A stretch of 64,000 nucleotides of DNA from Deltaproteobacteria bacterium (GTDB lineage: Bacteria > Desulfobacterota > Dissulfuribacteria > Dissulfuribacterales > QOAL01): positions 1-64,000 of the forward strand of contig JALWNK010000073.1 in assembly GCA_026995935.1 (NCBI GenBank). Reading direction: 5' to 3'. A model generated the notes under the pieces. The model was not told the DNA's origin. It saw nothing but the letters and a program-made list of their open reading frames with translations, and made no database searches. Both the position numbers and the translations under genes were made by a program. This document shows, piece after piece, positions 1 to 64,000 of this stretch (within the stretch, counting starts at the first letter, position 1; every line of letters begins with the position of its first letter).

Positions 1-48
1 CTCGAATCTCATAAGTTTGATCTCCTCCATTATATGTGCCCGGCTCAT
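1..48 (-). CDS. Possible transposase N-terminus, cut by window edge
   Basis: Sixteen codons are visible, beginning at an ATG (positions 48-46) with a perfect Shine-Dalgarno GGAGGT at 60-55. The visible peptide, MSRAHIMEEIKLMRFE, resembles from memory the beginning of some ISNCY-like transposases, but 16 residues are too few to prove this. Two near-identical 14-base direct repeats lie just upstream (80-93 and 104-117), as at insertion-sequence ends. The rest of the gene lies outside the window. It could equally be an unrelated gene. Confidence 0.33.
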   Translation of the reverse strand, partial: MSRAHIMEEIKLMRFE

Positions 49-79
49 ATGGATACCTCCTAAACTCCCATATAAATCC

Positions 80-117
80 GGACAAGTTATGTGTTAAAAT
101 GGAGGACAATTTATTTG
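80..117. repeat. Pair of 14-base direct repeats, possible IS end
   Basis: GGACAAGTTATGTG (80-93) and GGACAATTTATTTG (104-117) match at 12 of 14 positions and start 24 bases apart. They lie directly upstream of the partial minus-strand ORF. Closely spaced terminal repeats that bind transposase occur at the ends of some insertion sequences. No second end or target duplication can be seen here. Confidence 0.35.
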
Positions 118-192
118 CTCGTAACATAGCCGAGAGAAATTAGATGGCGGAAAAGAATCGGGTATCTATTTGTCTGTAAGAACTTTCCAGAC

Positions 193-1176
193 TTATGGAC
201 CTATGGCCAGTCCTTTAAGTAACGACCTGACCCTTCCTTTAATGAATCGAGTGGGACTGAATATAATGGGGTCCAGTTCTCCAGGAAGCCTGAAATCCGC
301 CGTCTCTTCTATTTCTTCCAAGGAAAGCCATGGGAATCTAATATTTTGATAAAATGCACAAGGGATGCCCATTTTCTGAGACTCTTTCCAGATGGGAATC
401 CTTTCGGGTGTTGCGCCAAATGCGTTATAAAAGGTGGTGTCAAGGGCATGGGCCGACTGGGACGAGGCAACAGTTCCCAGCCATATAGGGCTTCCGCCAC
501 TTGGCCCATTTTCGTGCATGCAAAGCGTTGCGTCCATGAGATTAACCGTTGGGGGCAGCTGCTGGCCTATTTCGATAATCATTCGTGCGAAAAGTGATGA
601 TTCCTTTCCATACAAAAGGTGATAAAGGGCCTTTCTGAACCCTGGAACGACACCGTAGAGGTTTTTCACAGCTCCAGTTAAGCCCATCTGGCAATGGGCC
701 TTAAGGCGAGGCAGGTTAAATATGATATCTGTTTCCAAGGCCTTTTTCGAAATCGAGATATCCAATCCGCAAGGTAAACCTATCTTTTGGGGCACTGAAA
801 GTCCGGTGCATGGTATACCGATTTTTGAAAAAAAGTCCAGTATGCCCGCTGCTTTAAGGACCTGAATTGCATTACCGAATGCAGGGCTGTCACCCACTGT
901 CACTTTAGCGCCCCTGTTTTTCAAAAGAACAGCAACTGTTGCCATGAGTTGCCATGATGTGATACAAAGGGGATCCTTGGATTTTAAAAGGTTGGGTTTA
1001 AGAAGGATATTTAGGCCCTTGATATCTCTGGGTAAGACAGCACCAAGAAGCTCATCAACAGCCTTTACAAGATCAAGGTTTTTGTCATCTATAATATCGC
1101 TAGGACGAAGCCGATCATACTCCTCCTTATTTACCCTTTTTATGAAAACGTCTGTGTTGAGACGGTGATTTACCAA
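193..1176 (-). CDS. DUF362 domain protein
   Basis: A 327-aa protein of the DUF362 family. It has the typical core: LLKPNLL near residue 60, VTVGDSPAFG near 95, FNLPRLKAHCQMGLTGAVKNLYGVVPG in pieces from about residue 150 to 180, and NLMDAT near 210. DUF362 proteins often carry a C-terminal ferredoxin domain with two CxxCxxC motifs; this one ends without it. The enzymatic role of the family is not settled. The start is a TTG with no good ribosome-binding site, so the first residues are uncertain. It stands alone, between the possible IS end and a DUF202 gene on the same strand. Confidence 0.8.
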   Translation of the reverse strand: MVNHRLNTDVFIKRVNKEEYDRLRPSDIIDDKNLDLVKAVDELLGAVLPRDIKGLNILLKPNLLKSKDPLCITSWQLMATVAVLLKNRGAKVTVGDSPAFGNAIQVLKAAGILDFFSKIGIPCTGLSVPQKIGLPCGLDISISKKALETDIIFNLPRLKAHCQMGLTGAVKNLYGVVPGFRKALYHLLYGKESSLFARMIIEIGQQLPPTVNLMDATLCMHENGPSGGSPIWLGTVASSQSAHALDTTFYNAFGATPERIPIWKESQKMGIPCAFYQNIRFPWLSLEEIEETADFRLPGELDPIIFSPTRFIKGRVRSLLKGLAIGP

Positions 1177-1219
1177 AACTTTTTCAGTCCAAATGGCTCA
1201 AGGGGGCTACAGCCTACTA

Positions 1220-1693
1220 CTACTTAATAAGCAGTAAGATGTTGTGCCAATTTATTACGTAGTAGCAAATAAACGATGATAAGAGGACAAAAATAAGACC
1301 GCACAATAGATCAAGGACTACCGGGGGCCTGAATGTGTTAGTCTCTATCTCTTTCTCAACTCTCACGAAACGGATCATTGCAAGAAAACCCATGATTACC
1401 CCCAAAATGATGAAGATAACACCAAGCAAGTTAGAAATTTCAAGCGCAGAAAAACGGGGCCCTTTATTGATACCCTTGTCAAGGACCAGGAAGAGTGAAA
1501 ATTTTTCAACTACAAATCCAAAGGCCATAATGGATATGGCCGTCCTGATCCATGCAAGAAATGTCCTTTCGTTAGCAAGGTGGGTTCTTCTGTCACCTAC
1601 ATGGCTCTGGGCTGCCTCTTTGGTAAGATGCCTGTGTCTGGAGGAAAAGATCAAATCTGCCCCCTGTTGATGGATTTTTGAAGTCAAATACAA
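1220..1693 (-). CDS. DUF202 family membrane protein
   Basis: A small inner-membrane protein (157 aa from a TTG start) of the DUF202/YidH type. The signature LANERTFLAWIRTA spans residues 39-52 and leads into the first of three hydrophobic segments (about 49-72, 86-108 and 126-147). Family function is not well defined. The soluble N-terminus of about 40 residues is polar. There is no ATG before residue 56 and no clear Shine-Dalgarno, so the true start could be the TTG at codon 14. The gene is divergent from glgA. Confidence 0.75.
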   Translation of the reverse strand: MYLTSKIHQQGADLIFSSRHRHLTKEAAQSHVGDRRTHLANERTFLAWIRTAISIMAFGFVVEKFSLFLVLDKGINKGPRFSALEISNLLGVIFIILGVIMGFLAMIRFVRVEKEIETNTFRPPVVLDLLCGLIFVLLSSFICYYVINWHNILLLIK

Positions 1694-1839
1694 ATATTGA
1701 AACTAGTCATATGTGTTCATATGTCAAGGTCGCCATGCCTTGGAGGGAGATACCTGCCTCCTATTGATTGAGCCGCAGGCCATCCCATGTTAAAGACAAA
1801 CCAGTGTTCTCTTTATACATAATTGAAAGGTGTTCCTCC

Positions 1840-3450
1840 ATGGAAATAAAAAGTGTTGTGATGCTTTCACGGGAATATGCAGGAATAGCTGGTGCAGGCG
1901 GGGTCAAGGATGTGGTAAAGGGTCTTTGTTGTGCCCTATCAAAACGCGGAATAGAAACCTGTGTCATCCTGCCAAGATATGGATTTCTTGATCCTGATTC
2001 CCTAGGTTTCAAACGTCTTAATCTGTCCTTCAAGGTGGACATGAACTATGCCTCACAGGAAAGAACGGAAACCGTAGGATTCTGGCATGGCAAAAAGGAC
2101 GGGGTCAGCTGTTTTCTTGTAGAGGCGGAGAGGTTCGCGGAAAAGCGGGGTATCTACACATATACTGAGGAAGACGAGAAGGAAGATCCATCAAAACGAA
2201 AAGGTGAGGGGCACTTTGACTATTTTGCAGTAAACGTTCTTCACCAGAAGGCAGCCCTTGGACTGCTTGAGTGCCTTGACATAAGGCCAGATGTCATACA
2301 CTGCCACGACGGTCATACCGGGCTTGTACCTGCCATAATCAGGGAAGAAGACGGATTTCGCCATTTTTTTCTGAAAACCGCTACCCTGCTCACCATTCAC
2401 AATGCAGGCATAGGCTACCACCAGGATGTTTCTGACCTTCCATTTGCCAAGGCCATCACTGGCCTTCCCTGGAGGGTGATCTATCACAACCTGTTAAACG
2501 GAAGCTTTGACCCCCTTATGGTTGGCTCCACCTACGGGCCGGTGAATACCGTTAGCGAAAACTACGCCCGGGAGCTTCAGGAAACCGAGCTTGACGCACT
2601 TACCGGCTGGCTGGGCCACGCCCTTAAGGACAGGGGAATAAGGCTTGAGGGCATTACAAACGGAATTGATCCAGACGACTTCAATCCCAAGTATGGCGAA
2701 TCACTTGGACTTCCCTGCTCATTTGATTCCCTTTCTGGAGATTTTCAAGGCAAATCCCTTTGCAAAAAGGCGCTTCTAAGGCTTCTTTCTGCTGGTGGGG
2801 CATCGGCAGAATTCATGGATGGCCCCTTCAAGGACATAAATGTAACCGGCAGCCTGGAATACCGGCCTGATCTTCCCCTGTTTACTGTGGTGAGCAGGCT
2901 TACAGAACAAAAGGGTATTGATATACTGGCAAAGGCCCTGGAAGGAAGGCTTGGCAGTGAAAATTCCTTCAACATTGCCATACTCGGAAGCGGAAAGGCA
3001 GAGATAGAGGAACATCTTAAATGGGTAAGCTCTCTTCCTCAAAACAGTGGAAGGATGTGCGTGCTTTCCGGTTACGACAGGGTGCTTGCCAACAGGATGT
3101 ATGGTGGGGGGGATTTTTTCATAATCCCTTCACGATATGAGCCTTGCGGCCTTACAGATTTTATTGCCCAGATAATGGGTAATATACCCATAGTCAGAAA
3201 CACAGGGGGCCTGGTAAAGGTAAAGGATGGGGTAAACGGCCTGAGTTTTTCCTCTGAAGACCCTTCTGAGCTTGCCTCTGTGATGGCAAGGGCAGTTGCC
3301 ATATTCAATGAGTCTCCTGAGACCCTTTTAAAGATGCAAAGAAGGGCAGTTGAGATAATCCTTGAAGACTATACTTGGGACAAGGTGGTGCTAAGGTATC
3401 TTGATCTTTACAAGAATGCCCCAAAAGAAACCATAGGAGAAGAGGCATGA
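1840..3450 (+). CDS. glgA: Glycogen synthase (GT5), divergent N-terminal motif
   Basis: Transfers glucose from a nucleotide sugar to the growing alpha-1,4-glucan. The ATG at 1840 (536 aa) is chosen over an upstream TTG because GAAAGG precedes it at good distance and the protein then begins as GlgA should. Seen: GAGGVKDV at residues 18-25, a His/Asp-rich catalytic stretch with DVIHCHDGHTGLVPA, NGIDPDDFNPKY, TVVSRLTEQKGIDIL, and SRYEPCGLTDF followed by RNTGGLVKVKDG. In classical GlgA the first motif is KxGGL, whose lysine contacts ADP-glucose; here glycine replaces it. Donor preference may therefore differ. A glucan phosphorylase lies at 47.8 kb. Confidence 0.88.
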   Translation: MEIKSVVMLSREYAGIAGAGGVKDVVKGLCCALSKRGIETCVILPRYGFLDPDSLGFKRLNLSFKVDMNYASQERTETVGFWHGKKDGVSCFLVEAERFAEKRGIYTYTEEDEKEDPSKRKGEGHFDYFAVNVLHQKAALGLLECLDIRPDVIHCHDGHTGLVPAIIREEDGFRHFFLKTATLLTIHNAGIGYHQDVSDLPFAKAITGLPWRVIYHNLLNGSFDPLMVGSTYGPVNTVSENYARELQETELDALTGWLGHALKDRGIRLEGITNGIDPDDFNPKYGESLGLPCSFDSLSGDFQGKSLCKKALLRLLSAGGASAEFMDGPFKDINVTGSLEYRPDLPLFTVVSRLTEQKGIDILAKALEGRLGSENSFNIAILGSGKAEIEEHLKWVSSLPQNSGRMCVLSGYDRVLANRMYGGGDFFIIPSRYEPCGLTDFIAQIMGNIPIVRNTGGLVKVKDGVNGLSFSSEDPSELASVMARAVAIFNESPETLLKMQRRAVEIILEDYTWDKVVLRYLDLYKNAPKETIGEEA

Positions 3451-3484
3451 AGTCAGGGCTTACTGCTGAGGTAATGAGCTGTGA

Positions 3485-3601
3485 CAGCGCAAAGGCCACC
3501 TTTTGCCTCTTTCTATAGCGGCTACCTCACTTGCCATGGCCATGAGTTCTGTTACCGTAGTAACCAATGCTGTAAGGCTTAGAAAGATCAAAAAAATCTG
3601 A
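3485..3601 (+). pseudogene. Relic of a heavy-metal P-type ATPase C-terminus
   Basis: Read in the frame starting at 3485, this gap encodes QRKGHLLPLSIAATS followed by [19 protein letters not shown] and a stop at 3599-3601. That matches the end of CopA/ZntA-type P1B ATPases, whose last transmembrane helix closes with a conserved AMAMSSVSVVxNxLRLR-like pattern. An in-frame stop at 3482-3484 closes it upstream, and no start codon or other ATPase motif (DKTGT, GDGxND) is nearby. The likely reading is a decayed or deletion-truncated gene whose body was lost between glgA and the heme cluster. Identification rests on remembered family sequence. Confidence 0.5.
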
Positions 3602-3618
3602 AAAATTGGGGACATAAC

Positions 3619-4689
3619 ATGGATTTTGAACTTAAGTGGCTTGCATGGGAGATTACAAGAAGATGTAATCTCCACTGTGTTCACTGCAGGTCGTCATCTG
3701 AACTTGAGGTAAAGGAACATCCGGATTTTTCAACAGAAGAGGGCAAGAGGATTCTCGATGATATCTCTTCCTTTGCAAAGCCTGTTGTGGTGCTCTCTGG
3801 AGGGGAGCCGCTTCTGAGACCCGACTGGTTTGACCTTGCTACCTATGGAACAGACAAGGGGCTCAGGATGTGTCTTGCCACAAATGGGACCCTTGTAACA
3901 CCTGAAGTCTGCTCAAAAATAAAGGAAGCAGGCATCAAAATGGTTTCCCTGAGCCTTGACGGCTCTACTGCAGAAATTCACGATAATTTCAGGAACCAGC
4001 CTGGGGCCTTTGAAGGGACCATGAAGGCGGCCAGGCTCTTTAGAGAACACGGCATTAGCTTTCTTATAAACTCATCCTTTACCAAGAGAAATCAGCACGA
4101 CATAAAAAACGTGTACAAACTCGCCAAGGAAATTGGGGCCACTGCCTGGTACATGTTCATGATAGTTCCTACTGGCAGGGGGGAAGACATCATGGATGAG
4201 CTTATTAGTCCTGAGGACTATGAAAGGCTCCTTGAGTGGCACTACGAAATGGAGAAGAATGAGAAGGACCTCCTGGTTCGCCCCACCTGTGCCCCCCATT
4301 ACTACAGGGTCAAGATGCAGCTTGCCAAAAGGGACGGAGAAAAACTGGAACACAGAAGTCTAAAGTTTTCCACAGGAGGTTCCAAGGGGTGCCTGGCGGG
4401 CCAGCTCATCTGTCTCATAGACGTTGATGGAAACGTCCTGCCCTGCAGTTACTTTCCATTGGCTGCAGGAAACGTTCGGCAGAATTCTCTCAAGGAAATA
4501 TGGGAGCATTCAAATCTCTTCAGGGAGCTTCGCGACTTTTCATCGTACAAAGGCGCATGCGGCGCTTGTGAATACATAAGGGTGTGTGGCGGCTGCAGGG
4601 CGCGGGCCTATGCAGTCACAGGGGATTATCTTGAACAGGAGCCCTTTTGCAGTTACACGCCAAGAAAACTTCAAAGAGGGGAGGGTTAG
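3619..4689 (+). CDS. Radical SAM/SPASM heme-biosynthesis protein, AhbC/AhbD/NirJ family
   Basis: A 356-aa radical SAM enzyme. CxxxCxxC (C16, C20, C23) binds the SAM-cleaving [4Fe-4S] cluster, [11 protein letters not shown] follows near residue 60, and a cysteine-rich SPASM-type C-terminus ([24 protein letters not shown]) binds an auxiliary cluster. The sequence and its place directly before hemE and hemH point to the AhbC/AhbD/NirJ group, which trims side chains of heme precursors. AhbD decarboxylates Fe-coproporphyrin III to heme; AhbC acts on 12,18-didecarboxysiroheme. With hemE and hemH adjacent, an AhbD role is the better guess. GGGGA (3607-3611) serves as ribosome-binding site. Confidence 0.8.
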
Positions 4690-4695
4690 AGACCT

Positions 4696-5721
4696 ATGAG
4701 GGACATCTTTCTCAGGGCCTGCAAGGGGGAAAAGACTACCCCTGTGCCAGTATGGTTCATGAGGCAGGCAGGAAGATACCTGCCAGAATACCAGGAGATA
4801 CGGGGAAAGGCGGACTTTCTCACCATGTGTAAGACCCCGGAGCTTGCCGCAGAGGTGACCCTGCAGCCAGTTGACATCCTGGGTGTGGATGCTGCAATAC
4901 TCTTTTCAGATATCCTCATACCCCTTGAGGCAATGGGAGCAGGCCTTTCCTTCAAGGAGGGAAAGGGACCTATTATTTCCCCGCCGGTGAGAAGCAGGAA
5001 GGAACTTGAAAGGCTTCATACAATTGAACCGGAAAGAGACGTTCCCTTTGTGCTTGAGACCATAAAGATACTGAGAAAGGAGCTTTCAGAAAGGGTACCA
5101 CTTATAGGCTTTGCTGGCGCCCCGTTCACCATGGCCACATACCTGATTGAGGGTGGCACCACCAAGAGCTTTGTCAACATAAAGAAGATGCTCTTTTCTG
5201 ACCCGGCCCTGTTTCGCTCAGTGATGGAGCTTATAACCGAGGTGACAATTTCATATCTTTCGGCACAGATAGAGGCGGGTGTCCAGGCCATTCAGCTTTT
5301 CGATACCTGGGCAGGGGTGCTCACCCGCCACGACTTCCGCGATGCGGCCCTTGTTTACGCAAGGAGGATATTTAATGCCCTAAGAACAAGGGGCGTTCCA
5401 ATGATCTACTTTGTTTACGATGGGGGGCATCTTCTCGACCTTACCCGCCTTGCAGGATCGGATGTGATAGGCCTTGACTGGCGCACAGACATAGAAACGG
5501 CCCTAAAGGTCCTTGGTAAAGACGTGGTGGTCCAGGGCAACCTTGATCCCTGCCTCCTGTTTCTCGAGGAAGAAAGGCTTCGGGACCGTATTTCCGAGAT
5601 CATCCAGCAGGGCCTTGGTGCCAAGGCGCACATCTTCAATTTGGGCCACGGCGTACTTCCAGAGATACCCCCAGAAAAGGTGAGACTCGCAATAGAGATG
5701 ATACACGAACTTTCAAGCTGA
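4696..5721 (+). CDS. hemE: Uroporphyrinogen decarboxylase
   Basis: Cytosolic enzyme converting uroporphyrinogen III to coproporphyrinogen III by removing four acetate carboxyls. At 341 aa it has the usual family length. Seen: the substrate-binding N-terminal motif WFMRQAGRYLPEY near residue 20, ILFSDILIPLEAMG with the catalytic aspartate near 70, GFAGAPFTMATYLIEGG, QLFDTWAG, and NLGHGVLPEIPPE at the C-terminus. It starts 6 bases after the radical SAM gene and 13 bases before the hemH ATG, so the three are very probably cotranscribed. HemE is not needed in the siroheme (Ahb) route, which matters for reading the cluster. Confidence 0.95.
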   Translation: MRDIFLRACKGEKTTPVPVWFMRQAGRYLPEYQEIRGKADFLTMCKTPELAAEVTLQPVDILGVDAAILFSDILIPLEAMGAGLSFKEGKGPIISPPVRSRKELERLHTIEPERDVPFVLETIKILRKELSERVPLIGFAGAPFTMATYLIEGGTTKSFVNIKKMLFSDPALFRSVMELITEVTISYLSAQIEAGVQAIQLFDTWAGVLTRHDFRDAALVYARRIFNALRTRGVPMIYFVYDGGHLLDLTRLAGSDVIGLDWRTDIETALKVLGKDVVVQGNLDPCLLFLEEERLRDRISEIIQQGLGAKAHIFNLGHGVLPEIPPEKVRLAIEMIHELSS

Positions 5722-5734
5722 GGAAGCCTTGGAT

Positions 5735-6688
5735 ATGGCTACGGGAGTAATCCTTTTGAACATGGGCGGGCCAGACTCCCTGGAGGCGGTTCGCCCATTT
5801 TTATACAATCTCTTTTCTGACAGGAAGATAATCAGGCTTGGTCCTGGTTTTTTGCAAAAGCCCATTGCCTGGTTTATTGCAAGGAAGAGGGCACCAAAAA
5901 GCGCCAAGGCCTATGAAAAAATAGGCGGGAAAAGTCCTCTTCTTGAAATAACTAACAATCAGGCCAGGGCCCTTGAAAGAGAACTCAACAGAATGCAGGA
6001 TGAACGGGCGCCCTATGTGTGCAAGGTTGGCATGAGATACTTTAAGCCGAGAACACCACAACAGGTTGCGCTTCTAAAAAAGCAAGGTGTTACCAGGCTT
6101 ATTGGTCTATCAATGTATCCGCACTACAGCCTTGCAACCAGCGGCACCTCCATTGATGACTTTATGGAGGCGGCCAGGGATGAAGGTTTCAGGCAGCCGC
6201 TTGTTGTTGACAGCTTTCCAGACCATCCCCTCTACATAAAGGCCCTTTCAGAGTGTGTTCAAAGGGGCCTTGAAAGGATAAGGGACAGGGCCGGTTTCAT
6301 CCTTGTTTACAGCGCCCACTCCCTGCCGAAAAAGATGGTGGATGAAGGGGACCCTTACGTTGACCATGTAAAGAGGACTATTTATGCCCTGGAGAAGGAA
6401 ACTGGCATAAATGGAAGGCTTTGTTTTCAAAGCAGGAGCGGACCAGTTAAGTGGCTTGAGCCTGCAACAGATGAGTTACTCCTTGAACTTGCTCAACAAG
6501 GGGTCAAGGAAATCCTTTGCGTGCCCATTAGTTTTGTTTCAGACCACATTGAAACACTATATGAGATAGACATGCTTTACAGGGATATGATGAAGAAAAA
6601 GGGGGTGCGACTTGTCAGAACGCCCTCTTTAAATACCAGTCCCACATTTATTTCCTGTCTCAGGGACCTGGTGCAGGGCTGCAAGTAA
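5735..6688 (+). CDS. hemH: Ferrochelatase
   Basis: Inserts ferrous iron into a porphyrin; the substrate may be protoporphyrin IX or coproporphyrin III. With the ATG at 5735 (317 aa) the protein begins MATGVILLNMGGPDS, the classic family opening; a TTG two codons earlier is less likely because GAGGA (5720-5724) is better spaced for the ATG. YPHYSLATSGTS, the SAHSLP motif with the metal-binding histidine, and the later FVSDHIETLYEID with the conserved glutamate are all present. No protoporphyrinogen oxidase, HemN or HemQ gene is in the window. Fourth gene of the glgA-to-dciA plus-strand block if the relic is not counted. Confidence 0.93.
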   Translation: MATGVILLNMGGPDSLEAVRPFLYNLFSDRKIIRLGPGFLQKPIAWFIARKRAPKSAKAYEKIGGKSPLLEITNNQARALERELNRMQDERAPYVCKVGMRYFKPRTPQQVALLKKQGVTRLIGLSMYPHYSLATSGTSIDDFMEAARDEGFRQPLVVDSFPDHPLYIKALSECVQRGLERIRDRAGFILVYSAHSLPKKMVDEGDPYVDHVKRTIYALEKETGINGRLCFQSRSGPVKWLEPATDELLLELAQQGVKEILCVPISFVSDHIETLYEIDMLYRDMMKKKGVRLVRTPSLNTSPTFISCLRDLVQGCK

Positions 6689-6727
6689 CAGGGCAGGAGG
6701 CAACTTTAACTCCTAGGAGGCATATTC

Positions 6728-8104
6728 ATGATTTCACCACATATATTCAGGGAGTACGACATAAGGGGCGTTGTGGATGAGGACCTTACAGAGGAGGCGG
6801 TCACTGACATAGGAAGGGCCTTTGGCACAACACTTAAAAGGCAGGGAGGAAACGTAATCACCTGTGGAAGGGACGGACGCCTTCATTCAAAAAGGCTTCA
6901 AGATGCCCTTATAAAGGGGCTTGTTTCCACAGGAATCAAGGTGATTGACATTGGTGAATGCCCAACCCCTGTTCTCTATTTTTCCATATTCCATCTAAAG
7001 ACTGATGGAGGCATACAGATAACAGGCAGCCACAATCCGCCAGACTTTAATGGACTTAAGATGTGCATGGGAAGCTCAACAATCCACGGAGAAGAGATAC
7101 AGGAACTAAAGGCAATAATAGAGGAAGGGGATTTTGAAGAAGGTGACGGGAAAGAAGAAAAGTATGGAATAATTGATGATTATCTATCATATTTAAAAGA
7201 TAACATTAATATTGTGCGCCCCCTCAAGGTAGTCCTTGACTGTGGAAATGGGGTTTCCGCCCTTGTTGCCCCGGCTGCCTTTTCCCAGGCAGGGTGCCAG
7301 GTGGAAAGCCTCTACTGCCAGGTGGACGGCACATTTCCAAACCACCATCCTGACCCAACGGTTCTTGAAAACCTTGAGGATCTTAAGAAAAAGGTACTTG
7401 AGACCGGAGCGGACCTTGGAATCGCCTTTGACGGGGATGGTGACAGGGTAGGGGTGGTGGATGAAAAGGCCAATATAATCTTTGGGGATAAGATACTCCT
7501 GCTCCTTGCAAGAAGCCTACTCAGGGACCATCCAGGAGCAGCCATAATTGGAGAGGTAAAATGCTCTCACATACTCTACCAGGACATTGAAAAGCACGGG
7601 GGAAGGCCAATCATGTGGAAGACCGGCCACTCCCTTATCAAGCAGAAAATGAAGGATACTGGTGCGCTCCTTGCCGGGGAGATGAGCGGGCACATATTCT
7701 TTGCAGACCGCTTCTTCGGCTTTGACGATGCCACCTATGCGGCCCTTCGTTTGTGCGAGTTGCTGGCCAGTGAAAAAGCTCCCCTTTCTGCCCTCCTTAG
7801 GGATATTCCAGAGACCGTTTCCACTCCTGAAATAAGAATAGACTGTCCGGAAGAGCAAAAATTTCCTCTGGTGGAAATGGTAAAGCGTGCACTTTCAGAT
7901 GAAGGATACCAAATCATAGATGTTGACGGGGTACGGGTGGTCTTTGATGACGGCTGGGGGCTTATCAGGGCCTCCAATACACAGCCAGTTCTTGTCTTAA
8001 GGTTTGAGGCCAACTCTTCAAGGAGGCTTGAAGAGATACGCAGTCTCATTGAAGAAAGGCTCAAGGAGGCAAAGAGGTCCCTTGGCGAGAAGCAAAAAGG
8101 GTAA
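6728..8104 (+). CDS. Phosphomannomutase/phosphoglucomutase
   Basis: A 458-aa alpha-D-phosphohexomutase interconverting hexose 1- and 6-phosphates, of the AlgC/ManB type. Domain order is normal: FREYDIRG near residue 7, the phosphoserine loop ITGSHNPPDFNG near residue 100, the Mg-binding FDGDGDRVG near 240, GEMSGHIFF near 320, and the phosphate-binding RASNTQPVLVLRFEA near 420. It can supply glucose 1-phosphate for glycogen or mannose 1-phosphate for surface sugars; glgA lies in the same block. AGGAGG (6715-6720) precedes the ATG. Specificity cannot be read from sequence alone. Confidence 0.9.
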   Translation: MISPHIFREYDIRGVVDEDLTEEAVTDIGRAFGTTLKRQGGNVITCGRDGRLHSKRLQDALIKGLVSTGIKVIDIGECPTPVLYFSIFHLKTDGGIQITGSHNPPDFNGLKMCMGSSTIHGEEIQELKAIIEEGDFEEGDGKEEKYGIIDDYLSYLKDNINIVRPLKVVLDCGNGVSALVAPAAFSQAGCQVESLYCQVDGTFPNHHPDPTVLENLEDLKKKVLETGADLGIAFDGDGDRVGVVDEKANIIFGDKILLLLARSLLRDHPGAAIIGEVKCSHILYQDIEKHGGRPIMWKTGHSLIKQKMKDTGALLAGEMSGHIFFADRFFGFDDATYAALRLCELLASEKAPLSALLRDIPETVSTPEIRIDCPEEQKFPLVEMVKRALSDEGYQIIDVDGVRVVFDDGWGLIRASNTQPVLVLRFEANSSRRLEEIRSLIEERLKEAKRSLGEKQKG

Positions 8105-8597
8105 ATCTCCCGCCCATGCTGGCCAGATCTTTGGCTCAATAGTTCCAGGAAGACGGTGGCAGGTCTATCTCCCGCGCCGCATAATATGGCAGAAGTGGGA
8201 GGAAATAGTTGGTGTGCCTGTGGCCTCAACTTCCTGGCCCTGGTATTTCAGGGACCTTGACACCCTCGTTATCGCGGTTTCAGACAGCATCTGGATGCAG
8301 CAGCTTTCCTTTGAATCAAGGGCTATTTTGGAAAGGATAAACAGGCTTCTTCCTGAGCATTCAAGGCTTTCAAGGCTTAGGTTCCAGGCTGCGGATGTGG
8401 AGCAGGTAAGGGCCTTGAGCAGGCCTTTTTCTCTAAAAAAAGAAAAGGGAACAGATGCGAAGAAAAAAACGGAAAAGGCCAAAAAAGAGATATCCCCGGA
8501 GGAGCTTGAGCTTCTTGATGAAATAGATGACAATGAACTCAAAGAGAGCCTCTTAAATATCTTTTTAAACCTTCAAGACAATCGCGAGAAAAATTAA
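8082..8597 (+). CDS. DUF721/DciA family protein
   Basis: A DUF721 protein, the family that includes DciA, the helicase operator that helps load DnaB where DnaC is absent. The conserved core lies at IWQKWEEIVGVPVASTSWPW, followed by LVIAVSDSIWMQQLSFESRAILERIN, both typical. The C-terminal third is highly charged with lysine-rich and acidic stretches. I place the start at the TTG at 8082 (171 aa) because AGGAGG (8064-8069) lies ahead of it, giving a 23-base overlap with the phosphomutase gene; in-frame TTGs further upstream are possible. The coupling suggests cotranscription. Confidence 0.75.
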   Translation: MARSKKGKSPAHAGQIFGSIVPGRRWQVYLPRRIIWQKWEEIVGVPVASTSWPWYFRDLDTLVIAVSDSIWMQQLSFESRAILERINRLLPEHSRLSRLRFQAADVEQVRALSRPFSLKKEKGTDAKKKTEKAKKEISPEELELLDEIDDNELKESLLNIFLNLQDNREKN

Positions 8598-8619
8598 GGA
8601 AATCAGGGGACGAAGGGGG

Positions 8620-9426
8620 TTAACGTAGCACCTTAAAAAAAATCACCTGGAAACTTGCCCTGATCTTTCCGTGAATTTCCCTGTAAAGACTTTCAGCCTC
8701 AGCTATTTTGCCCCTTGGGTAAAGGAGCACACCCTTTTTGCTCCTGGCAGTTGTACCTGTCCTTTTAAGGGAAAGAAGGAGTTCTAAAAGGTCTTTATAC
8801 TCCCTTTTGATGGTTATCTCCTCTGTTTCCATGCTTCTCACTCTGCCGCTGAGAATTGATTCTACCTCATTTCTTGTAGGAAACTCAGAGGGAGGAAGCA
8901 TAAATTCCCTTTGCGGGTAAAGCTCCTTTAGAACCTCTTTAAGTTCAATGAGAGTGGAGCTTCCAAATACGGAGCAGACCATATACCCTTCAGGCCTTAG
9001 GTGATTTGAAACCATATTCAAAATAGAGGCGCCAAAGTCTTCAAACCAGTGCATGCAGCTTGATGAGACAATTAGATGAAATCTTTTGTCCCTTTTGAGA
9101 CCCAGTCTTTCACCGTCGCAACACAAAAAAGTGCACTCACTTGAGCTGTGTGCCAGGGCCTTTTTTGCCTGAAGCAACATGTTAAAGGAGATGTCAATTG
9201 CCAGGAGCCTTCTGATATCCACCTTATCTATAAGCATCCTGGTAAATGCCCCTGTTCCGCATCCAATTTCCAGTGCGTCGTCAAACCCTTTATCAGGCAC
9301 TAGCTCAAGAAGGTGGCTGTTCACCTGTCTTTGCACAATGCTGAAATCATCATAGGTGGATGAAGCCCTGGAAAATGCACTCTTTAGTGCTTTTTTAGAA
9401 ACTGTTGACTGCTTCATAAAAGCCAT
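8620..9426 (-). CDS. bioC: Malonyl-ACP O-methyltransferase BioC
   Basis: SAM-dependent methyltransferase (268 aa) that methylates malonyl-ACP so that fatty-acid synthesis can build the pimeloyl chain of biotin. Seen: AFSRASSTYDDFSIVQRQV at the N-terminus, which is diagnostic of BioC; the SAM motif ALEIGCGTGAFTRML near residue 52; and SSSCMHWFEDF, the equivalent of the LQWxxD segment. The first ATG (9426) gives a 32-base overlap with the bioH-like gene; ATG at 9417 is an alternative. It is last in the four-gene minus-strand run. Confidence 0.87.
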   Translation of the reverse strand: MAFMKQSTVSKKALKSAFSRASSTYDDFSIVQRQVNSHLLELVPDKGFDDALEIGCGTGAFTRMLIDKVDIRRLLAIDISFNMLLQAKKALAHSSSECTFLCCDGERLGLKRDKRFHLIVSSSCMHWFEDFGASILNMVSNHLRPEGYMVCSVFGSSTLIELKEVLKELYPQREFMLPPSEFPTRNEVESILSGRVRSMETEEITIKREYKDLLELLLSLKRTGTTARSKKGVLLYPRGKIAEAESLYREIHGKIRASFQVIFFKVLR

Positions 9427-10057
9427 TTTCCAGAAAGGGAAGGTGACCGCATGGCAGTATCAGCTTTTTTTGGCCCTTTTGAGGTAAAATATCGACAGCT
9501 TCCTCAACCGGGCATATGGGATCATTTTCCCCATGTATTACAAGCACGTTTTTGATTAAAGGCATGGCAGAACAGTCCTTTTCAAGATACCTAAGGCCCT
9601 GTTCAAGCTCAATGGTGCTCCAAAAGGCCATGCATCTCTTTTCATGGCGCCTTTTAAATTGCATGTAGGCTAGCCTATCCCCATGAAAGAGGGTGAAGTA
9701 AAAGCCCTTAAGGGCCCTTTCCCTGTCCCTTTTGAGCTCTTCCATCTTGTTGTCAATAATCTTTTTTGGGAAAAAAGGACACATCGAGACAAGAAATACT
9801 TTGTCAAAAAGCTCAGGCTCAGACTCTGCCATGTCCCTTGCAATCCTTGCCCCAAGGGACCAGCCAAGTACGTTGATCCTTTTGGGGCCCCTTTCCCTGA
9901 GAAATTTCCTGACCTGGAGAAGTGGATCAAAAAGGGGCCTTTTAGGCAAAAGAAGATCAAAGTCAAGGGCATCAAGGCGGAAGATAAGAGGGTCAAATCC
10001 CCATCCGGAAAGGATCAGAAGGGGCCTTTTACATCCTTTATCAACAAAGGAAATCAA
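9395..10057 (-). CDS. bioH: Pimeloyl-ACP methyl ester esterase, BioH-like alpha/beta hydrolase
   Basis: A 220-aa alpha/beta hydrolase with a full catalytic triad: nucleophile serine in NVLGWSLGARIA, aspartate in VIHGENDPICPV and histidine in PCGHLPFLEN. The short length, WGFDPLIF opening and position between bioF and bioC point to the enzyme that removes the methyl ester from pimeloyl-ACP, ending the BioC cycle. BioG is the other short esterase with this job, so the exact subfamily is open. It overlaps bioF by 4 bases (ATGA) and bioC by about 32, indicating translational coupling. Confidence 0.8.
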   Translation of the reverse strand: MISFVDKGCKRPLLILSGWGFDPLIFRLDALDFDLLLPKRPLFDPLLQVRKFLRERGPKRINVLGWSLGARIARDMAESEPELFDKVFLVSMCPFFPKKIIDNKMEELKRDRERALKGFYFTLFHGDRLAYMQFKRRHEKRCMAFWSTIELEQGLRYLEKDCSAMPLIKNVLVIHGENDPICPVEEAVDILPQKGQKKLILPCGHLPFLENGFYEAVNSF

Positions 10058-11223
10058 CTCTTTTTTCTTCCCTTAAAAAAATCTCTAAGGGCCTTCTTTA
10101 GGCTTTCGATATCCTTTTCTTCCATTGCGTTAGAAAGAGAAAACCTGATTCTTGGAGAGTCCTTTGGAACCGTTGGCGGGCGGATTGCCCTTGCAAGGAT
10201 ACCCCTGTCCTTAAGGAATGCCTCGAGTTCAAGCACCTCTTGAACACTGTTCAAGATGAGTGGAACAATCTGTGAATCCCCACTCGTCCTAAGGCCAAGC
10301 TCTTTAACCAGGAAGTCTCTAAGGTCCTTAGCGCATAAAAGGAGCCCTTTCCTTTCATTTTCTAGATCTGGCAAAAGTTCAAGGGCCTTGATATTTGCTG
10401 CAAGGCTTGCCGGGGGCAGGGCAGTGGAGTAGATGAGACCTCGGGCCTTGTTTATTAGATAATCACAAAAGGCCTTGGTGGTTGCACAAAATGCCCCGTA
10501 GCCTCCAAGTGCCTTTCCGAATGTACCAATGATGATATCAGGCCTTGGCGCATCTCTTTGCCCTATTATCCCTTCTCCATTTTCCCCAAATACCCCCACT
10601 GCATGGGCCTCATCGGCAAGAAGCATGGCATCATGTTGCCTTGCCAGGCGCAGAACTTCAGAAACAGGCCCCATGTCACCGTCCATGGAATAGATGGTTT
10701 CCATACAGATGAGTACTTTTTTGTAGCTGGCCCTTTTTTGTTCAAGGATCTCTTTAAGGGATGAAAGATCATTATGGGCAAAGCGGATAATTCTTGCCCT
10801 CGAAAGGAGCGCCCCGTCCACAATGCTTGCGTGACACAGTCTGTCAAGTAGCACTAGGTCACCAGGGCCTGTCAGTGTGCTTATAATGGAAAGGTTGCAA
10901 AGGTATCCGCTTCCAAAAACAATTGCGGCCTCTGTGCCCTTTAATTTGGAAACGGCATCTTCAAGTTCCGTGTAGAGGCGGATATTGCCGCTCATGAGTC
11001 TTGAGGCCCTAGAGCCGACTCCGTATTCATCAATGGCCCTTTTGGCCGCCTCTTTGATCTTTGGATGATGGCTGAGGCCCAGGTAGTCGTTGGATGAAAA
11101 ATCAAGACAGGCCCTTCCATTCACCTCTACGATTCCTTTTCCAAGGGGAGTGGTGGTTATGAGCTTTCGTAAAAGGCCCTTTTCCCTAAGGCCTTGCAGT
11201 TCATTAAAAGGCCAGGACTTCAT
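10054..11223 (-). CDS. bioF: 8-amino-7-oxononanoate synthase
   Basis: PLP enzyme (389 aa) condensing pimeloyl-ACP with L-alanine to give 7-keto-8-aminopelargonate. Seen: FSSNDYLGLSHHPKI near residue 42, GVGSRASRLMSGN, LLDRLCHASIVDGA, LADEAHAVGVFGENG with the PLP aspartate and histidine, and GTFGKALGGYGAF carrying the PLP-binding lysine. Fold-type I family length is normal. The start overlaps the end of the upstream kinase gene by 4 bases. bioA, bioD and bioB are not in the window, so the later steps are encoded elsewhere. Confidence 0.92.
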   Translation of the reverse strand: MKSWPFNELQGLREKGLLRKLITTTPLGKGIVEVNGRACLDFSSNDYLGLSHHPKIKEAAKRAIDEYGVGSRASRLMSGNIRLYTELEDAVSKLKGTEAAIVFGSGYLCNLSIISTLTGPGDLVLLDRLCHASIVDGALLSRARIIRFAHNDLSSLKEILEQKRASYKKVLICMETIYSMDGDMGPVSEVLRLARQHDAMLLADEAHAVGVFGENGEGIIGQRDAPRPDIIIGTFGKALGGYGAFCATTKAFCDYLINKARGLIYSTALPPASLAANIKALELLPDLENERKGLLLCAKDLRDFLVKELGLRTSGDSQIVPLILNSVQEVLELEAFLKDRGILARAIRPPTVPKDSPRIRFSLSNAMEEKDIESLKKALRDFFKGRKKS

Positions 11224-12812
11224 TTTGAATCTGGCTGAATGCGCCTTTCAAGGTCTGAAAGGATCTCTTCAATGCTCTTGGTTGTGTCAAGTTCTATTAC
11301 TTTATGGGCCTCTGATCCATCTGGAGGCACAAAGATTGTTTTTTGTTTCTGATATATCTCCTGACGGCCGTCAGAAACCTCCCCACTGGCCTTGAGGCGT
11401 CTTTTCATGCGCTCAAGGGCAACCTCCTCGGGGCAGGTGCAGTGAATAAATACAAGATTTGCCCCGCATGAGCCGGCAAGCTCACGCACCCTCTTTCTCT
11501 TTTCAGGGTCTATATATGTGGCATCTAGGATTACGCTCTTTCCAAGGACAAGCCTTTCTCCTGCAAGCCTGGAAAGGGCCCTGTAGGTCTTTTCCGTAAA
11601 CTCCCTTGAGTATATTCCCTTTCCAAAGGGCTCAAGCCGTTTTTTCTCTGCGGGGATTCCGCTTACATACTCCTTTCTGACATAATCAGAGTTAAAGACC
11701 TCCATATCCCATTTTTTGGCAAAGGCCCTTGCAATTGTGGACTTTCCCGTTCCTGAAAGGCCCATAAATACAAACAGTGTGGGCCTTTCCTTTACGCCTC
11801 CAGCATATCTCAAGGCCAGTTGAAAGTACCTTTTTGCCATCTCAAGGGAGAGGTTTCTTGTCTTCTCATCAACCTCTGGAGAGGCCCATGTAAAACAGCC
11901 TATCTTGCCCCTGACATATGCCCGATAGCACCTATAGAAATCAAGGAGCCTTAATAGCTCGTTATCTCCACTTTTTTGCCTGAAAAGCTCTATGAAATAG
12001 GCGGAAAGATCACAAAGGCCAAGAAAGTCAAGGTCCATTGAAAGAAATGAGACGTCTGCAACAACGTCTCCATATCTGAACCTTTCGTTGAACTCTATGC
12101 AGTCAAAAATGTAGATCTTGTCCTGTTTTCTATCAAAACAGATGTTTGCAGAGTATAGGTCCCCGTGGCCTTCTACCACCCAGCCCCCTTTTTGTCTTTG
12201 TTCAAAAAGGGCCTCTTCCTTTTCCAAAAAGGACAGAGTGAACCTTCTTATTTCCTCGAATGTCTCCCTTGGAAAGACCTTTCCAGCAAAGTCTTCCGTC
12301 TGGGTAAAGTTCTCAACGCAGTTTTCCCTGACAACATCTATCCCTCCAAGCCAGAGCTTATCTTCTGGAGCCTTTGCCCTTTGGTAAAAAGGCACAAGAA
12401 TTTCACAGATGTTTTCAATGTCCCTCTTTTCTATCTCATCCCTTTTAATAAGGGCAGACATGAGCCCATCGTCAGGCATGCGCTTCATCTTTACTGCCCA
12501 CTCAACTGCCTCCCCAGGCGCCTCTACCCTGTAATGTCCCTTATCCTTTCCTATGGGAACAACATCCAGATATATTTCCGGGCACAGCCTTTTGTTGAGC
12601 CTTATCTCCTCGCAGCAAAAAAACCTCCTCTTTTCCAGGGTGGTAAAGTCCAGAAAGCCAAAATCCACTGGCTTTTTCACCTTGTAAACCACATCTCCTG
12701 CCAGAAATACCCAGGACAGGTGAGTCTGAATAAGTTTTACGTCTTGGGGCCTGTTTGGATATGTGGACGGATCCATGAGATCCTTGAGCCAGGGTGGATT
12801 AATGTTTTCCAT
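11220..12812 (-). CDS. Two-domain APH-like / P-loop kinase protein
   Basis: A 530-aa soluble protein of the family often named bifunctional aminoglycoside phosphotransferase/ATP-binding protein. The N-terminal two thirds look like a degenerate APH/choline-kinase fold: VYKVKKPVDFGFLDF near residue 42, then VVEGHGDLYSANICF near 213 and IFDCIEF near 238, corresponding to the catalytic HGDLxxxN and DxE motifs. The C-terminal third is a P-loop kinase, VFMGLSGTGKSTIARAF near 347, with ILDATYIDPEKRKRVRELA. Natural substrate unknown; an antibiotic-resistance role is not supported. It is first gene of the operon ending in bioC. Confidence 0.75.
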   Translation of the reverse strand: MENINPPWLKDLMDPSTYPNRPQDVKLIQTHLSWVFLAGDVVYKVKKPVDFGFLDFTTLEKRRFFCCEEIRLNKRLCPEIYLDVVPIGKDKGHYRVEAPGEAVEWAVKMKRMPDDGLMSALIKRDEIEKRDIENICEILVPFYQRAKAPEDKLWLGGIDVVRENCVENFTQTEDFAGKVFPRETFEEIRRFTLSFLEKEEALFEQRQKGGWVVEGHGDLYSANICFDRKQDKIYIFDCIEFNERFRYGDVVADVSFLSMDLDFLGLCDLSAYFIELFRQKSGDNELLRLLDFYRCYRAYVRGKIGCFTWASPEVDEKTRNLSLEMAKRYFQLALRYAGGVKERPTLFVFMGLSGTGKSTIARAFAKKWDMEVFNSDYVRKEYVSGIPAEKKRLEPFGKGIYSREFTEKTYRALSRLAGERLVLGKSVILDATYIDPEKRKRVRELAGSCGANLVFIHCTCPEEVALERMKRRLKASGEVSDGRQEIYQKQKTIFVPPDGSEAHKVIELDTTKSIEEILSDLERRIQPDSK

Positions 12813-12929
12813 AGGGCTTTGCTCCTTATTAAGGGATATTTTGAAAAGGCAACCTTAATAAAGCCAAAGGAGGGCCAAAGTCAACTGTGGAAAGTGGTGC
12901 CACTTAAAAAATCAAGCCATCCCCTGTCT

Positions 12930-12958
12930 TTGCCTTTATTTTGCAGGTATATTAGAAT
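12930..12958 (+). promoter_or_regulatory. Candidate sigma-70 promoter
   Basis: TTGCCT (12930-12935), 17-base spacer, TAGAAT (12953-12958). It lies in the 232-base gap between the divergent kinase gene and the hypothetical gene at 13045. A near-palindrome AAGTGG-TG-CCACTT sits upstream at 12892-12905 and could be an operator. A separate TTGACA at 12994-12999 has no convincing -10 element. Prediction by eye only. Confidence 0.35.
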
Positions 12959-13044
12959 ATTAACAAACCAGACATCCTGCTAATGGATACCTTTGACAAA
13001 TCAAATTTTATGCAAACCTGACAGGAAAGGGGAGAAGTTTACCA

Positions 13045-13605
13045 ATGGGAGAGATTAAAAGCGCCCTTGAAATAGCACTAGAAAAGGCAGACAGGCTTGG
13101 CAAACTTTCAAAGGAGGAGTTGGAGGCCCAAAAATGGGAAGAAGAGGGAAAGAAAAGGGCGGCCGCCTTTTTGAAGGGCAAGTTCGATTCCTTCCAGGAG
13201 GGGCTTTCTGACATCCCTCCTGAGTTCATCCAGACGGTTCTTAAAGGCGCAACCGAGGTTCTACTTAGAAATGTCACTCTTCCCAGGGAAAAGGAGCACT
13301 GGGATACCATCCAGCAGGCATTCAAGGGACTCAGGGAGATAAAAGGAAGCATTGCCGAGCAGATAATACCCCAGATGGAATACCTCCTTAAGAATTACGA
13401 ACAGACACTTCAAAATTACAAGCAACAGTTCCAGCAGCAGCTAAAGGCATCCCTCGGTTCCAAGGGGCAGGGGGGGATGATGGCCATGACTCCAGAGGAG
13501 ATGAACGCCCTGGCTTCCATGCAGGATGAGTGGAACAAGATCTCTGCTGAGATATCAAGTCAGTTTGAAAAACAACTGGAGCCCTTGAAAACCTATTTGA
13601 AATAA
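13045..13605 (+). CDS. Conserved hypothetical protein, helical
   Basis: I do not recognise a characterised family for this 186-aa protein. It has no signal peptide or membrane segment. The composition (rich in Glu, Lys and Gln, with stretches such as ALEIALEKADRLGKLSKEEL and a Gln-rich segment near residues 118-135) predicts a mostly helical, possibly coiled-coil, cytosolic protein. The ATG follows GGGGAGAAG at good spacing, and coding character matches neighbours, so it is a real gene. It ends 18 bases before larB and is probably cotranscribed with it, but nothing ties it functionally to nickel-cofactor synthesis. Confidence 0.7.
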   Translation: MGEIKSALEIALEKADRLGKLSKEELEAQKWEEEGKKRAAAFLKGKFDSFQEGLSDIPPEFIQTVLKGATEVLLRNVTLPREKEHWDTIQQAFKGLREIKGSIAEQIIPQMEYLLKNYEQTLQNYKQQFQQQLKASLGSKGQGGMMAMTPEEMNALASMQDEWNKISAEISSQFEKQLEPLKTYLK

Positions 13606-13623
13606 CCTGCATTAATCTATTTA

Positions 13624-14385
13624 ATGGACCAAAATGCCCTTAAACGGCTTCTAAAACGCCTTCAAAAAGGCGAAATTGGCATTGATGATGCCCTTGAGGC
13701 CCTAAGTCGACTCCCCTACGAAGGAATAGATAACATACTTTTTGACCACCACAGAGAGGTGAGAAAGGGCCTTCCAGAGATCGTTTATGGCCCCGGAAAA
13801 GACAGAGAGCAACTCTTAGAGCTGGCAAAGAGGTTCACCCAAAAGGGTATGCCCTTTCTGGTCACAAGGCTTGATGTAGATAAGGCAGAATTTTTGATAA
13901 AAAAGTTTTCGAGCCTTAGGTATGACGCCATTTCCAGGTGCCTTTCATATCTGCCTGAAGAAAGTGAAGGGAAAGACCTGAGGAATGGCGTGTTGATAGT
14001 TACTGCCGGAACTGCTGACCTTCCCGTGGCCAGAGAGGCAAGGGTGTGTTTGAAGATTTCAGGTGTCAGCTGCGAAATACTTTCAGATGTTGGGGTTGCA
14101 GGCATCCACAGGATGTTTGATCACCTGGACACGCTTCGTAAGGCAAAGGTCATTATTGCAGTTGCCGGCATGGAAGGGGCCTTGCCTAGCGTAATTGCCG
14201 GCATTGTAAGGGCCCCTGTAATTGCCGTTCCTACAAGCACAGGCTATGGGTCAAACCTGGGAGGCATTGCCCCCCTTCTTGCCATGCTAAATTCCTGCGC
14301 ACCTGGCATAGGCGTTGTAAACATTGATAACGGAGTGGGAGCAGCCCTTTTGGCCGCATCCATCATGAATACTTTTAGGGACTGA
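13624..14385 (+). CDS. larB: Nickel pincer cofactor biosynthesis protein LarB
   Basis: LarB carboxylates and hydrolyses nicotinic acid adenine dinucleotide to start synthesis of the nickel-pincer nucleotide of lactate racemase and relatives. The 253-aa protein has the LarB opening (DHHREVRKGLPEIVYGPGK near residue 40) and the AIR-carboxylase-like C-terminal half (VTAGTADLPVAREA, SDVGVAGIHR, AVAGMEGALPSVIAGI, PTSTGYG). The ATG has no obvious Shine-Dalgarno. A short LarE homologue lies 2.1 kb downstream, but LarC and LarA are absent from the window. Confidence 0.9.
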   Translation: MDQNALKRLLKRLQKGEIGIDDALEALSRLPYEGIDNILFDHHREVRKGLPEIVYGPGKDREQLLELAKRFTQKGMPFLVTRLDVDKAEFLIKKFSSLRYDAISRCLSYLPEESEGKDLRNGVLIVTAGTADLPVAREARVCLKISGVSCEILSDVGVAGIHRMFDHLDTLRKAKVIIAVAGMEGALPSVIAGIVRAPVIAVPTSTGYGSNLGGIAPLLAMLNSCAPGIGVVNIDNGVGAALLAASIMNTFRD

Positions 14386-14424
14386 CCCAGGTGTCGCGCC
14401 GGTATTGATAAAAAGATGGTATAA

Positions 14425-14544
14425 CTATTTTGATTCCTCGGCAGGTGGCAAAAGCCCCTTGGCCCTTAGTTTCATTCTCTTTTTCCTGCGTCTCCTCCTT
14501 CTTTCGATCTCCCTTTCCCTTTCTCTCTTTTTGTGTTTTGCCAT
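14425..14544 (-). CDS. 39-aa Arg/Lys-rich microprotein
   Basis: An ATG at 14544 preceded by a perfect GGAGGT (14553-14548) opens a 39-codon frame ending in TAG at 14425. The product starts MAKHKKREREREIERRRRRR and ends KLRAKGLLPPAEESK. More than half of the residues are Lys or Arg, so nucleic-acid or ribosome binding is an inference; the family is unknown to me. It is convergent with larB and divergent from the CBS gene. The strong Shine-Dalgarno and the non-random ending support a true gene. Confidence 0.6.
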   Translation of the reverse strand: MAKHKKREREREIERRRRRRKKRMKLRAKGLLPPAEESK

Positions 14545-14654
14545 AAGACCTCCTTACTTAAGAGTGAATTGTTGATAAATTTTGGTTTAATCCTTTTTAA
14601 TCTTTTAAGGTTGCCCTGTAAACCATCCATGAGGAGGCAAACACGCTTTTTTCA

Positions 14655-14683
14655 TTGAAATGATGATTTTACTACCATATTAT
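14655..14683 (+). promoter_or_regulatory. Sigma-70-type promoter for the CBS/DUF39/larE operon
   Basis: TTGAAA (14655-14660), a 17-base spacer and TATTAT (14678-14683): five of six matches in each box at the optimal spacing. It lies 57 bases upstream of the GTG start of the CBS gene. The rest of the 195-base gap between the microprotein and this gene shows no other feature. Confidence 0.55.
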
Positions 14684-14739
14684 AGAATCCGTTGTGCAAC
14701 AGCCCAAATGGTGCCAATCAAGGAGACAGGTGAGTAAAA

Positions 14740-15342
14740 GTGAAGGTCAAGAACTGGATGAACAAAAATGTGGTCACAATTTCTCCTGATGCAGATCTCA
14801 GAAACGCCATTGAGATAATGCATCGTCATTCCATAAGGCATCTGCCAGTTGTAGATGGGGACAGGATGCTTGGTTTTGTAACCGAAAGCAATTTAAGGCA
14901 ATACCTGCTTACTGACATGTTGAATGAACTGACCACTTCTGATGTCATGATAATAAATCCAATCACCGTTGATTCCAATGCCAGTGTAGACTATGCGGCA
15001 CGCCTGATTCATGAATACAAGATAGGCGGACTTCCGGTTCTTGATAAAAGAAAGCTTGTGGGAATAATCACAATCACTGATATCCTTGGGGCCTTTATAG
15101 AACTTTTGGGGCTCCTGGAAGAGAGCACCAGGCTGGACGTGCTGCTTAATGAAAAGAAGGGTAGCATTGACGACATTTTAAAGCTCATTAAAGAGATGGG
15201 CAGCAAGATCATAAGTGTTGGGGTGGACACCCAATCTTCCAGAAAGAAGGTCTATTACATAAGGCTCAAGAAGACCGATGTCAAACCAATAATTCAGAGA
15301 ATAGAACAAAGCGGCCACAAGGTCCTGGCCCTCATGGAGTAA
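14740..15342 (+). CDS. Two-CBS-domain protein, AcuB-like
   Basis: A 200-aa protein made of a CBS pair (Bateman module; residues about 1-55 and 68-125, with repeated patterns VVTISPDADLRNAIEIM/HLPVVDG and PITVDSNASVDYAARLI/GLPVLDK) followed by an ACT-like regulatory region (about 138-200). CBS pairs bind adenosyl ligands such as AMP, ATP or SAM. Start is GTG at 14740 with GGAG upstream. The next gene encodes a DUF39 homocysteine-biosynthesis protein; in methanogens DUF39 is fused to CBS domains, so this pair may be the split form of that protein. That link is inference. Confidence 0.8.
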   Translation: MKVKNWMNKNVVTISPDADLRNAIEIMHRHSIRHLPVVDGDRMLGFVTESNLRQYLLTDMLNELTTSDVMIINPITVDSNASVDYAARLIHEYKIGGLPVLDKRKLVGIITITDILGAFIELLGLLEESTRLDVLLNEKKGSIDDILKLIKEMGSKIISVGVDTQSSRKKVYYIRLKKTDVKPIIQRIEQSGHKVLALME

Positions 15343-15361
15343 TAACGGGAAAGAAAAAACC

Positions 15362-16528
15362 ATGCCCAATTTTCAAGTCAACAAGAGCTTTCAAGAGATA
15401 AATCAGAAGATCAAAGAGGGTAAGGCAGTAGTTGTCACTGCCGAGGAAATGGTGGGAATAGTCCGCAAAAAGGGGGCAGTCAAGGCGGCCAGGGAGGTTG
15501 ACGTGGTGACAACCGGGACCTTCTCGCCCATGTGTTCCTCCGGGGCCTTCATAAATATAGGACATACAAAGCCAGGGATAAAGGCAGCGAAGGTCTGGCT
15601 GAACGGGGTGCCCACCTATGCTGGCCTTGCAGCCGTTGATGCCTACATAGGCGCTACGGAACCTCGGGAGGATGACCCCCTCAACAAGATATATCCAGGT
15701 GAGTTTCTTTACGGCGGAGGCCATGTGATTCATGACCTTGTTGCAGGAAGGAGCATTCATCTTAGGGCCGAGGCCTACGGAACCCACTGCTACCCCAAAA
15801 GGCGCGTTGAAAAGAAGGTCTGTCTCAAGGACTTTCCATTTGCCCAACTATGTAACCCCAGAAACAGCTATCAGAATTACAACTGCGCCATTAACCTCAC
15901 CAACAAAACGGTCTTTACCTACATGGGGACATTGAAACCACGAATGGGAAATGCCAATTACTGCACTGCAGGACAGCTTAGCCCCCTTTTTAATGATCCC
16001 TTTTACAAGACCATTGGCATTGGGACACGAATATTTCTTGGAGGCGGCATGGGTTATGTGGTAGGACCAGGGACCCAGCACAATCCGGATGTGCCACGAA
16101 CGGAAAAGGGAATGCCCAAAAGGCCTGCTGGGACCCTTATGGTCACAGGTGACCTTAAGCAGATGTCACCGAGATGGCTGGTGGGTGTAAGCCTTCTGGG
16201 TTACGGCTGTTCTTTGGCAGTTGGCCTTGGTGTCCCCATTCCAGTCCTTAACGAGGAGATGGCACAATACACAGGCGTAGGGGACGACGAAATCGTAACG
16301 CAGGTAGTGGATTATGGGGCCGCTTACCCCAAAGGGGAGGGCGAATCAATAAGGGAAGTTACCTATGCCGAGCTCAAAAGCGGTGAGATAGAGATAAATG
16401 GAAAGAGGGTAAAAACCGCACCTCTATCAAGCTACATGAGGGCTAGGGAGATTGCCACGATCCTGAAAAAATGGATTGAAGACGGCAGGTTCCTTCTTGG
16501 AGAACCACAGGACAGGCTGCCTTCATGA
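15362..16528 (+). CDS. Homocysteine biosynthesis protein, DUF39
   Basis: A 388-aa DUF39 (HcyBio) protein. Family members in methanogens and sulfate reducers take part in making homocysteine from aspartate semialdehyde and sulfide, bypassing the usual O-acyl-homoserine route. Seen: TGTFSPMCSSGAFINIGH near residue 58 with the conserved cysteine, CNPRNSYQNYNCAINLT near 165, NANYCTAGQLSPL, and LGVPIPVLNEEMA. It follows the CBS gene by 19 bases. The usual ferredoxin-like partner (NIL-4Fe4S) is not visible here. Presence of this enzyme fits an anaerobe living with sulfide. Confidence 0.88.
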   Translation: MPNFQVNKSFQEINQKIKEGKAVVVTAEEMVGIVRKKGAVKAAREVDVVTTGTFSPMCSSGAFINIGHTKPGIKAAKVWLNGVPTYAGLAAVDAYIGATEPREDDPLNKIYPGEFLYGGGHVIHDLVAGRSIHLRAEAYGTHCYPKRRVEKKVCLKDFPFAQLCNPRNSYQNYNCAINLTNKTVFTYMGTLKPRMGNANYCTAGQLSPLFNDPFYKTIGIGTRIFLGGGMGYVVGPGTQHNPDVPRTEKGMPKRPAGTLMVTGDLKQMSPRWLVGVSLLGYGCSLAVGLGVPIPVLNEEMAQYTGVGDDEIVTQVVDYGAAYPKGEGESIREVTYAELKSGEIEINGKRVKTAPLSSYMRAREIATILKKWIEDGRFLLGEPQDRLPS

Positions 16529-16537
16529 GATAATGCC

Positions 16538-17161
16538 TTGAAGGAAAGGCTTTTAAGGCTAAAGGCGTTTTGGGAGAGGTTGTCCTGCCCCTTTGCAATT
16601 GGCTTTTCAGGCGGGGTAGACAGTGCCTTTGTCCTTGCATCTGCAAAAAGGTGGGCATGTGTTCCAATCTATCCGGTTCTGGCTGTCTCTTGCCTCCTGC
16701 CTCCCTTTGCCATAGAAAATGCACAAAAGATTTCAGAAGAGGTTGGGATTCCGCTTATCCGCTTTAACTGGCACCCCCTTGCCATTGATGAGATAGCCAG
16801 AAACGACCGTTTACGTTGCTACTTCTGCAAAAAGAACATGTACAGTTTACTAAAAGAAAAGGTCAGAAAAATAGATGGTGAATGTCGTCTCATCTTGGAC
16901 GGTACCCAGTTTGATGACCTTTTCCGGGAGAGGCCTGGGCTTTTCGCATTGCAGGAACTTAGGGTACAGACGCCTCTTGCTGATTACGGTTTTAGAAAGA
17001 CAGAGATAAGATCATATCTAAAGGAATGGGGGTACAGCTTCTGGAATATTCCTTCAGAATCCTGCCTTGCAACCAAACTGGAAAGGGGTGAAAGGTTGAC
17101 CCAACAAAGACTGACGGCCCTTTATTTTGGGCTTGAGACAGGAAAAACACCCTTTTGTTAA
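16538..17161 (+). CDS. larE: LarE-like sulfur transferase, C-terminally short
   Basis: PP-loop ATPase resembling LarE, which sulfurates the nickel-pincer precursor by sacrificing a cysteine. Seen: GFSGGVDSAFVLA near residue 23, RCYFCKKNMYSLLK near 90, LDGTQFDDLFRERPG near 117, TPLADYGFRKTEIRSYLKEW near 145, and the sulfur-donor motif as ESCLATKL near 174. At 207 aa it lacks about 60-70 C-terminal residues compared with typical LarE (about 270). The stop is followed by T-rich DNA with no continuation in any frame. Start is a TTG without a clear ribosome-binding site. Either a short variant or a decaying gene. Confidence 0.75.
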   Translation: MKERLLRLKAFWERLSCPFAIGFSGGVDSAFVLASAKRWACVPIYPVLAVSCLLPPFAIENAQKISEEVGIPLIRFNWHPLAIDEIARNDRLRCYFCKKNMYSLLKEKVRKIDGECRLILDGTQFDDLFRERPGLFALQELRVQTPLADYGFRKTEIRSYLKEWGYSFWNIPSESCLATKLERGERLTQQRLTALYFGLETGKTPFC

Positions 17162-17279
17162 TTTTTTGAGGTTTTTTTTTGTTTTTTTATAAAAAAGCAC
17201 TTGCCTTTTGCCCTCTTTTCCATAAGATAATGAAAACATGCTCATATTTGGGCAAAAATTTAATATCGGGAGGGCCTTC

Positions 17280-17552
17280 ATGAATAAATCACAGTTGGTT
17301 GAACAGATGGCTACAGGAGCTGGAATTTCCAAGGCTGCTGCAGAAAGGGCGCTTAACGCCTTTATGGATGCAGTCATGGATGCCGTAAGTTCTGGGGACA
17401 AGGTTACACTGGTGGGTTTTGGAACTTTCTACGTAACTAAAAGAAAGGCCAGAACAGGCCGGAATCCACAGACAGGGAAGAAGATGAAGATTCCTGCCAA
17501 GAAGGTGGTAAAATTTCGTCCTGGCTCCCGTTTGTCAGAAGCCGTAAAGTAA
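17280..17552 (+). CDS. HU-family DNA-binding protein
   Basis: A 90-aa bacterial histone-like protein that bends and compacts DNA. The ATG at 17280 is preceded by GGGAGG (17268-17273); an upstream in-frame ATG is rejected. The sequence opens MNKSQLVEQMATGAGISKAA and contains VTLVGFGTFYVTKRKARTGRNPQTG, the beta-arm region with the conserved GFGxF and RxGRNPxTG motifs, ending VVKFRPGSRLSEAVK. It is monocistronic, with its own terminator. The 118 bases upstream are extremely T-rich and probably hold its promoter. Confidence 0.93.
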   Translation: MNKSQLVEQMATGAGISKAAAERALNAFMDAVMDAVSSGDKVTLVGFGTFYVTKRKARTGRNPQTGKKMKIPAKKVVKFRPGSRLSEAVK

Positions 17553-17574
17553 GACCTTGCCCCAGCAAATTTTT

Positions 17575-17598
17575 AGCCGGCTTGTGCCGGCTTTTTTT
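17575..17598 (+). terminator. Rho-independent terminator after HU gene
   Basis: Perfect 7-bp stem AGCCGGC (17575-17581) with GCCGGCT (17586-17592), loop TTGT, then a T run. It lies 22 bases after the HU stop codon. Confidence 0.9.
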
Positions 17599-17723
17599 AT
17601 GCAATTTATCAAGGCCATTGAAGATTCATCTTATCCTTTTAAACCCTGCAATTTTGTATTAGTTTTTTTATTGATTTAGACAACCTGATATTTATTAAGT
17701 TGGCAGGAGTGAGATAGTTAAAA

Positions 17724-18869
17724 ATGATAATAATAATGAAGCCTGATGTGGACCCTTCTGGTCCTGAGGTACAAAAGCTGTTGGATTTTCTTTCCCAATT
17801 TGAAGACATTCAGACGAGGTCTTCAGGTGTACGCGGTGCCCACCGTGTTGTTAATGAGATATATCTCATAGGACCAACCCACCATATCCCCTCAGAGGTC
17901 ATAGAAAGAATGCCAGGAGTGGAAAAGGTGGTAAGGGTTTCCAGCAAGTACCGACAGATAGGCAGACATGGTGGGCAGGTGGATGATGTTGGTTTTGTTT
18001 ACAACACCGTAGAGTTCAGCCAGCAAAACTTTAACTGTTTTATAGGTCCGTGTGCAGTGGATACACCGGACAATGTAGAAACCATCTTTAGAAATATGAA
18101 ACGCACAGGCCTTAAGACCGCACGTATGGGTGTATACAAACCGAGAACAAGCCCCTACGATTTTCAGGGACATGGCAAGGCCTGCCTGCCGTGGCTGTTT
18201 GAGCTTGCTGGCAAGTACGATATCAAGGTTATTGCCATGGAGGTGTTAAAGGAGATACACATCGAGGAAATCTACAGGGCCTTGGAGGATGCAGGAAGGC
18301 CCACCGGTGTGATGCTCCAAATCGGAACAAGAAACGCCCAGAATTTTGAGCTGCTAAAGGCGGCCGGCTCTCAGCAGGAATTCCCTGTGCTGTACAAAAG
18401 GGGTATGGGGCTGAGCCTTGAAGACTCCCTGAATGCCTGCGAATACATTGCAAGTGAGGGAAACAGGAACATTGTATTTTGCCTAAGGGGTGTCCAATCC
18501 AGACTTGGCGACCCCCACAGGAACCTGGTGGATTTTGCCCACGTACCTGTTGTAAAGAGGCTTACCAGGCTGCCGGTGTGCATTGATCCGACACACTCGG
18601 TGGGCAGCAAGGACAGGGCCCCGGATGGAATCTTTGACATATTTCACGTAACTGCCCAGGGACTAATAGCTGGAGCCAACATGGTGCTCACGGAATTTCA
18701 CCCCCGTCCTGAGATGGCCCTCTGCGATGGCCATCAGGCCCTTACTATGCCGGAACTGGATTACTACCTGGCGGATATAGAAACGGTGAGAAGGTGCTAC
18801 AAAGAACGGCTTGAGCTTGCCCAGCAGGCGCTATTTAAGAAATGGCACGCACCTGGGCAGGAGGCATAG
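17724..18869 (+). CDS. 3-deoxy-7-phosphoheptulonate synthase
   Basis: First enzyme of the shikimate pathway: phosphoenolpyruvate plus erythrose 4-phosphate to DAHP. The 381-aa protein has an N-terminal ferredoxin-like regulatory domain (residues 1-70, opening MIIIMKPDVDP) and the type I-beta/KDO8PS-like barrel: FNCFIGPCAVDT near 107, KPRTSPYDFQGHG near 140, VMLQIGTRNAQNFELLK near 195, LYKRGMGLS, CLRGVQSR, and CIDPTHSVGSKD near 290. The short N-domain allows feedback control by aromatic products in homologues. It overlaps an alternative start of the next gene; the chosen start follows 5 bases later. Confidence 0.88.
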   Translation: MIIIMKPDVDPSGPEVQKLLDFLSQFEDIQTRSSGVRGAHRVVNEIYLIGPTHHIPSEVIERMPGVEKVVRVSSKYRQIGRHGGQVDDVGFVYNTVEFSQQNFNCFIGPCAVDTPDNVETIFRNMKRTGLKTARMGVYKPRTSPYDFQGHGKACLPWLFELAGKYDIKVIAMEVLKEIHIEEIYRALEDAGRPTGVMLQIGTRNAQNFELLKAAGSQQEFPVLYKRGMGLSLEDSLNACEYIASEGNRNIVFCLRGVQSRLGDPHRNLVDFAHVPVVKRLTRLPVCIDPTHSVGSKDRAPDGIFDIFHVTAQGLIAGANMVLTEFHPRPEMALCDGHQALTMPELDYYLADIETVRRCYKERLELAQQALFKKWHAPGQEA

Positions 18870-18874
18870 AGGAA

Positions 18875-19594
18875 ATGAAAATTCACTACCTTATGCATGT
18901 GCCATTTGAGGGCCCTCAGGCAATAAGCACCTGGGCCAAGACCAGGGGCCATGAAGAAACTTATACCAGGCTTTACGAAAACGAATCCTTGCCGAATTCA
19001 GACGATTTTGATCTCTTAGTAATCATGGGCGGCCCAATGGGTGTCCATGACGAAGATGAATACCCCTGGCTTAGGGATGAAAAGGCGTTAATAAAGGATA
19101 CGATTGAAAAAAATGGTGCAGCCATTGGGATTTGTCTCGGTGCACAGCTTCTGGCAGAGGCCCTGGGTGCAGGTGTACACAAGAATCTTTACAAGGAAAT
19201 TGGATTTTTTCCTGTCTCTTTGACACCCCTTGGCTGGGATTCTCCCATCTTTGGCAGGATGCCAGCAACATTTGAGGCCCTTCACTGGCATGGGGACACC
19301 TTTGACATTCCAAAGGGCGCACTCCACATTGCTAGTTCCTCAGGTTGCGCAAACCAGGCCTTTGTTTTTGAAAACAGGATAGTGGGATTTCAATTTCACA
19401 TAGAAAGCACCAGAGAGGGTCTTGAAAATCTCGTGCGGCACTGTGGCGATGAAATGCTGGAAGAAGGTGAGTATATACAAAGACCTGAAGTCGTCCTGGA
19501 TGAGGTCCACGATTTCGATGCCATGAACCAGGTTCTCTTTACGTTTCTGGATGACTTTACAGAATATTTGATTTCCAAGGGTATAATCAAATAG
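18875..19594 (+). CDS. Class I glutamine amidotransferase-like protein
   Basis: A 239-aa stand-alone GATase1 domain resembling the C-terminal part of GMP synthase and YfeJ-like proteins. The nucleophile cysteine lies in AIGICLGAQLLAEALG near residue 88 and the histidine/glutamate pair in VGFQFHIEST near 172. The acceptor of the released ammonia is unknown. I chose the ATG at 18875 (MKIHYLMHVPFEGP), which has AGGAGG (18859-18864) 10 bases upstream, rather than an earlier in-frame ATG inside the DAHP synthase gene. The close spacing to both neighbours suggests one transcript, with no evident shared pathway. Confidence 0.8.
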   Translation: MKIHYLMHVPFEGPQAISTWAKTRGHEETYTRLYENESLPNSDDFDLLVIMGGPMGVHDEDEYPWLRDEKALIKDTIEKNGAAIGICLGAQLLAEALGAGVHKNLYKEIGFFPVSLTPLGWDSPIFGRMPATFEALHWHGDTFDIPKGALHIASSSGCANQAFVFENRIVGFQFHIESTREGLENLVRHCGDEMLEEGEYIQRPEVVLDEVHDFDAMNQVLFTFLDDFTEYLISKGIIK

Positions 19595-20101
19595 ATGGCT
19601 GCCTTTCTCGAAGACAGGGTGGAAGAGCTGCTTGCAAAGGGCTACACCAAGGAGAAGATAAGAAATCTTTTAAAAAAGGATGATAAAGACGGGGAGCTGG
19701 ATTTTTATCTGAAGAACATCTCCTACCCCGAAGACAGGGTCAGATACCAGTTCGTAAATCTTTCCCTTTTTTTCATACTGCTTTTTATCACCATCAAGAA
19801 ACTCTACTTTGCCCTGTCCTTTGGACAGTTAAGCATAGTCATGCTGCTAGCCATGGTTGTTCCCACTGTGAATATTTACATACTTAGGGAAATCATGCGT
19901 TACAGGCGCACAGGCTATCTCTTCTGCCTGGTGCTTTCGGCCCTTTCCCTGGTAAATGCCGAGAACAGGGCATTTCCTGAAATCGTTCTCGTCCCGGCAA
20001 TGGTATTTCTGTCAGGTTTTCTGTTCGCAAAGCTCTTTTGGCAATATGAGAAAAAGGACGGGAAAAATGGGAACAAAGAGGGCAGAAAGTCTCCCGCTTA
20101 A
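19595..20101 (+). CDS. Hypothetical integral membrane protein
   Basis: No family recognised. The 168-aa protein has a polar N-terminus (about 50 residues, with a KGYTKEKIRNLLKKDDKDGE segment that may form a small helical domain) and then four hydrophobic segments, roughly residues 50-70, 75-97, 107-122 and 128-148, ending in a lysine-rich tail. The ATG abuts the stop codon of the amidotransferase gene, so the two are translationally linked. It ends 2 bases from the stop of convergent hpnH. Confidence 0.7.
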   Translation: MAAFLEDRVEELLAKGYTKEKIRNLLKKDDKDGELDFYLKNISYPEDRVRYQFVNLSLFFILLFITIKKLYFALSFGQLSIVMLLAMVVPTVNIYILREIMRYRRTGYLFCLVLSALSLVNAENRAFPEIVLVPAMVFLSGFLFAKLFWQYEKKDGKNGNKEGRKSPA

Positions 20102-20103
20102 GA

Positions 20104-21123
20104 TCAAGTGGTTTTAATTCCCCTCAGTGTCACCTTAAGGGCCTTAAGGGGGTGTTTGACCGTATCCACAACGGCTGTAGGTTCGTATCCGCAGTGGACC
20201 ATACAGTTTTCACACCTTGGATCCCGCCCCCTTCCGTACCGGCTCCAGTTGGTTTTTTCAATGAGTTCCCTGTAAGTGGGAACGTATCCATCGTTTAAGA
20301 GATAGCAGGGCCATTGCCAGCCAAACATATTTCTTGTGGGGTTGCCCCAAGGGGTGCACTGATAATCCTGGTTGCCAGCAAGAAAATCAAGATAGAGGAT
20401 ACTGTGGTTGAATTTCCATTTCTTTTTCTTACGCCTCTGGATGTCAAAGATGCCGCGGAAAAGCTCAATTGTTGTCTGTCTTGTAAGGAAGTTGTCCTGA
20501 GCCTTTGCCTTTTCATAGCTGAATCCAGCAGAAATTGTCATGGCCTCCACATTCAGGCCGGTAACAAAGTCAAGAAATTTTTCGGCAGATTCGGGAGTCT
20601 CCCCGTAAAAAAAGGTGGTATTGGTGGTGACCCTGAAACCCTTAGAGAGCAGGAGCCTTATTGACTCCACTGCGGAATCAAAGGTGCCCTTGGCACCTAC
20701 CAAGGAGTCGTGCCTTTCAGCCAGGCCGTCCAGATGGATATTGAATGTGAGATAAGAGGAAGGTGTGAAATCATCTATGCGTTTTTTGACCAAAAGTGCG
20801 TTGGTGCACAGGTAAACAAATTTTTTCCTATTGACTAGCTCTTTTACAATAAGATGTATTTCAGGATGAAGTAGGGGTTCTCCTCCGGGAATGGATACCA
20901 CAGGTGCGCCGCACTCTTCCACTGCACGGATGCATTCCTCAACGGACATCCTCTTTTTTAAAATCTCTGGAGGGTAGGCTGTCTTTCCGCACCCCTTGCA
21001 GTTGAGGTTGCAGAGAAAAAGGGGTTCTAGCATGAGGACCAGGGGGAATTTATCGTTCCCTGAAATCATCTTTCGGGTTATGTAGCCTCCCAGTCGAAGC
21101 TGCTGGATAAGGGGTATGGACAT
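20104..21123 (-). CDS. hpnH: Adenosyl-hopene transferase HpnH, radical SAM
   Basis: Radical SAM enzyme that joins the 5-deoxyadenosyl radical to diploptene, giving adenosylhopane, the first step in making extended hopanoids. The 339-aa sequence has the HpnH opening (MSIPLIQQLRLGGYITRKM), PLVLMLEPLFLCNLNCKGCGK with the CxxxCxxC cluster motif near residue 38, SIPGGEPLLHPEI near 96, FNIHLDGL, and a C-terminal DPRCENCMVHCGYEPTAV with further cysteines. It is the last gene of the four-gene minus-strand hopanoid set. The squalene-hopene cyclase is not in the window. Confidence 0.92.
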   Translation of the reverse strand: MSIPLIQQLRLGGYITRKMISGNDKFPLVLMLEPLFLCNLNCKGCGKTAYPPEILKKRMSVEECIRAVEECGAPVVSIPGGEPLLHPEIHLIVKELVNRKKFVYLCTNALLVKKRIDDFTPSSYLTFNIHLDGLAERHDSLVGAKGTFDSAVESIRLLLSKGFRVTTNTTFFYGETPESAEKFLDFVTGLNVEAMTISAGFSYEKAKAQDNFLTRQTTIELFRGIFDIQRRKKKKWKFNHSILYLDFLAGNQDYQCTPWGNPTRNMFGWQWPCYLLNDGYVPTYRELIEKTNWSRYGRGRDPRCENCMVHCGYEPTAVVDTVKHPLKALKVTLRGIKTT

Positions 21124-21139
21124 CTTTGCTCCTGTAACT

Positions 21140-21985
21140 TTAATCTATGGGTGGGACCGAAATTGGACTGTTATCAACGCTTTCCGGATAGAATCTCGAA
21201 TCCAGAAAACGCCTTATGGCCGCCTCTAGAATATCTAGTGGGACGAGGGTATCAAGACAGGGACCGTGAGGTCTCAAATTGAGTATGCCAAAGACAGGCA
21301 GTGGGTAGGTATCCTGTATGCCGCTGGCAAGGTCCCTTTGGCATGCAACTGCAAGTATGAGCCGTGGCCTTCTTTCCACAACGATTCTTCTTGCTATGGT
21401 ACCTCCAGTGGCCACGGCAAGGTGTATGTCGTACTTGTCACTTAGTTCAAGAAGCCCTGCAATGGAACACTTGCCGCATCTTTTGCAGTTCCTCACGTTG
21501 TAGGTTAGCCTTATCTTGCACCTGCTGTTTTGGAGGCAGTGGGGCATAAGCATGAGCATCTCGTCCGGCTTATATGTTTTTGCTTCAGATAGGACCAGCT
21601 CATTGTTTACCCTTATGAAGGAGGATCGAATCTTGTTCTTGGATATCCCAAATAGCCTTCCTATGATTATCATCACTGGAAGAAAGAGCTTTACACTGAC
21701 CCCTCTCAGTTTCCTGAAAAAGGGAAGATACCTGCCAGTGGTGGCATTTAGAAGAAGCCCTATGGTTACCCACAAGACCAGGATAAGTGCTGTGCCAACA
21801 AAAATTGCTGCAACCCACTTGGCCCATGGATGGATTGCATCAAAACCAAAATATGGTACCACCCAGAGGGAAACGAGGAAAATACATATGAAAAGGCTGG
21901 TTACGGCAACAAGTCCAAGAAAGAGTCCCTTGGAACTGGTCTCTTCAGAACCTACGGCAATTTTTATGGGTTTTGCAGAAGACAT
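21140..21985 (-). CDS. DUF116 membrane-anchored cysteine-rich protein
   Basis: A 281-aa DUF116 protein. Two transmembrane helices (about residues 20-48 and 54-84) anchor a cytosolic domain with the family pattern MLMLMPHCLQNSRCKIRLTYN...NCKRCGKCSIAGL near residues 142-178, a cysteine arrangement that may bind an Fe-S cluster or other metal. Then come ATGGTIARRIVVERRP and AVACQRDLASGI. Biochemical function is unknown. Lying between ispH and hpnH with gaps of 14 and 16 bases suggests a role in isoprenoid or hopanoid metabolism or electron supply to those Fe-S enzymes; this is inference. Confidence 0.82.
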   Translation of the reverse strand: MSSAKPIKIAVGSEETSSKGLFLGLVAVTSLFICIFLVSLWVVPYFGFDAIHPWAKWVAAIFVGTALILVLWVTIGLLLNATTGRYLPFFRKLRGVSVKLFLPVMIIIGRLFGISKNKIRSSFIRVNNELVLSEAKTYKPDEMLMLMPHCLQNSRCKIRLTYNVRNCKRCGKCSIAGLLELSDKYDIHLAVATGGTIARRIVVERRPRLILAVACQRDLASGIQDTYPLPVFGILNLRPHGPCLDTLVPLDILEAAIRRFLDSRFYPESVDNSPISVPPID

Positions 21986-21999
21986 GGTCTTGAACTAGC

Positions 22000-22941
22000 C
22001 TAATTAAAATCTGGAAACCTTGGAAGTTTAAACTGCATGGTTTCCTGTTTCCCATTTTGGGGTCGAACATCTAGCTCAAAGTGTTCTCCCAACATTCTTA
22101 TGATGTCCTGCACAAGGACCTCCGGGGCAGATGCACCCGCTGTTATGCCAACAACGGACTTTCCGTTAAACCAGGCCAGATCTACATGATCTGCATTATC
22201 AACCAGGTAGGCATCAAGGCCCCTTGCGCTTCCCGTTTCCCTTAGCCTGTTTGAATTTGAACTGTTCTGGGAACCAACAACCAGCAGCATATCGACTTCC
22301 TCAGCAAGTTTTCTTACTGCATCCTGCCGGCTCTGGGTGGCATAACATATGTCCTTGAGATCAGGTCCCTTTATGTTTGGAAACCTCCTGTTAAGCTCCT
22401 CTATAAGCTCGCGGGTGTCGTCTGTGCTGAGAGTGGTCTGGGTGACATAGGCCACTTTTTCAGGGTTTGCAAGCTCAAGTCTCCTTATATCCTCAATTGT
22501 AGAAACAACCACCACCTTGCCATCAACCCTTCCAAGGGTGCCTTCTACCTCAGGATGTCCATGATGGCCAATAATAATGATTTCATGCCCGGACTTATTG
22601 TACCGCATGGCCTGATGATGCACCTTTTTTACCAGGGGACACGTGGCATCAATAACCTTGAGACCCTTGTCCTTTGCCCTTTGTTCAACAGCCGTAGAGA
22701 CACCGTGGGCACTGAAAATGGTAATGGAACCTGAGGGAATCTCATCAATATCTTCCACAAACCTGGCCCCAGCCCCAGTAAGGTTTTTTATTACGTGGGT
22801 ATTATGGACTATTTCATGTAATACCCATACAGGCTCACCATAACGCTCAAGTGCCGTTTCAACTATCTTTATTGCCCTCTTTACCCCTGCACAAAAACCC
22901 CTGGGCTGTGCCAAAATGATTTTTAAGCTCTCTTTACCCAT
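22000..22941 (-). CDS. ispH: 4-hydroxy-3-methylbut-2-enyl diphosphate reductase
   Basis: Last enzyme of the MEP pathway, reducing HMBPP to IPP and DMAPP with a [4Fe-4S] cluster. The three cluster cysteines are visible in AQPRGFCAGVKRAI, VIDATCPLVKKVH and DICYATQSRQDAV, as are the substrate histidines in HEIVHNTHV and FSAHGVS and TQTTLSTDDT. The ATG at 22941 (313 aa) follows the hpnB stop by 4 bases and gives the normal family length; upstream TTG/GTG codons inside hpnB are less likely. It supplies the precursors for the squalene from which hopanoids are made. Confidence 0.93.
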   Translation of the reverse strand: MGKESLKIILAQPRGFCAGVKRAIKIVETALERYGEPVWVLHEIVHNTHVIKNLTGAGARFVEDIDEIPSGSITIFSAHGVSTAVEQRAKDKGLKVIDATCPLVKKVHHQAMRYNKSGHEIIIIGHHGHPEVEGTLGRVDGKVVVVSTIEDIRRLELANPEKVAYVTQTTLSTDDTRELIEELNRRFPNIKGPDLKDICYATQSRQDAVRKLAEEVDMLLVVGSQNSSNSNRLRETGSARGLDAYLVDNADHVDLAWFNGKSVVGITAGASAPEVLVQDIIRMLGEHFELDVRPQNGKQETMQFKLPRFPDFN

Positions 22942-22945
22942 AATC

Positions 22946-24067
22946 TCAATCTTGTTTTCTGTAGGTCCTTCCTTTCCAGGAGGCTCCCGCACCAAAATAA
23001 TATCTTATTGCCGATGACCATGTCATGGCCATGTACATGACAGCAACCAATGGAAGGCTTAAACACAGCCAGTCTGGAAGAAAATAATACTTCAAAACAG
23101 GCCTGTATGAAATAGCCATAGCAAAAAGCGTCAAAAAAGACATGACCAAGGTCAAATAATGGCCATAAACAAGCCCAATAAACGGAACGACAAAGGCCAG
23201 GGCCATAAGGCCCGTGGTAGCTAGGAGAAGCAAGGGATTATAACCAAGCTGCACGTAAGCGGTTCTTTCAACCATCTTCCATATCTCATCAAGGCCCTTG
23301 TACTGCCTTATGCTTTTAACACAGTGGGTCAGTCCAAGAAACAGGGTTCCGCCATTTCTTTTTACCAGTCTTGCCAGGTTGCAATCGTCTATGATGCAAT
23401 CCCTTATGGCGGAAAATGCTCCTGTTTGCCTTAAAAGTATCGTCTTTGTGAGGATAAAGCCCCCGGCAGCAGCTGCGACAAAATATCCTTTTTTGTTTAC
23501 GAGGGAAAAGGGATAGATGAGCTTAAAAAAATAGACAAAGGCAGGAAGAAAGAGCCTCTCAACCGGGAGTTTCATGTGAAGCCAGGCCATGAGAGAAAAA
23601 AGATCTATATTATTTTTCATCATGAAGGATAGGGCGGATGAAACAACCCCCTTTTCAACTACAATATCTGCATCAAGGAGCAGAACGTAGCTTGTCTTCA
23701 CCTCCCTTAATCCCTGCTCAAGGGCCCAGAGCTTTCCGCTCCACCCCTGAGGAAGAGTTGTGCCCCTTATGACCTTGCCCCTGTCTCCAAGGATATCTTG
23801 TGCGACTCTGCCTGTGCAATCGTCCGAACAGTCATCTATCACTATGATCTTGAGTGCTCCTGGCTGGCCAAGAAGAGAAGTAAGGCAGTGGTGGATTGAA
23901 GCTGCCTCATTCCTTGCAGGGATAAGAACCGTCACATCCCTGAGAAGCTTGCTTTCACGTACATCGCATGAATCAAACCGCTCCTTTGTACGCCAGGGCT
24001 GCCACGGAAGAAGTAAAATCAATATCCACAGAAGCAGGGAGAGGAGGAGTACGCTCTCAACTACCAT
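22946..24067 (-). CDS. hpnB: Hopene-associated glycosyltransferase HpnB
   Basis: A 373-aa membrane-bound family 2 glycosyltransferase. An N-terminal helix (residues 5-22) precedes the GT-A domain: VTVLIPARNEAASI near 45, IIVIDDCSDDCTG near 73, PQGWSGKLWALEQG near 105, LLLDADIVV near 130, and AAAAGGFILTKT near 198, then DDCNLARLVKRNGG. Three or four helices close the C-terminus (about 275-355). The family is linked to hopanoid clusters; its exact step is not established. First gene of the set hpnB-ispH-DUF116-hpnH. The ATG has no strong Shine-Dalgarno. Confidence 0.85.
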   Translation of the reverse strand: MVVESVLLLSLLLWILILLLPWQPWRTKERFDSCDVRESKLLRDVTVLIPARNEAASIHHCLTSLLGQPGALKIIVIDDCSDDCTGRVAQDILGDRGKVIRGTTLPQGWSGKLWALEQGLREVKTSYVLLLDADIVVEKGVVSSALSFMMKNNIDLFSLMAWLHMKLPVERLFLPAFVYFFKLIYPFSLVNKKGYFVAAAAGGFILTKTILLRQTGAFSAIRDCIIDDCNLARLVKRNGGTLFLGLTHCVKSIRQYKGLDEIWKMVERTAYVQLGYNPLLLLATTGLMALAFVVPFIGLVYGHYLTLVMSFLTLFAMAISYRPVLKYYFLPDWLCLSLPLVAVMYMAMTWSSAIRYYFGAGASWKGRTYRKQD

Positions 24068-24148
24068 GATTTATTAAAGATATACTTTAAGATTAACCGT
24101 TTTGAAAAATCTGAATATTTAAGCCCAAAAGGACCAGAAATTTCAGGG

Positions 24149-24940
24149 CTAGAAGGGCCAGAGGTTTTTCCACCAGGGATGGTGATTCAATTTCTTCTCC
24201 TCTTCCTTCTTTTCTTCTGCCTTTACGTACTCATCCAAATGTTCAGCAACGTCCTTGTACTCGGCAATCTTCATGACTGCCTTGTGATAGATGGGGGTGT
24301 CAGGATAAAGGGTGATGATATTTTCAAGCCGCTTGATGGCCTGTGGAATGTGATCAGTCCTGAAGTACCAGTGTGCAACCACATATTCGTGTTCAGCCAG
24401 AACTGCCCTGCCTTCCTTTATCCTTCTTTGTGCCTCCAGGGTGAAGGGACTGTCAGGATATCGGCTAATGAGCCTGGTATAGGTCTCAATCATCTTGTGG
24501 GTACTTGTTTGATCCCTGTCCGGGGTGTCCATCAGGTGGTAATAGCAGCTTCCTATCTGAAAAATAACGTAGGGAATCGCCTCGTTTGTGGGATGGAGAT
24601 TTTCAAAGTCCTGGTAAAGGGGAATTGCCTCCTCATAAAGGCCCTGGTAGTACTTGCAGTCGGCAAGACGAAGTTCAGCAACGGTAGCGTAAGGGCTGAA
24701 GGGGTACCTGTCCCTGATTTTTTTGAATTCCTCTTCTGCAAGAAGATACCTGCCTATTTCAAAATAGTGCATGGCCTTTGCTGTTAGCTGGGCCTCTGGA
24801 GGTACAGGCCCCTCTTCCTCCTCCTGGGGAGAAAAAATCCTCTTTAACCAGGAATCTCCAGATTTGCTTGAGCAGCCTCCCAGAAAAAGGGTTGATGAAA
24901 ATAAGAGGCAGACAATCAATAAAGAAAGGATTTTTTTCAT
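24149..24940 (-). CDS. bamD: Outer membrane assembly lipoprotein BamD
   Basis: Lipoprotein part of the BAM complex that inserts beta-barrel proteins into the outer membrane. Seen: signal peptide with lipobox LGGC (C23 as lipidation site), an acidic linker, and TPR-like repeats from about residue 50, opening ALTAKAMHYFEIGRYLLAEEEFKKI-type sequence and including ELRLADCKYYQGLYEEAIPLYQDF and IETYTRLISRYPDSPFT. At 263 aa the length fits. The C-terminus is Glu/Lys rich. It overlaps trxB by 4 bases, giving the order trxA-trxB-bamD in one transcript. Confidence 0.9.
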   Translation of the reverse strand: MKKILSLLIVCLLFSSTLFLGGCSSKSGDSWLKRIFSPQEEEEGPVPPEAQLTAKAMHYFEIGRYLLAEEEFKKIRDRYPFSPYATVAELRLADCKYYQGLYEEAIPLYQDFENLHPTNEAIPYVIFQIGSCYYHLMDTPDRDQTSTHKMIETYTRLISRYPDSPFTLEAQRRIKEGRAVLAEHEYVVAHWYFRTDHIPQAIKRLENIITLYPDTPIYHKAVMKIAEYKDVAEHLDEYVKAEEKKEEEKKLNHHPWWKNLWPF

Positions 24941-25848
24941 GATAGGTCGTGTTCCACAGCGTATGCAGCAGTGGCTCCTTCCGCCACCGCAGTAACAATT
25001 TGCAACAGGGGCTTACGTCTGCAATCTCCGGCAGCGTAGATGCCTTTCACAGAGGTGCGCATCCATTCATCCGTCTTGATAAAACCACGTTCATCGGTCT
25101 TTACCAGGTCCCTTACAAAACCAGTAACCGGTTCTATTCCGATGAATATAAAGACCCCGTCAACGGGAAGGTCTGTGACCTCGCCGCTCTTTTTGTTAAA
25201 TATACGGATTGATTCCACCTGATCCTTGCCCTCTATTGCTTCAACAATAGAGTCCCAGATGAATTCTATCTTCTCATTGGAAAAGGCCCGTTCCTGAAGG
25301 ATCTTTATGGCCCTCAGTTCGTCCCTGCGGTGAATAAGAAAGACCTTTTTGGCAAACTTTGTGAGGAATATCGCCTCCTGGACGGCGCTGTCACCGCCTC
25401 CCACCACGGCAACCACCTGGTCTCTGAAAAAGGGTCCGTCACAGGTTGCACAGTAGGAAACCCCGCGACCAGTAAGTTTTTCTTCCCCTTCCACCCCAAG
25501 TCTCCTGTGGGTGGCACCAGTTGCCACTATAACCGTTTTTGAGGTAATGGTCCTATCATCGGTAAGGATCAAATTGAAATTTTCACCCTCTACCTCAATT
25601 TTCTGGACCTCTCCATTTTCAACACCAAATCCAAATTTCTGGGCATGGGCCGAGAGCTTTTCAACCAGCTCAAAGCCTGTGATGCCCTCTGGAAATCCGG
25701 GGTAGTTTTCCACAAGGTCTGTAATAAGGACCTGTCCCCCGGGGCTCATCTTTTCAAGGATAAAGCCTTCCAGCTTGGCACGTCCCGCGTAAATGGCGGC
25801 AGCCAAGCCAGCGGGGCCGCCGCCAACTATTACAAGGTCATGGATCAT
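24937..25848 (-). CDS. trxB: Thioredoxin reductase
   Basis: FAD- and pyridine-nucleotide-dependent enzyme (303 aa) that reduces thioredoxin. FAD motif VIVGGGPAGLAAAIYAG near residue 7, redox-active CATC in SYCATCDGPFF near residue 134, second nucleotide motif VVGGGDSAVQEA near 152 followed by the HRRDELRA signature of NADPH-preferring enzymes, and the FAD-binding IYAAGDCRRKPLLQIVTA near 275. It starts directly after trxA (adjacent stop and start), so supply of the pair is matched. A paralogue with a CVDC centre lies at 55.3 kb. Confidence 0.95.
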   Translation of the reverse strand: MIHDLVIVGGGPAGLAAAIYAGRAKLEGFILEKMSPGGQVLITDLVENYPGFPEGITGFELVEKLSAHAQKFGFGVENGEVQKIEVEGENFNLILTDDRTITSKTVIVATGATHRRLGVEGEEKLTGRGVSYCATCDGPFFRDQVVAVVGGGDSAVQEAIFLTKFAKKVFLIHRRDELRAIKILQERAFSNEKIEFIWDSIVEAIEGKDQVESIRIFNKKSGEVTDLPVDGVFIFIGIEPVTGFVRDLVKTDERGFIKTDEWMRTSVKGIYAAGDCRRKPLLQIVTAVAEGATAAYAVEHDLS

Positions 25849-26178
25849 TTAGGCAACCTTTGAAAGGGCGTTTTCTATAACGGTCTTGCCAACGGCGCCT
25901 GTTATCTGCTCTACCACGTTTCCATCATTAAAAAGGATCAGAGTAGGTATGGCCCTTATGCCAAAACGGCCTGGAGTTGCCGGATTTTCATCGACATTCA
26001 TTTTTGCAATAACCACCTTGCCATCATACTCGTCTGCCAGCTGATCAATAACCGGAGCAATGGCCCTGCACGGCCCACACCACGCTGCCCAAAAATCGAC
26101 CAACACTGGTAATTCGTTCTTAAGCACCTTTTCATCAAAATCTGCATCGGTCACCTGGATAATCTTGTCACTGGACAT
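25849..26178 (-). CDS. trxA: Thioredoxin
   Basis: A 109-aa thioredoxin with the redox motif WCGPC in LVDFWAAWCGPCRAIAPV near residue 35, the conserved cis-proline region near 78 (GIRAIPTLILFNDG) and family length. AGGAGAAG precedes the ATG. It leads the trxA-trxB-bamD operon behind a clear sigma-70-type promoter. Confidence 0.96.
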   Translation of the reverse strand: MSSDKIIQVTDADFDEKVLKNELPVLVDFWAAWCGPCRAIAPVIDQLADEYDGKVVIAKMNVDENPATPGRFGIRAIPTLILFNDGNVVEQITGAVGKTVIENALSKVA

Positions 26179-26256
26179 ATTACTTCTCCTTTTTGAAATA
26201 TTTTAATGGGATATAAATTTCATGGCTATGATTTGGGGTCCCTTTTGAAAGTGAAA

Positions 26257-26285
26257 AGTTTAGGATAGCTTCATTTTGGTGTCAA
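26257..26285 (-). promoter_or_regulatory. Sigma-70-type promoter of trxA-trxB-bamD
   Basis: On the minus strand: perfect TTGACA (26285-26280), 17-base spacer, TAAACT (26262-26257, four of six). It lies about 80 bases upstream of the trxA ATG. The remaining bases up to the radA stop (26286-26351) show no clear terminator. Confidence 0.6.
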
Positions 26286-26351
26286 GGAATTAAACACCTG
26301 AAATGCAGGCAGATTCAAAGATAACGCATCCCCTGGCAGGTTTGGCAGCCA

Positions 26352-27707
26352 TCAGGAAAAAAGGATATCAGGCAACTGGCTTATGTGGCCAAGGCTCTTG
26401 ACTTTCATGCCATCTCTTGCTCTGATTTTGGCCAACTTGGGAACGAGAACCCAGTCCATACCCAGCCGTTGAGCCTCCTTTACCCTGAGTTCCATATTGG
26501 ATACTGGTCTTATCTCACCAGTTAGTCCCACCTCTCCAAGGATGGCAATGGATTCTGGGAGGGGTTTGTCAAAAAAACTTGAAAGCACCGCGCAGATGAG
26601 CGGGAGATCTGCCGCTGGCTCTGATATCTTCAGCCCTCCAACAACGTTTACAAATATGTCCTTGTCAAAAAGGGCGGTTCCTAGAATCTTTTCCATTACG
26701 GCGGTAAGGAGCGCAAGCCTGTTTGAATCAAAGCCAGCTGTGGTGCGCCTTGGAAGGGCAAGATAGGACTGGTTTACGAGGGCCTGGATCTCTACCATCA
26801 AAGGCCTGGTCCCCTCGATGCAGGGGAAAATGGCAGATCCGGCAACCCTTTGATTCCTGTGTTGAAGGAAGAGATTTGATGGATTTGGGACCTGTGAAAG
26901 GCCCCTGTCCTTCATCTCAAAGATACCTATCTCATGGGTGGGGCCAAACCTGTTCTTTACTGTGCGAAGTATCCTGAATCCCTGGGTCCTTTCCCCCTCA
27001 AAGTAAAGTACCGTGTCAACCAGGTGTTCCAGGGCCCTTGGACCGGCAATGGCACCTTCCTTGGTTACATGGCCCACCATTAAAACTGGCATGACAATCC
27101 CCTTGGCAAGATTCATCAGGGCAGAAGAGGCGGCCTTCACCTGTCCCATGCTTCCTGGAAGGGATGAAACCTCCTGGCAGTAAAGGGTCTGCATGGAGTC
27201 CACGGCCAGGATATGGGGGCGCTCCTCCAGAACGTGTTTTAAAATCACCTCTATTTGGGGGTTACATAGAAGAAGCACATCCTTGCTGACACCAAGTCTT
27301 TGAGCGCGCATTCCTATCTGGCTTGCCGATTCTTCCCCAGAGGCGTATAAGACCTTAAGCCCCTTGTCTGCCAAAAGAGATAAGACCTGGATAAGAAGCG
27401 TTGACTTTCCGATTCCAGGCTCACCACCAAGAAGAACCAAGGAGCCTGGGACTATGCCGCCTCCAAGGACCCTGTCAAACTCTTCCATGCCCGTGACATA
27501 GCGTTCTTCTTCCTGGCCCGGTTTGATTTCTCCGAGACTGCAAATCTCTTCTCCTGATATAAAACCCACACCCTCTGTCTTTTTTTTTACCGTATTTTGC
27601 ACCTCGCTCATACTGTCCCACGTGTTACATTCAGGGCACCGTCCGAGCCACTTTACAGATTGAAAACCGCACGCATCGCAGACGAAAAGCCTTTTATCCC
27701 TGGCCAT
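26352..27707 (-). CDS. radA: DNA repair protein RadA
   Basis: RecA-like helicase/branch-migration protein (451 aa) acting in recombination. Seen: N-terminal zinc finger (CDACGFQSVKWLGRCPEC), Walker A GGEPGIGKSTLLIQ near residue 94, LAVDSMQT Walker B region, the RadA-specific KNRFGPTHEIGIFEM (KNRFG motif) near 248, and a C-terminal Lon-like domain (FVNVVGGLKISEPAADL, LTGEIRPVSNMELRVKEAQRLG). The start shares one base with the stop of the upstream kinase gene (TAATG), a tight coupling. Membrane fractionation or repair role not otherwise indicated. Confidence 0.95.
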   Translation of the reverse strand: MARDKRLFVCDACGFQSVKWLGRCPECNTWDSMSEVQNTVKKKTEGVGFISGEEICSLGEIKPGQEEERYVTGMEEFDRVLGGGIVPGSLVLLGGEPGIGKSTLLIQVLSLLADKGLKVLYASGEESASQIGMRAQRLGVSKDVLLLCNPQIEVILKHVLEERPHILAVDSMQTLYCQEVSSLPGSMGQVKAASSALMNLAKGIVMPVLMVGHVTKEGAIAGPRALEHLVDTVLYFEGERTQGFRILRTVKNRFGPTHEIGIFEMKDRGLSQVPNPSNLFLQHRNQRVAGSAIFPCIEGTRPLMVEIQALVNQSYLALPRRTTAGFDSNRLALLTAVMEKILGTALFDKDIFVNVVGGLKISEPAADLPLICAVLSSFFDKPLPESIAILGEVGLTGEIRPVSNMELRVKEAQRLGMDWVLVPKLAKIRARDGMKVKSLGHISQLPDILFS

Positions 27708-29095
27708 TACTCCTCTTCCTCCAAGGTGGGTATGAAGATGTGGATACGGGCCCCGCCAAACTTGCTTTCTCCAGTTTCTATCTCACCATGCATTGCATCG
27801 CAAAGTCTCTTGACTATTGCAAGGCCAAGTCCCGTGCCCTTTGTCTTGGTGGTAAAAAAGGGCTGAAACATCCTTTCTTTTATATCGTCCGGGAATCCAG
27901 GCCCTGAATCCTCAACCAAGATATCAAGCCCCTCCTCAAGGGCTCTGATTCTTACACGAATCCTGCCCCTTGATGGGCTGTCCTTAAGGGCCTCAATGGA
28001 ATTTTGCACAAGGTTAATCACTATCTGGATAATCTTTGACCTGTCGGCAGTAACCTCCTGACCCTCGCAGTCAAGTTCCAATTCCATTTTCTCCTCATCC
28101 ACAGGTATACTGCGTTTGAGCTCCCTGCAAAGCTCCTGAACCTCAAAGCTTTCAAGATAGATTTCCGTGGGTTTTGCATAGACAAGGAGGTTTGAGGTCA
28201 GCCTTTCAAGCCTTGCAACCTGCTCAACTATAATCTCCATGTCTTCCTTGATATCAGGGTCTTTGGAGTCCTCCATGTGGATCTGGGCAAAGCCCTTTAT
28301 GGTGCTCAAGGGGTTACGTATTTCATGGGCAAGAACCGCTGCCATCTGACCCAGGGCAGCCATCCTTTCCTTTTCCGCAAGGCTCTTTTCAAGTAGATAG
28401 TTTTTCTTCCAGGCCCTTATAAAAAAGCCCGCAAGCATCCACAAAAGGACAATGGATGAAAGTATCATCACCAGTTGAAACTTGGCCTTTCTCTCTATGG
28501 AAAAGGCAGGCCAGGGGTGAAGGGCCACCCTCAGGCAGAAGATTTTCAGGGCAGGAAGGGGTCTGATGGCCTCCTGGCCAGGCTTTACTTCCATTACAGG
28601 TCCATCCCATCCACTTCTTGCGACTCTGTTCATGTCGCTGAGATGTAGCTTCAGGGGGAAATCCAGAATGAAGACCTCCTCTCCAGTGGCCAGTTTTTCA
28701 AAGTGGGTAACAATTCTTTCCAGTTTGAAGACCTTTTTTACAGAGCTGTCATTTATTTTTCTCCCGATAAGTTTCTGGTTGGAATGGAGAATGCAGGTCA
28801 TGTCCTTGTCTATCAGGGCAAGAAAGGCCAGGTATTCCCACCTGTCCGAGGCAACAAGATCCGGAAACAGCTCAGTATTTAGACCCAGCCTTTCAAGGGC
28901 AAAGCCCAGGTTCACTGCTATGTCCGTTGCCCTTGTTTCAAGAAGGTGCCTTGAGCCTTCTATGGAGATGCGGTAACTGGAAACGGCGCTAATGGTTGCA
29001 ATGACACTAAAAAGGGTGAGCAGAAAGACGATGGCAATGAGGTACTTATTGTGCCAGAACTCTCCAACCTTTACGCCTTTTCGAAAAAATGCCAT
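27707..29095 (-). CDS. Membrane sensor histidine kinase
   Basis: Two-component kinase of 462 aa from the ATG at 29095. One helix near the N-terminus (about residues 18-42), a periplasmic sensor region of about 150-160 residues, a second helix (about 205-230), then HisKA with the phospho-histidine in LAHEIRNPLSTIKGFAQI and HATPase_c (VINLVQNSIEAL, DSGPGFPDDIKERMF, FTTKTKGTGLGLAIV). The architecture is AtoS/ZraS-like. No response regulator is adjacent. The ATG lacks a Shine-Dalgarno but follows a TATAAT box (29107-29102) by six bases, so the message could be leaderless; an upstream TTG start (29164) is the alternative. Confidence 0.85.
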   Translation of the reverse strand: MAFFRKGVKVGEFWHNKYLIAIVFLLTLFSVIATISAVSSYRISIEGSRHLLETRATDIAVNLGFALERLGLNTELFPDLVASDRWEYLAFLALIDKDMTCILHSNQKLIGRKINDSSVKKVFKLERIVTHFEKLATGEEVFILDFPLKLHLSDMNRVARSGWDGPVMEVKPGQEAIRPLPALKIFCLRVALHPWPAFSIERKAKFQLVMILSSIVLLWMLAGFFIRAWKKNYLLEKSLAEKERMAALGQMAAVLAHEIRNPLSTIKGFAQIHMEDSKDPDIKEDMEIIVEQVARLERLTSNLLVYAKPTEIYLESFEVQELCRELKRSIPVDEEKMELELDCEGQEVTADRSKIIQIVINLVQNSIEALKDSPSRGRIRVRIRALEEGLDILVEDSGPGFPDDIKERMFQPFFTTKTKGTGLGLAIVKRLCDAMHGEIETGESKFGGARIHIFIPTLEEEE

Positions 29096-29180
29096 ATAAC
29101 CATTATATAAGCAATAAAGCCGGTCTTGACCAGTAAGTGTGTGGCTATTAGTAGTAGTTTTCAAAAAAACGGGAGGGGAA

Positions 29181-30959
29181 ATGGCTGCAAAAAAGAATAT
29201 ACTGGTAGTTGGTTCTGGCGGAAGGGAGCATGCCCTTTGCTGGAAGTTCGCCCAAAGCCCAAGGGTGGATACGGTCTACTGCGCACCTGGAAATGCCGGC
29301 ATTGCCCGGGACGCCACCTGCGTTGACATCTCTGCTTCTGACCTTGAAGGCCTTTTGGACTTTGCACGGGATAAGAAGATCGACATAACAATAGTTGGGC
29401 CTGAGGCGCCGCTTGCCCAAGGGATTGTGGATCTATTCGAGGAAAACGGGCTTGTCTGCTTTGGCCCAAAGAAAAAGGCCGCGGAGATAGAGGCGAGCAA
29501 GGTCTTTACCAAGGATCTTCTTTCAAAATATTCTATTCCCACTGGAAAATACAAGGTCTTTACTGACCCTGATGCGGCAAAGGAATTTGTAAGGGATGAA
29601 ACAGGCGTTCCAGTGGTTATAAAGGCAGACGGCCTTGCGGCAGGAAAGGGTGTTATCCTCTGTTTCACCATGGATGAGGCCTTTAATGCAATAGATGAGG
29701 TCCTTGTGAAAAAGGCCTTTGGAGAGGCAGGAAACAGACTCATTGTGGAAGAGTTTCTCCAGGGGGAGGAAGCCTCTTTCATGGCCATCACCGATGGTGA
29801 AAAAGTGCTTCCACTTGCCACCTCCCAGGATCACAAGGCCGTTTATGACAACGACAAGGGTCCAAATACAGGGGGCATGGGCGCATACTCTCCTGCACCA
29901 GTGGTTGACAGGAAGCTCTTTAAAGAGATCATGAAAGACATAATGATCCCCACCGTTGAGGCAATGGCCTCAGAAGGAAGGCCTTACAAGGGTGTTCTTT
30001 ACGGGGGTCTCATAATTAAGGACAGGGAACCCAAGGTGCTTGAATTCAACTGCCGCTTTGGTGACCCCGAGGCCCAACCTATCCTCATGAGGCTAAAGAC
30101 GGATCTGCTTGACGTGGTGGAGGCTGCCTTGGAGGGCAGGCTCAAGGAGCTTGATTTGGAGTGGGATGAAAGGGCTGCCGTGTGCGTGGTTCTGGCCTCA
30201 GGGGGCTATCCCGGAAAGTACGAAAAGGGCAAGGTGATAGAGGGGCTTGAAGAGGTGGAAAAGATGAAAGACGTCATGGTCTTTCATGCAGGCACGGCCC
30301 TTAAAGACGGAAAGTTTGTGACTGCAGGAGGCAGGGTACTTGGTGTAACTGCCCTTGGAGTAACCATCAAGGAGGCCATAGACAGGGCATACCAGGCAGT
30401 ATCCCGAATAAGCTGGGAAGGAATGCACTACAGAAAAGACATTGGCCAGAAGGCCCTGAAGCACCTGTGTGCTCCTGCCGTCTCCATAGTAATGGGAAGT
30501 AAGAGTGACGCCAAGGTCATGGAAAAGGCAGCAGACACCCTAAAGGACTTTGGAATAAACTATGAGGTAAAGGTGCTTTCAGCCCACAGGAGCCCTGATC
30601 TTACTGCTGAGTTTGCAAGATCTGCCAGGGCACGGGGGATAAAGGTGATCATTGCAGGAGCAGGAATGGCCGCGCACCTTGCAGGTGTAATTGCCTCCCA
30701 CACCACATTGCCTGTCATTGGAGTCCCCATTGACAGCAGTTCCCTTAATGGTCTTGATGCCCTTTTTTCCACTGTCCAGATGCCTCCAGGAATTCCAGTG
30801 GCTTCCATGGGAATCGGAAAGGCTGGAGCCAAAAATGCTGCACTTTTCGCCATTGAGATACTTTCTCTTGCAGATGAGGAACTTCAGAAAAAGTTGTCTG
30901 ATTTCAGAAAGGATCAGAAAGAGAAGATCAGAAAACTAAACCAAAAGGAGCTTCTTTAG
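29181..30959 (+). CDS. purD: PurD-PurE fusion: GAR synthetase and AIR carboxylase/mutase
   Basis: A single 592-aa frame carrying two purine enzymes. Residues 1 to about 428 are PurD (phosphoribosylamine-glycine ligase, ATP-grasp): ILVVGSGGREHALCWK, IVGPEAPLAQGI, VIKADGLAAGKGV, GPNTGGMGAYSP, EFNCRFGDPEAQ. From about residue 432 it is PurE: SIVMGSKSDAKVM, VLSAHRSPDLTAEFA, AGAGMAAHLAGVIAS, PVASMGIGKAGAKNAALFA. No gap, stop or frameshift lies between them. Fusion would tie two non-consecutive steps of IMP synthesis. The ATG at 29181 is chosen over an earlier frame extension because GGGAGGGG (29171-29178) precedes it. No PurK is nearby. Confidence 0.92.
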   Translation: MAAKKNILVVGSGGREHALCWKFAQSPRVDTVYCAPGNAGIARDATCVDISASDLEGLLDFARDKKIDITIVGPEAPLAQGIVDLFEENGLVCFGPKKKAAEIEASKVFTKDLLSKYSIPTGKYKVFTDPDAAKEFVRDETGVPVVIKADGLAAGKGVILCFTMDEAFNAIDEVLVKKAFGEAGNRLIVEEFLQGEEASFMAITDGEKVLPLATSQDHKAVYDNDKGPNTGGMGAYSPAPVVDRKLFKEIMKDIMIPTVEAMASEGRPYKGVLYGGLIIKDREPKVLEFNCRFGDPEAQPILMRLKTDLLDVVEAALEGRLKELDLEWDERAAVCVVLASGGYPGKYEKGKVIEGLEEVEKMKDVMVFHAGTALKDGKFVTAGGRVLGVTALGVTIKEAIDRAYQAVSRISWEGMHYRKDIGQKALKHLCAPAVSIVMGSKSDAKVMEKAADTLKDFGINYEVKVLSAHRSPDLTAEFARSARARGIKVIIAGAGMAAHLAGVIASHTTLPVIGVPIDSSSLNGLDALFSTVQMPPGIPVASMGIGKAGAKNAALFAIEILSLADEELQKKLSDFRKDQKEKIRKLNQKELL

Positions 30960-30979
30960 CCTGTTAGGCTTGCTTACCA

Positions 30980-31588
30980 ATGGACAAAGACCTTTTAGAA
31001 AAGATAGAGGAGGCTGCTCGGGTAATAAAAAAAGGGGGAGTGTGCGTAATTCCCACAGAGACCGCCTATGGCCTTGCAGCCTCCATTCAAAATGAAAGGG
31101 CACTTAAAAAAATTTATGAAATCAAGAAAAGGCCCTTTCACAAGCCCCTTTTGATCCTTGTGGACGAGCTTTCGCAGGCCCCTGTAGAAAAGGGTCGAAT
31201 CCCCAACTACGTATTCAAGATAATAGATAAGTTCTGGCCAGGTCCGCTTACCCTCCTTCTTCCTGCCACAAAGGATGCCAGCCCTTTTTTGACAGGAGGC
31301 AGTCAGAAGGTGGGGCTTCGAATCTCAAGCCATCCAGTTGCCAAGGAGCTTGTTAGAAGGGTAGGGCAACCTGTTACCGCAACTAGTGCAAACCTTTCTG
31401 GAATGGGTCTTTCCAAGACAGTAGCACAGGTAAAGGAGCAGCTCTCCCACCTTGAGCCCGACTACTATCTGAATGCAGGCGAAATCCCTCCAGGCCCCTC
31501 ATCAACCATTGTTGATTGCCAAGACTCAGGCCCTGTCATAGTCAGGCCCGGGGCAATAGACCCGGAAGATATTCTGGCCTTATGTTGA
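30980..31588 (+). CDS. L-threonylcarbamoyladenylate synthase (TsaC/Sua5/YciO)
   Basis: A 202-aa YrdC-domain protein. TsaC makes threonylcarbamoyl-AMP for the t6A modification of ANN-decoding tRNAs. Seen: VCVIPTETAYGLAAS near residue 22, KKIYEIKKRPFHKPLLILV near 45, FWPGPLTLLLPA near 88, VGLRISSHPVAKELV, and TATSANLSGMGLSKTV near 138. It has no C-terminal Sua5 domain. YciO paralogues share the fold, so TsaC function is likely but not certain. It follows purDE by 20 bases and its end overlaps the convergent ttcA-like gene by 47 bases. Confidence 0.85.
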   Translation: MDKDLLEKIEEAARVIKKGGVCVIPTETAYGLAASIQNERALKKIYEIKKRPFHKPLLILVDELSQAPVEKGRIPNYVFKIIDKFWPGPLTLLLPATKDASPFLTGGSQKVGLRISSHPVAKELVRRVGQPVTATSANLSGMGLSKTVAQVKEQLSHLEPDYYLNAGEIPPGPSSTIVDCQDSGPVIVRPGAIDPEDILALC

Positions 31589-32285
31589 ATATGGCCCTTG
31601 CAATATTGCCCCTGATTTTTCTATCATTTTTGTAGAGGAAATTTAACACCTGTCTTATCCCCTCTCTCTTGCTCTTTGAAACCGAAGGGCACTCATTCCT
31701 ACAAACAGGAAGCCCAAGGAGCCTGCTAAGCCTTTGTATCTTTTCCTTTTCAACAAGGGCAAGGGGCCTGATTATTGTAATTACGCCATTGAACATTTCC
31801 TGCCTGGGCAGCATGGTGCTCATTTCACCGCTGTAAAACATGTTTATAAAAAAGGTCTCAATAAGATCATCAAGATTGTGGCCAAGGGCTATCTTGTTAC
31901 ATCCAAGGACCTGGGTAAGTTCAAAAAGCCTCTTTCTTCTGTTCCATGAACAGAGAAAACATGGGCTTTTCCCTCGATTTTTAGTGCTGTGGGCATAGGG
32001 GGCGATATCTGTTTCTTCCAGATAAAAGGGCAGGCCAAGGGAGGAAAAATGGCCTTTTAAGGCTGGCCACGTCATTTTCTTATTATAGCCCATTTCTAGA
32101 TAGACAGGCACGATATCAAAGGAGATGGGGGCCTTTTTCTTCCACTGGCAAAGGTAATAGAGCATGGCAAGGCTGTCAGCCCCTCCAGATACTGCAGCCA
32201 TGATGGTGTCTCCCTGGCTCAAAAGGTGGTAACTGTGGATGGCCTTACCAACCTTTCGATTGATCTCTTTTTCTAAATATGCCAC
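31542..32285 (-). CDS. TtcA-like tRNA thiolation ATP pyrophosphatase
   Basis: A 247-aa PP-loop ATPase of the TtcA group, which 2-thiolates cytidine 32 in tRNA or a related position. Seen: PP-loop AAVSGGADSLAML near residue 30, the CFLC motif in SPCFLCSWNRRKRLFEL near 108, GHNLDDLIETFFINMFYSGEM near 133, and a later cysteine in GLPVCRNECPS near 195 that could complete a [4Fe-4S] site. Its last 47 bases overlap the end of tsaC on the opposite strand. The 157-base gap to mltG holds divergent upstream regions with no convincing promoter seen. Confidence 0.8.
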   Translation of the reverse strand: MAYLEKEINRKVGKAIHSYHLLSQGDTIMAAVSGGADSLAMLYYLCQWKKKAPISFDIVPVYLEMGYNKKMTWPALKGHFSSLGLPFYLEETDIAPYAHSTKNRGKSPCFLCSWNRRKRLFELTQVLGCNKIALGHNLDDLIETFFINMFYSGEMSTMLPRQEMFNGVITIIRPLALVEKEKIQRLSRLLGLPVCRNECPSVSKSKREGIRQVLNFLYKNDRKIRGNIARAIFNIRPEYLPGLLPRA

Positions 32286-32514
32286 TTTCCCAGAAGCTGA
32301 TTCGCTGTTATTAGTATCCCTTTATTTGTCCGGAGGCAGCAGGGGCCTTGGGAAGCTTCGAGGGCGTGCATCCTGTTTTGATAGAAAGGGAATTTCCATC
32401 AAGACCTGATGGGCGGAAAATTCACGGATAGCGGCCCTTTGATTGAAAGGACAGGAAAAGGTAAAGCAAAAACAGGGCTATAAAAAAAATCCAGAAGAAT
32501 CTATTTTCCTTCAT

Positions 32515-33546
32515 ATGAGAATCTTTTTAAACCTCAAATTCATCTTTTTTCTCTACCTGGTATTTCTTGCCGGATACATTGGATACGGACACGTTAAAAA
32601 ACTGCTTGAACCTGTATCCACCAGCCCATCTTTTGTGGTTATTGATATCCCCAAGGGTACTTCCTTTAAACAGGTTGCCAAACTGCTTGAGGAAAAAGGG
32701 CTCATAAGATCCAAGGAGGCCTTTACTGTCCTTGCCTGGTACAAAAAGGAGGCAGGTCTTATAAAGGCCGGAGAATACAAGCTAAGCCCATCAATGACAC
32801 CACAAAAGATCCTTGAAATACTGGTGTCTGGAAAGGTTGTCCAGCATCTTGTCACCATACCAGAAGGGTACAACATGTTCCAGATTGGGGATCTTCTGGC
32901 AAGGGCAAATCTTGTGAAAAAGGAGGCCTATATGGCTGCAGTTACCGACAAGGACCTTCTCAAGCAGCTAAATATAAAGGAAGAAACAGCAGAAGGCTAT
33001 CTCTTTCCAGATTCCTATTTCCTTCCCAAGGGTGTGAGCGCAAAAGACATAGTAAAAAACTTTGTCAGCAGATTTTGGGACGTCTGGATAAATAATAAGT
33101 TTGGGAATAGGGCCAAGGAAATTGGCGTCACCATCCATGAGGTGGTTACCCTTGCCTCCATTGTGGAACTTGAAGCAGCGGTGCAGGAGGAAAAGCCCAT
33201 AATTGCAAGCGTTTTTTGGAACAGGTTGAAAAAGGGCATGCCGCTTCAGGCAGACCCAACAGTAAAATATGGCATAATGGTGGAGCGGCGCATAAAGAAA
33301 AGAAGGCTTACCTGGAAGGACCTTAGAAAGGCTACCCCTTACAATACCTACACCCGATATGGGCTCCCCAAGGGCCCTGTATGCAACCCAGGTCTTTTGT
33401 CGTTAAGGGCAGTGTTGTATCCGAAGAAGACGCAGTACCTTTACTTCGTCTCCAAGGGTAACAGGACCCACTACTTCTCTAAGACCCTTAAGGAACATAA
33501 CAGGGCAGTAAAGAAGTACATCCTTCACAAAAAAAGAAAACATTAA
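32515..33546 (+). CDS. mltG: Endolytic transglycosylase MltG
   Basis: Inner-membrane enzyme that cuts nascent glycan strands and so limits peptidoglycan chain length. From the ATG at 32515 (343 aa) the protein opens with one transmembrane helix (about residues 7-24), then a LysM-like region (VVIDIPKGTSFKQVAKLLEEKGLI) and the YceG catalytic domain: EGYLFPDSYFLPKG, VVTLASIVELEA with the catalytic glutamate, QADPTVKYG, NTYTRYGLPKGPVCNPG. A TTG 24 codons upstream would add a polar extension; neither start has a strong Shine-Dalgarno, so this is a judgement. Confidence 0.9.
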   Translation: MRIFLNLKFIFFLYLVFLAGYIGYGHVKKLLEPVSTSPSFVVIDIPKGTSFKQVAKLLEEKGLIRSKEAFTVLAWYKKEAGLIKAGEYKLSPSMTPQKILEILVSGKVVQHLVTIPEGYNMFQIGDLLARANLVKKEAYMAAVTDKDLLKQLNIKEETAEGYLFPDSYFLPKGVSAKDIVKNFVSRFWDVWINNKFGNRAKEIGVTIHEVVTLASIVELEAAVQEEKPIIASVFWNRLKKGMPLQADPTVKYGIMVERRIKKRRLTWKDLRKATPYNTYTRYGLPKGPVCNPGLLSLRAVLYPKKTQYLYFVSKGNRTHYFSKTLKEHNRAVKKYILHKKRKH

Positions 33547-33579
33547 GCAGTAAAAAAACAGGATGAGGACTATTTGCCC

Positions 33580-33608
33580 TTGACCTGGTAGGTATTAATA
33601 CCTATTAT
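33580..33608 (+). promoter_or_regulatory. slyD promoter with palindromic operator in the spacer
   Basis: TTGACC (33580-33585), 17-base spacer, TATTAT (33603-33608): five of six in each box. A perfect 16-base palindrome TAGGTATTAATACCTA (33589-33604) fills the spacer and enters the -10 box, a position where a bound repressor would block RNA polymerase. A second inverted repeat, ATTATT/AATAAT around a 7-base loop, follows directly. The leader to the slyD ATG is about 85 bases. Confidence 0.65.
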
Positions 33609-33701
33609 TGGTCAGTAATAATTCGTAAAATACGTCCCAAAAACACCAAAAACTTCCCCTGTAAGTTTCTTGGAATCAAAATCAGTTAGGAGAAAGAAAG
33701 A

Positions 33702-34217
33702 ATGGAAATTAATGACAAGAGTTATGTAACCATTGATTACACCCTTAAACTGGACTCTGGCGAGACCATTGATCAGACTACACCAGAACAGCCCTTTGGC
33801 TTCCTTTTTGGTTCTGGTCAGGTGATAAAGGGACTTGAGGACGGAATAAAGGGCAAAAAGGCCGGTGACAGTGTCTCTCTCACCATAAAGCCCGAAGATG
33901 CCTATGGTGAGGCGAGGGCAGATCTTGTACGTGAGATCCCAAGGTCAAATTTCCCCGAGGGCATGGAGATTGAGCCTGGCATGCCTTTTGAGGCCCAGTC
34001 ACCACACGGTCCGGTCCGTTTCACAGTGAAGGAAGTAAAGGATGACGTGGTGATGGCAGACTTTAATCATCCACTTGCAGGTGAGACCCTACACTTCGAT
34101 ATCAAGATTCTTGATGTGAGGGAGCCTTCCTTTGCTGAAATGTCCGCCATGGCAGGTTCATGCGGCTGTGATACAGACCCACAAGGTGGTTGTGGCACCT
34201 GCGGTGGATGCAGCTAA
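33702..34217 (+). CDS. slyD: SlyD-like FKBP peptidyl-prolyl isomerase
   Basis: Cytosolic chaperone and prolyl isomerase (171 aa). The split FKBP domain with an inserted IF chaperone flap is clear: VTIDYTLKLDSGETID, GFLFGSGQVIKGLEDGIKGKKAGD, IKPEDAYGE, then the flap (about residues 70-125) and HPLAGETLHFDIKILDV. The C-terminal tail has five cysteines in SCGCDTDPQGGCGTCGGCS, a metal-binding tail in which cysteines replace the histidines of E. coli SlyD; nickel delivery is possible, given the larB and larE genes. GGAG precedes the ATG. Promoter and terminator both lie close, so it is monocistronic. Confidence 0.9.
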   Translation: MEINDKSYVTIDYTLKLDSGETIDQTTPEQPFGFLFGSGQVIKGLEDGIKGKKAGDSVSLTIKPEDAYGEARADLVREIPRSNFPEGMEIEPGMPFEAQSPHGPVRFTVKEVKDDVVMADFNHPLAGETLHFDIKILDVREPSFAEMSAMAGSCGCDTDPQGGCGTCGGCS

Positions 34218-34250
34218 ACGCTAAACCGACCAGCCGAAGAATATCGAGTA

Positions 34251-34277
34251 AAAAGCCGGCTTGATGCCGGCTTTTTT
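34251..34277 (+). terminator. Rho-independent terminator after slyD
   Basis: Stem AAGCCGGC/GCCGGCTT around loop TTGAT, followed by a T run (34271-34277). It lies 34 bases after the slyD stop. The stem core equals that of the HU terminator at 17.6 kb. Confidence 0.9.
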
Positions 34278-34316
34278 GTTTCATTTGAGGAATTCGATTT
34301 AATCGGCTCAAAAAAA

Positions 34317-34859
34317 TCATTTAGAGAAACACCTTTCTGCCTCCTTTAAAAAGCTGTCAAAGGCAGAGTTAGAGAAAAGAACAACCCGTATTTCGTCAAA
34401 GGCCCCATGGTGCTCACAAATAAACTTCCTTATTGCGCAAAGACTCGTCCTTGCTGCAAGATCAAGGGGGAAACCGTAGGCACCAGTACTTATGGCTGGA
34501 AAGGCCACGGTCTTTGCCTTCTTTTCCATGGCCCTTTTAAGGCTGCTCATGTAGGCATTTTCCAGGACTTTCTGCTCGTTTTTTGTTCCACCGCGCCAAA
34601 CAGGGCCAACTGTATGAATTACGTATTTTGCCGAAAGATTGCCTGCCCCCGTTACTACTGCATCACCAGGGTCACACCACCCTATTTTCTTGCATTCTTC
34701 AAGAAGATTTGGACCCGCAGCCCTGTGAATTGCCCCGTCAACCCCTCCACCTCCAAGGAGTCTGGAGTTGGCAGCATTTACAATGGCATCGACCTTTTCC
34801 TTGGTGATATCCCCAACCTTTAAAACCGTCGTACTACAAACGTCTATCCTGGTCTCCAT
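34317..34859 (-). CDS. Macrodomain protein (ADP-ribose binding/hydrolase)
   Basis: A 180-aa stand-alone macrodomain of the YmdB/MacroD type, which binds ADP-ribose and usually removes O-acetyl-ADP-ribose or mono-ADP-ribose marks. Seen: GDITKEKVDAIVNAANSRLLGGGGVDGAIHRAAG (broken here as GDITKEKVDAIVNAAN and GGGGVDGAIHRAAG), YVIHTVGPVWRGG, and FPAISTGAYGFPLDLAA. The ATG at 34859 gives the normal length; an upstream extension would run through the DUF134 gene and is rejected. Last gene of a six-gene minus-strand operon. Confidence 0.9.
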   Translation of the reverse strand: METRIDVCSTTVLKVGDITKEKVDAIVNAANSRLLGGGGVDGAIHRAAGPNLLEECKKIGWCDPGDAVVTGAGNLSAKYVIHTVGPVWRGGTKNEQKVLENAYMSSLKRAMEKKAKTVAFPAISTGAYGFPLDLAARTSLCAIRKFICEHHGAFDEIRVVLFSNSAFDSFLKEAERCFSK

Positions 34860-34863
34860 ATTC

Positions 34864-35178
34864 TTACTTGCATGGATGAGGATTGTTAACCAGCTTGTAG
34901 TTGCCTCCTTCGATTCGTAGACCAAGGCCCTCAACAACGGCACAGGCCACGGTTTTTCTGGCCTCGGCCAGGATACGTCCAAAGGTCTGGCGCGAAATAC
35001 CCATTCTTTCTGCAGCAGAATCCTGGTCAAGACCCTCAATCTCACTAAGCCTCAATGCCTCAAGCCCCTCTACAGTGAGGGTGACCTCATCAAGGTCCCT
35101 CAGCGGTATGCCCCTGGGTTTAAAATAGGTAACGGATGGTTCCCGGCCTACGAGCCTGCATTTGGGTGGTCTTGCCAT
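34864..35178 (-). CDS. DUF134 helix-turn-helix protein
   Basis: A 104-aa DUF134 protein. The family opens with MARPPKCRLVG and has a sigma-70 region 4-like helix-turn-helix, here LTVEGLEALRLSEIEGLDQDSAAERMGISRQTFGRILAEARK in residues about 35-75 (quoted in part: SAAERMGISRQTFGRIL). It is probably a small DNA-binding regulator; targets are unknown. It starts directly at the end of hisC (adjacent bases) and ends 4 bases before the macrodomain ATG, so it is embedded in the operon and could regulate it. Confidence 0.85.
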   Translation of the reverse strand: MARPPKCRLVGREPSVTYFKPRGIPLRDLDEVTLTVEGLEALRLSEIEGLDQDSAAERMGISRQTFGRILAEARKTVACAVVEGLGLRIEGGNYKLVNNPHPCK

Positions 35179-36306
35179 CTAAACCCTCCCTTGAATTTCA
35201 GGTATCTCCTCCAGTACCCTTGAAAATGCCTGGAGAAATTTCTGATTCTCCTCTGGCGTTCCTACGGTAATGCGAACATAGGTGGGAAATCCGTAGGAAT
35301 CCATGGACCTTATGATTACGCCTTTTCTAAGCATGGCCTCAAAAACCTCTTTGGCCTGCCTGCAGGTGTCTATGAGCATGAAGTTAGTGTTGCTTTCAAA
35401 GGGAATACATCCAAGTTCCTGTATCTCATTAAAGAGTTTTATCATTTCATTCCATGTGTTTTCAAGGGTTGATTCAAGATGGTCCTTGTCTGACAGGGCA
35501 GACAGGGCTCCTTCCTGAGCAGGAAGATTCACGTTAAATGGCTGCCTAACCCTATCGCAAAGTGCTGCGATATCCTTATGCATTATGCCGTAACCCACCC
35601 TCAAGCCAGCAAGACCATAGGCCTTGGAAAAGGTTCTGAGGATGACAACGCGTTCATCTGCGGGAAAGAAACTTCTGCCTTCTGCCCAATCGGTTTCCGG
35701 CCTTACAAACTCGCCGTAGGCCTCATCCAGGACTACAAGCAAATGAGAGGGCAGTTTTAAAAGAAAGGATTCAAGGTCCTTCTTCCTTATGACGGTACCC
35801 ATTGGGTTGTTTGGATTATCCAAGAATATGAGACGGGTGTTTCTATCAACACTGGCGGCCATGGAGTCGAGATCGTGGGTGGAATTCTTGAGAGGAACTA
35901 CCCTGTTTTCGCCTCCATTTATTTGAACCATCTTATTATATACCAGGAAACTCGGCCTGCTGCTTATTGCGTTTCTTCCCTTGCGGATAAAAATTCTGCA
36001 CAAAAAATCAATTAACTCGTTGGAACCGTTTCCGAGAACGATATTTGAAGGCATTACGTCAAAACGCTCTGCCAGTGCCTGCTTCAGATAATAGCAGCTG
36101 CCGTCCGGGTAACGGTGAAGCTCGCCAAGAATTTCCCTTATCCTTTCCACAGCCCTGGGGGATGGCCCAAGATCGTTTTCATTGGAGGCAAGCTTTACGG
36201 AGTTTCTTATGCCGTACTCGCGTTCAAGCTCGTCCTTTGGCTTTCCAGGAGGGTAGGGCACAAGTTCCTTTATGTAATCTGGTACGTCTCTTAGAAGCTG
36301 CTCCAT
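35179..36306 (-). CDS. hisC: Histidinol-phosphate aminotransferase
   Basis: PLP enzyme (375 aa) converting imidazole-acetol phosphate to histidinol phosphate. Seen: KLASNENDLGPSPRAVE near residue 38, YPDGSCYYLKQALAE near 66, VLGNGSNELIDFLCRIF near 90, LIFLDNPNNPMGT near 160, VLDEAYGEFV near 195, and LRTFSKAYGLAGLRVGYGI with the PLP lysine near 235. Some homologues also transaminate aromatic amino acids. No other his gene is near. Spacing to RNase G is 3 bases. Confidence 0.9.
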   Translation of the reverse strand: MEQLLRDVPDYIKELVPYPPGKPKDELEREYGIRNSVKLASNENDLGPSPRAVERIREILGELHRYPDGSCYYLKQALAERFDVMPSNIVLGNGSNELIDFLCRIFIRKGRNAISSRPSFLVYNKMVQINGGENRVVPLKNSTHDLDSMAASVDRNTRLIFLDNPNNPMGTVIRKKDLESFLLKLPSHLLVVLDEAYGEFVRPETDWAEGRSFFPADERVVILRTFSKAYGLAGLRVGYGIMHKDIAALCDRVRQPFNVNLPAQEGALSALSDKDHLESTLENTWNEMIKLFNEIQELGCIPFESNTNFMLIDTCRQAKEVFEAMLRKGVIIRSMDSYGFPTYVRITVGTPEENQKFLQAFSRVLEEIPEIQGRV

Positions 36307-36309
36307 TTC

Positions 36310-37836
36310 TCACTGTTCCTTTGCTAGATATAAATAGTATTCCTCTGCGCCAAGTCTCTCCTTTGGTTCTATCTGGATGAAAATCTTGTATGTTTGTTCG
36401 AGCCTTGAAAGCTCTGCACGTTTTTTGTTTAAAAGATAGGATGCTACTGCAGGGGGAACCTCCAGAACCAGTCTCTGGGACTCATCCTTTAAGTCCTTTG
36501 AGGCCTGCCTCGAAGCAAGCTTGCTTCCTATAAGCCTCAAATAGAGCAAAGATAACGATTCTACGGATTTTATGAGTCCAGCTCCCTTGCAGTAGGGACA
36601 CTTTACATAACTTAGGGTTTTTACTGGGCTTTTCAGCTTCTGCCTGACAAGTTGAAGGAGCCCGAACCTGGAGATACGTGCCACCTCGGTCTTTGCCTTG
36701 TCCTTTTTCAGACTCTGGCGAAGTCGTTTTTCAACAAGACTCCTGTTTGCCTTGCTTCTCATGTCTATGAAATCTATTACGATAATCCCCCCAAGGTCCC
36801 TTAGCCTTAACTGCCGCGCTATCTCTTCTGCGGCCTCCAGGTTGGTTGCAAGGGCAGTGTCTTCAAGATCCTTTTCCTTTATGTTCTTGCCTGAATTGAC
36901 ATCTATGGAAACCATTGCCTCTGTAGGCTCTATTATTATGTAACCGCCAGAAGGCAGGTTCACCCGTGGCTGAAATATCTGCTCTATCTGGTTTTCAATG
37001 CCATATTTTTCAAAAAGGGGCCGTTCTTGCTCATAAAGTGTCAGTGTCGACACCTGCCTTGGCGCAATGATCTTTAGAAAGGAACGTATCCTTTCATACG
37101 TCTCCTTGTGATCAACAATGATCTCGGACACATCCGTGGTAAGATAGTCGCGAAGAAACCTGGTTGTCAGTTCCCTGTCTCTGTAAAGCAGGGCAGGGCT
37201 GGGGGCAGACTTTGCCGCTTTCTTGAGACTTTTCCAGAGCCTTGAAAGGTATCTAAGATCCTTTAGTATCTCCGCTTTGGTGGCCTTGGCAGCAGCGGTT
37301 CTCGCTATTATCCCCACTCCTTCTGGAAGTTTTGTCTGCTTAAGGATATTTTTAAGCCTTATTCTTTCCTTTTCTTCCTCTATTTTTCTTGAGACGCCGA
37401 CATGGGGATTCCCCGGCATGAGTACCAGGAACCTGCCCGGAAGAGACAGATAGGTGGTAACATAGGCACCCTTTAGTGGGGTTTCCTCCTTTACCACCTG
37501 AACGAGGATGTCCTGTCCCTTTTTTAGAAGCCCTGCGATCTTTGTCTTATCCTCCGCGTAGCCATAGTAGTCGGGGTGTATCTCCTCAAAGGGGAGGTAT
37601 CCGTTACGGTTTAGACCAATATCAACGAACACCGCCTGCAGACCAGTTTCTACGTTTACGATCCTGCCCTTGTATATGTTCCCCTTTGTTGCTTCATAGC
37701 CAACACTTTCTAGCTCAAATGCCTCTAGTTTTCCATTTTCAATTAGGGCAACCCTGCACTCTTCAGGGGCCTGGGCATTTATGAGGATCTTGCTTTTTTT
37801 CTTGGACCTTGGGCCCTTTTTCCTTTTTCCTGTCAT
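36310..37836 (-). CDS. rng: Ribonuclease E/G family endoribonuclease
   Basis: Single-strand endoribonuclease of the RNase E/G family (508 aa, no long C-terminal scaffold, so RNase G-like). Order: a lysine-rich start, the S1 domain (GNIYKGRIVNVETGLQAVFVDIGLNRNGYLPFEEI), the 5' sensor and RNase H-like regions, then the DNase I-like site in VSIDVNSGKN (about residue 310) and GIIVIDFIDM (about 345) with the metal-binding aspartates, and the zinc-link CPYC near 415. The second gene group start is close to the thioesterase stop (11 bases). Involved in rRNA maturation and mRNA decay. Confidence 0.92.
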   Translation of the reverse strand: MTGKRKKGPRSKKKSKILINAQAPEECRVALIENGKLEAFELESVGYEATKGNIYKGRIVNVETGLQAVFVDIGLNRNGYLPFEEIHPDYYGYAEDKTKIAGLLKKGQDILVQVVKEETPLKGAYVTTYLSLPGRFLVLMPGNPHVGVSRKIEEEKERIRLKNILKQTKLPEGVGIIARTAAAKATKAEILKDLRYLSRLWKSLKKAAKSAPSPALLYRDRELTTRFLRDYLTTDVSEIIVDHKETYERIRSFLKIIAPRQVSTLTLYEQERPLFEKYGIENQIEQIFQPRVNLPSGGYIIIEPTEAMVSIDVNSGKNIKEKDLEDTALATNLEAAEEIARQLRLRDLGGIIVIDFIDMRSKANRSLVEKRLRQSLKKDKAKTEVARISRFGLLQLVRQKLKSPVKTLSYVKCPYCKGAGLIKSVESLSLLYLRLIGSKLASRQASKDLKDESQRLVLEVPPAVASYLLNKKRAELSRLEQTYKIFIQIEPKERLGAEEYYLYLAKEQ

Positions 37837-37847
37837 TTTTTGTCTTT

Positions 37848-38336
37848 TTAGGATTTGCCTCTTTTTCTCGTCTCTTTCCGAATCCGTGCCCTTTCTGCTG
37901 CCTCCTGAAATATTCTCCTGTCCTCCTCTGTCTCAAGTATGAGGGGAGGTACAGGCTTTGGGCGTCCCTTTTCATCCAGGGATACAAAGGTTAAGAGGGC
38001 GGTTGCAACGTGTCTTACCTTACCTGAAAAGAGATCTTCTGAGTCAATCTTTATGCCTATCTCCATGGATGCATGTCCTGTCCAGTTGAGCCTTGCATGC
38101 AAGATCAGCAGATCGCCAATATAAACGGGTGCCAGAAAGTCAATGCGATCCACAGAGGCAGTGACCACGTTGGTCCTGCAGTGTCTGCTGGCAACTACAA
38201 AGGCGGCATTGTCTGCAAGTTTCATGATGGTCCCACCGTGGACGTTACCAGCGGAATTGGTGTCCTCAGGAAGCATCACCTGTGTAAGAACTATACTGGA
38301 TGCTGAAACAGGCTTACCTTCTGGAATAAATGCCAT
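37848..38336 (-). CDS. Acyl-CoA thioesterase, hotdog fold
   Basis: A 162-aa YciA/BFIT-like hotdog thioesterase hydrolysing acyl-CoA. Seen: LPEDTNSAGNVHGGTIMKLADNAAFVVASRH near residues 23-53 (key residues N30, H33, GG and the aspartate of LAD), SVDRIDFLAPVYIGDLL, and a typical TFVSLDEKGRPKPVPPL end followed by a basic helix. Chain-length preference cannot be read. It sits between the radical SAM gene and rng in the operon. Confidence 0.88.
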   Translation of the reverse strand: MAFIPEGKPVSASSIVLTQVMLPEDTNSAGNVHGGTIMKLADNAAFVVASRHCRTNVVTASVDRIDFLAPVYIGDLLILHARLNWTGHASMEIGIKIDSEDLFSGKVRHVATALLTFVSLDEKGRPKPVPPLILETEEDRRIFQEAAERARIRKETRKRGKS

Positions 38337-38345
38337 AATTATACG

Positions 38346-39284
38346 TTAATGGTGAATTAAGGGGTTTGGGACCGCATAAAAAACCCGTCCTTGAACCCGT
38401 CTCTCCTCTATATCTCCCTCTTTGAGTAACCTTAGAAGTATCTTCTTTATTTGTTCATATCTGCCAAAAAGGCCATTTATATCCTGCAAGGTAAGGGGCC
38501 TTCTCCTTAAGGTGTCAAGGATTTCTGACTCTAATATCAACTGGCATCCGCTTTCCACTTGGGCATTAAAATCTATCACAATCTCTGCTTTTTCCCCAAA
38601 AAAAGATCGTATTTCCTCCATTCTTTTTTTTGTCACCGGTTTGGCCCACTTCTCAGCAGGCGGCCTGACAACCGTGTTGAGCTGAATCCTGTGAGGGGCT
38701 ATTATCCCCGTTGCCTCCCTCAATGCCAATAATTCCTTTTCTGTATCATTTATGCCGTTTACAAAGAGAATCTCAAGCCACATTTGTCCATCCATTTCCT
38801 TCCTAAGCCTTGAAAGACCCTCTATAATGGACGTTATCTTAATATCAGGATGGGGACGGTTTATCTTCCTGAAGGTCTCCGGAGTTGCGGCGTCAAGTGA
38901 CGGCAATACAACATCTGCCAGACAGAGGGTTTCTCTTATGTCCTTTCGCGAAACCGTTGAGGAGTTGGTCAGTACTGTAACCGGTTTACCTGTTATCCTC
39001 CTTCCTTCCTTAATAAGAAGGGCCAGGTCCCTGTGTAGGGTTGGCTCTCCAGAGGCAGTAAAGGTCAGACAATCGAATCTGCGCTTTGAAGTGGCTGAGA
39101 ACTCCTTTATCTCCTTAAGTATTTCCCTGGGTTCCGGAGACGATGGGGCCTGGGAGTAGGTTTTTTTGCCAGGGCCTATCTCGCAATATACGCAGTTCAT
39201 ATTGCATGTCTTGGCTGGCAGTATGTCCACTCCCAAAGAAAGTCCGAGTCTTCTTGAAGGAACAGGGCCGAACAGATATTTCAT
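38346..39284 (-). CDS. Radical SAM protein with C-terminal winged-helix-like domain
   Basis: A 312-aa radical SAM protein of the COG0731-like group. It opens MKYLFGPVPSRRLGLSLGVD, then the cluster motif CNMNCVYC near residue 27, TASGEPTLHRDL near 83 and VLTNSSTVSRKDI near 103. The C-terminal 60-70 residues (TLRRRPLTLQDINGLFG, LLRLLKEGDIEERRVQG) look like a winged-helix domain. The substrate is unknown; the group is distantly related to wyosine-base enzymes. It is the promoter-proximal gene of the six-gene operon and divergent from the flgM operon. Confidence 0.8.
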   Translation of the reverse strand: MKYLFGPVPSRRLGLSLGVDILPAKTCNMNCVYCEIGPGKKTYSQAPSSPEPREILKEIKEFSATSKRRFDCLTFTASGEPTLHRDLALLIKEGRRITGKPVTVLTNSSTVSRKDIRETLCLADVVLPSLDAATPETFRKINRPHPDIKITSIIEGLSRLRKEMDGQMWLEILFVNGINDTEKELLALREATGIIAPHRIQLNTVVRPPAEKWAKPVTKKRMEEIRSFFGEKAEIVIDFNAQVESGCQLILESEILDTLRRRPLTLQDINGLFGRYEQIKKILLRLLKEGDIEERRVQGRVFYAVPNPLIHH

Positions 39285-39412
39285 AAGTCAGCAATCTACC
39301 TGAAATTTTTGATTTTATAGCATTTAAATATTAGCAGTGCATTAAAAATAATTCTGCTAATGACAATTTCCTGGCTGACCACAATCATGTGATGCCTAAA
39401 GCAAATAAGAAT

Positions 39413-39440
39413 TAAAGTTTTGTTCAAAAGTAACCGAATA
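39413..39440 (+). promoter_or_regulatory. Sigma-28 (FliA)-type promoter of the flgM operon
   Basis: TAAAGTTT (39413-39420), an exact match to the FliA -35 consensus, a 12-base spacer, and ACCGAATA (39433-39440), close to the GCCGATAA -10 element. It lies 53 bases upstream of the DVU0524-like gene. FlgM is the anti-sigma factor of FliA, so this would be a feedback loop. Confidence 0.7.
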
Positions 39441-39493
39441 ATATAACAAGAAACACGAGATTTAGAGACAAAATTTGTCAGGACGGGCACAAA

Positions 39494-39919
39494 ATGAATG
39501 TTTCCTCCTTCCATATCCAGCATATGATAAAGGCCTACGGTCAGAGATTGGGAAGGGGAAGTCTTGCAAGAATGAAGCTGGCGAGGGCGGGAAAACCATC
39601 TCCCGACACAATAGAAATTTCTCCAGAGGCAAAAAAGAAACAGTTCATTCATGAAATAGCCAGTGATCTTGTTGACAGGGTCAAAACCCAGGCCAAGGGC
39701 CAGTGGCAAGGGGACATTGAAGAGGCACTGTTTGCGAAAATAGGGGAAAAATTTAAGGAAAATATTGAAATAATACCACAAAAAAACAGGAATTCTGGAT
39801 TCAAGTTTAAGGTCTTGGACAGCGACTCTAAGGAAAAGATCGAAGAGTTGTCCTTTGAGGATCTCAAGTCTATAATAGATAGCCTCAATGACGACTACGA
39901 AAATGGAGAAACAAAATGA
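39494..39919 (+). CDS. DVU0524-like FlgM-associated protein
   Basis: A 141-aa protein of the small family seen beside flgM in Desulfobacterota. The opening VSSFHIQHMIKAYGQRLGRG and the DTIEISPEAKKKQF segment near residue 40 are characteristic; the latter resembles the D-x-V-x-x-S motif shared by FlgM-like proteins. The rest is charged and helical, ending in ELSFEDLKSIIDSLNDDYE. Function unknown, perhaps a flagellar regulator or chaperone. AGGACGGG precedes the ATG. Its stop overlaps the flgM start (ATGA). Confidence 0.8.
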   Translation: MNVSSFHIQHMIKAYGQRLGRGSLARMKLARAGKPSPDTIEISPEAKKKQFIHEIASDLVDRVKTQAKGQWQGDIEEALFAKIGEKFKENIEIIPQKNRNSGFKFKVLDSDSKEKIEELSFEDLKSIIDSLNDDYENGETK

Positions 39920-40230
39920 AAATAGGTGATCAGAATCACGGGCTTCAGATAGAGAAATATCTCAATACCCAGGCGGTGGGCAATAAAACCGAAGGTCAAC
40001 AGGACGCCAACAAGATTGATCAGAAATCGCAAGTAAAGACCGATACGGTTGAGCTTTCTTCACAGTCAAAACTACTTAACAAGGTCTCAGACACCATGAA
40101 GACCCATGAGCCCCAGAGGGCTGAAAAGATAGAGATGATAAAGGAACAGGTACAAAACGGAACCTACAATGTGGATGCAGAAAAGGTAGCAAATGCAATG
40201 TTAAAGGACCTCATTAAGGATCTGGGTTAA
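39916..40230 (+). CDS. flgM: Anti-sigma-28 factor FlgM
   Basis: Binds sigma-28 (FliA) and holds back late flagellar genes until it is exported through the completed hook-basal body. At 104 aa it is normal in length. The N-terminal half is disordered and polar; the C-terminal half has the family pattern DTVELSSQSKLLNKV near residue 52 and RAEKIEMIKEQVQNGTYNVDAEKVANAML, the sigma-binding helices. It overlaps the upstream gene by 4 bases and is followed by a terminator. Confidence 0.92.
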   Translation: MKIGDQNHGLQIEKYLNTQAVGNKTEGQQDANKIDQKSQVKTDTVELSSQSKLLNKVSDTMKTHEPQRAEKIEMIKEQVQNGTYNVDAEKVANAMLKDLIKDLG

Positions 40231-40260
40231 AATTTTCTTCTCCTCCTCTCCTCCCCATGG

Positions 40261-40287
40261 AAAAGGGGTGAACTATCACCCCTTTTT
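40261..40287 (+). terminator. Rho-independent terminator after flgM
   Basis: Stem GGGGTGA (40265-40271) with TCACCCC (40276-40282), loop ACTA, extended by A-T pairs and followed by TTTTT. The 170 bases between it and the next gene hold nothing I can name. Confidence 0.9.
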
Positions 40288-40459
40288 CATATTTTTACCA
40301 CTTAATATTAAACGTGAACTTTAAGCCTTAACTGCCTGTCTATTTGTTTAAAATTAAAGTCAATTCTAACATCCCCTGGTCATGGGAAACTTATACTGAG
40401 AGGTAGCGTAATTTTTGGCACCTCAAGGATTGTTGGCGTGTTCAGGTAAGTGCTTCCAA

Positions 40460-40861
40460 CTAATCAATACCATCGTCAGCGGGCAGGGTAGAGGAATGAT
40501 GGTGAATTATCCGCCACATCCCGTCTCCTTCTTTTTTCCATACAAAAGTAAAGCGTGCCCTTATTGTGGCCAGGGATCCGTCTTTAGTATCAAGAATGAA
40601 ATCATAGAAACCACTTTGGAGATAGGCCTCTTCACTCAAAGGCTGCACCACATCCTGAATTTTCTTGCATACCGGGGCATTTTTAAAAAAATGCTTAAAA
40701 TAACTCCTGACACCACTTTTCCCTTGTTTAAAATCGGAAGATATAGTTGGGAGAAATGTGGCCTCCTCACTATATAAATAAAGGATACCTTCAACATCCA
40801 GTTCCTTTACTGCATGAACCCACTTAAAAAAATTATCATAAGCTATCTTTGAAAAATCCAT
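40460..40861 (-). CDS. SnoaL-like/DUF4440 NTF2-fold protein
   Basis: A 133-aa single-domain protein with the NTF2-like pattern: NFFKWVHAVKELDVEGILYLYSEEATFLPT at the start, GKSGVRSYFKHFF in the middle, and ATIRARFTFVWKKEGDGMWRIIHHHSS at the end, as in calcium/calmodulin kinase II association domain-like and DUF4440 proteins. No catalytic residues can be assigned. A perfect AAGGAGGTAA precedes the ATG, so expression may be high. It has its own promoter overlapped by an inverted repeat. Confidence 0.78.
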   Translation of the reverse strand: MDFSKIAYDNFFKWVHAVKELDVEGILYLYSEEATFLPTISSDFKQGKSGVRSYFKHFFKNAPVCKKIQDVVQPLSEEAYLQSGFYDFILDTKDGSLATIRARFTFVWKKEGDGMWRIIHHHSSTLPADDGID

Positions 40862-40972
40862 TTTACCTCCTTACGCAAAAGTATATTGGGAATTTGAAAG
40901 GCATAGCTGAAAATCACTTCCGTTCACCGTAAGGACATACCCTCGATTCTACTGGGAATGGACCGTAATGAA

Positions 40973-41001
40973 ATAATGTCGCATAAGATACATTATGTAA
41001 A
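40973..41001 (-). promoter_or_regulatory. Candidate promoter overlapped by a 7-bp inverted repeat
   Basis: On the minus strand: TTTACA (41001-40996), 17-base spacer, CATTAT (40978-40973). Inverted repeat ATAATGT/ACATTAT (40973-40979 and 40990-40996, 10 bases apart) covers the -10 box and spacer and could bind a dimeric regulator. It is about 110 bases upstream of the SnoaL-like gene. No other feature is seen in 40862-41060. Confidence 0.45.
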
Positions 41002-41060
41002 ATAAATTGTCCTGTGAAGACGCTTGGTTAATGATTTCTGCGGAATTTTTCAAGCAAAAC

Positions 41061-42101
41061 CTAAAGTTTTGAAAGCCTGTTGATCTTGGAGTTTATCTCA
41101 GCGGCGTAGTGCACCTGCTCCTTTATCTGGGTAAGAGAGTCCTTAAGCATCTCTTTGGACACCCCATCTTCTGTCAAAAGATCAAGCAACAAGAGTTCTA
41201 TCTTGCCCATCATTATTTGAAGCGGTTGATTAAGCTGATGTGTCGAAGAACCTATGGCTGATAGCACATCTTTCACCTTACGCCCTGAAAACTCATGGGA
41301 ATCCTTTGTTGGGCCCTCATCTTGCCCCCATATTGCCCTGACTATGCGTGAAAGGTCTGCCTTGCCGTTAAAGCAAAGGGAGAGCTCTATGTCCTTAAAT
41401 TTAAGATCAATTCTGTTTTTTAATTTCCGATTAATTTGATGAAAGTTAACCTTTTGTTTTATTGTATCAAGTTGAGATTTTTCTGCTATTAAACAGTCTG
41501 AGGCGTGCGAGGTCTCTGGATCCCGGGATATCTTAAAAAACCCCTTTAGCTCTTTAAGGATGATTGATGCTATGCTCTCACTTGCAATTAGACATAATCT
41601 TGGTTTTTCAGTCTCTTCTCCCCTTGTTTGGGGGAGTAATTGGCATCTTTCATCCCTCTCGAGATCCCTCTTGAGCTCCAGTATCAGGTCATTGACTTTT
41701 GGGCACTCACCGGGCCATACACTAACCACACCTATTGACACAGGAATCGGAATGTTTTCTATAGAGTCAATTTGTGAAATTTTTTTCTTGATCCTGTGGG
41801 CTGCGCTTTCACCGCCTGCTTCATGGGTATGGGGCAAGATAGCGGCAAGGGAGTCGTCACTTAGCAGATATACACTATCGCAGTGTCTTAATTCCTCGCT
41901 AATGCACTGGTATAGGTTTTTGAGGTAACTTTCCTTGGAGGCGTTATTTTTTAAAACAGGCTTAATAAGAAGGAAGGTCGTCTTATGACCGTAGCGCTCT
42001 ACCCTTGCAAGCTCCTTTTGGACGCCTATAAAAAATTCACGCGGTCCTTGAATAAACCCTTGCTGAAAATCCTGGAAATTAATGGCTTGGTTTAAACCCA
42101 T
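41061..42101 (-). CDS. Degenerate GGDEF domain fused to a lone histidine-kinase H-box domain
   Basis: A 346-aa protein with an unusual layout. Residues about 20-155 follow a GGDEF domain (LARVERYGHKTTFLLI, SDDSLAAILPHTHEAGGESAAHRIKKKI, PVSIGVVSVWP), but SDDS replaces GGDEF, so no cyclase activity is expected. The middle (about 165-260) is unclassified. Residues 275-346 are a HisKA-like dimerisation helix pair with H288 in SSTHQLNQPLQIMMGKIELL, the HxLNQPL type of H-box. The protein stops there: no HATPase domain exists. It is 44 bases downstream of a complete PAS kinase, which might phosphorylate it. Confidence 0.72.
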   Translation of the reverse strand: MGLNQAINFQDFQQGFIQGPREFFIGVQKELARVERYGHKTTFLLIKPVLKNNASKESYLKNLYQCISEELRHCDSVYLLSDDSLAAILPHTHEAGGESAAHRIKKKISQIDSIENIPIPVSIGVVSVWPGECPKVNDLILELKRDLERDERCQLLPQTRGEETEKPRLCLIASESIASIILKELKGFFKISRDPETSHASDCLIAEKSQLDTIKQKVNFHQINRKLKNRIDLKFKDIELSLCFNGKADLSRIVRAIWGQDEGPTKDSHEFSGRKVKDVLSAIGSSTHQLNQPLQIMMGKIELLLLDLLTEDGVSKEMLKDSLTQIKEQVHYAAEINSKINRLSKL

Positions 42102-42145
42102 CTTACACCGCTTTTTTTATTTCTATCGGTGTATTTTTCAGAACC

Positions 42146-43273
42146 TTAAGCCCTTGACTCAGTAATATTCCAATCTTGCCGATCTGACTTATTGGCCTTT
42201 GGAATTATGAAGCTGAAAACAGCCCCATGCCTTGGCGGTCTTTTGTTTTTGACCCAAACCTTCCCACCATGGGCCTCGATGATGGTTTTTACAATAGCAA
42301 GGCCAATACCCGTGCCTTCTACGTCCTCCGAGTAATTGGCCCTGTAAAAGGGGTCGAAAATATAGGGCAGGTCTTCCTCTTTTATTCCAGGCCCCGAATC
42401 TTCTACCACACACAGTATGGAATCATCCATGTCTCGGCAGGAAATGTCTATTTCAGAACCAGGTGGTGAATATTTTATGGCATTGTCAAGCAGATTGAAC
42501 ATCACCCTTTGGAGCTGGTATTTGTCCACGTAAACAAGGGGGAGGTCTTCCGGAATATCCATCCTTATGGTCATGCCTTTTTCCCTGGCCCTGATTTTTA
42601 TGTCCCCAAGAACCTCACTAATGAGGCTGTGAATGTCGCAAAGTTCCTTGGAGAGGCTTATCTGACCTGCTTCCATTCTAACAATGTCCAAGAAACTCTT
42701 TATGTACTTATCAACCTTTTTTATTTCCTTTATAATGGTATCCAGATACTGGATCTGCTTGTCGTTTAGCTTCCCTGCCTTTCCTTCCCTGAGCCTGAGT
42801 AGCAGCCCCCCTGCAATGGCCAGGGGCCCTTTGAGGTCGTGGGCGAACATGGAAATAAGTACGCGCCGGTGTTGTTCGAGCTTCTTTTCATTGGTTATTT
42901 CCCTGAATATTGCTATTGCGCCTTTTAGTTGCGAATCCTTTACAAGGGGCGCTGATGTATAACATACGGGAATTTCGTGGCCGTTCTTATGGGTTATGGT
43001 GCCCTCCAGATGAACAAATATCTTATCTTCATTATTAGCCAGGGCCCTTTTTCCAACGTCTTTTAAATGACAGGGAATCCCCGGCAACATCTGATGGCAA
43101 TTCTTTCCAAGCACCTCTTCTTTCTTAAACCCGGTAATCTTTTCGGCAGCAGGATTAAACTCCAGAATCTCTTCGTTGTGGTTTACAATTATGAGACCAA
43201 CCGGAAAATTTTCGACAATGAGGTCAAATAACTCTTCCTTTTCAATCTTTTCCTTGCGAAGAGATGGTGACAT
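42146..43273 (-). CDS. Soluble PAS-domain sensor histidine kinase
   Basis: A 375-aa cytosolic kinase. PAS domain at about residues 15-130 (LFDLIVENFPVGLIIVNHNEE, FNPAAEKITGFKKEEVLGKN) with two cysteine/histidine pairs (CHQMLPGIPCH) that could bind a metal or respond to redox. Then HisKA with H145 in SMFAHDLKGPLAIAGG and HATPase_c (VMFNLLDNAIKYSPPG, VEDSGPGIKEEDLPYIFDPF, GTGIGLAIVKTI). No membrane segment. It lies between the Mrp gene (8 bases upstream) and the H-box protein; no response regulator is nearby. Confidence 0.88.
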   Translation of the reverse strand: MSPSLRKEKIEKEELFDLIVENFPVGLIIVNHNEEILEFNPAAEKITGFKKEEVLGKNCHQMLPGIPCHLKDVGKRALANNEDKIFVHLEGTITHKNGHEIPVCYTSAPLVKDSQLKGAIAIFREITNEKKLEQHRRVLISMFAHDLKGPLAIAGGLLLRLREGKAGKLNDKQIQYLDTIIKEIKKVDKYIKSFLDIVRMEAGQISLSKELCDIHSLISEVLGDIKIRAREKGMTIRMDIPEDLPLVYVDKYQLQRVMFNLLDNAIKYSPPGSEIDISCRDMDDSILCVVEDSGPGIKEEDLPYIFDPFYRANYSEDVEGTGIGLAIVKTIIEAHGGKVWVKNKRPPRHGAVFSFIIPKANKSDRQDWNITESRA

Positions 43274-43281
43274 GGCAAGCG

Positions 43282-44349
43282 TCAGGCCTCCCTGCCTTTT
43301 CTGTTCTTTTCCACAAGTTTCACAACCCGGTCGGCAAGTTCAAAAAAGGGGCTGGATGCCTCGCTCTCCTCAAGGGCCACTGGTCGGCCCTCATCCCCAC
43401 CCAGCCTTATCTCCGGTTCAATGGGGATTTTTGCAAGAAGTGGCAGTTTAAAGGCCCTTGCCATCTTTTCACCTCCACCACTTCCAAAGATGTCCATAAC
43501 CTCTTCCCTTCCAGGAACCTTAAGATAGGACATATTCTCAACTATCCCTAGGATGGGAATCTGGTTTTTTAGAAAAAGGCCAACCGATCTCCGCACGTCA
43601 GAAAGGGCCACCTTTTGAGGAGTGGTGACGATTATTACGCCCTTGATGGGGATGGTGGTTGCAACGGTAAGTGGAGCATCTCCTGTCCCGGGAGGAAGAT
43701 CCACAATTAGATAATCAAGTTCTCCCCAGGCAACATGCCCAAGAAATTCCTTTATGGCCTTGTTTACAAGGGGTCCCCTCCAGACTATAGGGGTCCCCTC
43801 TCCTGCCAAGGTGCCAGTGGACATCATCTTTATTCCATATTTTTCAAGGGGAAAGAGCATGCCCCTGGAACCCAATGGCCTCTCCTTGATTCCAAGCATT
43901 ATGGGAATATCTGGTCCGTGCATGTCGGCATCAAGGATCCCCACCTTGTACCCCCTTTTGGCAAGGGCCGCTGCAAGGTTGACAGAAACGGTGCTCTTGC
44001 CTACCCCACCCTTGCCGCTGGCAACTGCTATAACGTTTTTAACCCCCTTCATTCCTTCCATTTCAGAAGGCTCCTGACCAAAGAGCCTGGCCCTTTCTGC
44101 CGAGGTCATGGTGGTTAGCACAACGCTCACTTCCTGAACGCCAGGGATGGTCGAAACCGCCTTTTTTACGTCTTCCTTGATCTTTTCCTTAAGAGGACAG
44201 CCCGCCATGGTAAGGGCAATGGTTACCCGTACATTTGGACCTGCTATCTCCACGTCTTTCACCATTCCAAGATCAACCAATGACCTGTTAAGCTCAGGAT
44301 CATTCACCTGCCTCAGTGCATTAATTACTTGCTCCCTGGTAACAGACAT
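43282..44349 (-). CDS. Mrp/NBP35-family Fe-S carrier ATPase
   Basis: P-loop ATPase (355 aa) thought to carry and deliver [4Fe-4S] clusters. N-terminal DUF59/MIP18 domain (residues 1-80, VNDPELNRSLVDLGMVKDVEI, TMAGCPLKEKI), then AVASGKGGVGKSTVSVNLA, LDADMHGPDIPIMLG, IVDLPPGTGDAPLTV and IVENMSYL. The family's C-terminal CxxC is not visible; after ENMSYLK comes VPGREEVMDIFGSGGGEKMA rather than CPHCG, as in some Mrp proteins. ATG at 44349 is chosen since GGAG lies at good distance; a TTG five codons upstream is possible. Confidence 0.9.
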   Translation of the reverse strand: MSVTREQVINALRQVNDPELNRSLVDLGMVKDVEIAGPNVRVTIALTMAGCPLKEKIKEDVKKAVSTIPGVQEVSVVLTTMTSAERARLFGQEPSEMEGMKGVKNVIAVASGKGGVGKSTVSVNLAAALAKRGYKVGILDADMHGPDIPIMLGIKERPLGSRGMLFPLEKYGIKMMSTGTLAGEGTPIVWRGPLVNKAIKEFLGHVAWGELDYLIVDLPPGTGDAPLTVATTIPIKGVIIVTTPQKVALSDVRRSVGLFLKNQIPILGIVENMSYLKVPGREEVMDIFGSGGGEKMARAFKLPLLAKIPIEPEIRLGGDEGRPVALEESEASSPFFELADRVVKLVEKNRKGREA

Positions 44350-44392
44350 TTTCACAGTCTCCAAAGCGTCTTATATTTATGGTAACCTTAAC

Positions 44393-45163
44393 ATGGATAA
44401 TGAGCTTATGGCAAAAAAAAAGCAGCGGCTGGACATAGTTTTGAAACAAAGGGGACTTGTGGAATCACGGGCTAAGGCCCAAGCCATGATCATGGCGGGG
44501 GCCGTATGCGTAAACGGGAAAGCCGTTTCCAAGGCAGGGCATCTTGTATGTCAGGACGATGAGATTATCTTAAAGGGCAAGGTTTGCCCCTTTGTCAGCA
44601 GGGGCGGGATTAAGTTGGATGCTGCCCTTAAACATTTTGAAATAGATGTGGACTCAAGGGTGTGCATGGACGTTGGGGCCTCTACCGGTGGATTTACAGA
44701 CTGCCTCCTTCAAAATGGCGCCCGTTTGGTCTATGCTGTAGATGTGGGCTATGGTCAGCTGGACTGGTCGCTCAGAAACAGGAAAGATGTGATAAACCTG
44801 GAGAAGACGAACATTCGCCATGTGGAAAGGGATCTATTTGATCCGGCCCCTGAAATTGCCACTGTCGATGTCTCGTTCATTTCGTTAAAGACGGTTATTC
44901 CTGCAGTTTTACCCTTGATGTCCGGGAGTTATTTCCAGATTGTGGCCCTTATAAAGCCGCAATTTGAGGCAGGGCCCAAAAGGGTCGGTAAAGGTGGTAT
45001 TGTAAGAAGTGAAGAGGTGAGAAGAGAGGTGGTTGAAGATTTGACTGATTTTTTTTCCAAGGAGCTTGGCCTTCATGTTCACGGATTAATAGAGTCACCC
45101 ATTTCAGGAGCAAAGGGGAACAGAGAATACCTGGTATACCTCACAAAGGGAGTTAAATTATAG
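44393..45163 (+). CDS. tlyA: TlyA-family S4/FtsJ rRNA methyltransferase
   Basis: A 256-aa protein with an N-terminal S4 RNA-binding domain (RLDIVLKQRGLVESRAKAQAMIMAGAVCVNGK) and an FtsJ-like methyltransferase domain (FVSRGGIKLDAALKHF, VCMDVGASTGGFTDCLLQNGA, VYAVDVGYGQLDW, DVSFISLKTVIP, LIKPQFEAG). TlyA proteins 2'-O-methylate cytidines of 16S and 23S rRNA; the old hemolysin label is secondary. Start is ATG 44393 or 44408; neither has a strong Shine-Dalgarno. It is divergent from the Mrp gene with only 43 bases between starts and precedes clpS by 2 bases. Confidence 0.88.
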   Translation: MDNELMAKKKQRLDIVLKQRGLVESRAKAQAMIMAGAVCVNGKAVSKAGHLVCQDDEIILKGKVCPFVSRGGIKLDAALKHFEIDVDSRVCMDVGASTGGFTDCLLQNGARLVYAVDVGYGQLDWSLRNRKDVINLEKTNIRHVERDLFDPAPEIATVDVSFISLKTVIPAVLPLMSGSYFQIVALIKPQFEAGPKRVGKGGIVRSEEVRREVVEDLTDFFSKELGLHVHGLIESPISGAKGNREYLVYLTKGVKL

Positions 45164-45165
45164 AT

Positions 45166-45474
45166 ATGTCAAAGACAGACTTTGACATAAAAGGTAAAGA
45201 AAAGGTCAAGGATGAGATAAAGGAGCCCCCAAAGTACAGGGTGCTTCTTCATAATGATGACTACACCACCATGGACTTTGTGGTGAAGATATTGGAAGAG
45301 GTCTTCCATAAAAGCCCATCAGAGGCCACGGCCATAATGCTCCATGTCCATAACAGGGGTGTAGGAGAATGTGGCGTGTATCCTGCAGAGATCGCTGAGA
45401 CAAAGGTTGACATTGTACATGCCAGGGCAAGGGCTGCTGGATTTCCGCTTCTTGCAACCATGGAAAGGATTTAA
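45166..45474 (+). CDS. clpS: ClpS adaptor
   Basis: Adaptor (102 aa) that hands N-degron substrates to ClpAP. Seen: PPKYRVLLHNDDYTTMDFVVKIL near residue 22 with the N-end pocket residues (N and DD), ATAIMLHVHNRGVGECGVYPAEIAETKV including the conserved histidine, and GFPLLATMER at the end. The N-terminus is a charged flexible tail as in other ClpS proteins. clpA follows 34 bases downstream, the usual pairing. Confidence 0.95.
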   Translation: MSKTDFDIKGKEKVKDEIKEPPKYRVLLHNDDYTTMDFVVKILEEVFHKSPSEATAIMLHVHNRGVGECGVYPAEIAETKVDIVHARARAAGFPLLATMERI

Positions 45475-45508
45475 TTATAAACTGGAAAGACAACAATAAG
45501 AGGTAATC

Positions 45509-47779
45509 ATGATTAGCAAGGATGTAGAACTTATGCTGGGAGCCGCTGCAAGGGAGGCCCATGTGCGAAACCACGAGTACCTTTCCCTTGAGCACCTCCT
45601 TTTTGCAATAATTCATCATGAGAAGGGTGAAGAGCTAATAACCGCCTGTGGAGGTGATCTTAAAAGGCTTAAGATGAGGATTGAAAATTTCTTTAACACC
45701 CACCTTGAGCAGCTGTCCAGTGGGAAAAACGAAACCCCCCAGCCCACTACCTCTCTCCAGCGTGTTCTTCAAAAGACAATAATGCACGTACAGTCTGCAG
45801 GAAAGGAGGAGGCTGACATAGGAGATCTTTTGAGCGCACTTATGACAGAAGAAAATTCCTACGCAGTCTATTTTCTAAAGCAGGAAGGAATTAGCAGGCT
45901 TGATATTCTGAATTACATCTCTCATGGCATTGCCAAGGTTGGAAGCTCCTCCTTTCAGCCAAAGGAACCCAAGGAACAGGAACAGCAGGACGAAAGCGGC
46001 AGAGTGAGTGAGACCACAAGGTCTGATTCATGCCTTGCCAGGTTTACTGTAAATCTTGGGGAAAAGGCGGCCTCTGGAAAGATAGATCCCTTGATAGGCA
46101 GGGATCAGGAGATCGAGCGCACCATGCAGATCCTTTGCAGGCGCAGGAAGAACAACCCCATCTTTGTTGGCGACCCTGGAGTGGGTAAGACTGCGCTTGC
46201 AGAGGGACTTGCCTGGAAAATCTGGAAGGGAGAGGTTCCCCCTGCCCTTAAGGACGTTGAGATATATGCCCTGGACCTGGGGGCACTGCTTGCAGGAACC
46301 AAGTACAGGGGTGAATTCGAGCAGAGGCTCAAGGATGTTATCCAGGAACTTACCACCAAGGACAATGCAATCCTTTTTATAGATGAAATACACACAATAG
46401 TTGGAGCAGGCGCCACAAGCGGAGGCTCCCTTGATGCTTCAAACATATTAAAACCGGTGCTGGCAAGCGGGGACATCAGGTGTATCGGTTCCACCACCTA
46501 CGAAGAGTTCAGAAACTTCTTTGAAAAGGATCGTGCCCTTTCACGCCGTTTCCAGAAAATCGATGTAAAGGAACCCTCAGTGGACGAGACCGTAAAGATA
46601 CTCCACGGACTTAAACGTCACTATCAGGATCATCACAACGTCAAGTACACAAAGAGTGCGTTAAAGGCGGCTGCTGAACTGTCTGCCCGTTACATCGGGG
46701 ACAGGCATCTGCCAGATAAGGCCATAGATATCATTGACGAGGCCGCAGCCCTCATAAGGCTTAACAGGCCAGTAAATGAAGGGCCTGCAACCGTTACGGT
46801 GAGACATGTTGAAAACGTCATAGCCAAGATGGCCAACATTCCGGCAAAGAACCTTACCAAGTCCGACATCGCAAGGCTTGAAGAACTGGAACCTGCTTTA
46901 AAGTCAGTGGTCTTCGGTCAGGACAGCGCCATTAAAACCGTGGTTAAGGCCATCAAGAGGTCAAGGGCGGGGCTCACCCATCCGGATAAGCCCATTGGCT
47001 CCTTCCTATTCACCGGGCCGACTGGTGTAGGAAAGACCGAGCTTGCCAGGCAGACGGCCAAGGTCCTTGGTATCCATTTTCAGCGTTTTGACATGAGCGA
47101 GTATATGGAAAAACACGCAGTTGCACGCCTAATAGGTGCCCCACCGGGATACGTGGGCTTTGACCAGGGAGGCCTTCTGACAGAGGCCATAAGAAAGCAT
47201 CCCTTTTGCGTGCTTCTCCTTGATGAAATAGAAAAGGCACACCAGGACATCTTCAACATACTTCTCCAGGTCATGGACTATGCGAAACTTACCGATAACA
47301 CAGGTAGGAGCGCTGACTTTAAGCATGTGATCCTTATCATGACCTCTAACATAGGGGCAAGAGAAATGGAGGCCACGGCCATTGGTTTTGTGGCGGGCAA
47401 AAAAGATGACAGGAAACAGAAGGGTTTTAATGCGGTCAAGAAGCTCTTCAGCCCTGAATTCAGAAACAGGCTGGACGCAGTAGTCCAGTTCAGCAACCTT
47501 ACCCCTGATGTCATGGAACAGGTTGTGGATAAGCTCATGGACGAGGTGAAGAACCAGATAGCCGACAAAAAAATCGCCATAGAGCTCAGCCCCGAAGCCA
47601 GAAAATGGCTTGCAAGAGAAGGTTTTGATTCAAAGCATGGGGCCAGGCCCCTGGGAAGACTCATCCAGGAAAAGGTCAAGGATCCCATTGCTGACGCCAT
47701 GCTCTTTGGCGGGCTGAAACCTGGCATGAAGGTTACGGTAGCAGAGGATGACACAGAAGGGGTCAGGATAGACTATTAA
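45509..47779 (+). CDS. clpA: ATP-dependent Clp protease ATPase subunit ClpA
   Basis: Hexameric AAA+ unfoldase (756 aa) feeding ClpP. N-domain (residues 1-145, with duplicated helical repeats), then NBD1 with GDPGVGKTALAEGLA and LFIDEIHTIVGAG, and NBD2 with FTGPTGVGKTELARQ, LLLDEIEKAHQDIFN and the sensor/arginine-finger stretch SPEFRNRLDAVVQF. The ClpP-binding IGL-type loop region is seen as EATAIGFVAG. No middle coiled-coil, so ClpA rather than ClpB. AGAGG precedes the ATG. Confidence 0.95.
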   Translation: MISKDVELMLGAAAREAHVRNHEYLSLEHLLFAIIHHEKGEELITACGGDLKRLKMRIENFFNTHLEQLSSGKNETPQPTTSLQRVLQKTIMHVQSAGKEEADIGDLLSALMTEENSYAVYFLKQEGISRLDILNYISHGIAKVGSSSFQPKEPKEQEQQDESGRVSETTRSDSCLARFTVNLGEKAASGKIDPLIGRDQEIERTMQILCRRRKNNPIFVGDPGVGKTALAEGLAWKIWKGEVPPALKDVEIYALDLGALLAGTKYRGEFEQRLKDVIQELTTKDNAILFIDEIHTIVGAGATSGGSLDASNILKPVLASGDIRCIGSTTYEEFRNFFEKDRALSRRFQKIDVKEPSVDETVKILHGLKRHYQDHHNVKYTKSALKAAAELSARYIGDRHLPDKAIDIIDEAAALIRLNRPVNEGPATVTVRHVENVIAKMANIPAKNLTKSDIARLEELEPALKSVVFGQDSAIKTVVKAIKRSRAGLTHPDKPIGSFLFTGPTGVGKTELARQTAKVLGIHFQRFDMSEYMEKHAVARLIGAPPGYVGFDQGGLLTEAIRKHPFCVLLLDEIEKAHQDIFNILLQVMDYAKLTDNTGRSADFKHVILIMTSNIGAREMEATAIGFVAGKKDDRKQKGFNAVKKLFSPEFRNRLDAVVQFSNLTPDVMEQVVDKLMDEVKNQIADKKIAIELSPEARKWLAREGFDSKHGARPLGRLIQEKVKDPIADAMLFGGLKPGMKVTVAEDDTEGVRIDY

Positions 47780-47841
47780 CCTGGCCAACTGCTGAGACAG
47801 ATGCTAAAGTCGTACGCCACTTAATCTGGAGAAGGCTTGCC

Positions 47842-50406
47842 ATGCCCATAATTCGTACCATAACAATCAGCCCGAATCTTCCCGAAAGTCTTCGACCCCT
47901 CATTCGGCTTGCAAAAAACCTCTGGTGGACCTGGACCCCAGAGGCCATCTTCCTCTTCAAGGACATGGATACTGACTTGTGGGAAAGCACAGGTCACAAT
48001 CCCATAGCAATGCTTGGGGCCATAGAGCAGCCGCGTCTTGAGGAACTGGAGAGGGACGAGGTGTTTCTTGCAAGGATGGATTCCGTCCTTGAGGAGCTTG
48101 ATCGTTACCTCAACTCCCAAACCTGGTTCAACAAGGTTTCCTCTCCGGACAACAAGGGCCATATAGCCTATTTTTCTGCTGAGTTTGGCCTTCATGAGTG
48201 TTTGCCCCTTTATTCAGGCGGTCTTGGAATACTTGCAGGAGACCACACCAAATCGGCCAGCGACCTTGGACTTCCAATGCGTGGTATTGGCCTTCTGTAC
48301 AAACATGGCTATTTTCAGCAATACCTGAATCCGGACGGCTGGCAGCTTGAGACCTATCCCACAAACGACTTTCACAACATGCCCCTTTCGCCAGTAAAGG
48401 ACAAGGACGGCAATCAGGTCATGATACAGGTGGACATGGATGGCCGGACCGTCTACTGCAAGGCATGGGAAATCGTTGTGGGGCGAGTAAAGATATACAT
48501 GCTGGATACAGACGTTGCCTTAAACACCAAAAGCGACAGGCAGATTACCTCCCACCTCTATGGCGGAAGCATTGAAACAAGGCTTCAGCAGGAGATAATC
48601 CTTGGCAGGGGCGGAATAAGGCTCCTTAGAACCTTGGGCGAAGTTCCTTCGGTCTGCCACATGAACGAAGGCCACTCTGCCTTCATGGCCATTGAGAGGC
48701 TTCTCCAGCTGATACAAAACGAAAACCTCACCTTTGACGAGGCCCTGGAGGCTGTGAGGGCCACAAGTGTCTTCACCACACATACGCCAGTTCCCGCAGG
48801 AATAGACCGGTTTCCCGTGGATCTTATTAAAAGGTACTTTTCCAGGACCGCGGACGAACTTGGAATTGGAATAAACAGCTTCCTTGATCTTGGACGCATT
48901 ACCCCGGGAAATCAGGCAGAAGATTTCTGTATGGCGGTCCTTGCCATAAAGATGGCCTCCCAGACAAACGGTGTCAGCAAACTCCACGGAGAGGTCTCCC
49001 GCAACATGTGGGCAAACATATGGCCACGGATTCCAAAGCATGAGGTGCCAATTACCCACGTGACAAACGGTGTCCACACCCTCGGCTGGCTTTCAAGAGA
49101 GATGTCCCGTCTTTATGAACGCTACCTTGGCTCTAGATGGATTGATGAGCCCACAAATCACAACATCTGGAAAAGGGTTGAGCATATTGCAGACTTTGAA
49201 CTTTGGCGAAGCCGTGAAAGGCTTAGGGACCGTCTTATCTCCTTTGCCCGAAGAAGGCTCAAGAAACAGCTTGAGGCCAAGGGCGCTCCCAAATACCAAT
49301 TAAAAATGGCGGACGAGGTCCTTGATCCGGAGGCCCTCACCATTGGTTTTGCAAGAAGATTTGCAACATACAAGAGGGCCACCCTCTTGTTTAAGGACGA
49401 AAAGCGGCTCACCCAGATACTCACTAATCCGTCACGGCCCGTGCAGATTATCTTTAGCGGAAAGGCCCATCCAAAGGACAAGGAGGGAAAAGAGCTTATT
49501 CATACTGTTATTCAAATGGCCAACAAGCCGGAGCTAAGGAACCACATTGTCTTTATTGAAAACTACGACATAGAGGTGGCGAGATACCTTGTCCAGGGTG
49601 TGGATGTCTGGCTGAACACCCCCAGACGGCCCATGGAGGCAAGTGGTACAAGTGGCATGAAGGTGACAGCCAACGGCGGGATAAATCTGAGCATCCTGGA
49701 TGGGTGGTGGGTTGAGGCCTACAACGGGAAAAACGGGTGGGCCATTGGGGCAGGAGAAGAGTACACAGACTACAGGTACCAGGACGAGGTGGAGAGCAGA
49801 CTCCTTTACGAGCTCCTTGAAAACACGGTTGTTCCCCTCTTCTACAGCAGGTCTGCCCATGGAATTCCGTCCGGCTGGGTGGAGATGATGAAAAATTCCA
49901 TTCAGACCATATGCCCCTTTTTCAACACCAACAGGATGGTTGAGGAATATTCAACCAAGTTCTATCTGCCAAATGCTGCCAGATGGAGCACCTTTCTAAA
50001 GACCCAGTGGAAGGAGGCCAGGGAGCTTTCACACTGGAAAAAGCGCATCTACTCCCTCTGGCACCTTGTCCGAATCGTGGACGTAAATCTGCCAGCAAGT
50101 AACTCTCCAAAGGTGGGAGACAGGATTCCTATTACAGCGGTTATACATCTAGGCGAGCTTTCCCCAGAGGAGGTGCGGGTGGATGCATACATAGGTCACC
50201 TTGATGAAAAGGGTGAGCTTGCGGACGGCCATCCCTTACCTCTTATTTATACTGGAGAAAAGAACGAACAGGGCTATGTCTTCAGGGGAAATCTCCTTTG
50301 CCTTTCAAGCGGCCAGATTGGTTTTACGGTCAGGTGTTATCCGTACAGAAAGGAGCTTGCCCACCCCTTTGAACTTGGGCTTTTGACCTGGTGGGACAGT
50401 AACTGA
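47842..50406 (+). CDS. glgP: Alpha-glucan phosphorylase (GT35)
   Basis: Phosphorolysis of alpha-1,4-glucan to glucose 1-phosphate (854 aa). It belongs to the bacterial/archaeal type with a shortened N-terminus, lacking the allosteric region of E. coli GlgP: LWWTWTPEAIFLFKDMD at residue 28, YFSAEFGLHECLPLYSGGLGILAGDH near 108, MNEGHSAFMAIER near 275, FTTHTPVPAGIDRF, GFARRFATYKRATLL, IFSGKAHPKDKEG, and the PLP-lysine motif EASGTSGMKVTANG. GGAG precedes the ATG. It provides the substrate for the phosphohexomutase at 6.7 kb. Confidence 0.93.
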   Translation: MPIIRTITISPNLPESLRPLIRLAKNLWWTWTPEAIFLFKDMDTDLWESTGHNPIAMLGAIEQPRLEELERDEVFLARMDSVLEELDRYLNSQTWFNKVSSPDNKGHIAYFSAEFGLHECLPLYSGGLGILAGDHTKSASDLGLPMRGIGLLYKHGYFQQYLNPDGWQLETYPTNDFHNMPLSPVKDKDGNQVMIQVDMDGRTVYCKAWEIVVGRVKIYMLDTDVALNTKSDRQITSHLYGGSIETRLQQEIILGRGGIRLLRTLGEVPSVCHMNEGHSAFMAIERLLQLIQNENLTFDEALEAVRATSVFTTHTPVPAGIDRFPVDLIKRYFSRTADELGIGINSFLDLGRITPGNQAEDFCMAVLAIKMASQTNGVSKLHGEVSRNMWANIWPRIPKHEVPITHVTNGVHTLGWLSREMSRLYERYLGSRWIDEPTNHNIWKRVEHIADFELWRSRERLRDRLISFARRRLKKQLEAKGAPKYQLKMADEVLDPEALTIGFARRFATYKRATLLFKDEKRLTQILTNPSRPVQIIFSGKAHPKDKEGKELIHTVIQMANKPELRNHIVFIENYDIEVARYLVQGVDVWLNTPRRPMEASGTSGMKVTANGGINLSILDGWWVEAYNGKNGWAIGAGEEYTDYRYQDEVESRLLYELLENTVVPLFYSRSAHGIPSGWVEMMKNSIQTICPFFNTNRMVEEYSTKFYLPNAARWSTFLKTQWKEARELSHWKKRIYSLWHLVRIVDVNLPASNSPKVGDRIPITAVIHLGELSPEEVRVDAYIGHLDEKGELADGHPLPLIYTGEKNEQGYVFRGNLLCLSSGQIGFTVRCYPYRKELAHPFELGLLTWWDSN

Positions 50407-50422
50407 TAAAAATCCAATAAAA

Positions 50423-50453
50423 AAGGCGGGTAATAACCCGCCTTATTATTTTT
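50423..50453 (+). terminator. Terminator between convergent glgP and adk
   Basis: Stem AAGGCGGGT (50423-50431) with ACCCGCCTT (50436-50444), loop AATA, then a T-rich tract on the plus strand and A-rich DNA on the other side, so it may serve both genes. Confidence 0.85.
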
Positions 50454-50473
50454 CGTTCCTGACAACAGCTTAC

Positions 50474-51145
<672 letters not shown>

Positions 51146-51233
51146 TCACACTATTTTCAACGAAATATATATGCCAATATTTAGAAAAAGCAAATATTTA
51201 TTTTGGCCTTTTTATGGTTTAAGCTACTGCGCC

Positions 51234-51782
51234 ATGGAAAAGACGTCCAGATGTCCCAAAACCTTTACCATTATTATTGAGTCCATTGACTCTTTAAATG
51301 AATTTATTGGGAAGTCAGTGTCGTGGCTAAGCTTCGTGCTTGTTCTTCTTGTCACAATCGATGTAGTGATGCGTTACGGTTTTAACATAAGCTTTGTCTC
51401 CCTTGAGGAAATGCAGTGGCATCTCTACGCCCTCATCTTTCTGCTAGGTGCAGGCTACACCCTCAGGCATAATGGTCATGTGCGGGTTGACGTCATATAC
51501 CAGAGGCTGCCTAAACGTATCAGGGCCTTTATCAACGTTATAGGTGTTCTATTTTTTCTTTTTCCTGGATGCTACCTGGTAATAAAGACATCCATTCCCT
51601 TTGTGCATTCCTCATGGCTAATGAATGAAGGGTCCGCTGATCCTGGAGGCCTTCCTGGAAGATACATTTTAAAGGCAGTTGTACCCATTGCCTTTGTTCT
51701 CCTTGCCATACAGGGCCTTTCCATGCTGCTTAAAAACATCTGTATCTTTCTTTGGCTAGACCTTAAAAAAGAGGAAGGCTGA
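51234..51782 (+). CDS. TRAP transporter small permease (DctQ-type)
   Basis: Small four-helix subunit of a tripartite ATP-independent periplasmic transporter. Helices lie near residues 25-45, 60-80, 98-120 and 140-165 of the 182-aa product from ATG 51234. VSLEEMQWHLYALIFLLGAGYTLRHNGHVRVDVIY is the family signature (quoted in part: GAGYTLRHNGHVRVDV). An ATG at 51171 would add 21 residues; neither start has a clear ribosome-binding site. dctM follows by 3 bases. Confidence 0.87.
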   Translation: MEKTSRCPKTFTIIIESIDSLNEFIGKSVSWLSFVLVLLVTIDVVMRYGFNISFVSLEEMQWHLYALIFLLGAGYTLRHNGHVRVDVIYQRLPKRIRAFINVIGVLFFLFPGCYLVIKTSIPFVHSSWLMNEGSADPGGLPGRYILKAVVPIAFVLLAIQGLSMLLKNICIFLWLDLKKEEG

Positions 51783-51785
51783 CAA

Positions 51786-53105
51786 ATGGACTACCTTGCT
51801 GCGTGGATGTTTCTCACCCTCACAATCCTTTTGCTGGTGGGCTTTCCTGTGGCCTTTACCCTTCTTGGGACCGCTCTGTTTTTTGGGCTTATAGGTTTTG
51901 GATGGGACTTTTTCAACCTGCTTCCAATGCGTATCTGGGGCGTCATAACAAACTTCACCCTTGTTGCAGTACCGCTTTTCATATTCATGGGGGTAATGCT
52001 TGAACGTTCTGGCATCGCCTCAGACCTTCTAAAATCCATGGGAATGGCCTTTGGAAGAATACGGGGAGGTCTAGCGGTCTCGGTGGTGGTGGTGGGTGCG
52101 CTCCTCGGGGCATCCACTGGAATTGTTGGGGCAACGGTTGTGACCATGGGGCTTTTGGCCCTGCCAACAATGATGGAATACGGTTACAGAAACGAGCTCT
52201 CAACAGGCACAATCGCATCATCCGGGACCCTTGGGCAGATAATTCCGCCAAGCATAGTGCTCGTACTCTTGGGTGACATTATTGGGGTGTCGGTCGGGGA
52301 CCTGTTCATTGGGGCCGTGATACCAGGCCTGATCCTGGTTGCCTTGTACATCCTCTACATCCTGGTGATTTCCTTTCTGCATCCTCAGTGGGCGCCACCT
52401 GTAAGGGACGCCCGTTTTATTGAGAGGGGTAAGTCCTTCTGGCTCTACCTGCTTAAGTCCCTGGTGCCTCCCCTGGCACTCATGGTGGCGGTTTTAGGTT
52501 CCATATTTGCCGGCATTGCCACCCCAACGGAGGCTGCAGGGGTTGGGGCAACAGGGGCAACTATCTTGTGCATTTTAAACAGGAAATTCAACATCCAGGT
52601 GCTCAAGACCGTCATGGAGACTACAGTACAGCTTACCAGCATGGTGTTCATTATCCTGGTTGGAGCAGCTGCTTTTGGACTAGTCTTCAGGGGCCTTGGG
52701 GGTGACATGGTTCTCAGGGAGTTTGTCTCGCATCTACCCTTTGGCAAGTGGGGTGTGCTTCTGACCGTCATGGCTGTGGTCTTTATTGCCGGATTCTTCC
52801 TGGATTTTATTGAGATCACCTTCATTCACATACCGGTGCTTGCGCCAATTATGAAGGCGGCGGGATTTGACCCGGTGTGGTTCGCCATTCTTTTTGCCAT
52901 GAACCTCCAGACATCTTTCCTCACTCCTCCCTTTGGTTTTTCCCTCTTTTATCTAAAGGGTGTGGCCCCTCCTGAGGTCTCCACCCTTGAAATCTATAGG
53001 GGCATAGTACCTTTCGTGTTGATCCAGCTGCTTGGCCTTGCCATAGTTATCTTTTTTCCTGAAACGGCTACCTGGCTGCCTCACTTCTTTGATTCCCTAA
53101 GATAA
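51786..53105 (+). CDS. TRAP transporter large permease (DctM-type)
   Basis: Main membrane subunit (439 aa, about 12 helices) that uses the sodium or proton gradient to import the ligand. Seen: LLVGFPVAFTLLGTALFFG at the start, ALLGASTGIVGATVVTMGLLALP near 110, GTIASSGTLGQIIPPSIVLVLLGD near 140, and ATPTEAAGVGATGA near 245, all typical of the family. The binding protein gene lies downstream on the opposite strand. Confidence 0.93.
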   Translation: MDYLAAWMFLTLTILLLVGFPVAFTLLGTALFFGLIGFGWDFFNLLPMRIWGVITNFTLVAVPLFIFMGVMLERSGIASDLLKSMGMAFGRIRGGLAVSVVVVGALLGASTGIVGATVVTMGLLALPTMMEYGYRNELSTGTIASSGTLGQIIPPSIVLVLLGDIIGVSVGDLFIGAVIPGLILVALYILYILVISFLHPQWAPPVRDARFIERGKSFWLYLLKSLVPPLALMVAVLGSIFAGIATPTEAAGVGATGATILCILNRKFNIQVLKTVMETTVQLTSMVFIILVGAAAFGLVFRGLGGDMVLREFVSHLPFGKWGVLLTVMAVVFIAGFFLDFIEITFIHIPVLAPIMKAAGFDPVWFAILFAMNLQTSFLTPPFGFSLFYLKGVAPPEVSTLEIYRGIVPFVLIQLLGLAIVIFFPETATWLPHFFDSLR

Positions 53106-53119
53106 CGATCCATGGATTT

Positions 53120-53152
53120 AAAAAAAACAAAAGGGGGCAATTAAGGCCCCCT
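53120..53152 (-). terminator. Terminator of the TRAP binding-protein gene
   Basis: Read on the minus strand, stem AGGGGGC/GCCCCCT (53152-53146 with 53138-53132) with a 7-base loop is followed by TTTTGTTTTTTT. It lies 28 bases after the dctP-type stop codon. On the plus strand no T run follows, so the permease genes are not clearly served. Confidence 0.85.
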
Positions 53153-53180
53153 AAAAATTACTTTCTGATTCAACAACTCT

Positions 53181-54269
53181 TTAAAGCATGAAATCGTAGT
53201 ATGCCTTTTCCGTAAGCCTGTTCCAGGCAGAAAGCTGTTTCTTGAAACCTTGAAAATCGTCGTTGACCTTTTTGGACATTGCATCCTTTTTGGCAATTTC
53301 TGCTATGGTCTCCTCGGAAAGCCTTCTGAGCCCCTCAAGCACATTATCTGGGAACCTCAGTATCTTGATTTTCTTGTTCTTCTGAAGGTCCTTTAAGGCC
53401 ATGGCATTTTTGGTTTCAAACTCTGAAAGCATCTGGACATTGAGCTCCGCTGCAGCAGTATCCACGGCAGCCTTTATTTCCTTGGGCAGTTCATCGTATG
53501 CCTTCTTGTTTATGATGAGTTCCAGGGTGCTTCCTGGCTCGTGCCAGCCAGGCCCATAGTAATACTTAGCAACCTTGTAAAATCCCATCCTTATGTCGTG
53601 AAAGGGGCCTATCCATTCCGTTGCGTCTATCACACCCCTTTCAAGGGAGGTGTAAATCTCCCCGGCTGGAAGAAGGGTAACAGCTCCTCCTGCCTTGCTG
53701 ATGACCTTTCCGCCGATACCCGGTATCCTCATCTTAAGGCCCTTGAAATCCGACATCTTCTCTATCTTTTTGTTGAACCAGCCTCCCATCTGGACCCCAG
53801 TGTTTCCTGCAGGCCTTGGCACCAGATTAAAATTGGAATACACCTCCTCCCAAAGCTTGAGCCCGTTTCCAAAATAGAACCAGGCATTCATTCCCTGGGC
53901 GTCAAGGCCAAAGGGTATTGATGTAAACCACTGGGCAGCGTTGCATTTTCCAGCCCAGTAGTAGGCAGCACTGTGGCCACACTGGACAGAGCCTGAAGAG
54001 ACGGCATCGAATACCCCTAGGGCAGGCACAAGCTCACCTCCGGCATAGACCTGGATGGTGAGTCTGCCACCTGTGAGCTCCCCTACCCTTTTTGCAAATC
54101 TCTCCACTCCAGTCTGGAGTATGGGAAAGGCGGGAGGCCACGAGGTGACCATGCGCCAGCGAAATTTCTTTTCTCCAGCATAGGCCCTGGTGGTGGAACC
54201 GGCTGATTTTGCGGCTATCAAGGCACCTGCTGCCACGGCCCCCTTTTTTATAAGACTCCTGCGATCCAT
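53181..54269 (-). CDS. TRAP transporter substrate-binding protein (Tat-exported)
   Basis: Periplasmic DctP/TakP-type binding protein (362 aa). The leader begins MDRRSLIKKGAVAAGALIAA, a twin-arginine signal followed by SAGSTTRAYAGE, so export of a folded protein is likely. The mature part opens FRWRMVTSWPPAFPILQTGVERFAKRV and contains GGLKMRIPG-like GLKMRIPGIGGKVISKAGG and LPAGEIYTSLERGVIDATEWIGPF, which resembles TakP proteins that bind 2-oxo acids or lactate, though the ligand is not proven. AGGAGG precedes the ATG. Permease genes face it convergently. Confidence 0.92.
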   Translation of the reverse strand: MDRRSLIKKGAVAAGALIAAKSAGSTTRAYAGEKKFRWRMVTSWPPAFPILQTGVERFAKRVGELTGGRLTIQVYAGGELVPALGVFDAVSSGSVQCGHSAAYYWAGKCNAAQWFTSIPFGLDAQGMNAWFYFGNGLKLWEEVYSNFNLVPRPAGNTGVQMGGWFNKKIEKMSDFKGLKMRIPGIGGKVISKAGGAVTLLPAGEIYTSLERGVIDATEWIGPFHDIRMGFYKVAKYYYGPGWHEPGSTLELIINKKAYDELPKEIKAAVDTAAAELNVQMLSEFETKNAMALKDLQKNKKIKILRFPDNVLEGLRRLSEETIAEIAKKDAMSKKVNDDFQGFKKQLSAWNRLTEKAYYDFML

Positions 54270-54301
54270 TTGAACCTCCTTTTGTTTTTTTTGTTTATGA
54301 C

Positions 54302-54330
54302 TTTATATGTCCAAATCGTATTTAAGGCAA
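54302..54330 (-). promoter_or_regulatory. Candidate sigma-70 promoter of the TRAP binding-protein gene
   Basis: Minus strand: TTGCCT (54330-54325), 17-base spacer, TATAAA (54307-54302). It is 33 bases upstream of the ATG, next to an A-rich leader. The rest of the 158-base divergent gap holds only the ribosome-binding site of the SH3 gene. Confidence 0.5.
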
Positions 54331-54427
54331 CAGAGGGAGAAAACATCTCTTTTTAAACTTTAAGTTGCAGGTGCCACGGATTTCACTTAGATTTTTATGA
54401 AAATTTGAACCCGGAGACATAGAGGTA

Positions 54428-55102
54428 ATGGAAAAAAGCACATCCTTTCTTTCAATAGCTGGTCTGGTCCTTTTTGCCTTTTTGTTTACCCCTGTTATCA
54501 CCTTTGCCACCACCTACTATGTGGCCCCGTCAAGTGAGGTACCTCTTCGCACGGGCACAAACAATACAAAGAAAATAGTGGCCGTATTAAAGGATGGGAC
54601 CCAGGTTGAACTTTTACAGGAGGAAGGTGTTTGGGCCTATGTAAGGACCCAGGGTGGAAGAGAGGGATGGATACTAAAGAGATATCTCACCCAGCAGCCA
54701 CCTCCGCTAATGCTGCTTGAAAGACTGAAGATAAAAAACAAGAAGCTTGTTGAAAAATATAAAAATATTAAGGCACAACTGGATGACCTTTCAAAGACAG
54801 GTTCCAGGTGCAGCCAGAAGCTTGCAGCCTGTGTGGTTGAAAACCAGAGACTTACAAGCGACTTTGAACAACTTAAAAGAGATGCGTCGAATGTCCTCCA
54901 GACAAAGACACTTCTGGCAGAGACCCAGAAGAAGCTACAGGCGGCCAACGCAGAAAGGATCAAGCTCAAGCAACGCCTGGGTTCTCTCGAGGCCAACACA
55001 AACATAAAGTGGTTTCTTGCAGGAAGTGGTGTGCTTTTGTTGGGCTGGATTATAGGAATTTTTACAACAAAGAGAAGGAAAAGAAGGCCAAGTCTGCTTT
55101 GA
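54428..55102 (+). CDS. SH3-domain membrane-anchored protein
   Basis: A 224-aa protein of the TIGR04211 / YgiM type. Signal sequence (about residues 8-30), bacterial SH3 domain (about 32-90: TYYVAPSSEVPLRTGTNNTKKIVAVL and GGREGWILKRYL), a coiled coil of about 85 residues, and a C-terminal membrane anchor (WFLAGSGVLLLGWIIGIF, about 194-212) followed by a basic end. Most of the chain thus faces the periplasm. SH3b domains often bind peptidoglycan. Function unknown. GAGGT precedes the ATG. First of five same-strand genes. Confidence 0.82.
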   Translation: MEKSTSFLSIAGLVLFAFLFTPVITFATTYYVAPSSEVPLRTGTNNTKKIVAVLKDGTQVELLQEEGVWAYVRTQGGREGWILKRYLTQQPPPLMLLERLKIKNKKLVEKYKNIKAQLDDLSKTGSRCSQKLAACVVENQRLTSDFEQLKRDASNVLQTKTLLAETQKKLQAANAERIKLKQRLGSLEANTNIKWFLAGSGVLLLGWIIGIFTTKRRKRRPSLL

Positions 55103-55112
55103 TCAGGATAAA

Positions 55113-55322
55113 ATGATGAATAAAGATAACAAGACTGTAAGGGCGTGCCCACGGTGTGGAAAGGACATGGATTTTTCAATGAATTCCTACAGGCCCTTTT
55201 GCAGTAAAAGATGCAAGATGGCCGATCTTGGTTCATGGCTTAAGGAAGAGTATTATATCGCTTCCTCCATATTTGACATAGAACTGGAACAGAGGTCAAA
55301 ACAACAAGGGGCAGGAAACTGA
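55113..55322 (+). CDS. yacG: YacG-type zinc protein
   Basis: A 69-aa DUF329/YacG protein; E. coli YacG binds zinc and inhibits DNA gyrase. The four ligands are clear: ACPRCGKDM (CxxC) and RPFCSKRCKMADLGSWLKE (CxxxC). The C-terminal tail is polar. Two ATGs in tandem (55113 and 55116) are possible starts. The stop is 3 bases before the next ATG. Confidence 0.9.
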   Translation: MMNKDNKTVRACPRCGKDMDFSMNSYRPFCSKRCKMADLGSWLKEEYYIASSIFDIELEQRSKQQGAGN

Positions 55323-55325
55323 CAA

Positions 55326-56246
55326 ATGGTTAATGAATATGATGTAATAATTTTTGGCTGCGGACCTGCAGGGCTTCAGGCCGCCATACATGCAGCCAGG
55401 AAAAGGTGCAGTGTGCTGGTTCTTGGAAGACCTGAGAAGAGCAGTCTCTACAAGGCCCACATAGAAAACTTCTGCTGTGTAGAGGGTGTAAAGACGGGAA
55501 AGGAGCTCATTGAAACCGGAATAAGGCAGGCGAGCGGCTTTGGCGTGGAGTTCTTGGAAGAAGACGCAGTAAAGACAGCCATCAGGGAAGATGGAGGCTT
55601 TACAGTGGAGACAGAGTCCAAGCACCTTTCCTGCCTTGCCCTCATAATGGCCACAGGAGTTAGCAGAAAGGGCCTTGGTCTTAAGGGTGAAAAGGGGCTC
55701 GTGGGAAGGGGAGTGAGCTACTGCGTTGACTGTGATGCCAATTTCTACAAGGATGCAACCGTTGCTGTATTTGGAAACGGCAGCGCAGCCGTTCATGGTG
55801 CCCTTACCCTGAAAGATATAGCCTCCAAGGTGTTTCTCATAACCACGGGGCTTGATATCAGTCCCCAGCTCAAGGAAGGTCTTGAAAAAAGCAGTGTACA
55901 GGTATTTGAGCCAAGAAAGATCAAGGAACTAATTGCAGATGGGAGTCTAAAGGCCATAGTCCTTGATGATGGCACAAGGCTTGACGTTGACGGCCTTTTC
56001 ATAGAGCTTGGCGCAAAAGGGGCAATGGAGCTTGCTGCCTTTTTGGGGGTGGAGCTTGACCCTGAACGATTCACCCATATCGTTACTGACAAAAACCAGG
56101 CTACCAACGTGCCTGGAATCTTTGCAGCCGGTGACATCTGTGGCCTACCCTACCAGATGGCAAAGGCCGTTGGTGAGGGCTGCATTGCCGGAATATCTGC
56201 AGGTTCATACTGCCAGAAGCTCAAAAGGGAGGCATCAAAGGGATGA
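55326..56246 (+). CDS. Thioredoxin-reductase-like flavoprotein with CVDC centre
   Basis: A 306-aa FAD/NAD(P) enzyme of the thioredoxin-reductase family. FAD motif IIFGCGPAGLQAAIHAARK near residue 8, redox-active CVDC (C133-C136 in SYCVDCDANF), second nucleotide motif VAVFGNGSAAVHGAL near 147 and IFAAGDICGLPYQMAKAVGEG near 270. True TrxB here (24.9 kb) has CATC and the HRRDE NADPH motif; this paralogue lacks HRRDE, so another reductant (NADH or ferredoxin) and another partner are plausible. It overlaps the next gene by 4 bases. Confidence 0.85.
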   Translation: MVNEYDVIIFGCGPAGLQAAIHAARKRCSVLVLGRPEKSSLYKAHIENFCCVEGVKTGKELIETGIRQASGFGVEFLEEDAVKTAIREDGGFTVETESKHLSCLALIMATGVSRKGLGLKGEKGLVGRGVSYCVDCDANFYKDATVAVFGNGSAAVHGALTLKDIASKVFLITTGLDISPQLKEGLEKSSVQVFEPRKIKELIADGSLKAIVLDDGTRLDVDGLFIELGAKGAMELAAFLGVELDPERFTHIVTDKNQATNVPGIFAAGDICGLPYQMAKAVGEGCIAGISAGSYCQKLKREASKG

Positions 56247-56884
56247 TCCTCAGGGAATTTACAGTGGGCCCGCTTCAGGTGAGGGCATACATACTTGCAT
56301 GTGAAGATACCTTAAAGGCAATAATAATTGACCCGGCAGGAAGTGAAAAACAACTTGCAGACAACATAAAGTCCCTTGGCCTTGATCTCATCGCCATTGT
56401 CAACACCCACGGCCATCCAGATCATACCTGCGGCAACAAGAGAATGAAGGAGCTAACTGGAGCACCTGTCCTCATGCATAGGGCAGACGATGAGCTTTTC
56501 AGAGACCCGGGGGTGGTTGCCATGTTTCGTGCCTGGGGATTTGAGCCTGCCCCTCCTACAGACGGCTACCTCGAGGATGGACAGGTCCTCAATGTTGGCA
56601 ATCTCTCCTTTGAAATTATGCACACCCCTGGCCACTCCCCCGGATCTGTGTGCATCTACGGTCAGGGCGTAATAGTTACAGGGGATACCCTTTTTATTGA
56701 CGCCATAGGCAGAACCGATCTTCCAGGCGGAGACTACAACGTCTTGATGAATTCCCTCAGGACCAGGATATTGCCGCTTCCAGATGATACCCTTGTGCTT
56801 CCTGGCCATGACTACGGTCCAAAACCGACAGACACCCTTGGAGGACAAAAAAAGACCAATCCGTATCTCAGCCAGCTCGCCTGA
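56243..56884 (+). CDS. Metallo-beta-lactamase-fold hydrolase, glyoxalase II-like
   Basis: A 213-aa MBL-fold enzyme with the metal motif NTHGHPDHTCG near residue 54, then PGHSPGSVCIY near 132, VTGDTLFIDAIGRTDLPGG near 148 and LPGHDYGP near 183, supplying the remaining histidines and aspartate. This is the pattern of small glyoxalase II-like or persulfide-dioxygenase-like hydrolases; the substrate is unknown. Its stop lies inside the hrpA reading frame and its ATG overlaps the preceding stop (ATGA). Confidence 0.88.
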   Translation: MILREFTVGPLQVRAYILACEDTLKAIIIDPAGSEKQLADNIKSLGLDLIAIVNTHGHPDHTCGNKRMKELTGAPVLMHRADDELFRDPGVVAMFRAWGFEPAPPTDGYLEDGQVLNVGNLSFEIMHTPGHSPGSVCIYGQGVIVTGDTLFIDAIGRTDLPGGDYNVLMNSLRTRILPLPDDTLVLPGHDYGPKPTDTLGGQKKTNPYLSQLA

Positions 56885-59800
56885 TATTCCTTCAGACCTA
56901 GCCAGAAGTGTCACCTGTCAACAGGGTCTTCCCATCTGTGACGTATGGGACGAGCTTGTAAGGGCCGTTAGGGAGAATCAGGTAATACTGGTTTCTGGAG
57001 AAACAGGCTCAGGGAAGACCACGCAGCTTCCAAAGATATGCCTTGTTGCAGGAAGGGGAAGAGGCGGCTTGATAGGCTGCTGTCAGCCTAGACGTATTGC
57101 AGCCATAAGTGTTGCTAAAAGGGTTCAACAGGAGCTAGGGCCACCCCTTAAGGATGTGGTGGGTTTTCAGATCCGCTTTACCCACAGGTTGAGCAGCAAA
57201 ACCCGCATAAAATTCATGACAGACGGTATCTTACTGGCAGAGGTGCAAAGGGATCCATTTCTTTACGCCTATGACACCATAATTCTGGACGAGGCCCATG
57301 AGAGAAGCATAAACATAGACCTGATATCCGGAGTGTTAAAGGGCCTTTTAAAAAAACGCAAGGACCTAAAGGCTATCATCACCTCTGCCACCATGGAGGT
57401 GGAGAAGTTCCTGAAGTTCTTTGACGACCCTCCCCTTATAAAGGTTCCGGGTAGGAGCTTTCCTGTAGAGATACTCCATGAAAATGAGAATTGGTACGAA
57501 GATTCTAAGGAGACTGTACTTGAGGAGAAGGTGTTAACCTGCTGCCAAATGATAAGAAGGACAGACCCCTATGGGGATATCCTGGTCTTTCTACCCACTG
57601 AAAAACACATCTTCAATTCAATAAAACTGCTTAAACGCAGGCTCAGGGATGACTGCGAGCTTTTACCTCTTTTTGGAAGGCTTCCTGCTTCCAGGCAGGC
57701 CCAGATATTCAGACCCTCAAAAAAACAAAAGATAATCCTTTCAACAAACATAGCAGAGACCTCTATTACCGTGCCTGGAATCCGCTACGTCATAGACTCG
57801 GGGCTTTCCAGGATAAGCCGGTACAACGTGAACACCCACCTGAAGTCCCTTCCCATTGAAAGGATATCAAAGGCAAGTGCCATGCAAAGGGCAGGAAGGG
57901 CAGGAAGGGTGCAAAAGGGACTGTGCATAAGGCTTTACAGCCAGGAAGAATTTCTCCTTATGGACGAATTTCTTCCTCCTGAAATAAAAAGGTGCAACCT
58001 CTCAGAGGTCATCCTCAAGATCCTTAACATGGGTCTTGGCCCGGCAGAGGATTTTCCATTCATGGACCCGCCAAGGCCTGCTGCCATTAAGGAGGGACTG
58101 CACACACTGCTGGAGCTTGGTGCCGTTGATAAAAAAGGGAAACTAACTCGCCTTGGTAGGAAAATGGCCCGTCTCCCATTAGATCCAAGGCTTTCAAGGA
58201 TAATCTTTCAGGCAAAAAAGGAGGGATGCGTCAATGAAATCCTGCCAATAGTCTCTGCCCTTTCCATCCAGGACATATGGGTTGCGCATGAAAACGGGGA
58301 AAGTCAGAGCCTTCACAGGAAAAAAAGTCTCATGGACGAATCATCTGATTTCTTCACAATACTAAAGGTCTGGGCGCGGCTTAAGGAGATGAAGGAAGAG
58401 GGTGCAAGCAGGGGCAGGATAAGAAAATTTTGCCAGAAACACCTTCTTTCATCTCAAAGGATAATGGAATGGGAGGACATCTACAACCAGATTGTCTCCA
58501 TATGCAGAGAACTAAAAATAATAAAAAAACGCAATGTTAACGGAAAAATATCATCTAGTGACTTAAAAAATAATCCCGCCCTAAGGGAGCTTGTACACAG
58601 AAGCGTGCTTGCCGGGTTTTTGGGTCATGCAGCACAGAAAAAGGCAATTGGCCCAGGTTACCTTGGTGCCAAGGGGAAGGAGCTTTTTATCTTTCCAGCT
58701 TCCAGCCTTTTCAAAAAGGGCCCGCAGTGGATCGTGTCAGCTGAGCAGGTACGCACTTCAAGGTCATTTGCACGAACGGTTGCCCCAATAAGGCCAGAAT
58801 GGATAGAAGAGTTTGCACCACATCTTTGCAAATATCACTTTTTTGAACCCAGATGGGACAACAAAAGGGGGGAGGCAATCGTCAAGGAGAGGGTAAATTT
58901 CTACGGGATGACAATAATTCCTGCAAGAAGACGCTCTTTGAAATCTGTTGACAGGGACCTTGCAAGGAAAATCCTCATTCAAGAGGGTCTTTCCACCTGC
59001 GAGCTCAAGTTCGACTACCCCTTTAAAAGGCACAACCGTGCCATTTTGGAAGAACTTGAGGAGATGGAACAAAAAAGAAGATCCCGCAATGCATATCTTG
59101 AGATGGAGGTGCTGTTTGATTTTTTCGAAAAGGCACTTTCCAAGGTCGAAAAACGCTTAGGGAGAAAGATATGCGATGAACATGGCTTGAGGGCTGCACT
59201 AAGAAGGGACAGGTCTCTGGACAGGATTCTAAGGCTTGATCGGGATATTTTGTTAAGACAGGCGGCATCTAGCAACATGGAAAGACTCTATCCAGGTTCT
59301 CTCCATGTGGATGGCCAAAGGCTTCCCTTAACCTACCGTTTTGATCCGGGTAATAAAGACGATGGAATAGTGGTTCAAATTCCCCTGGTGCTTCTGCCCT
59401 TTCTAGAAAAAGATCGGTTTGACTGGCTTGTACCAGGGTTTCTCCAGGAAAAAATAGCCCTTTATCTAAAAAATCTGCCAAAGAAATTGAGGAAGAGGCT
59501 GGAACCCCTTGATGAAAAAGCGGCCCTCATCATGGAGTGTCTTGATTTTGGAAAAGGCAGCCTCAAGAGGCAGTTTCTATCAATTATCAGGGAAAAATTC
59601 GAGATGGAACTTGATACAAAAGATCTTCTGGAAGACTCCCTACTTCCCTCGCATCTGTCCATGACCTTTGAAATTGTGGACAGGAAGGGAAATACAATAA
59701 AAAAGAGCAAGGACCTCTTAAGACTCAAAAAGGGCCTTTATACCCTTAGTAAAAAGGAGCTTGATTCCTGGATAAATTTTAGGACGGTAGCACAAAAGAT

Positions 59801-60728
59801 AGAAGGAAGAATCACTCCAAGTGACCTTTCAAGGCTTCCTGGCAAGATAGAAATAGGAGCATGGGGAGGTACTACTGTTTTCGGCTTCCCGGGAATAACC
59901 ATAAGGGATAACAGTGGTTTTCTGGCTATATTTCTTTCAAGGAGTCAGGCGCATTCTGAATCGCAAAAGGGACTTGGTTTTCTCATGGAGAGCCAGCTTA
60001 AAAAGGAGATACGCCACCTTAAGAACATGCTTCACCAGGCGATTTCCGAGGCCTTTTCTTCCCTGATTAAACAATATCCCTTCGATTCAAAAAAAATTGG
60101 GAAAGAGGTGATCCAGATAAAGGAGCTGGCATTTTCTTTTCAAAAGGAGAGGCATTTTCCCCATTGGGCCGCAATTCCTGATTATGAGGAGTTTCAGGAA
60201 GCGGTTTTACAGGCCAAAAAAGGGCTCCTTTCTGGATTTCACGCCTGGCTTGCCCTTTTTGAGCCGGTACTTTTTGAATACGTAGAATTGCGGCTTGAGG
60301 AGAAAAGGATAAAAAAGGCCCGAGGCAAGATGAATATAATGGCCTCGCTGCTCGAATCTGTATCCGATATGAGGATGGTAGTTATTCAGCAGTGCCTTTC
60401 AAACCGCAGTCATGAACAGCTTTTAAAGAGTGCATCAAGGTATCTCAAGGCCCTGAGACTTCGTATTGTAAGGGCGGAAAATGCGCCAAACAAAGATGCC
60501 CAAAAGCTTGAGCGGTTTAAGCCAACTTGGGAAACATACCTCAAGATTCTTCAGGGCATGGAATCATTTGCCACTTCACCTTCAAACATCCAGAAGGCCT
60601 ACCAGGAACTACAGATACAGGTTTTTGAGTTCATGGTATCGGTGTTTGCTCCTGAGCTTTCCATAAGAAACAGGTTTTCCCTAAAGAAACTGTCTACTCT
60701 TTTGACCATTTGTCAAAAAGGCCTTTAA
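56784..60728 (+). CDS. hrpA: ATP-dependent RNA helicase HrpA
   Basis: DEAH-box helicase of about 1314 aa, the normal HrpA length. SGETGSGKTTQLPK (residues 71-84), DEAH (169-172) in ILDEAHERSINIDL, TSATMEVEKF, FLPTEKHI, LSTNIAETSITVPG and QRAGRAGRVQ make the motor; then the helicase-associated and OB-fold domains and a long DUF3418 C-terminal region. E. coli HrpA splits stalled ribosomes and processes mRNA. The true start is unsure: the ATG at 56784 or 56808 lies inside the MBL gene and neither has a clear ribosome-binding site, so the overlap is about 75-100 bases. Confidence 0.9.
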   Translation: MIPLCFLAMTTVQNRQTPLEDKKRPIRISASSPDIPSDLARSVTCQQGLPICDVWDELVRAVRENQVILVSGETGSGKTTQLPKICLVAGRGRGGLIGCCQPRRIAAISVAKRVQQELGPPLKDVVGFQIRFTHRLSSKTRIKFMTDGILLAEVQRDPFLYAYDTIILDEAHERSINIDLISGVLKGLLKKRKDLKAIITSATMEVEKFLKFFDDPPLIKVPGRSFPVEILHENENWYEDSKETVLEEKVLTCCQMIRRTDPYGDILVFLPTEKHIFNSIKLLKRRLRDDCELLPLFGRLPASRQAQIFRPSKKQKIILSTNIAETSITVPGIRYVIDSGLSRISRYNVNTHLKSLPIERISKASAMQRAGRAGRVQKGLCIRLYSQEEFLLMDEFLPPEIKRCNLSEVILKILNMGLGPAEDFPFMDPPRPAAIKEGLHTLLELGAVDKKGKLTRLGRKMARLPLDPRLSRIIFQAKKEGCVNEILPIVSALSIQDIWVAHENGESQSLHRKKSLMDESSDFFTILKVWARLKEMKEEGASRGRIRKFCQKHLLSSQRIMEWEDIYNQIVSICRELKIIKKRNVNGKISSSDLKNNPALRELVHRSVLAGFLGHAAQKKAIGPGYLGAKGKELFIFPASSLFKKGPQWIVSAEQVRTSRSFARTVAPIRPEWIEEFAPHLCKYHFFEPRWDNKRGEAIVKERVNFYGMTIIPARRRSLKSVDRDLARKILIQEGLSTCELKFDYPFKRHNRAILEELEEMEQKRRSRNAYLEMEVLFDFFEKALSKVEKRLGRKICDEHGLRAALRRDRSLDRILRLDRDILLRQAASSNMERLYPGSLHVDGQRLPLTYRFDPGNKDDGIVVQIPLVLLPFLEKDRFDWLVPGFLQEKIALYLKNLPKKLRKRLEPLDEKAALIMECLDFGKGSLKRQFLSIIREKFEMELDTKDLLEDSLLPSHLSMTFEIVDRKGNTIKKSKDLLRLKKGLYTLSKKELDSWINFRTVAQKIEGRITPSDLSRLPGKIEIGAWGGTTVFGFPGITIRDNSGFLAIFLSRSQAHSESQKGLGFLMESQLKKEIRHLKNMLHQAISEAFSSLIKQYPFDSKKIGKEVIQIKELAFSFQKERHFPHWAAIPDYEEFQEAVLQAKKGLLSGFHAWLALFEPVLFEYVELRLEEKRIKKARGKMNIMASLLESVSDMRMVVIQQCLSNRSHEQLLKSASRYLKALRLRIVRAENAPNKDAQKLERFKPTWETYLKILQGMESFATSPSNIQKAYQELQIQVFEFMVSVFAPELSIRNRFSLKKLSTLLTICQKGL

Positions 60729-60751
60729 AAAATCCTTAATAATTCCGATTA
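60726..60751 (+). promoter_or_regulatory. Possible sigma-28-type promoter of motAB
   Basis: TAAA (60726-60729), 14 bases, then TCCGATTA (60744-60751), compared with the FliA pattern TAAA-N15-GCCGATAA. The CCGAT core is kept. It lies upstream of a leader ORF and motA, which are commonly sigma-28 dependent. Weaker than the flgM promoter. Confidence 0.4.
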
Positions 60752-60797
60752 AGAAAAGGAAGTATGTGCAAAGAAAATATTTTTTAAAGGAGCAAAC

Positions 60798-60830
60798 ATG
60801 CCCCTCTTTAATCACCTGGGGTTTTTTTAA
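60798..60830 (+). CDS. Ten-codon leader ORF before motA
   Basis: AAAGGAG (60786-60792) sits ideally before an ATG (60798) that opens MPLFNHLGFF and stops at TAA 60828-60830. It is in the same frame as motA, three bases before its ATG, which has no good Shine-Dalgarno of its own. The most likely use is translational coupling. It may have no peptide function. Confidence 0.4.
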   Translation: MPLFNHLGFF

Positions 60831-60833
60831 GCC

Positions 60834-61604
60834 ATGGATTTAGGGACAGTAGTAGGCCTGGTACTGGGCATTGTCTTGATAGTCACCGCCATCTTCCTTG
60901 GCGGCAGTATTACTGCCTTTATAGATGTCCCCTCTGTCTTGATTGTGGTTGGTGGGGCAGTAGCGGCAACCTTCATCCGCTTCACACTGCAAGACGTCCT
61001 TGGAAGCATAAGTGTTGCCATGAATGCCTTTTTTGCCAAGACCAAGCCCCCCCAGGAGATCATCAAGGAGCTGGTAAATCTATCTAACATTGCAAGAAAG
61101 GAGGGATTGCTGAAGCTTGAAAAACAGCCAATAGACGACCCTTTCCTCAAAAAGGCCATCATGTACTGCGTTGACGGACACGAGGCCGATTTCATCCAGG
61201 ATGTAATGGAAAAGGAGATAGAGCTTACCCTTGAAAGACACAGCCTCGGTAAAGGGATATTTGACGCCATTGGGGATGCAGCCCCTGCCTTTGGCATGAT
61301 CGGGACCCTGGTTGGCCTTGTAAACATGCTTGGAAACATGTCAGACCCTTCAAGCATCGGACCAGCCATGGCCGTTGCCCTTCTCACAACCCTCTACGGG
61401 GCAATAATGGCAAACCTCATCGCCCTTCCCATTGCTGACAAACTCAAAAGAAGGAGCCAGGAGGAGGAGCTTAATAAGCGCCTTGTGCTGGAAGGAGTTC
61501 TCGGGCTCCAGAAGGGCCTTAACCCAAGGGTGCTTGAAGAGCTGCTAAAGACCTTCCTGCCTCCAAAGGCGCGGGGAGCAAGCGAAGAAGGCGGAGGCGA
61601 ATAA
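60834..61604 (+). CDS. motA: Flagellar motor stator protein MotA
   Basis: Four-helix stator subunit (256 aa) that couples ion flow to torque. N-terminal helices about residues 3-22 and 30-50, a cytoplasmic domain with LVNLSNIARKEGLLKLE near 80, and the pore-lining helices near 150-195 with APAFGMIGTLVGLVNML and AVALLTTLYGAIMANLIALPIADKLKRRS. Family MotA/PomA (length near 255 favours PomA-like). The ATG has only a distant GGGG upstream, so translation likely depends on the 10-codon leader. motB follows 1 base after the stop. Confidence 0.93.
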   Translation: MDLGTVVGLVLGIVLIVTAIFLGGSITAFIDVPSVLIVVGGAVAATFIRFTLQDVLGSISVAMNAFFAKTKPPQEIIKELVNLSNIARKEGLLKLEKQPIDDPFLKKAIMYCVDGHEADFIQDVMEKEIELTLERHSLGKGIFDAIGDAAPAFGMIGTLVGLVNMLGNMSDPSSIGPAMAVALLTTLYGAIMANLIALPIADKLKRRSQEEELNKRLVLEGVLGLQKGLNPRVLEELLKTFLPPKARGASEEGGGE

Positions 61605-61605
61605 C

Positions 61606-62364
61606 ATGGGCAAGAAGTGTGAATGCCCCAAGGGCGCTCCCATGTGGATGGTCACATTTGGTGACCTCATGTCCCTGCTTTTATGTTTTTTTGTACTCCT
61701 TCTCTCCTTTTCTACCACTGACCCTGCCATGTACAAGGAGGTTGCAGGCTCCTTGGAGAAGGCCTTTGGCGTGCAAAGAGAAGACATTACCCTGGAAATA
61801 CCCAAGGGAATCGACATCATCTCCAGGGACTTCAATCCGCCCTTTTCAGTAGATGTAATACTTGAGAAGATAAAATCTGCCATAAAGCTTGAGCTCATTA
61901 AGGGGGAGATAGATGTTGAGGCCCTTAGCGACAGGGTGATACTCAGGCTCAAGGACGAAATCACTTTTCCCCCTGGAAGCGACAGGCTCTTTAAAAGGTC
62001 AAAGCCGATACTGGATAAAATCCGCACCATAATTGAAAGCGTACCAGGGGACATATCAGTTGAGGGACACACGGACGACACCCCTGTAACCGGGGCATTC
62101 AAGTCCAACTGGCATCTTTCCGCCGCAAGGGCAGCAACGGTTGTAGAGTATCTTTTGAGCCGTCATACAATAGATCCCCAAAGGATGGCGGCAGTTGGTT
62201 TCGGAGACAGCAGGCCCTTGGTCCTTAACGACAGCCCGGAACACAGGGCAAGAAACAGAAGGGTTGAAATAGTCTTCATGCAACCCAGCAACCCTGATGA
62301 CTTCGAGGTCAAACCCCTTGACAAAAAAGGCATATTGAAACAAGAACCACTTCCTATGGATTAG
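61606..62364 (+). CDS. motB: Flagellar motor stator protein MotB
   Basis: Stator partner of MotA (252 aa). One helix, MVTFGDLMSLLLCFFVLLLSF, contains the ion-carrying aspartate D20. A plug/linker region follows, then the OmpA-like peptidoglycan-binding domain at about residues 115-225: SVEGHTDDTPVTGAFKSNWHLSAARA and RMAAVGFGDSRPLVLND, RNRRVEIVF. The ion (proton or sodium) cannot be decided from this. The C-terminal 25 residues are an unstructured tail. PilZ-like gene follows 3 bases later. Confidence 0.94.
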   Translation: MGKKCECPKGAPMWMVTFGDLMSLLLCFFVLLLSFSTTDPAMYKEVAGSLEKAFGVQREDITLEIPKGIDIISRDFNPPFSVDVILEKIKSAIKLELIKGEIDVEALSDRVILRLKDEITFPPGSDRLFKRSKPILDKIRTIIESVPGDISVEGHTDDTPVTGAFKSNWHLSAARAATVVEYLLSRHTIDPQRMAAVGFGDSRPLVLNDSPEHRARNRRVEIVFMQPSNPDDFEVKPLDKKGILKQEPLPMD

Positions 62365-62367
62365 AAA

Positions 62368-62964
62368 ATGAACAAGGAAACCCGGGAACAACGAGATTCA
62401 CTAAGGATAAAGGACAGGATTCTCCTGTCTTTCCATTCAGTCTCTGTGGATGAGTTTAAGGCTAGTGTGAAGAACTACATGGAGGGTACAGAGGATCCGT
62501 GGGTTGATACCTGCCACCCAACGTTCCAAAAGGACATAAAAACCCATCTTAGACACATCAAGGAAAAGGACAAGGACCTAGCTGCCGTTCTGGAAATCCT
62601 TGATCAAAAACTAAACATGATCCTTGGCCTTATGGACACAGGGGATACCTGTGAAAAAGATGGGATTCCCAAGAAACTCTATAAGGTTGATCTCAGCGCC
62701 AAAGGTATCGGTTTCCTTACTAAGGAAAGGCTTTCCAAGGGCTCTATTCTCAAACTTTCCATAGGTCTTCTGCCGGAACACTACTTCTTTACCTGTTTTG
62801 GACAGGTGGTTCGCAGTGAGGAGAGAAAAGACGGTACTTTTAACGGCGTAAAATTTATCTGGATAACCGAGGACGACCAGGAAAAACTCATTGAACACAT
62901 CTTCAGCAGGCAGGTCATCTATCTAAGAATGAGACGGCAGGAGAAGGAAAGGAAGAAGGACTAG
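62368..62964 (+). CDS. PilZ-like protein linked to motAB
   Basis: A 198-aa protein. The C-terminal half reads like a PilZ domain: KVDLSAKGIGFLTKERLSKGSILKLSI near residue 108 holds the D/NxSxxG motif, and LLPEHYFFTCFGQVVRSEERKDGTFNGVKFIWI the following strands. The RxxxR part that binds cyclic di-GMP may be represented by the arginines near residues 6-17 or be missing, so ligand binding is uncertain. As the third gene behind motAB it probably tunes motor output in response to cyclic di-GMP, like YcgR. That role is inferred from context. Confidence 0.7.
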   Translation: MNKETREQRDSLRIKDRILLSFHSVSVDEFKASVKNYMEGTEDPWVDTCHPTFQKDIKTHLRHIKEKDKDLAAVLEILDQKLNMILGLMDTGDTCEKDGIPKKLYKVDLSAKGIGFLTKERLSKGSILKLSIGLLPEHYFFTCFGQVVRSEERKDGTFNGVKFIWITEDDQEKLIEHIFSRQVIYLRMRRQEKERKKD

Positions 62965-62991
62965 GGAATTTTTTTTAAAGGGTTTTTTCCT

Positions 62992-64000
62992 TTAGGATTT
63001 TGACTTTAGTAAGCGCCTGTAAACTTCAAGGGTTTTTTTCGCACTCTTCTCCCAGCTAAATTGCTTCAGACGTTTGCTTCCTTGTCTAATTAATTCCTTC
63101 CTTATCTCTTCATCAAGACAAAGCCTTTTTATGGCCTCGGCCATCTCCCTTATGTCCTTTGGATTAACAAGTATGGCAGCATCTCCTGCAACCTCTGGCA
63201 TGGACGAGCAATTCGAAGTAATTACAGGGGTTCTTGTTGAAAAGGCCTCAAGAATTGGGAGGCCAAAGCCCTCGTAAAGGCTTGCAAAGACAAGCCCGTA
63301 ACTTTGAGACAGCCAGGGGTAAACATTATCCACCTCCCCAACTTGATAGACCATTGAGAATGACTCTAACTTGGCCTTCTCGTCTCTTCTCAGCTTTCCG
63401 ATTATGACCAGGACCGTACCTTGAGGAAGGCTTTCTCTCACCAGATCAAAGGCCCTTGCTATGGAAATCACGTTTTTCCTCCTGTCCTTTGAAGAAAATG
63501 CCAGGAGAAATCGCTTGCACTTTATTCCCCTTGTTTTTAAAGGATCCTCGTCTTCACCGCGGATTGATTGTTTCATCCTGGTCAATTTTTCCTTGCAGCC
63601 AAGGTGAACAACGTCTACGGCTCTTGGGTTCAAATTGAAGATGGAGCAGAGGTCTCTTTTGGTGGCATTTGATACGCAGATAAAGTGATCCGCCCTCCTA
63701 ACTGCAAGCTCAAAGGGTAGAAGATTTGAACGCCTGTAAAGATGCGGTAGTCGATATCGTCTTAGATCATGGACGGTAAGTATCCTTTGGCCTGAGAACC
63801 TGGGGGGCATGAAATGGTGGAAACAGTGATAGAGTTCGTAATTGCCTGCCAAGGCCTCAAGTGAAAGATAAGGGAAAAGCTGCCAAAGCCTTTCTATCCA
63901 TCTGAATTTAAACGGACACTTCCTGGTCCTTATCCTGTTCCTTTGGCATTCTGTAAGGCCTGTAAGAAATCTTTTTGATATTCCTTGGTACCTAGCCTGA
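62992..64000 (-). CDS. Group 1 (GT4) glycosyltransferase, 5' end beyond window
   Basis: The frame is open to the window end at 64000, so the start is missing and at least 336 residues are visible. Seen: YHCFHHFMPPRFSGQRILTVHDL and RRADHFICVSNATKRDLCSIF at the end of the N-terminal Rossmann domain, then SSKDRRKNVISIARAF, VVIIGKLR-like VLVIIGKLRRDEKAKL, and the donor-binding SLYEGFGLPILEAFSTRTPVITSN with SMPEVAGDAAILVNPKD. It likely builds surface polysaccharide or LPS. An apparent start inside the frame (63852) would cut off the N-terminal domain and is rejected. Confidence 0.85.
   Translation of the reverse strand, partial: QARYQGISKRFLTGLTECQRNRIRTRKCPFKFRWIERLWQLFPYLSLEALAGNYELYHCFHHFMPPRFSGQRILTVHDLRRYRLPHLYRRSNLLPFELAVRRADHFICVSNATKRDLCSIFNLNPRAVDVVHLGCKEKLTRMKQSIRGEDEDPLKTRGIKCKRFLLAFSSKDRRKNVISIARAFDLVRESLPQGTVLVIIGKLRRDEKAKLESFSMVYQVGEVDNVYPWLSQSYGLVFASLYEGFGLPILEAFSTRTPVITSNCSSMPEVAGDAAILVNPKDIREMAEAIKRLCLDEEIRKELIRQGSKRLKQFSWEKSAKKTLEVYRRLLKSKS

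Follow-up and report, generated by a model that had tools for sequence, protein, structure and literature searches.

The window analysed here is a 64,000-nucleotide stretch of the 81.7-kb contig C73. On its minus strand lies a gene for a protein with an H-box and no ATPase domain (hereafter the H-box protein), which starts 44 nt after the open reading frame of a complete PAS histidine kinase (Table 1). The original prediction described this reading frame, an H-box helix pair with H288, the lack of an HATPase domain and the complete kinase 44 bases before it, all of which are borne out by the ORF list and by Pfam, which reads the kinase as PAS-HisKA-HATPase. It also held that no response regulator is encoded nearby, and a profile search for receiver domains found none on the entire contig. 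The conserved gene order runs Mrp, PAS kinase, a methyltransferase that is not always present, and the H-box gene, facing flgM. In several families, whether or not the PAS kinase is present, the H-box gene is immediately preceded by that of the methyltransferase-like protein (∼220-256 aa, identified by eye; L036-L038, L041-L046, L048). In much of the order, flgM is directly preceded by a gene for a conserved 141-aa protein with no significant Pfam match (39494-39919, plus strand), and a small protein of the SnoaL/CaMKII-association type (40460-40861, minus strand) follows the H-box gene only in the window and in G004 among the genomes compared. A shared flagellar function was considered and rejected: the neighbouring flgM gene, though conserved, is on the other strand and is kept where the H-box gene is lost, and linkage alone proves nothing.

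Table 1. Features of the H-box gene and its surroundings (window positions; residue numbers refer to the H-box protein).
Feature	Position	Strand	Basis
ATPase-less H-box protein, 346 aa	41061..42101	-	ORF; Pfam; 26 orthologues with same C-terminal end; AlphaFold2 model
GGDEF-like domain, residues 20-154, active site lost	41640..42044	-	Pfam GGDEF; Foldseek; profile against DosC chain
Degenerate receiver (pseudo-receiver), residues 165-262	41316..41609	-	Response_reg in 3/26; FrzS profile match
DHp/HisKA hairpin, residues 270-346, extreme C-terminus	41064..41294	-	Pfam HisKA; model helices; pN well below pS
H-box, H288-QLNQPLQ	41217..41240	-	Column counts in 26 orthologues
SDDS, residues 81-84, at GGDE position of active cyclases	41850..41861	-	Alignment
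Candidate I-site RxxD, R72-H-C-D75, starting nine residues ahead of former GGDEF motif	41877..41888	-	Orthologue columns; alignment to DosC RSSD
R103, candidate third I-site residue (PleD R390 position, by spacing)	41793..41795	-	26/26; aligns with AERIR arginine of DosC
R33, probable fourth I-site residue	42003..42005	-	21/26 orthologues
Complete PAS histidine kinase, H-box HDLKGPLAI, upstream, same direction	42146..43273	-	Pfam
Mrp/NUBPL-type Fe-S carrier, first gene of conserved run	43282..44364	-	Pfam; synteny
FlgM anti-sigma-28 factor, conserved convergent neighbour	39916..40230	+	Pfam E 4.8e-18; synteny

The H-box protein is built of a dead GGDEF domain, a pseudo-receiver and a DHp hairpin. 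Pfam matches GGDEF at residues 59-142 (E 6.6e-5) and HisKA at residues 287-346, up to the final residue (E 7e-5), both just under the curated cut-offs, while no HATPase family matches the protein at E ≤ 1 and none is among the Pfam families matched by its 26 complete orthologues. HisKA is matched by 24 of these orthologues and GGDEF by 18, and the middle part matches Response_reg in three (best E 2.3e-5). A profile of the family aligned with GGDEF structures at positions ∼12-145, including the DosC chain (E 2.2e-8), and with receivers at ∼167-276, including the FrzS receiver 2gkg (E 8.9e-7). The AlphaFold2 model (mean pLDDT 75.5) has a GGDEF-type fold followed by a small alpha/beta domain and a pair of long helices (residues 267-309 and 316-345), and its top Foldseek matches are GGDEF domains (best E 2.9e-8). 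The protein had been described as consisting of two domains, which is wrong, as the degenerate receiver at residues ∼165-262 separates the GGDEF-like and H-box parts. With sensor-type GGDEF-like and receiver-like domains ahead of a C-terminal HisKA domain that has a conserved histidine, and with no recognisable HATPase domain, the protein has the make-up of the HisKA-without-HATPase class and lacks the domain that defines a complete histidine kinase.

Matches to the H-box protein were found in 37 of 60 related genomes, which are deltaproteobacterial metagenome-assembled genomes including one labelled SeepSRB2 and one Thermodesulfatator. The 26 complete orthologues, which are related sequences rather than independent observations, come from several families within one order of Thermodesulfobacteriota. 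A longer, HATPase-bearing gene was looked for among the related genomes; instead, the full-length orthologues all terminate at the same position in helix 2, where an invariant I-N-x-K-I-x-R motif is found. When the orthologues are compared, the DHp and GGDEF parts each have a pN well below their pS, this being the sole measure used because dS is saturated between orthologues. Truncation or a pseudogene is rejected on these two observations, and the suggestion that the protein is a designed form incapable of phosphorylating itself is thereby supported. The ATPase-less form is deliberate and conserved across this group of sulfur-cycling bacteria.

It could still be argued that the protein no longer has a function and is what is left of a hybrid histidine kinase in decay, as its middle domain is nearly unrecognisable, several genomes lack the gene, and broken copies occur in G042 and G025, with a further copy in G015 split around a masked stretch. 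We consider this hardly credible, since 26 genomes have an intact, full-length reading frame, and its sharply invariant residues and low pN relative to pS stand against decay; the apparent purifying selection already largely refutes it. The three broken or split copies (L050 in G042, L046 in G025 and L053 in G015) are split or contain a stop, and the split in L053 may stem from assembly or masking.

A closer look at the H-box shows that H288 is invariant in all 26 orthologues, with a mean pairwise identity of 67% across the H-box core. The residue following the histidine is Gln in 22 and Lys in four, and an acid is never present, while Gln occupies both the +4 and the +7 positions in 26 of 26. 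In CrdS the acid at +1 is needed for kinase activity and not for phosphatase activity, so that the E372Q protein has lost the kinase activity but remains a fully active phosphatase, and NtrB E140Q gives the same picture, its ATP-dependent kinase activity being abolished (PMC3510030). On this precedent, the natural Gln or Lys at +1 argues against phosphorylation of H288 from ATP, even by a foreign ATPase domain. It is compatible with Asp-to-His transfer or with phosphatase action.

These residues bear on the original proposal that the neighbouring PAS kinase may phosphorylate the H-box protein in trans, form mixed dimers with it or have it as a decoy. In the genus, and in part of the order, the two genes lie side by side and point the same way, which speaks for a split kinase or mixed dimer served by the ATPase domain of the PAS kinase. 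However, the acid at +1 is missing, the two H-boxes are unlike (HQLNQPLQ against HDLKGPLAI), and the genes occur independently. No orthologue of the PAS kinase reached E 1e-45 in ten genomes in which the H-box gene, or a clear match to it, is present (G019, G020, G025, G026, G029, G033, G039, G041, G044 and G045), these being draft genomes in each of which at most 32 candidates were scored; conversely, four genomes (G011, G031, G038 and G043) hold the kinase and lack the H-box gene. An obligate partnership is not supported, and the PAS kinase is a neighbour of the H-box gene and not its obligate partner. The idea of such a partnership is weakened in all its forms, and trans-phosphorylation by the PAS kinase seems to us very improbable. 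Among the HATPase hits of the window genome, no ATPase-only partner of the split-kinase type was found: the four hits without a HisKA match that were read out are larger complete proteins, and the remainder lie in frames with HisKA hits or in long frames judged by their length only (CheA-like; one of 619 aa), apart from a 50-aa fragment.

The GGDEF domain has lost its active site. As originally predicted, SDDS replaces the motif, residues 81-84 aligning at the GGDE position, so the GG(D/E)EF of a diguanylate cyclase is missing; the motif is kept in 0 of 26 orthologues and its columns are unconserved in the family. That description overlooked a putative c-di-GMP I-site in the same domain. R72, D75 and R103, at the positions contributed by a single subunit, are each conserved in 26 of 26 orthologues, and R33, which from the PleD spacing we take to be the counterpart of PleD R313, in 21 of 26. 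The I-site of GGDEF domains consists of an RxxD motif, a further arginine and an arginine from an adjacent molecule, which in PleD are R359/D362, R390 and R313 (PMC7288161). As a background we examined 30 GGDEF domains from the related genomes, mostly the top-scoring ones of the genomes examined, where the first Arg is present in 26, the Asp in 28 and the third residue, Arg, in 22. The full trio is complete in 19 of the 30, so the fold does not dictate it. Retention of these residues is suggestive of c-di-GMP binding, not proof of it, as they could be partly structural. With its active-site motif lost and RxxD and the third Arg intact, the domain has the look of a receptor for c-di-GMP. There is precedent in SgmT, a histidine kinase whose dead GGDEF domain with RxxD can bind c-di-GMP as its receptor, with ligand binding altering localization only and not phosphotransfer (PMC3509222).

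This precedent also fits a protein without catalytic function, a c-di-GMP-dependent dimer that would sequester a receiver or a kinase and keep its histidine for docking only. The dead GGDEF domains of SgmT and PopA are used for localization (PMC3509222), and pseudo-receivers commonly act through protein contact (PMC12632262). A pure dimerizer would not need an invariant histidine and H-box, however, and we regard a scaffold or decoy as distinctly unlikely.

The H-box protein is not alone in the window genome, which contains 45 HisKA matches at E < 1e-4. Among the proteins read out, three others lack the ATPase: L142 (G000:C40; receiver-PAS-HisKA), L143 (G000:C45; PAS-HisKA) and L144 (G000:C23; DUF4118-HisKA). 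All three end soon after a tail resembling Y-x-x-K-x-Y-x-G-x-x-x-I-x-D-L. A further protein, L146 (G000:C40:11500-15500), has a HisKA domain (HNMNSPLQ) followed by ∼170 residues without a recognisable ATPase and is possibly ChpT/Spo0B-like. Gln at +7 is found in all five of these proteins, counting the H-box protein, compared to a single one among the complete kinases read (about 34). Across the phylum, the pattern H-x-[LFIM]-N-Q-P-L-Q occurs at 48 places in 297 genomes. Of 30 such loci examined, the HisKA-like frames all have 54-94 residues after the histidine, no ATPase and varied inputs, and the others (e.g., L161, L164, L171, L173-L176, L179) are unrelated or chance frames. L080 and L081 (Desulfobacca) and L172 are PAS-HisKA proteins of ∼195 aa without an ATPase that carry HQLNQPLQ, with no acid at +1, as in the family of the H-box protein. 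The control pattern H-E-x-N-Q-P-L-[TA] occurs at 46 places in 148 genomes, and 30 of these loci, sorted by length and motif rather than by HMM so that the split is approximate, comprise about 18 complete kinases, nine short proteins that lack the ATPase and have a comparable tail, two receiver-ended proteins and two ambiguous cases (L191, L196).

In a DHp tree of 107 motif-selected rows and 82 columns, complete kinases and ATPase-less proteins are separated with a single change (SH-aLRT 75; none of 500 shuffles as low), and the 59-row ATPase-less set that includes the family of the H-box protein has an SH-aLRT of 87. A tentative reading, which we think somewhat less probable than its contrary, is that ATPase-less HisKA proteins with Gln at +7 (H-x-x-N-Q-P-L-Q) and freely swapped inputs (receiver, PAS, GAF, membrane and dead GGDEF) form a single lineage in the phylum, both large and old. 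This lineage would provide the phylum's principal stand-alone nodes for phosphotransfer or phosphatase action, with the family of the H-box protein as the c-di-GMP-controlled branch.

For the H-box protein itself, we propose a c-di-GMP-controlled signalling protein that uses no ATP and transfers or removes the phosphate of unlinked receivers, a proposal to which we give about an even chance. The dimeric DHp hairpin would dock phosphorylated receivers that belong to response regulators or hybrid kinases encoded elsewhere, and H288 would accept the phosphoryl group and hand it on, as an Hpt domain does, or help its hydrolysis. The phosphotransfer node suggested in the original prediction is kept as part of this proposal. 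Several observations count for this proposal. H288 is kept in every orthologue while the pseudo-receiver, the least conserved part of the protein, has drifted to a mean identity of 19%. The H-box groups with those of other ATPase-less proteins, apart from complete kinases. A transfer protein also appears to be wanted in the window genome, as Hpt domains occur there only within hybrid kinases and CheA-like frames, a profile search found no stand-alone Hpt, and 13 hybrid kinases, counted by matching contigs and frame lengths, have a C-terminal receiver without an Hpt. Counted against the proposal are the partly structural role that the I-site residues could have, the effect of c-di-GMP in SgmT on localization only, the Gln at +4, which differs from the Asn/Thr of the HisKA phosphatase motif, the absence of the gene from several genomes of the order that retain its neighbours, and the possibility that hybrid kinases may work without an Hpt.

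The main rival is a pure response-regulator phosphatase, in which the c-di-GMP-gated hairpin would only dephosphorylate a receiver through Q292 or H288, and the phosphate would never reside on the protein. The +1 Gln mimics CrdS E372Q (PMC3510030), the +4 Gln is invariant, and this role was proposed for ATPase-less HisKA proteins by Galperin et al. (PMC5847659), who put forward phosphotransfer as well for the archaeal proteins. On the other hand, the established HisKA phosphatase residue at +4 is Asn or Thr and not Gln, and the histidine contributes to HisKA phosphatase activity without being essential for it (PMC12632262), so that invariance of H288 exceeds the need. We therefore favour c-di-GMP-controlled phosphotransfer and consider a phosphatase alone unlikely, though the most serious of the alternatives.

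ATPase-less HisKA proteins make up 3.66% of HisKA proteins in SMART (PMC3591291), and the census papers found offer only conjecture on their role. The family described here, with its natural kinase-dead substitution and predicted ligand site, provides a clean, testable case, and if c-di-GMP gates the protein, the second messenger would be linked directly to His-Asp phosphotransfer, with no kinase in between. Dead-GGDEF receptors have been described, and so, separately, have HisKA proteins that lack the ATPase; in the open-access literature searched (subscription journals being outside its scope), there was no report of an ATPase-less HisKA domain combined with a dead GGDEF domain that keeps its I-site.

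Among characterized systems, the split kinase CheA3/CheA4 likewise places the phosphorylatable histidine on an ATPase-less protein (PMC3591291). It differs in its ATPase-only partner, which was not found here, and in the acid after the histidine and the H-E/D-x-x-N/T motif, which the H-box protein lacks. In ChpT, Spo0B and PhyT a kinase-related DHp hairpin shuttles phosphate between receivers without ATP (PMC3433190, PMC5898713), but these proteins retain a degenerate ATPase-like domain, whereas the H-box protein has none and ends at helix 2. Its own DHp hairpin is seen in the model and its histidine in the column counts, and the hairpin may dimerise and be phosphorylated as theirs are. SgmT of Myxococcus and PopA of Caulobacter resemble the H-box protein in having lost the GGDEF active site, kept RxxD and joined the domain to two-component modules (PMC3509222). 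SgmT, unlike the H-box protein, is a complete kinase with a C-terminal GGDEF domain. PopA, again unlike the H-box protein, is presumably without a DHp. The closest likeness is to the "HisKA, no HATPase" or "possible incomplete histidine kinase" proteins of conjectured function, which likewise have N-terminal inputs, a C-terminal HisKA domain with the conserved histidine and no ATPase (Galperin et al., 2018, PMC5847659; P2CS). Those described are archaeal with PAS or GAF inputs, whereas the H-box protein joins a dead GGDEF domain with a predicted I-site to a pseudo-receiver and has lost the +1 acid throughout its family.
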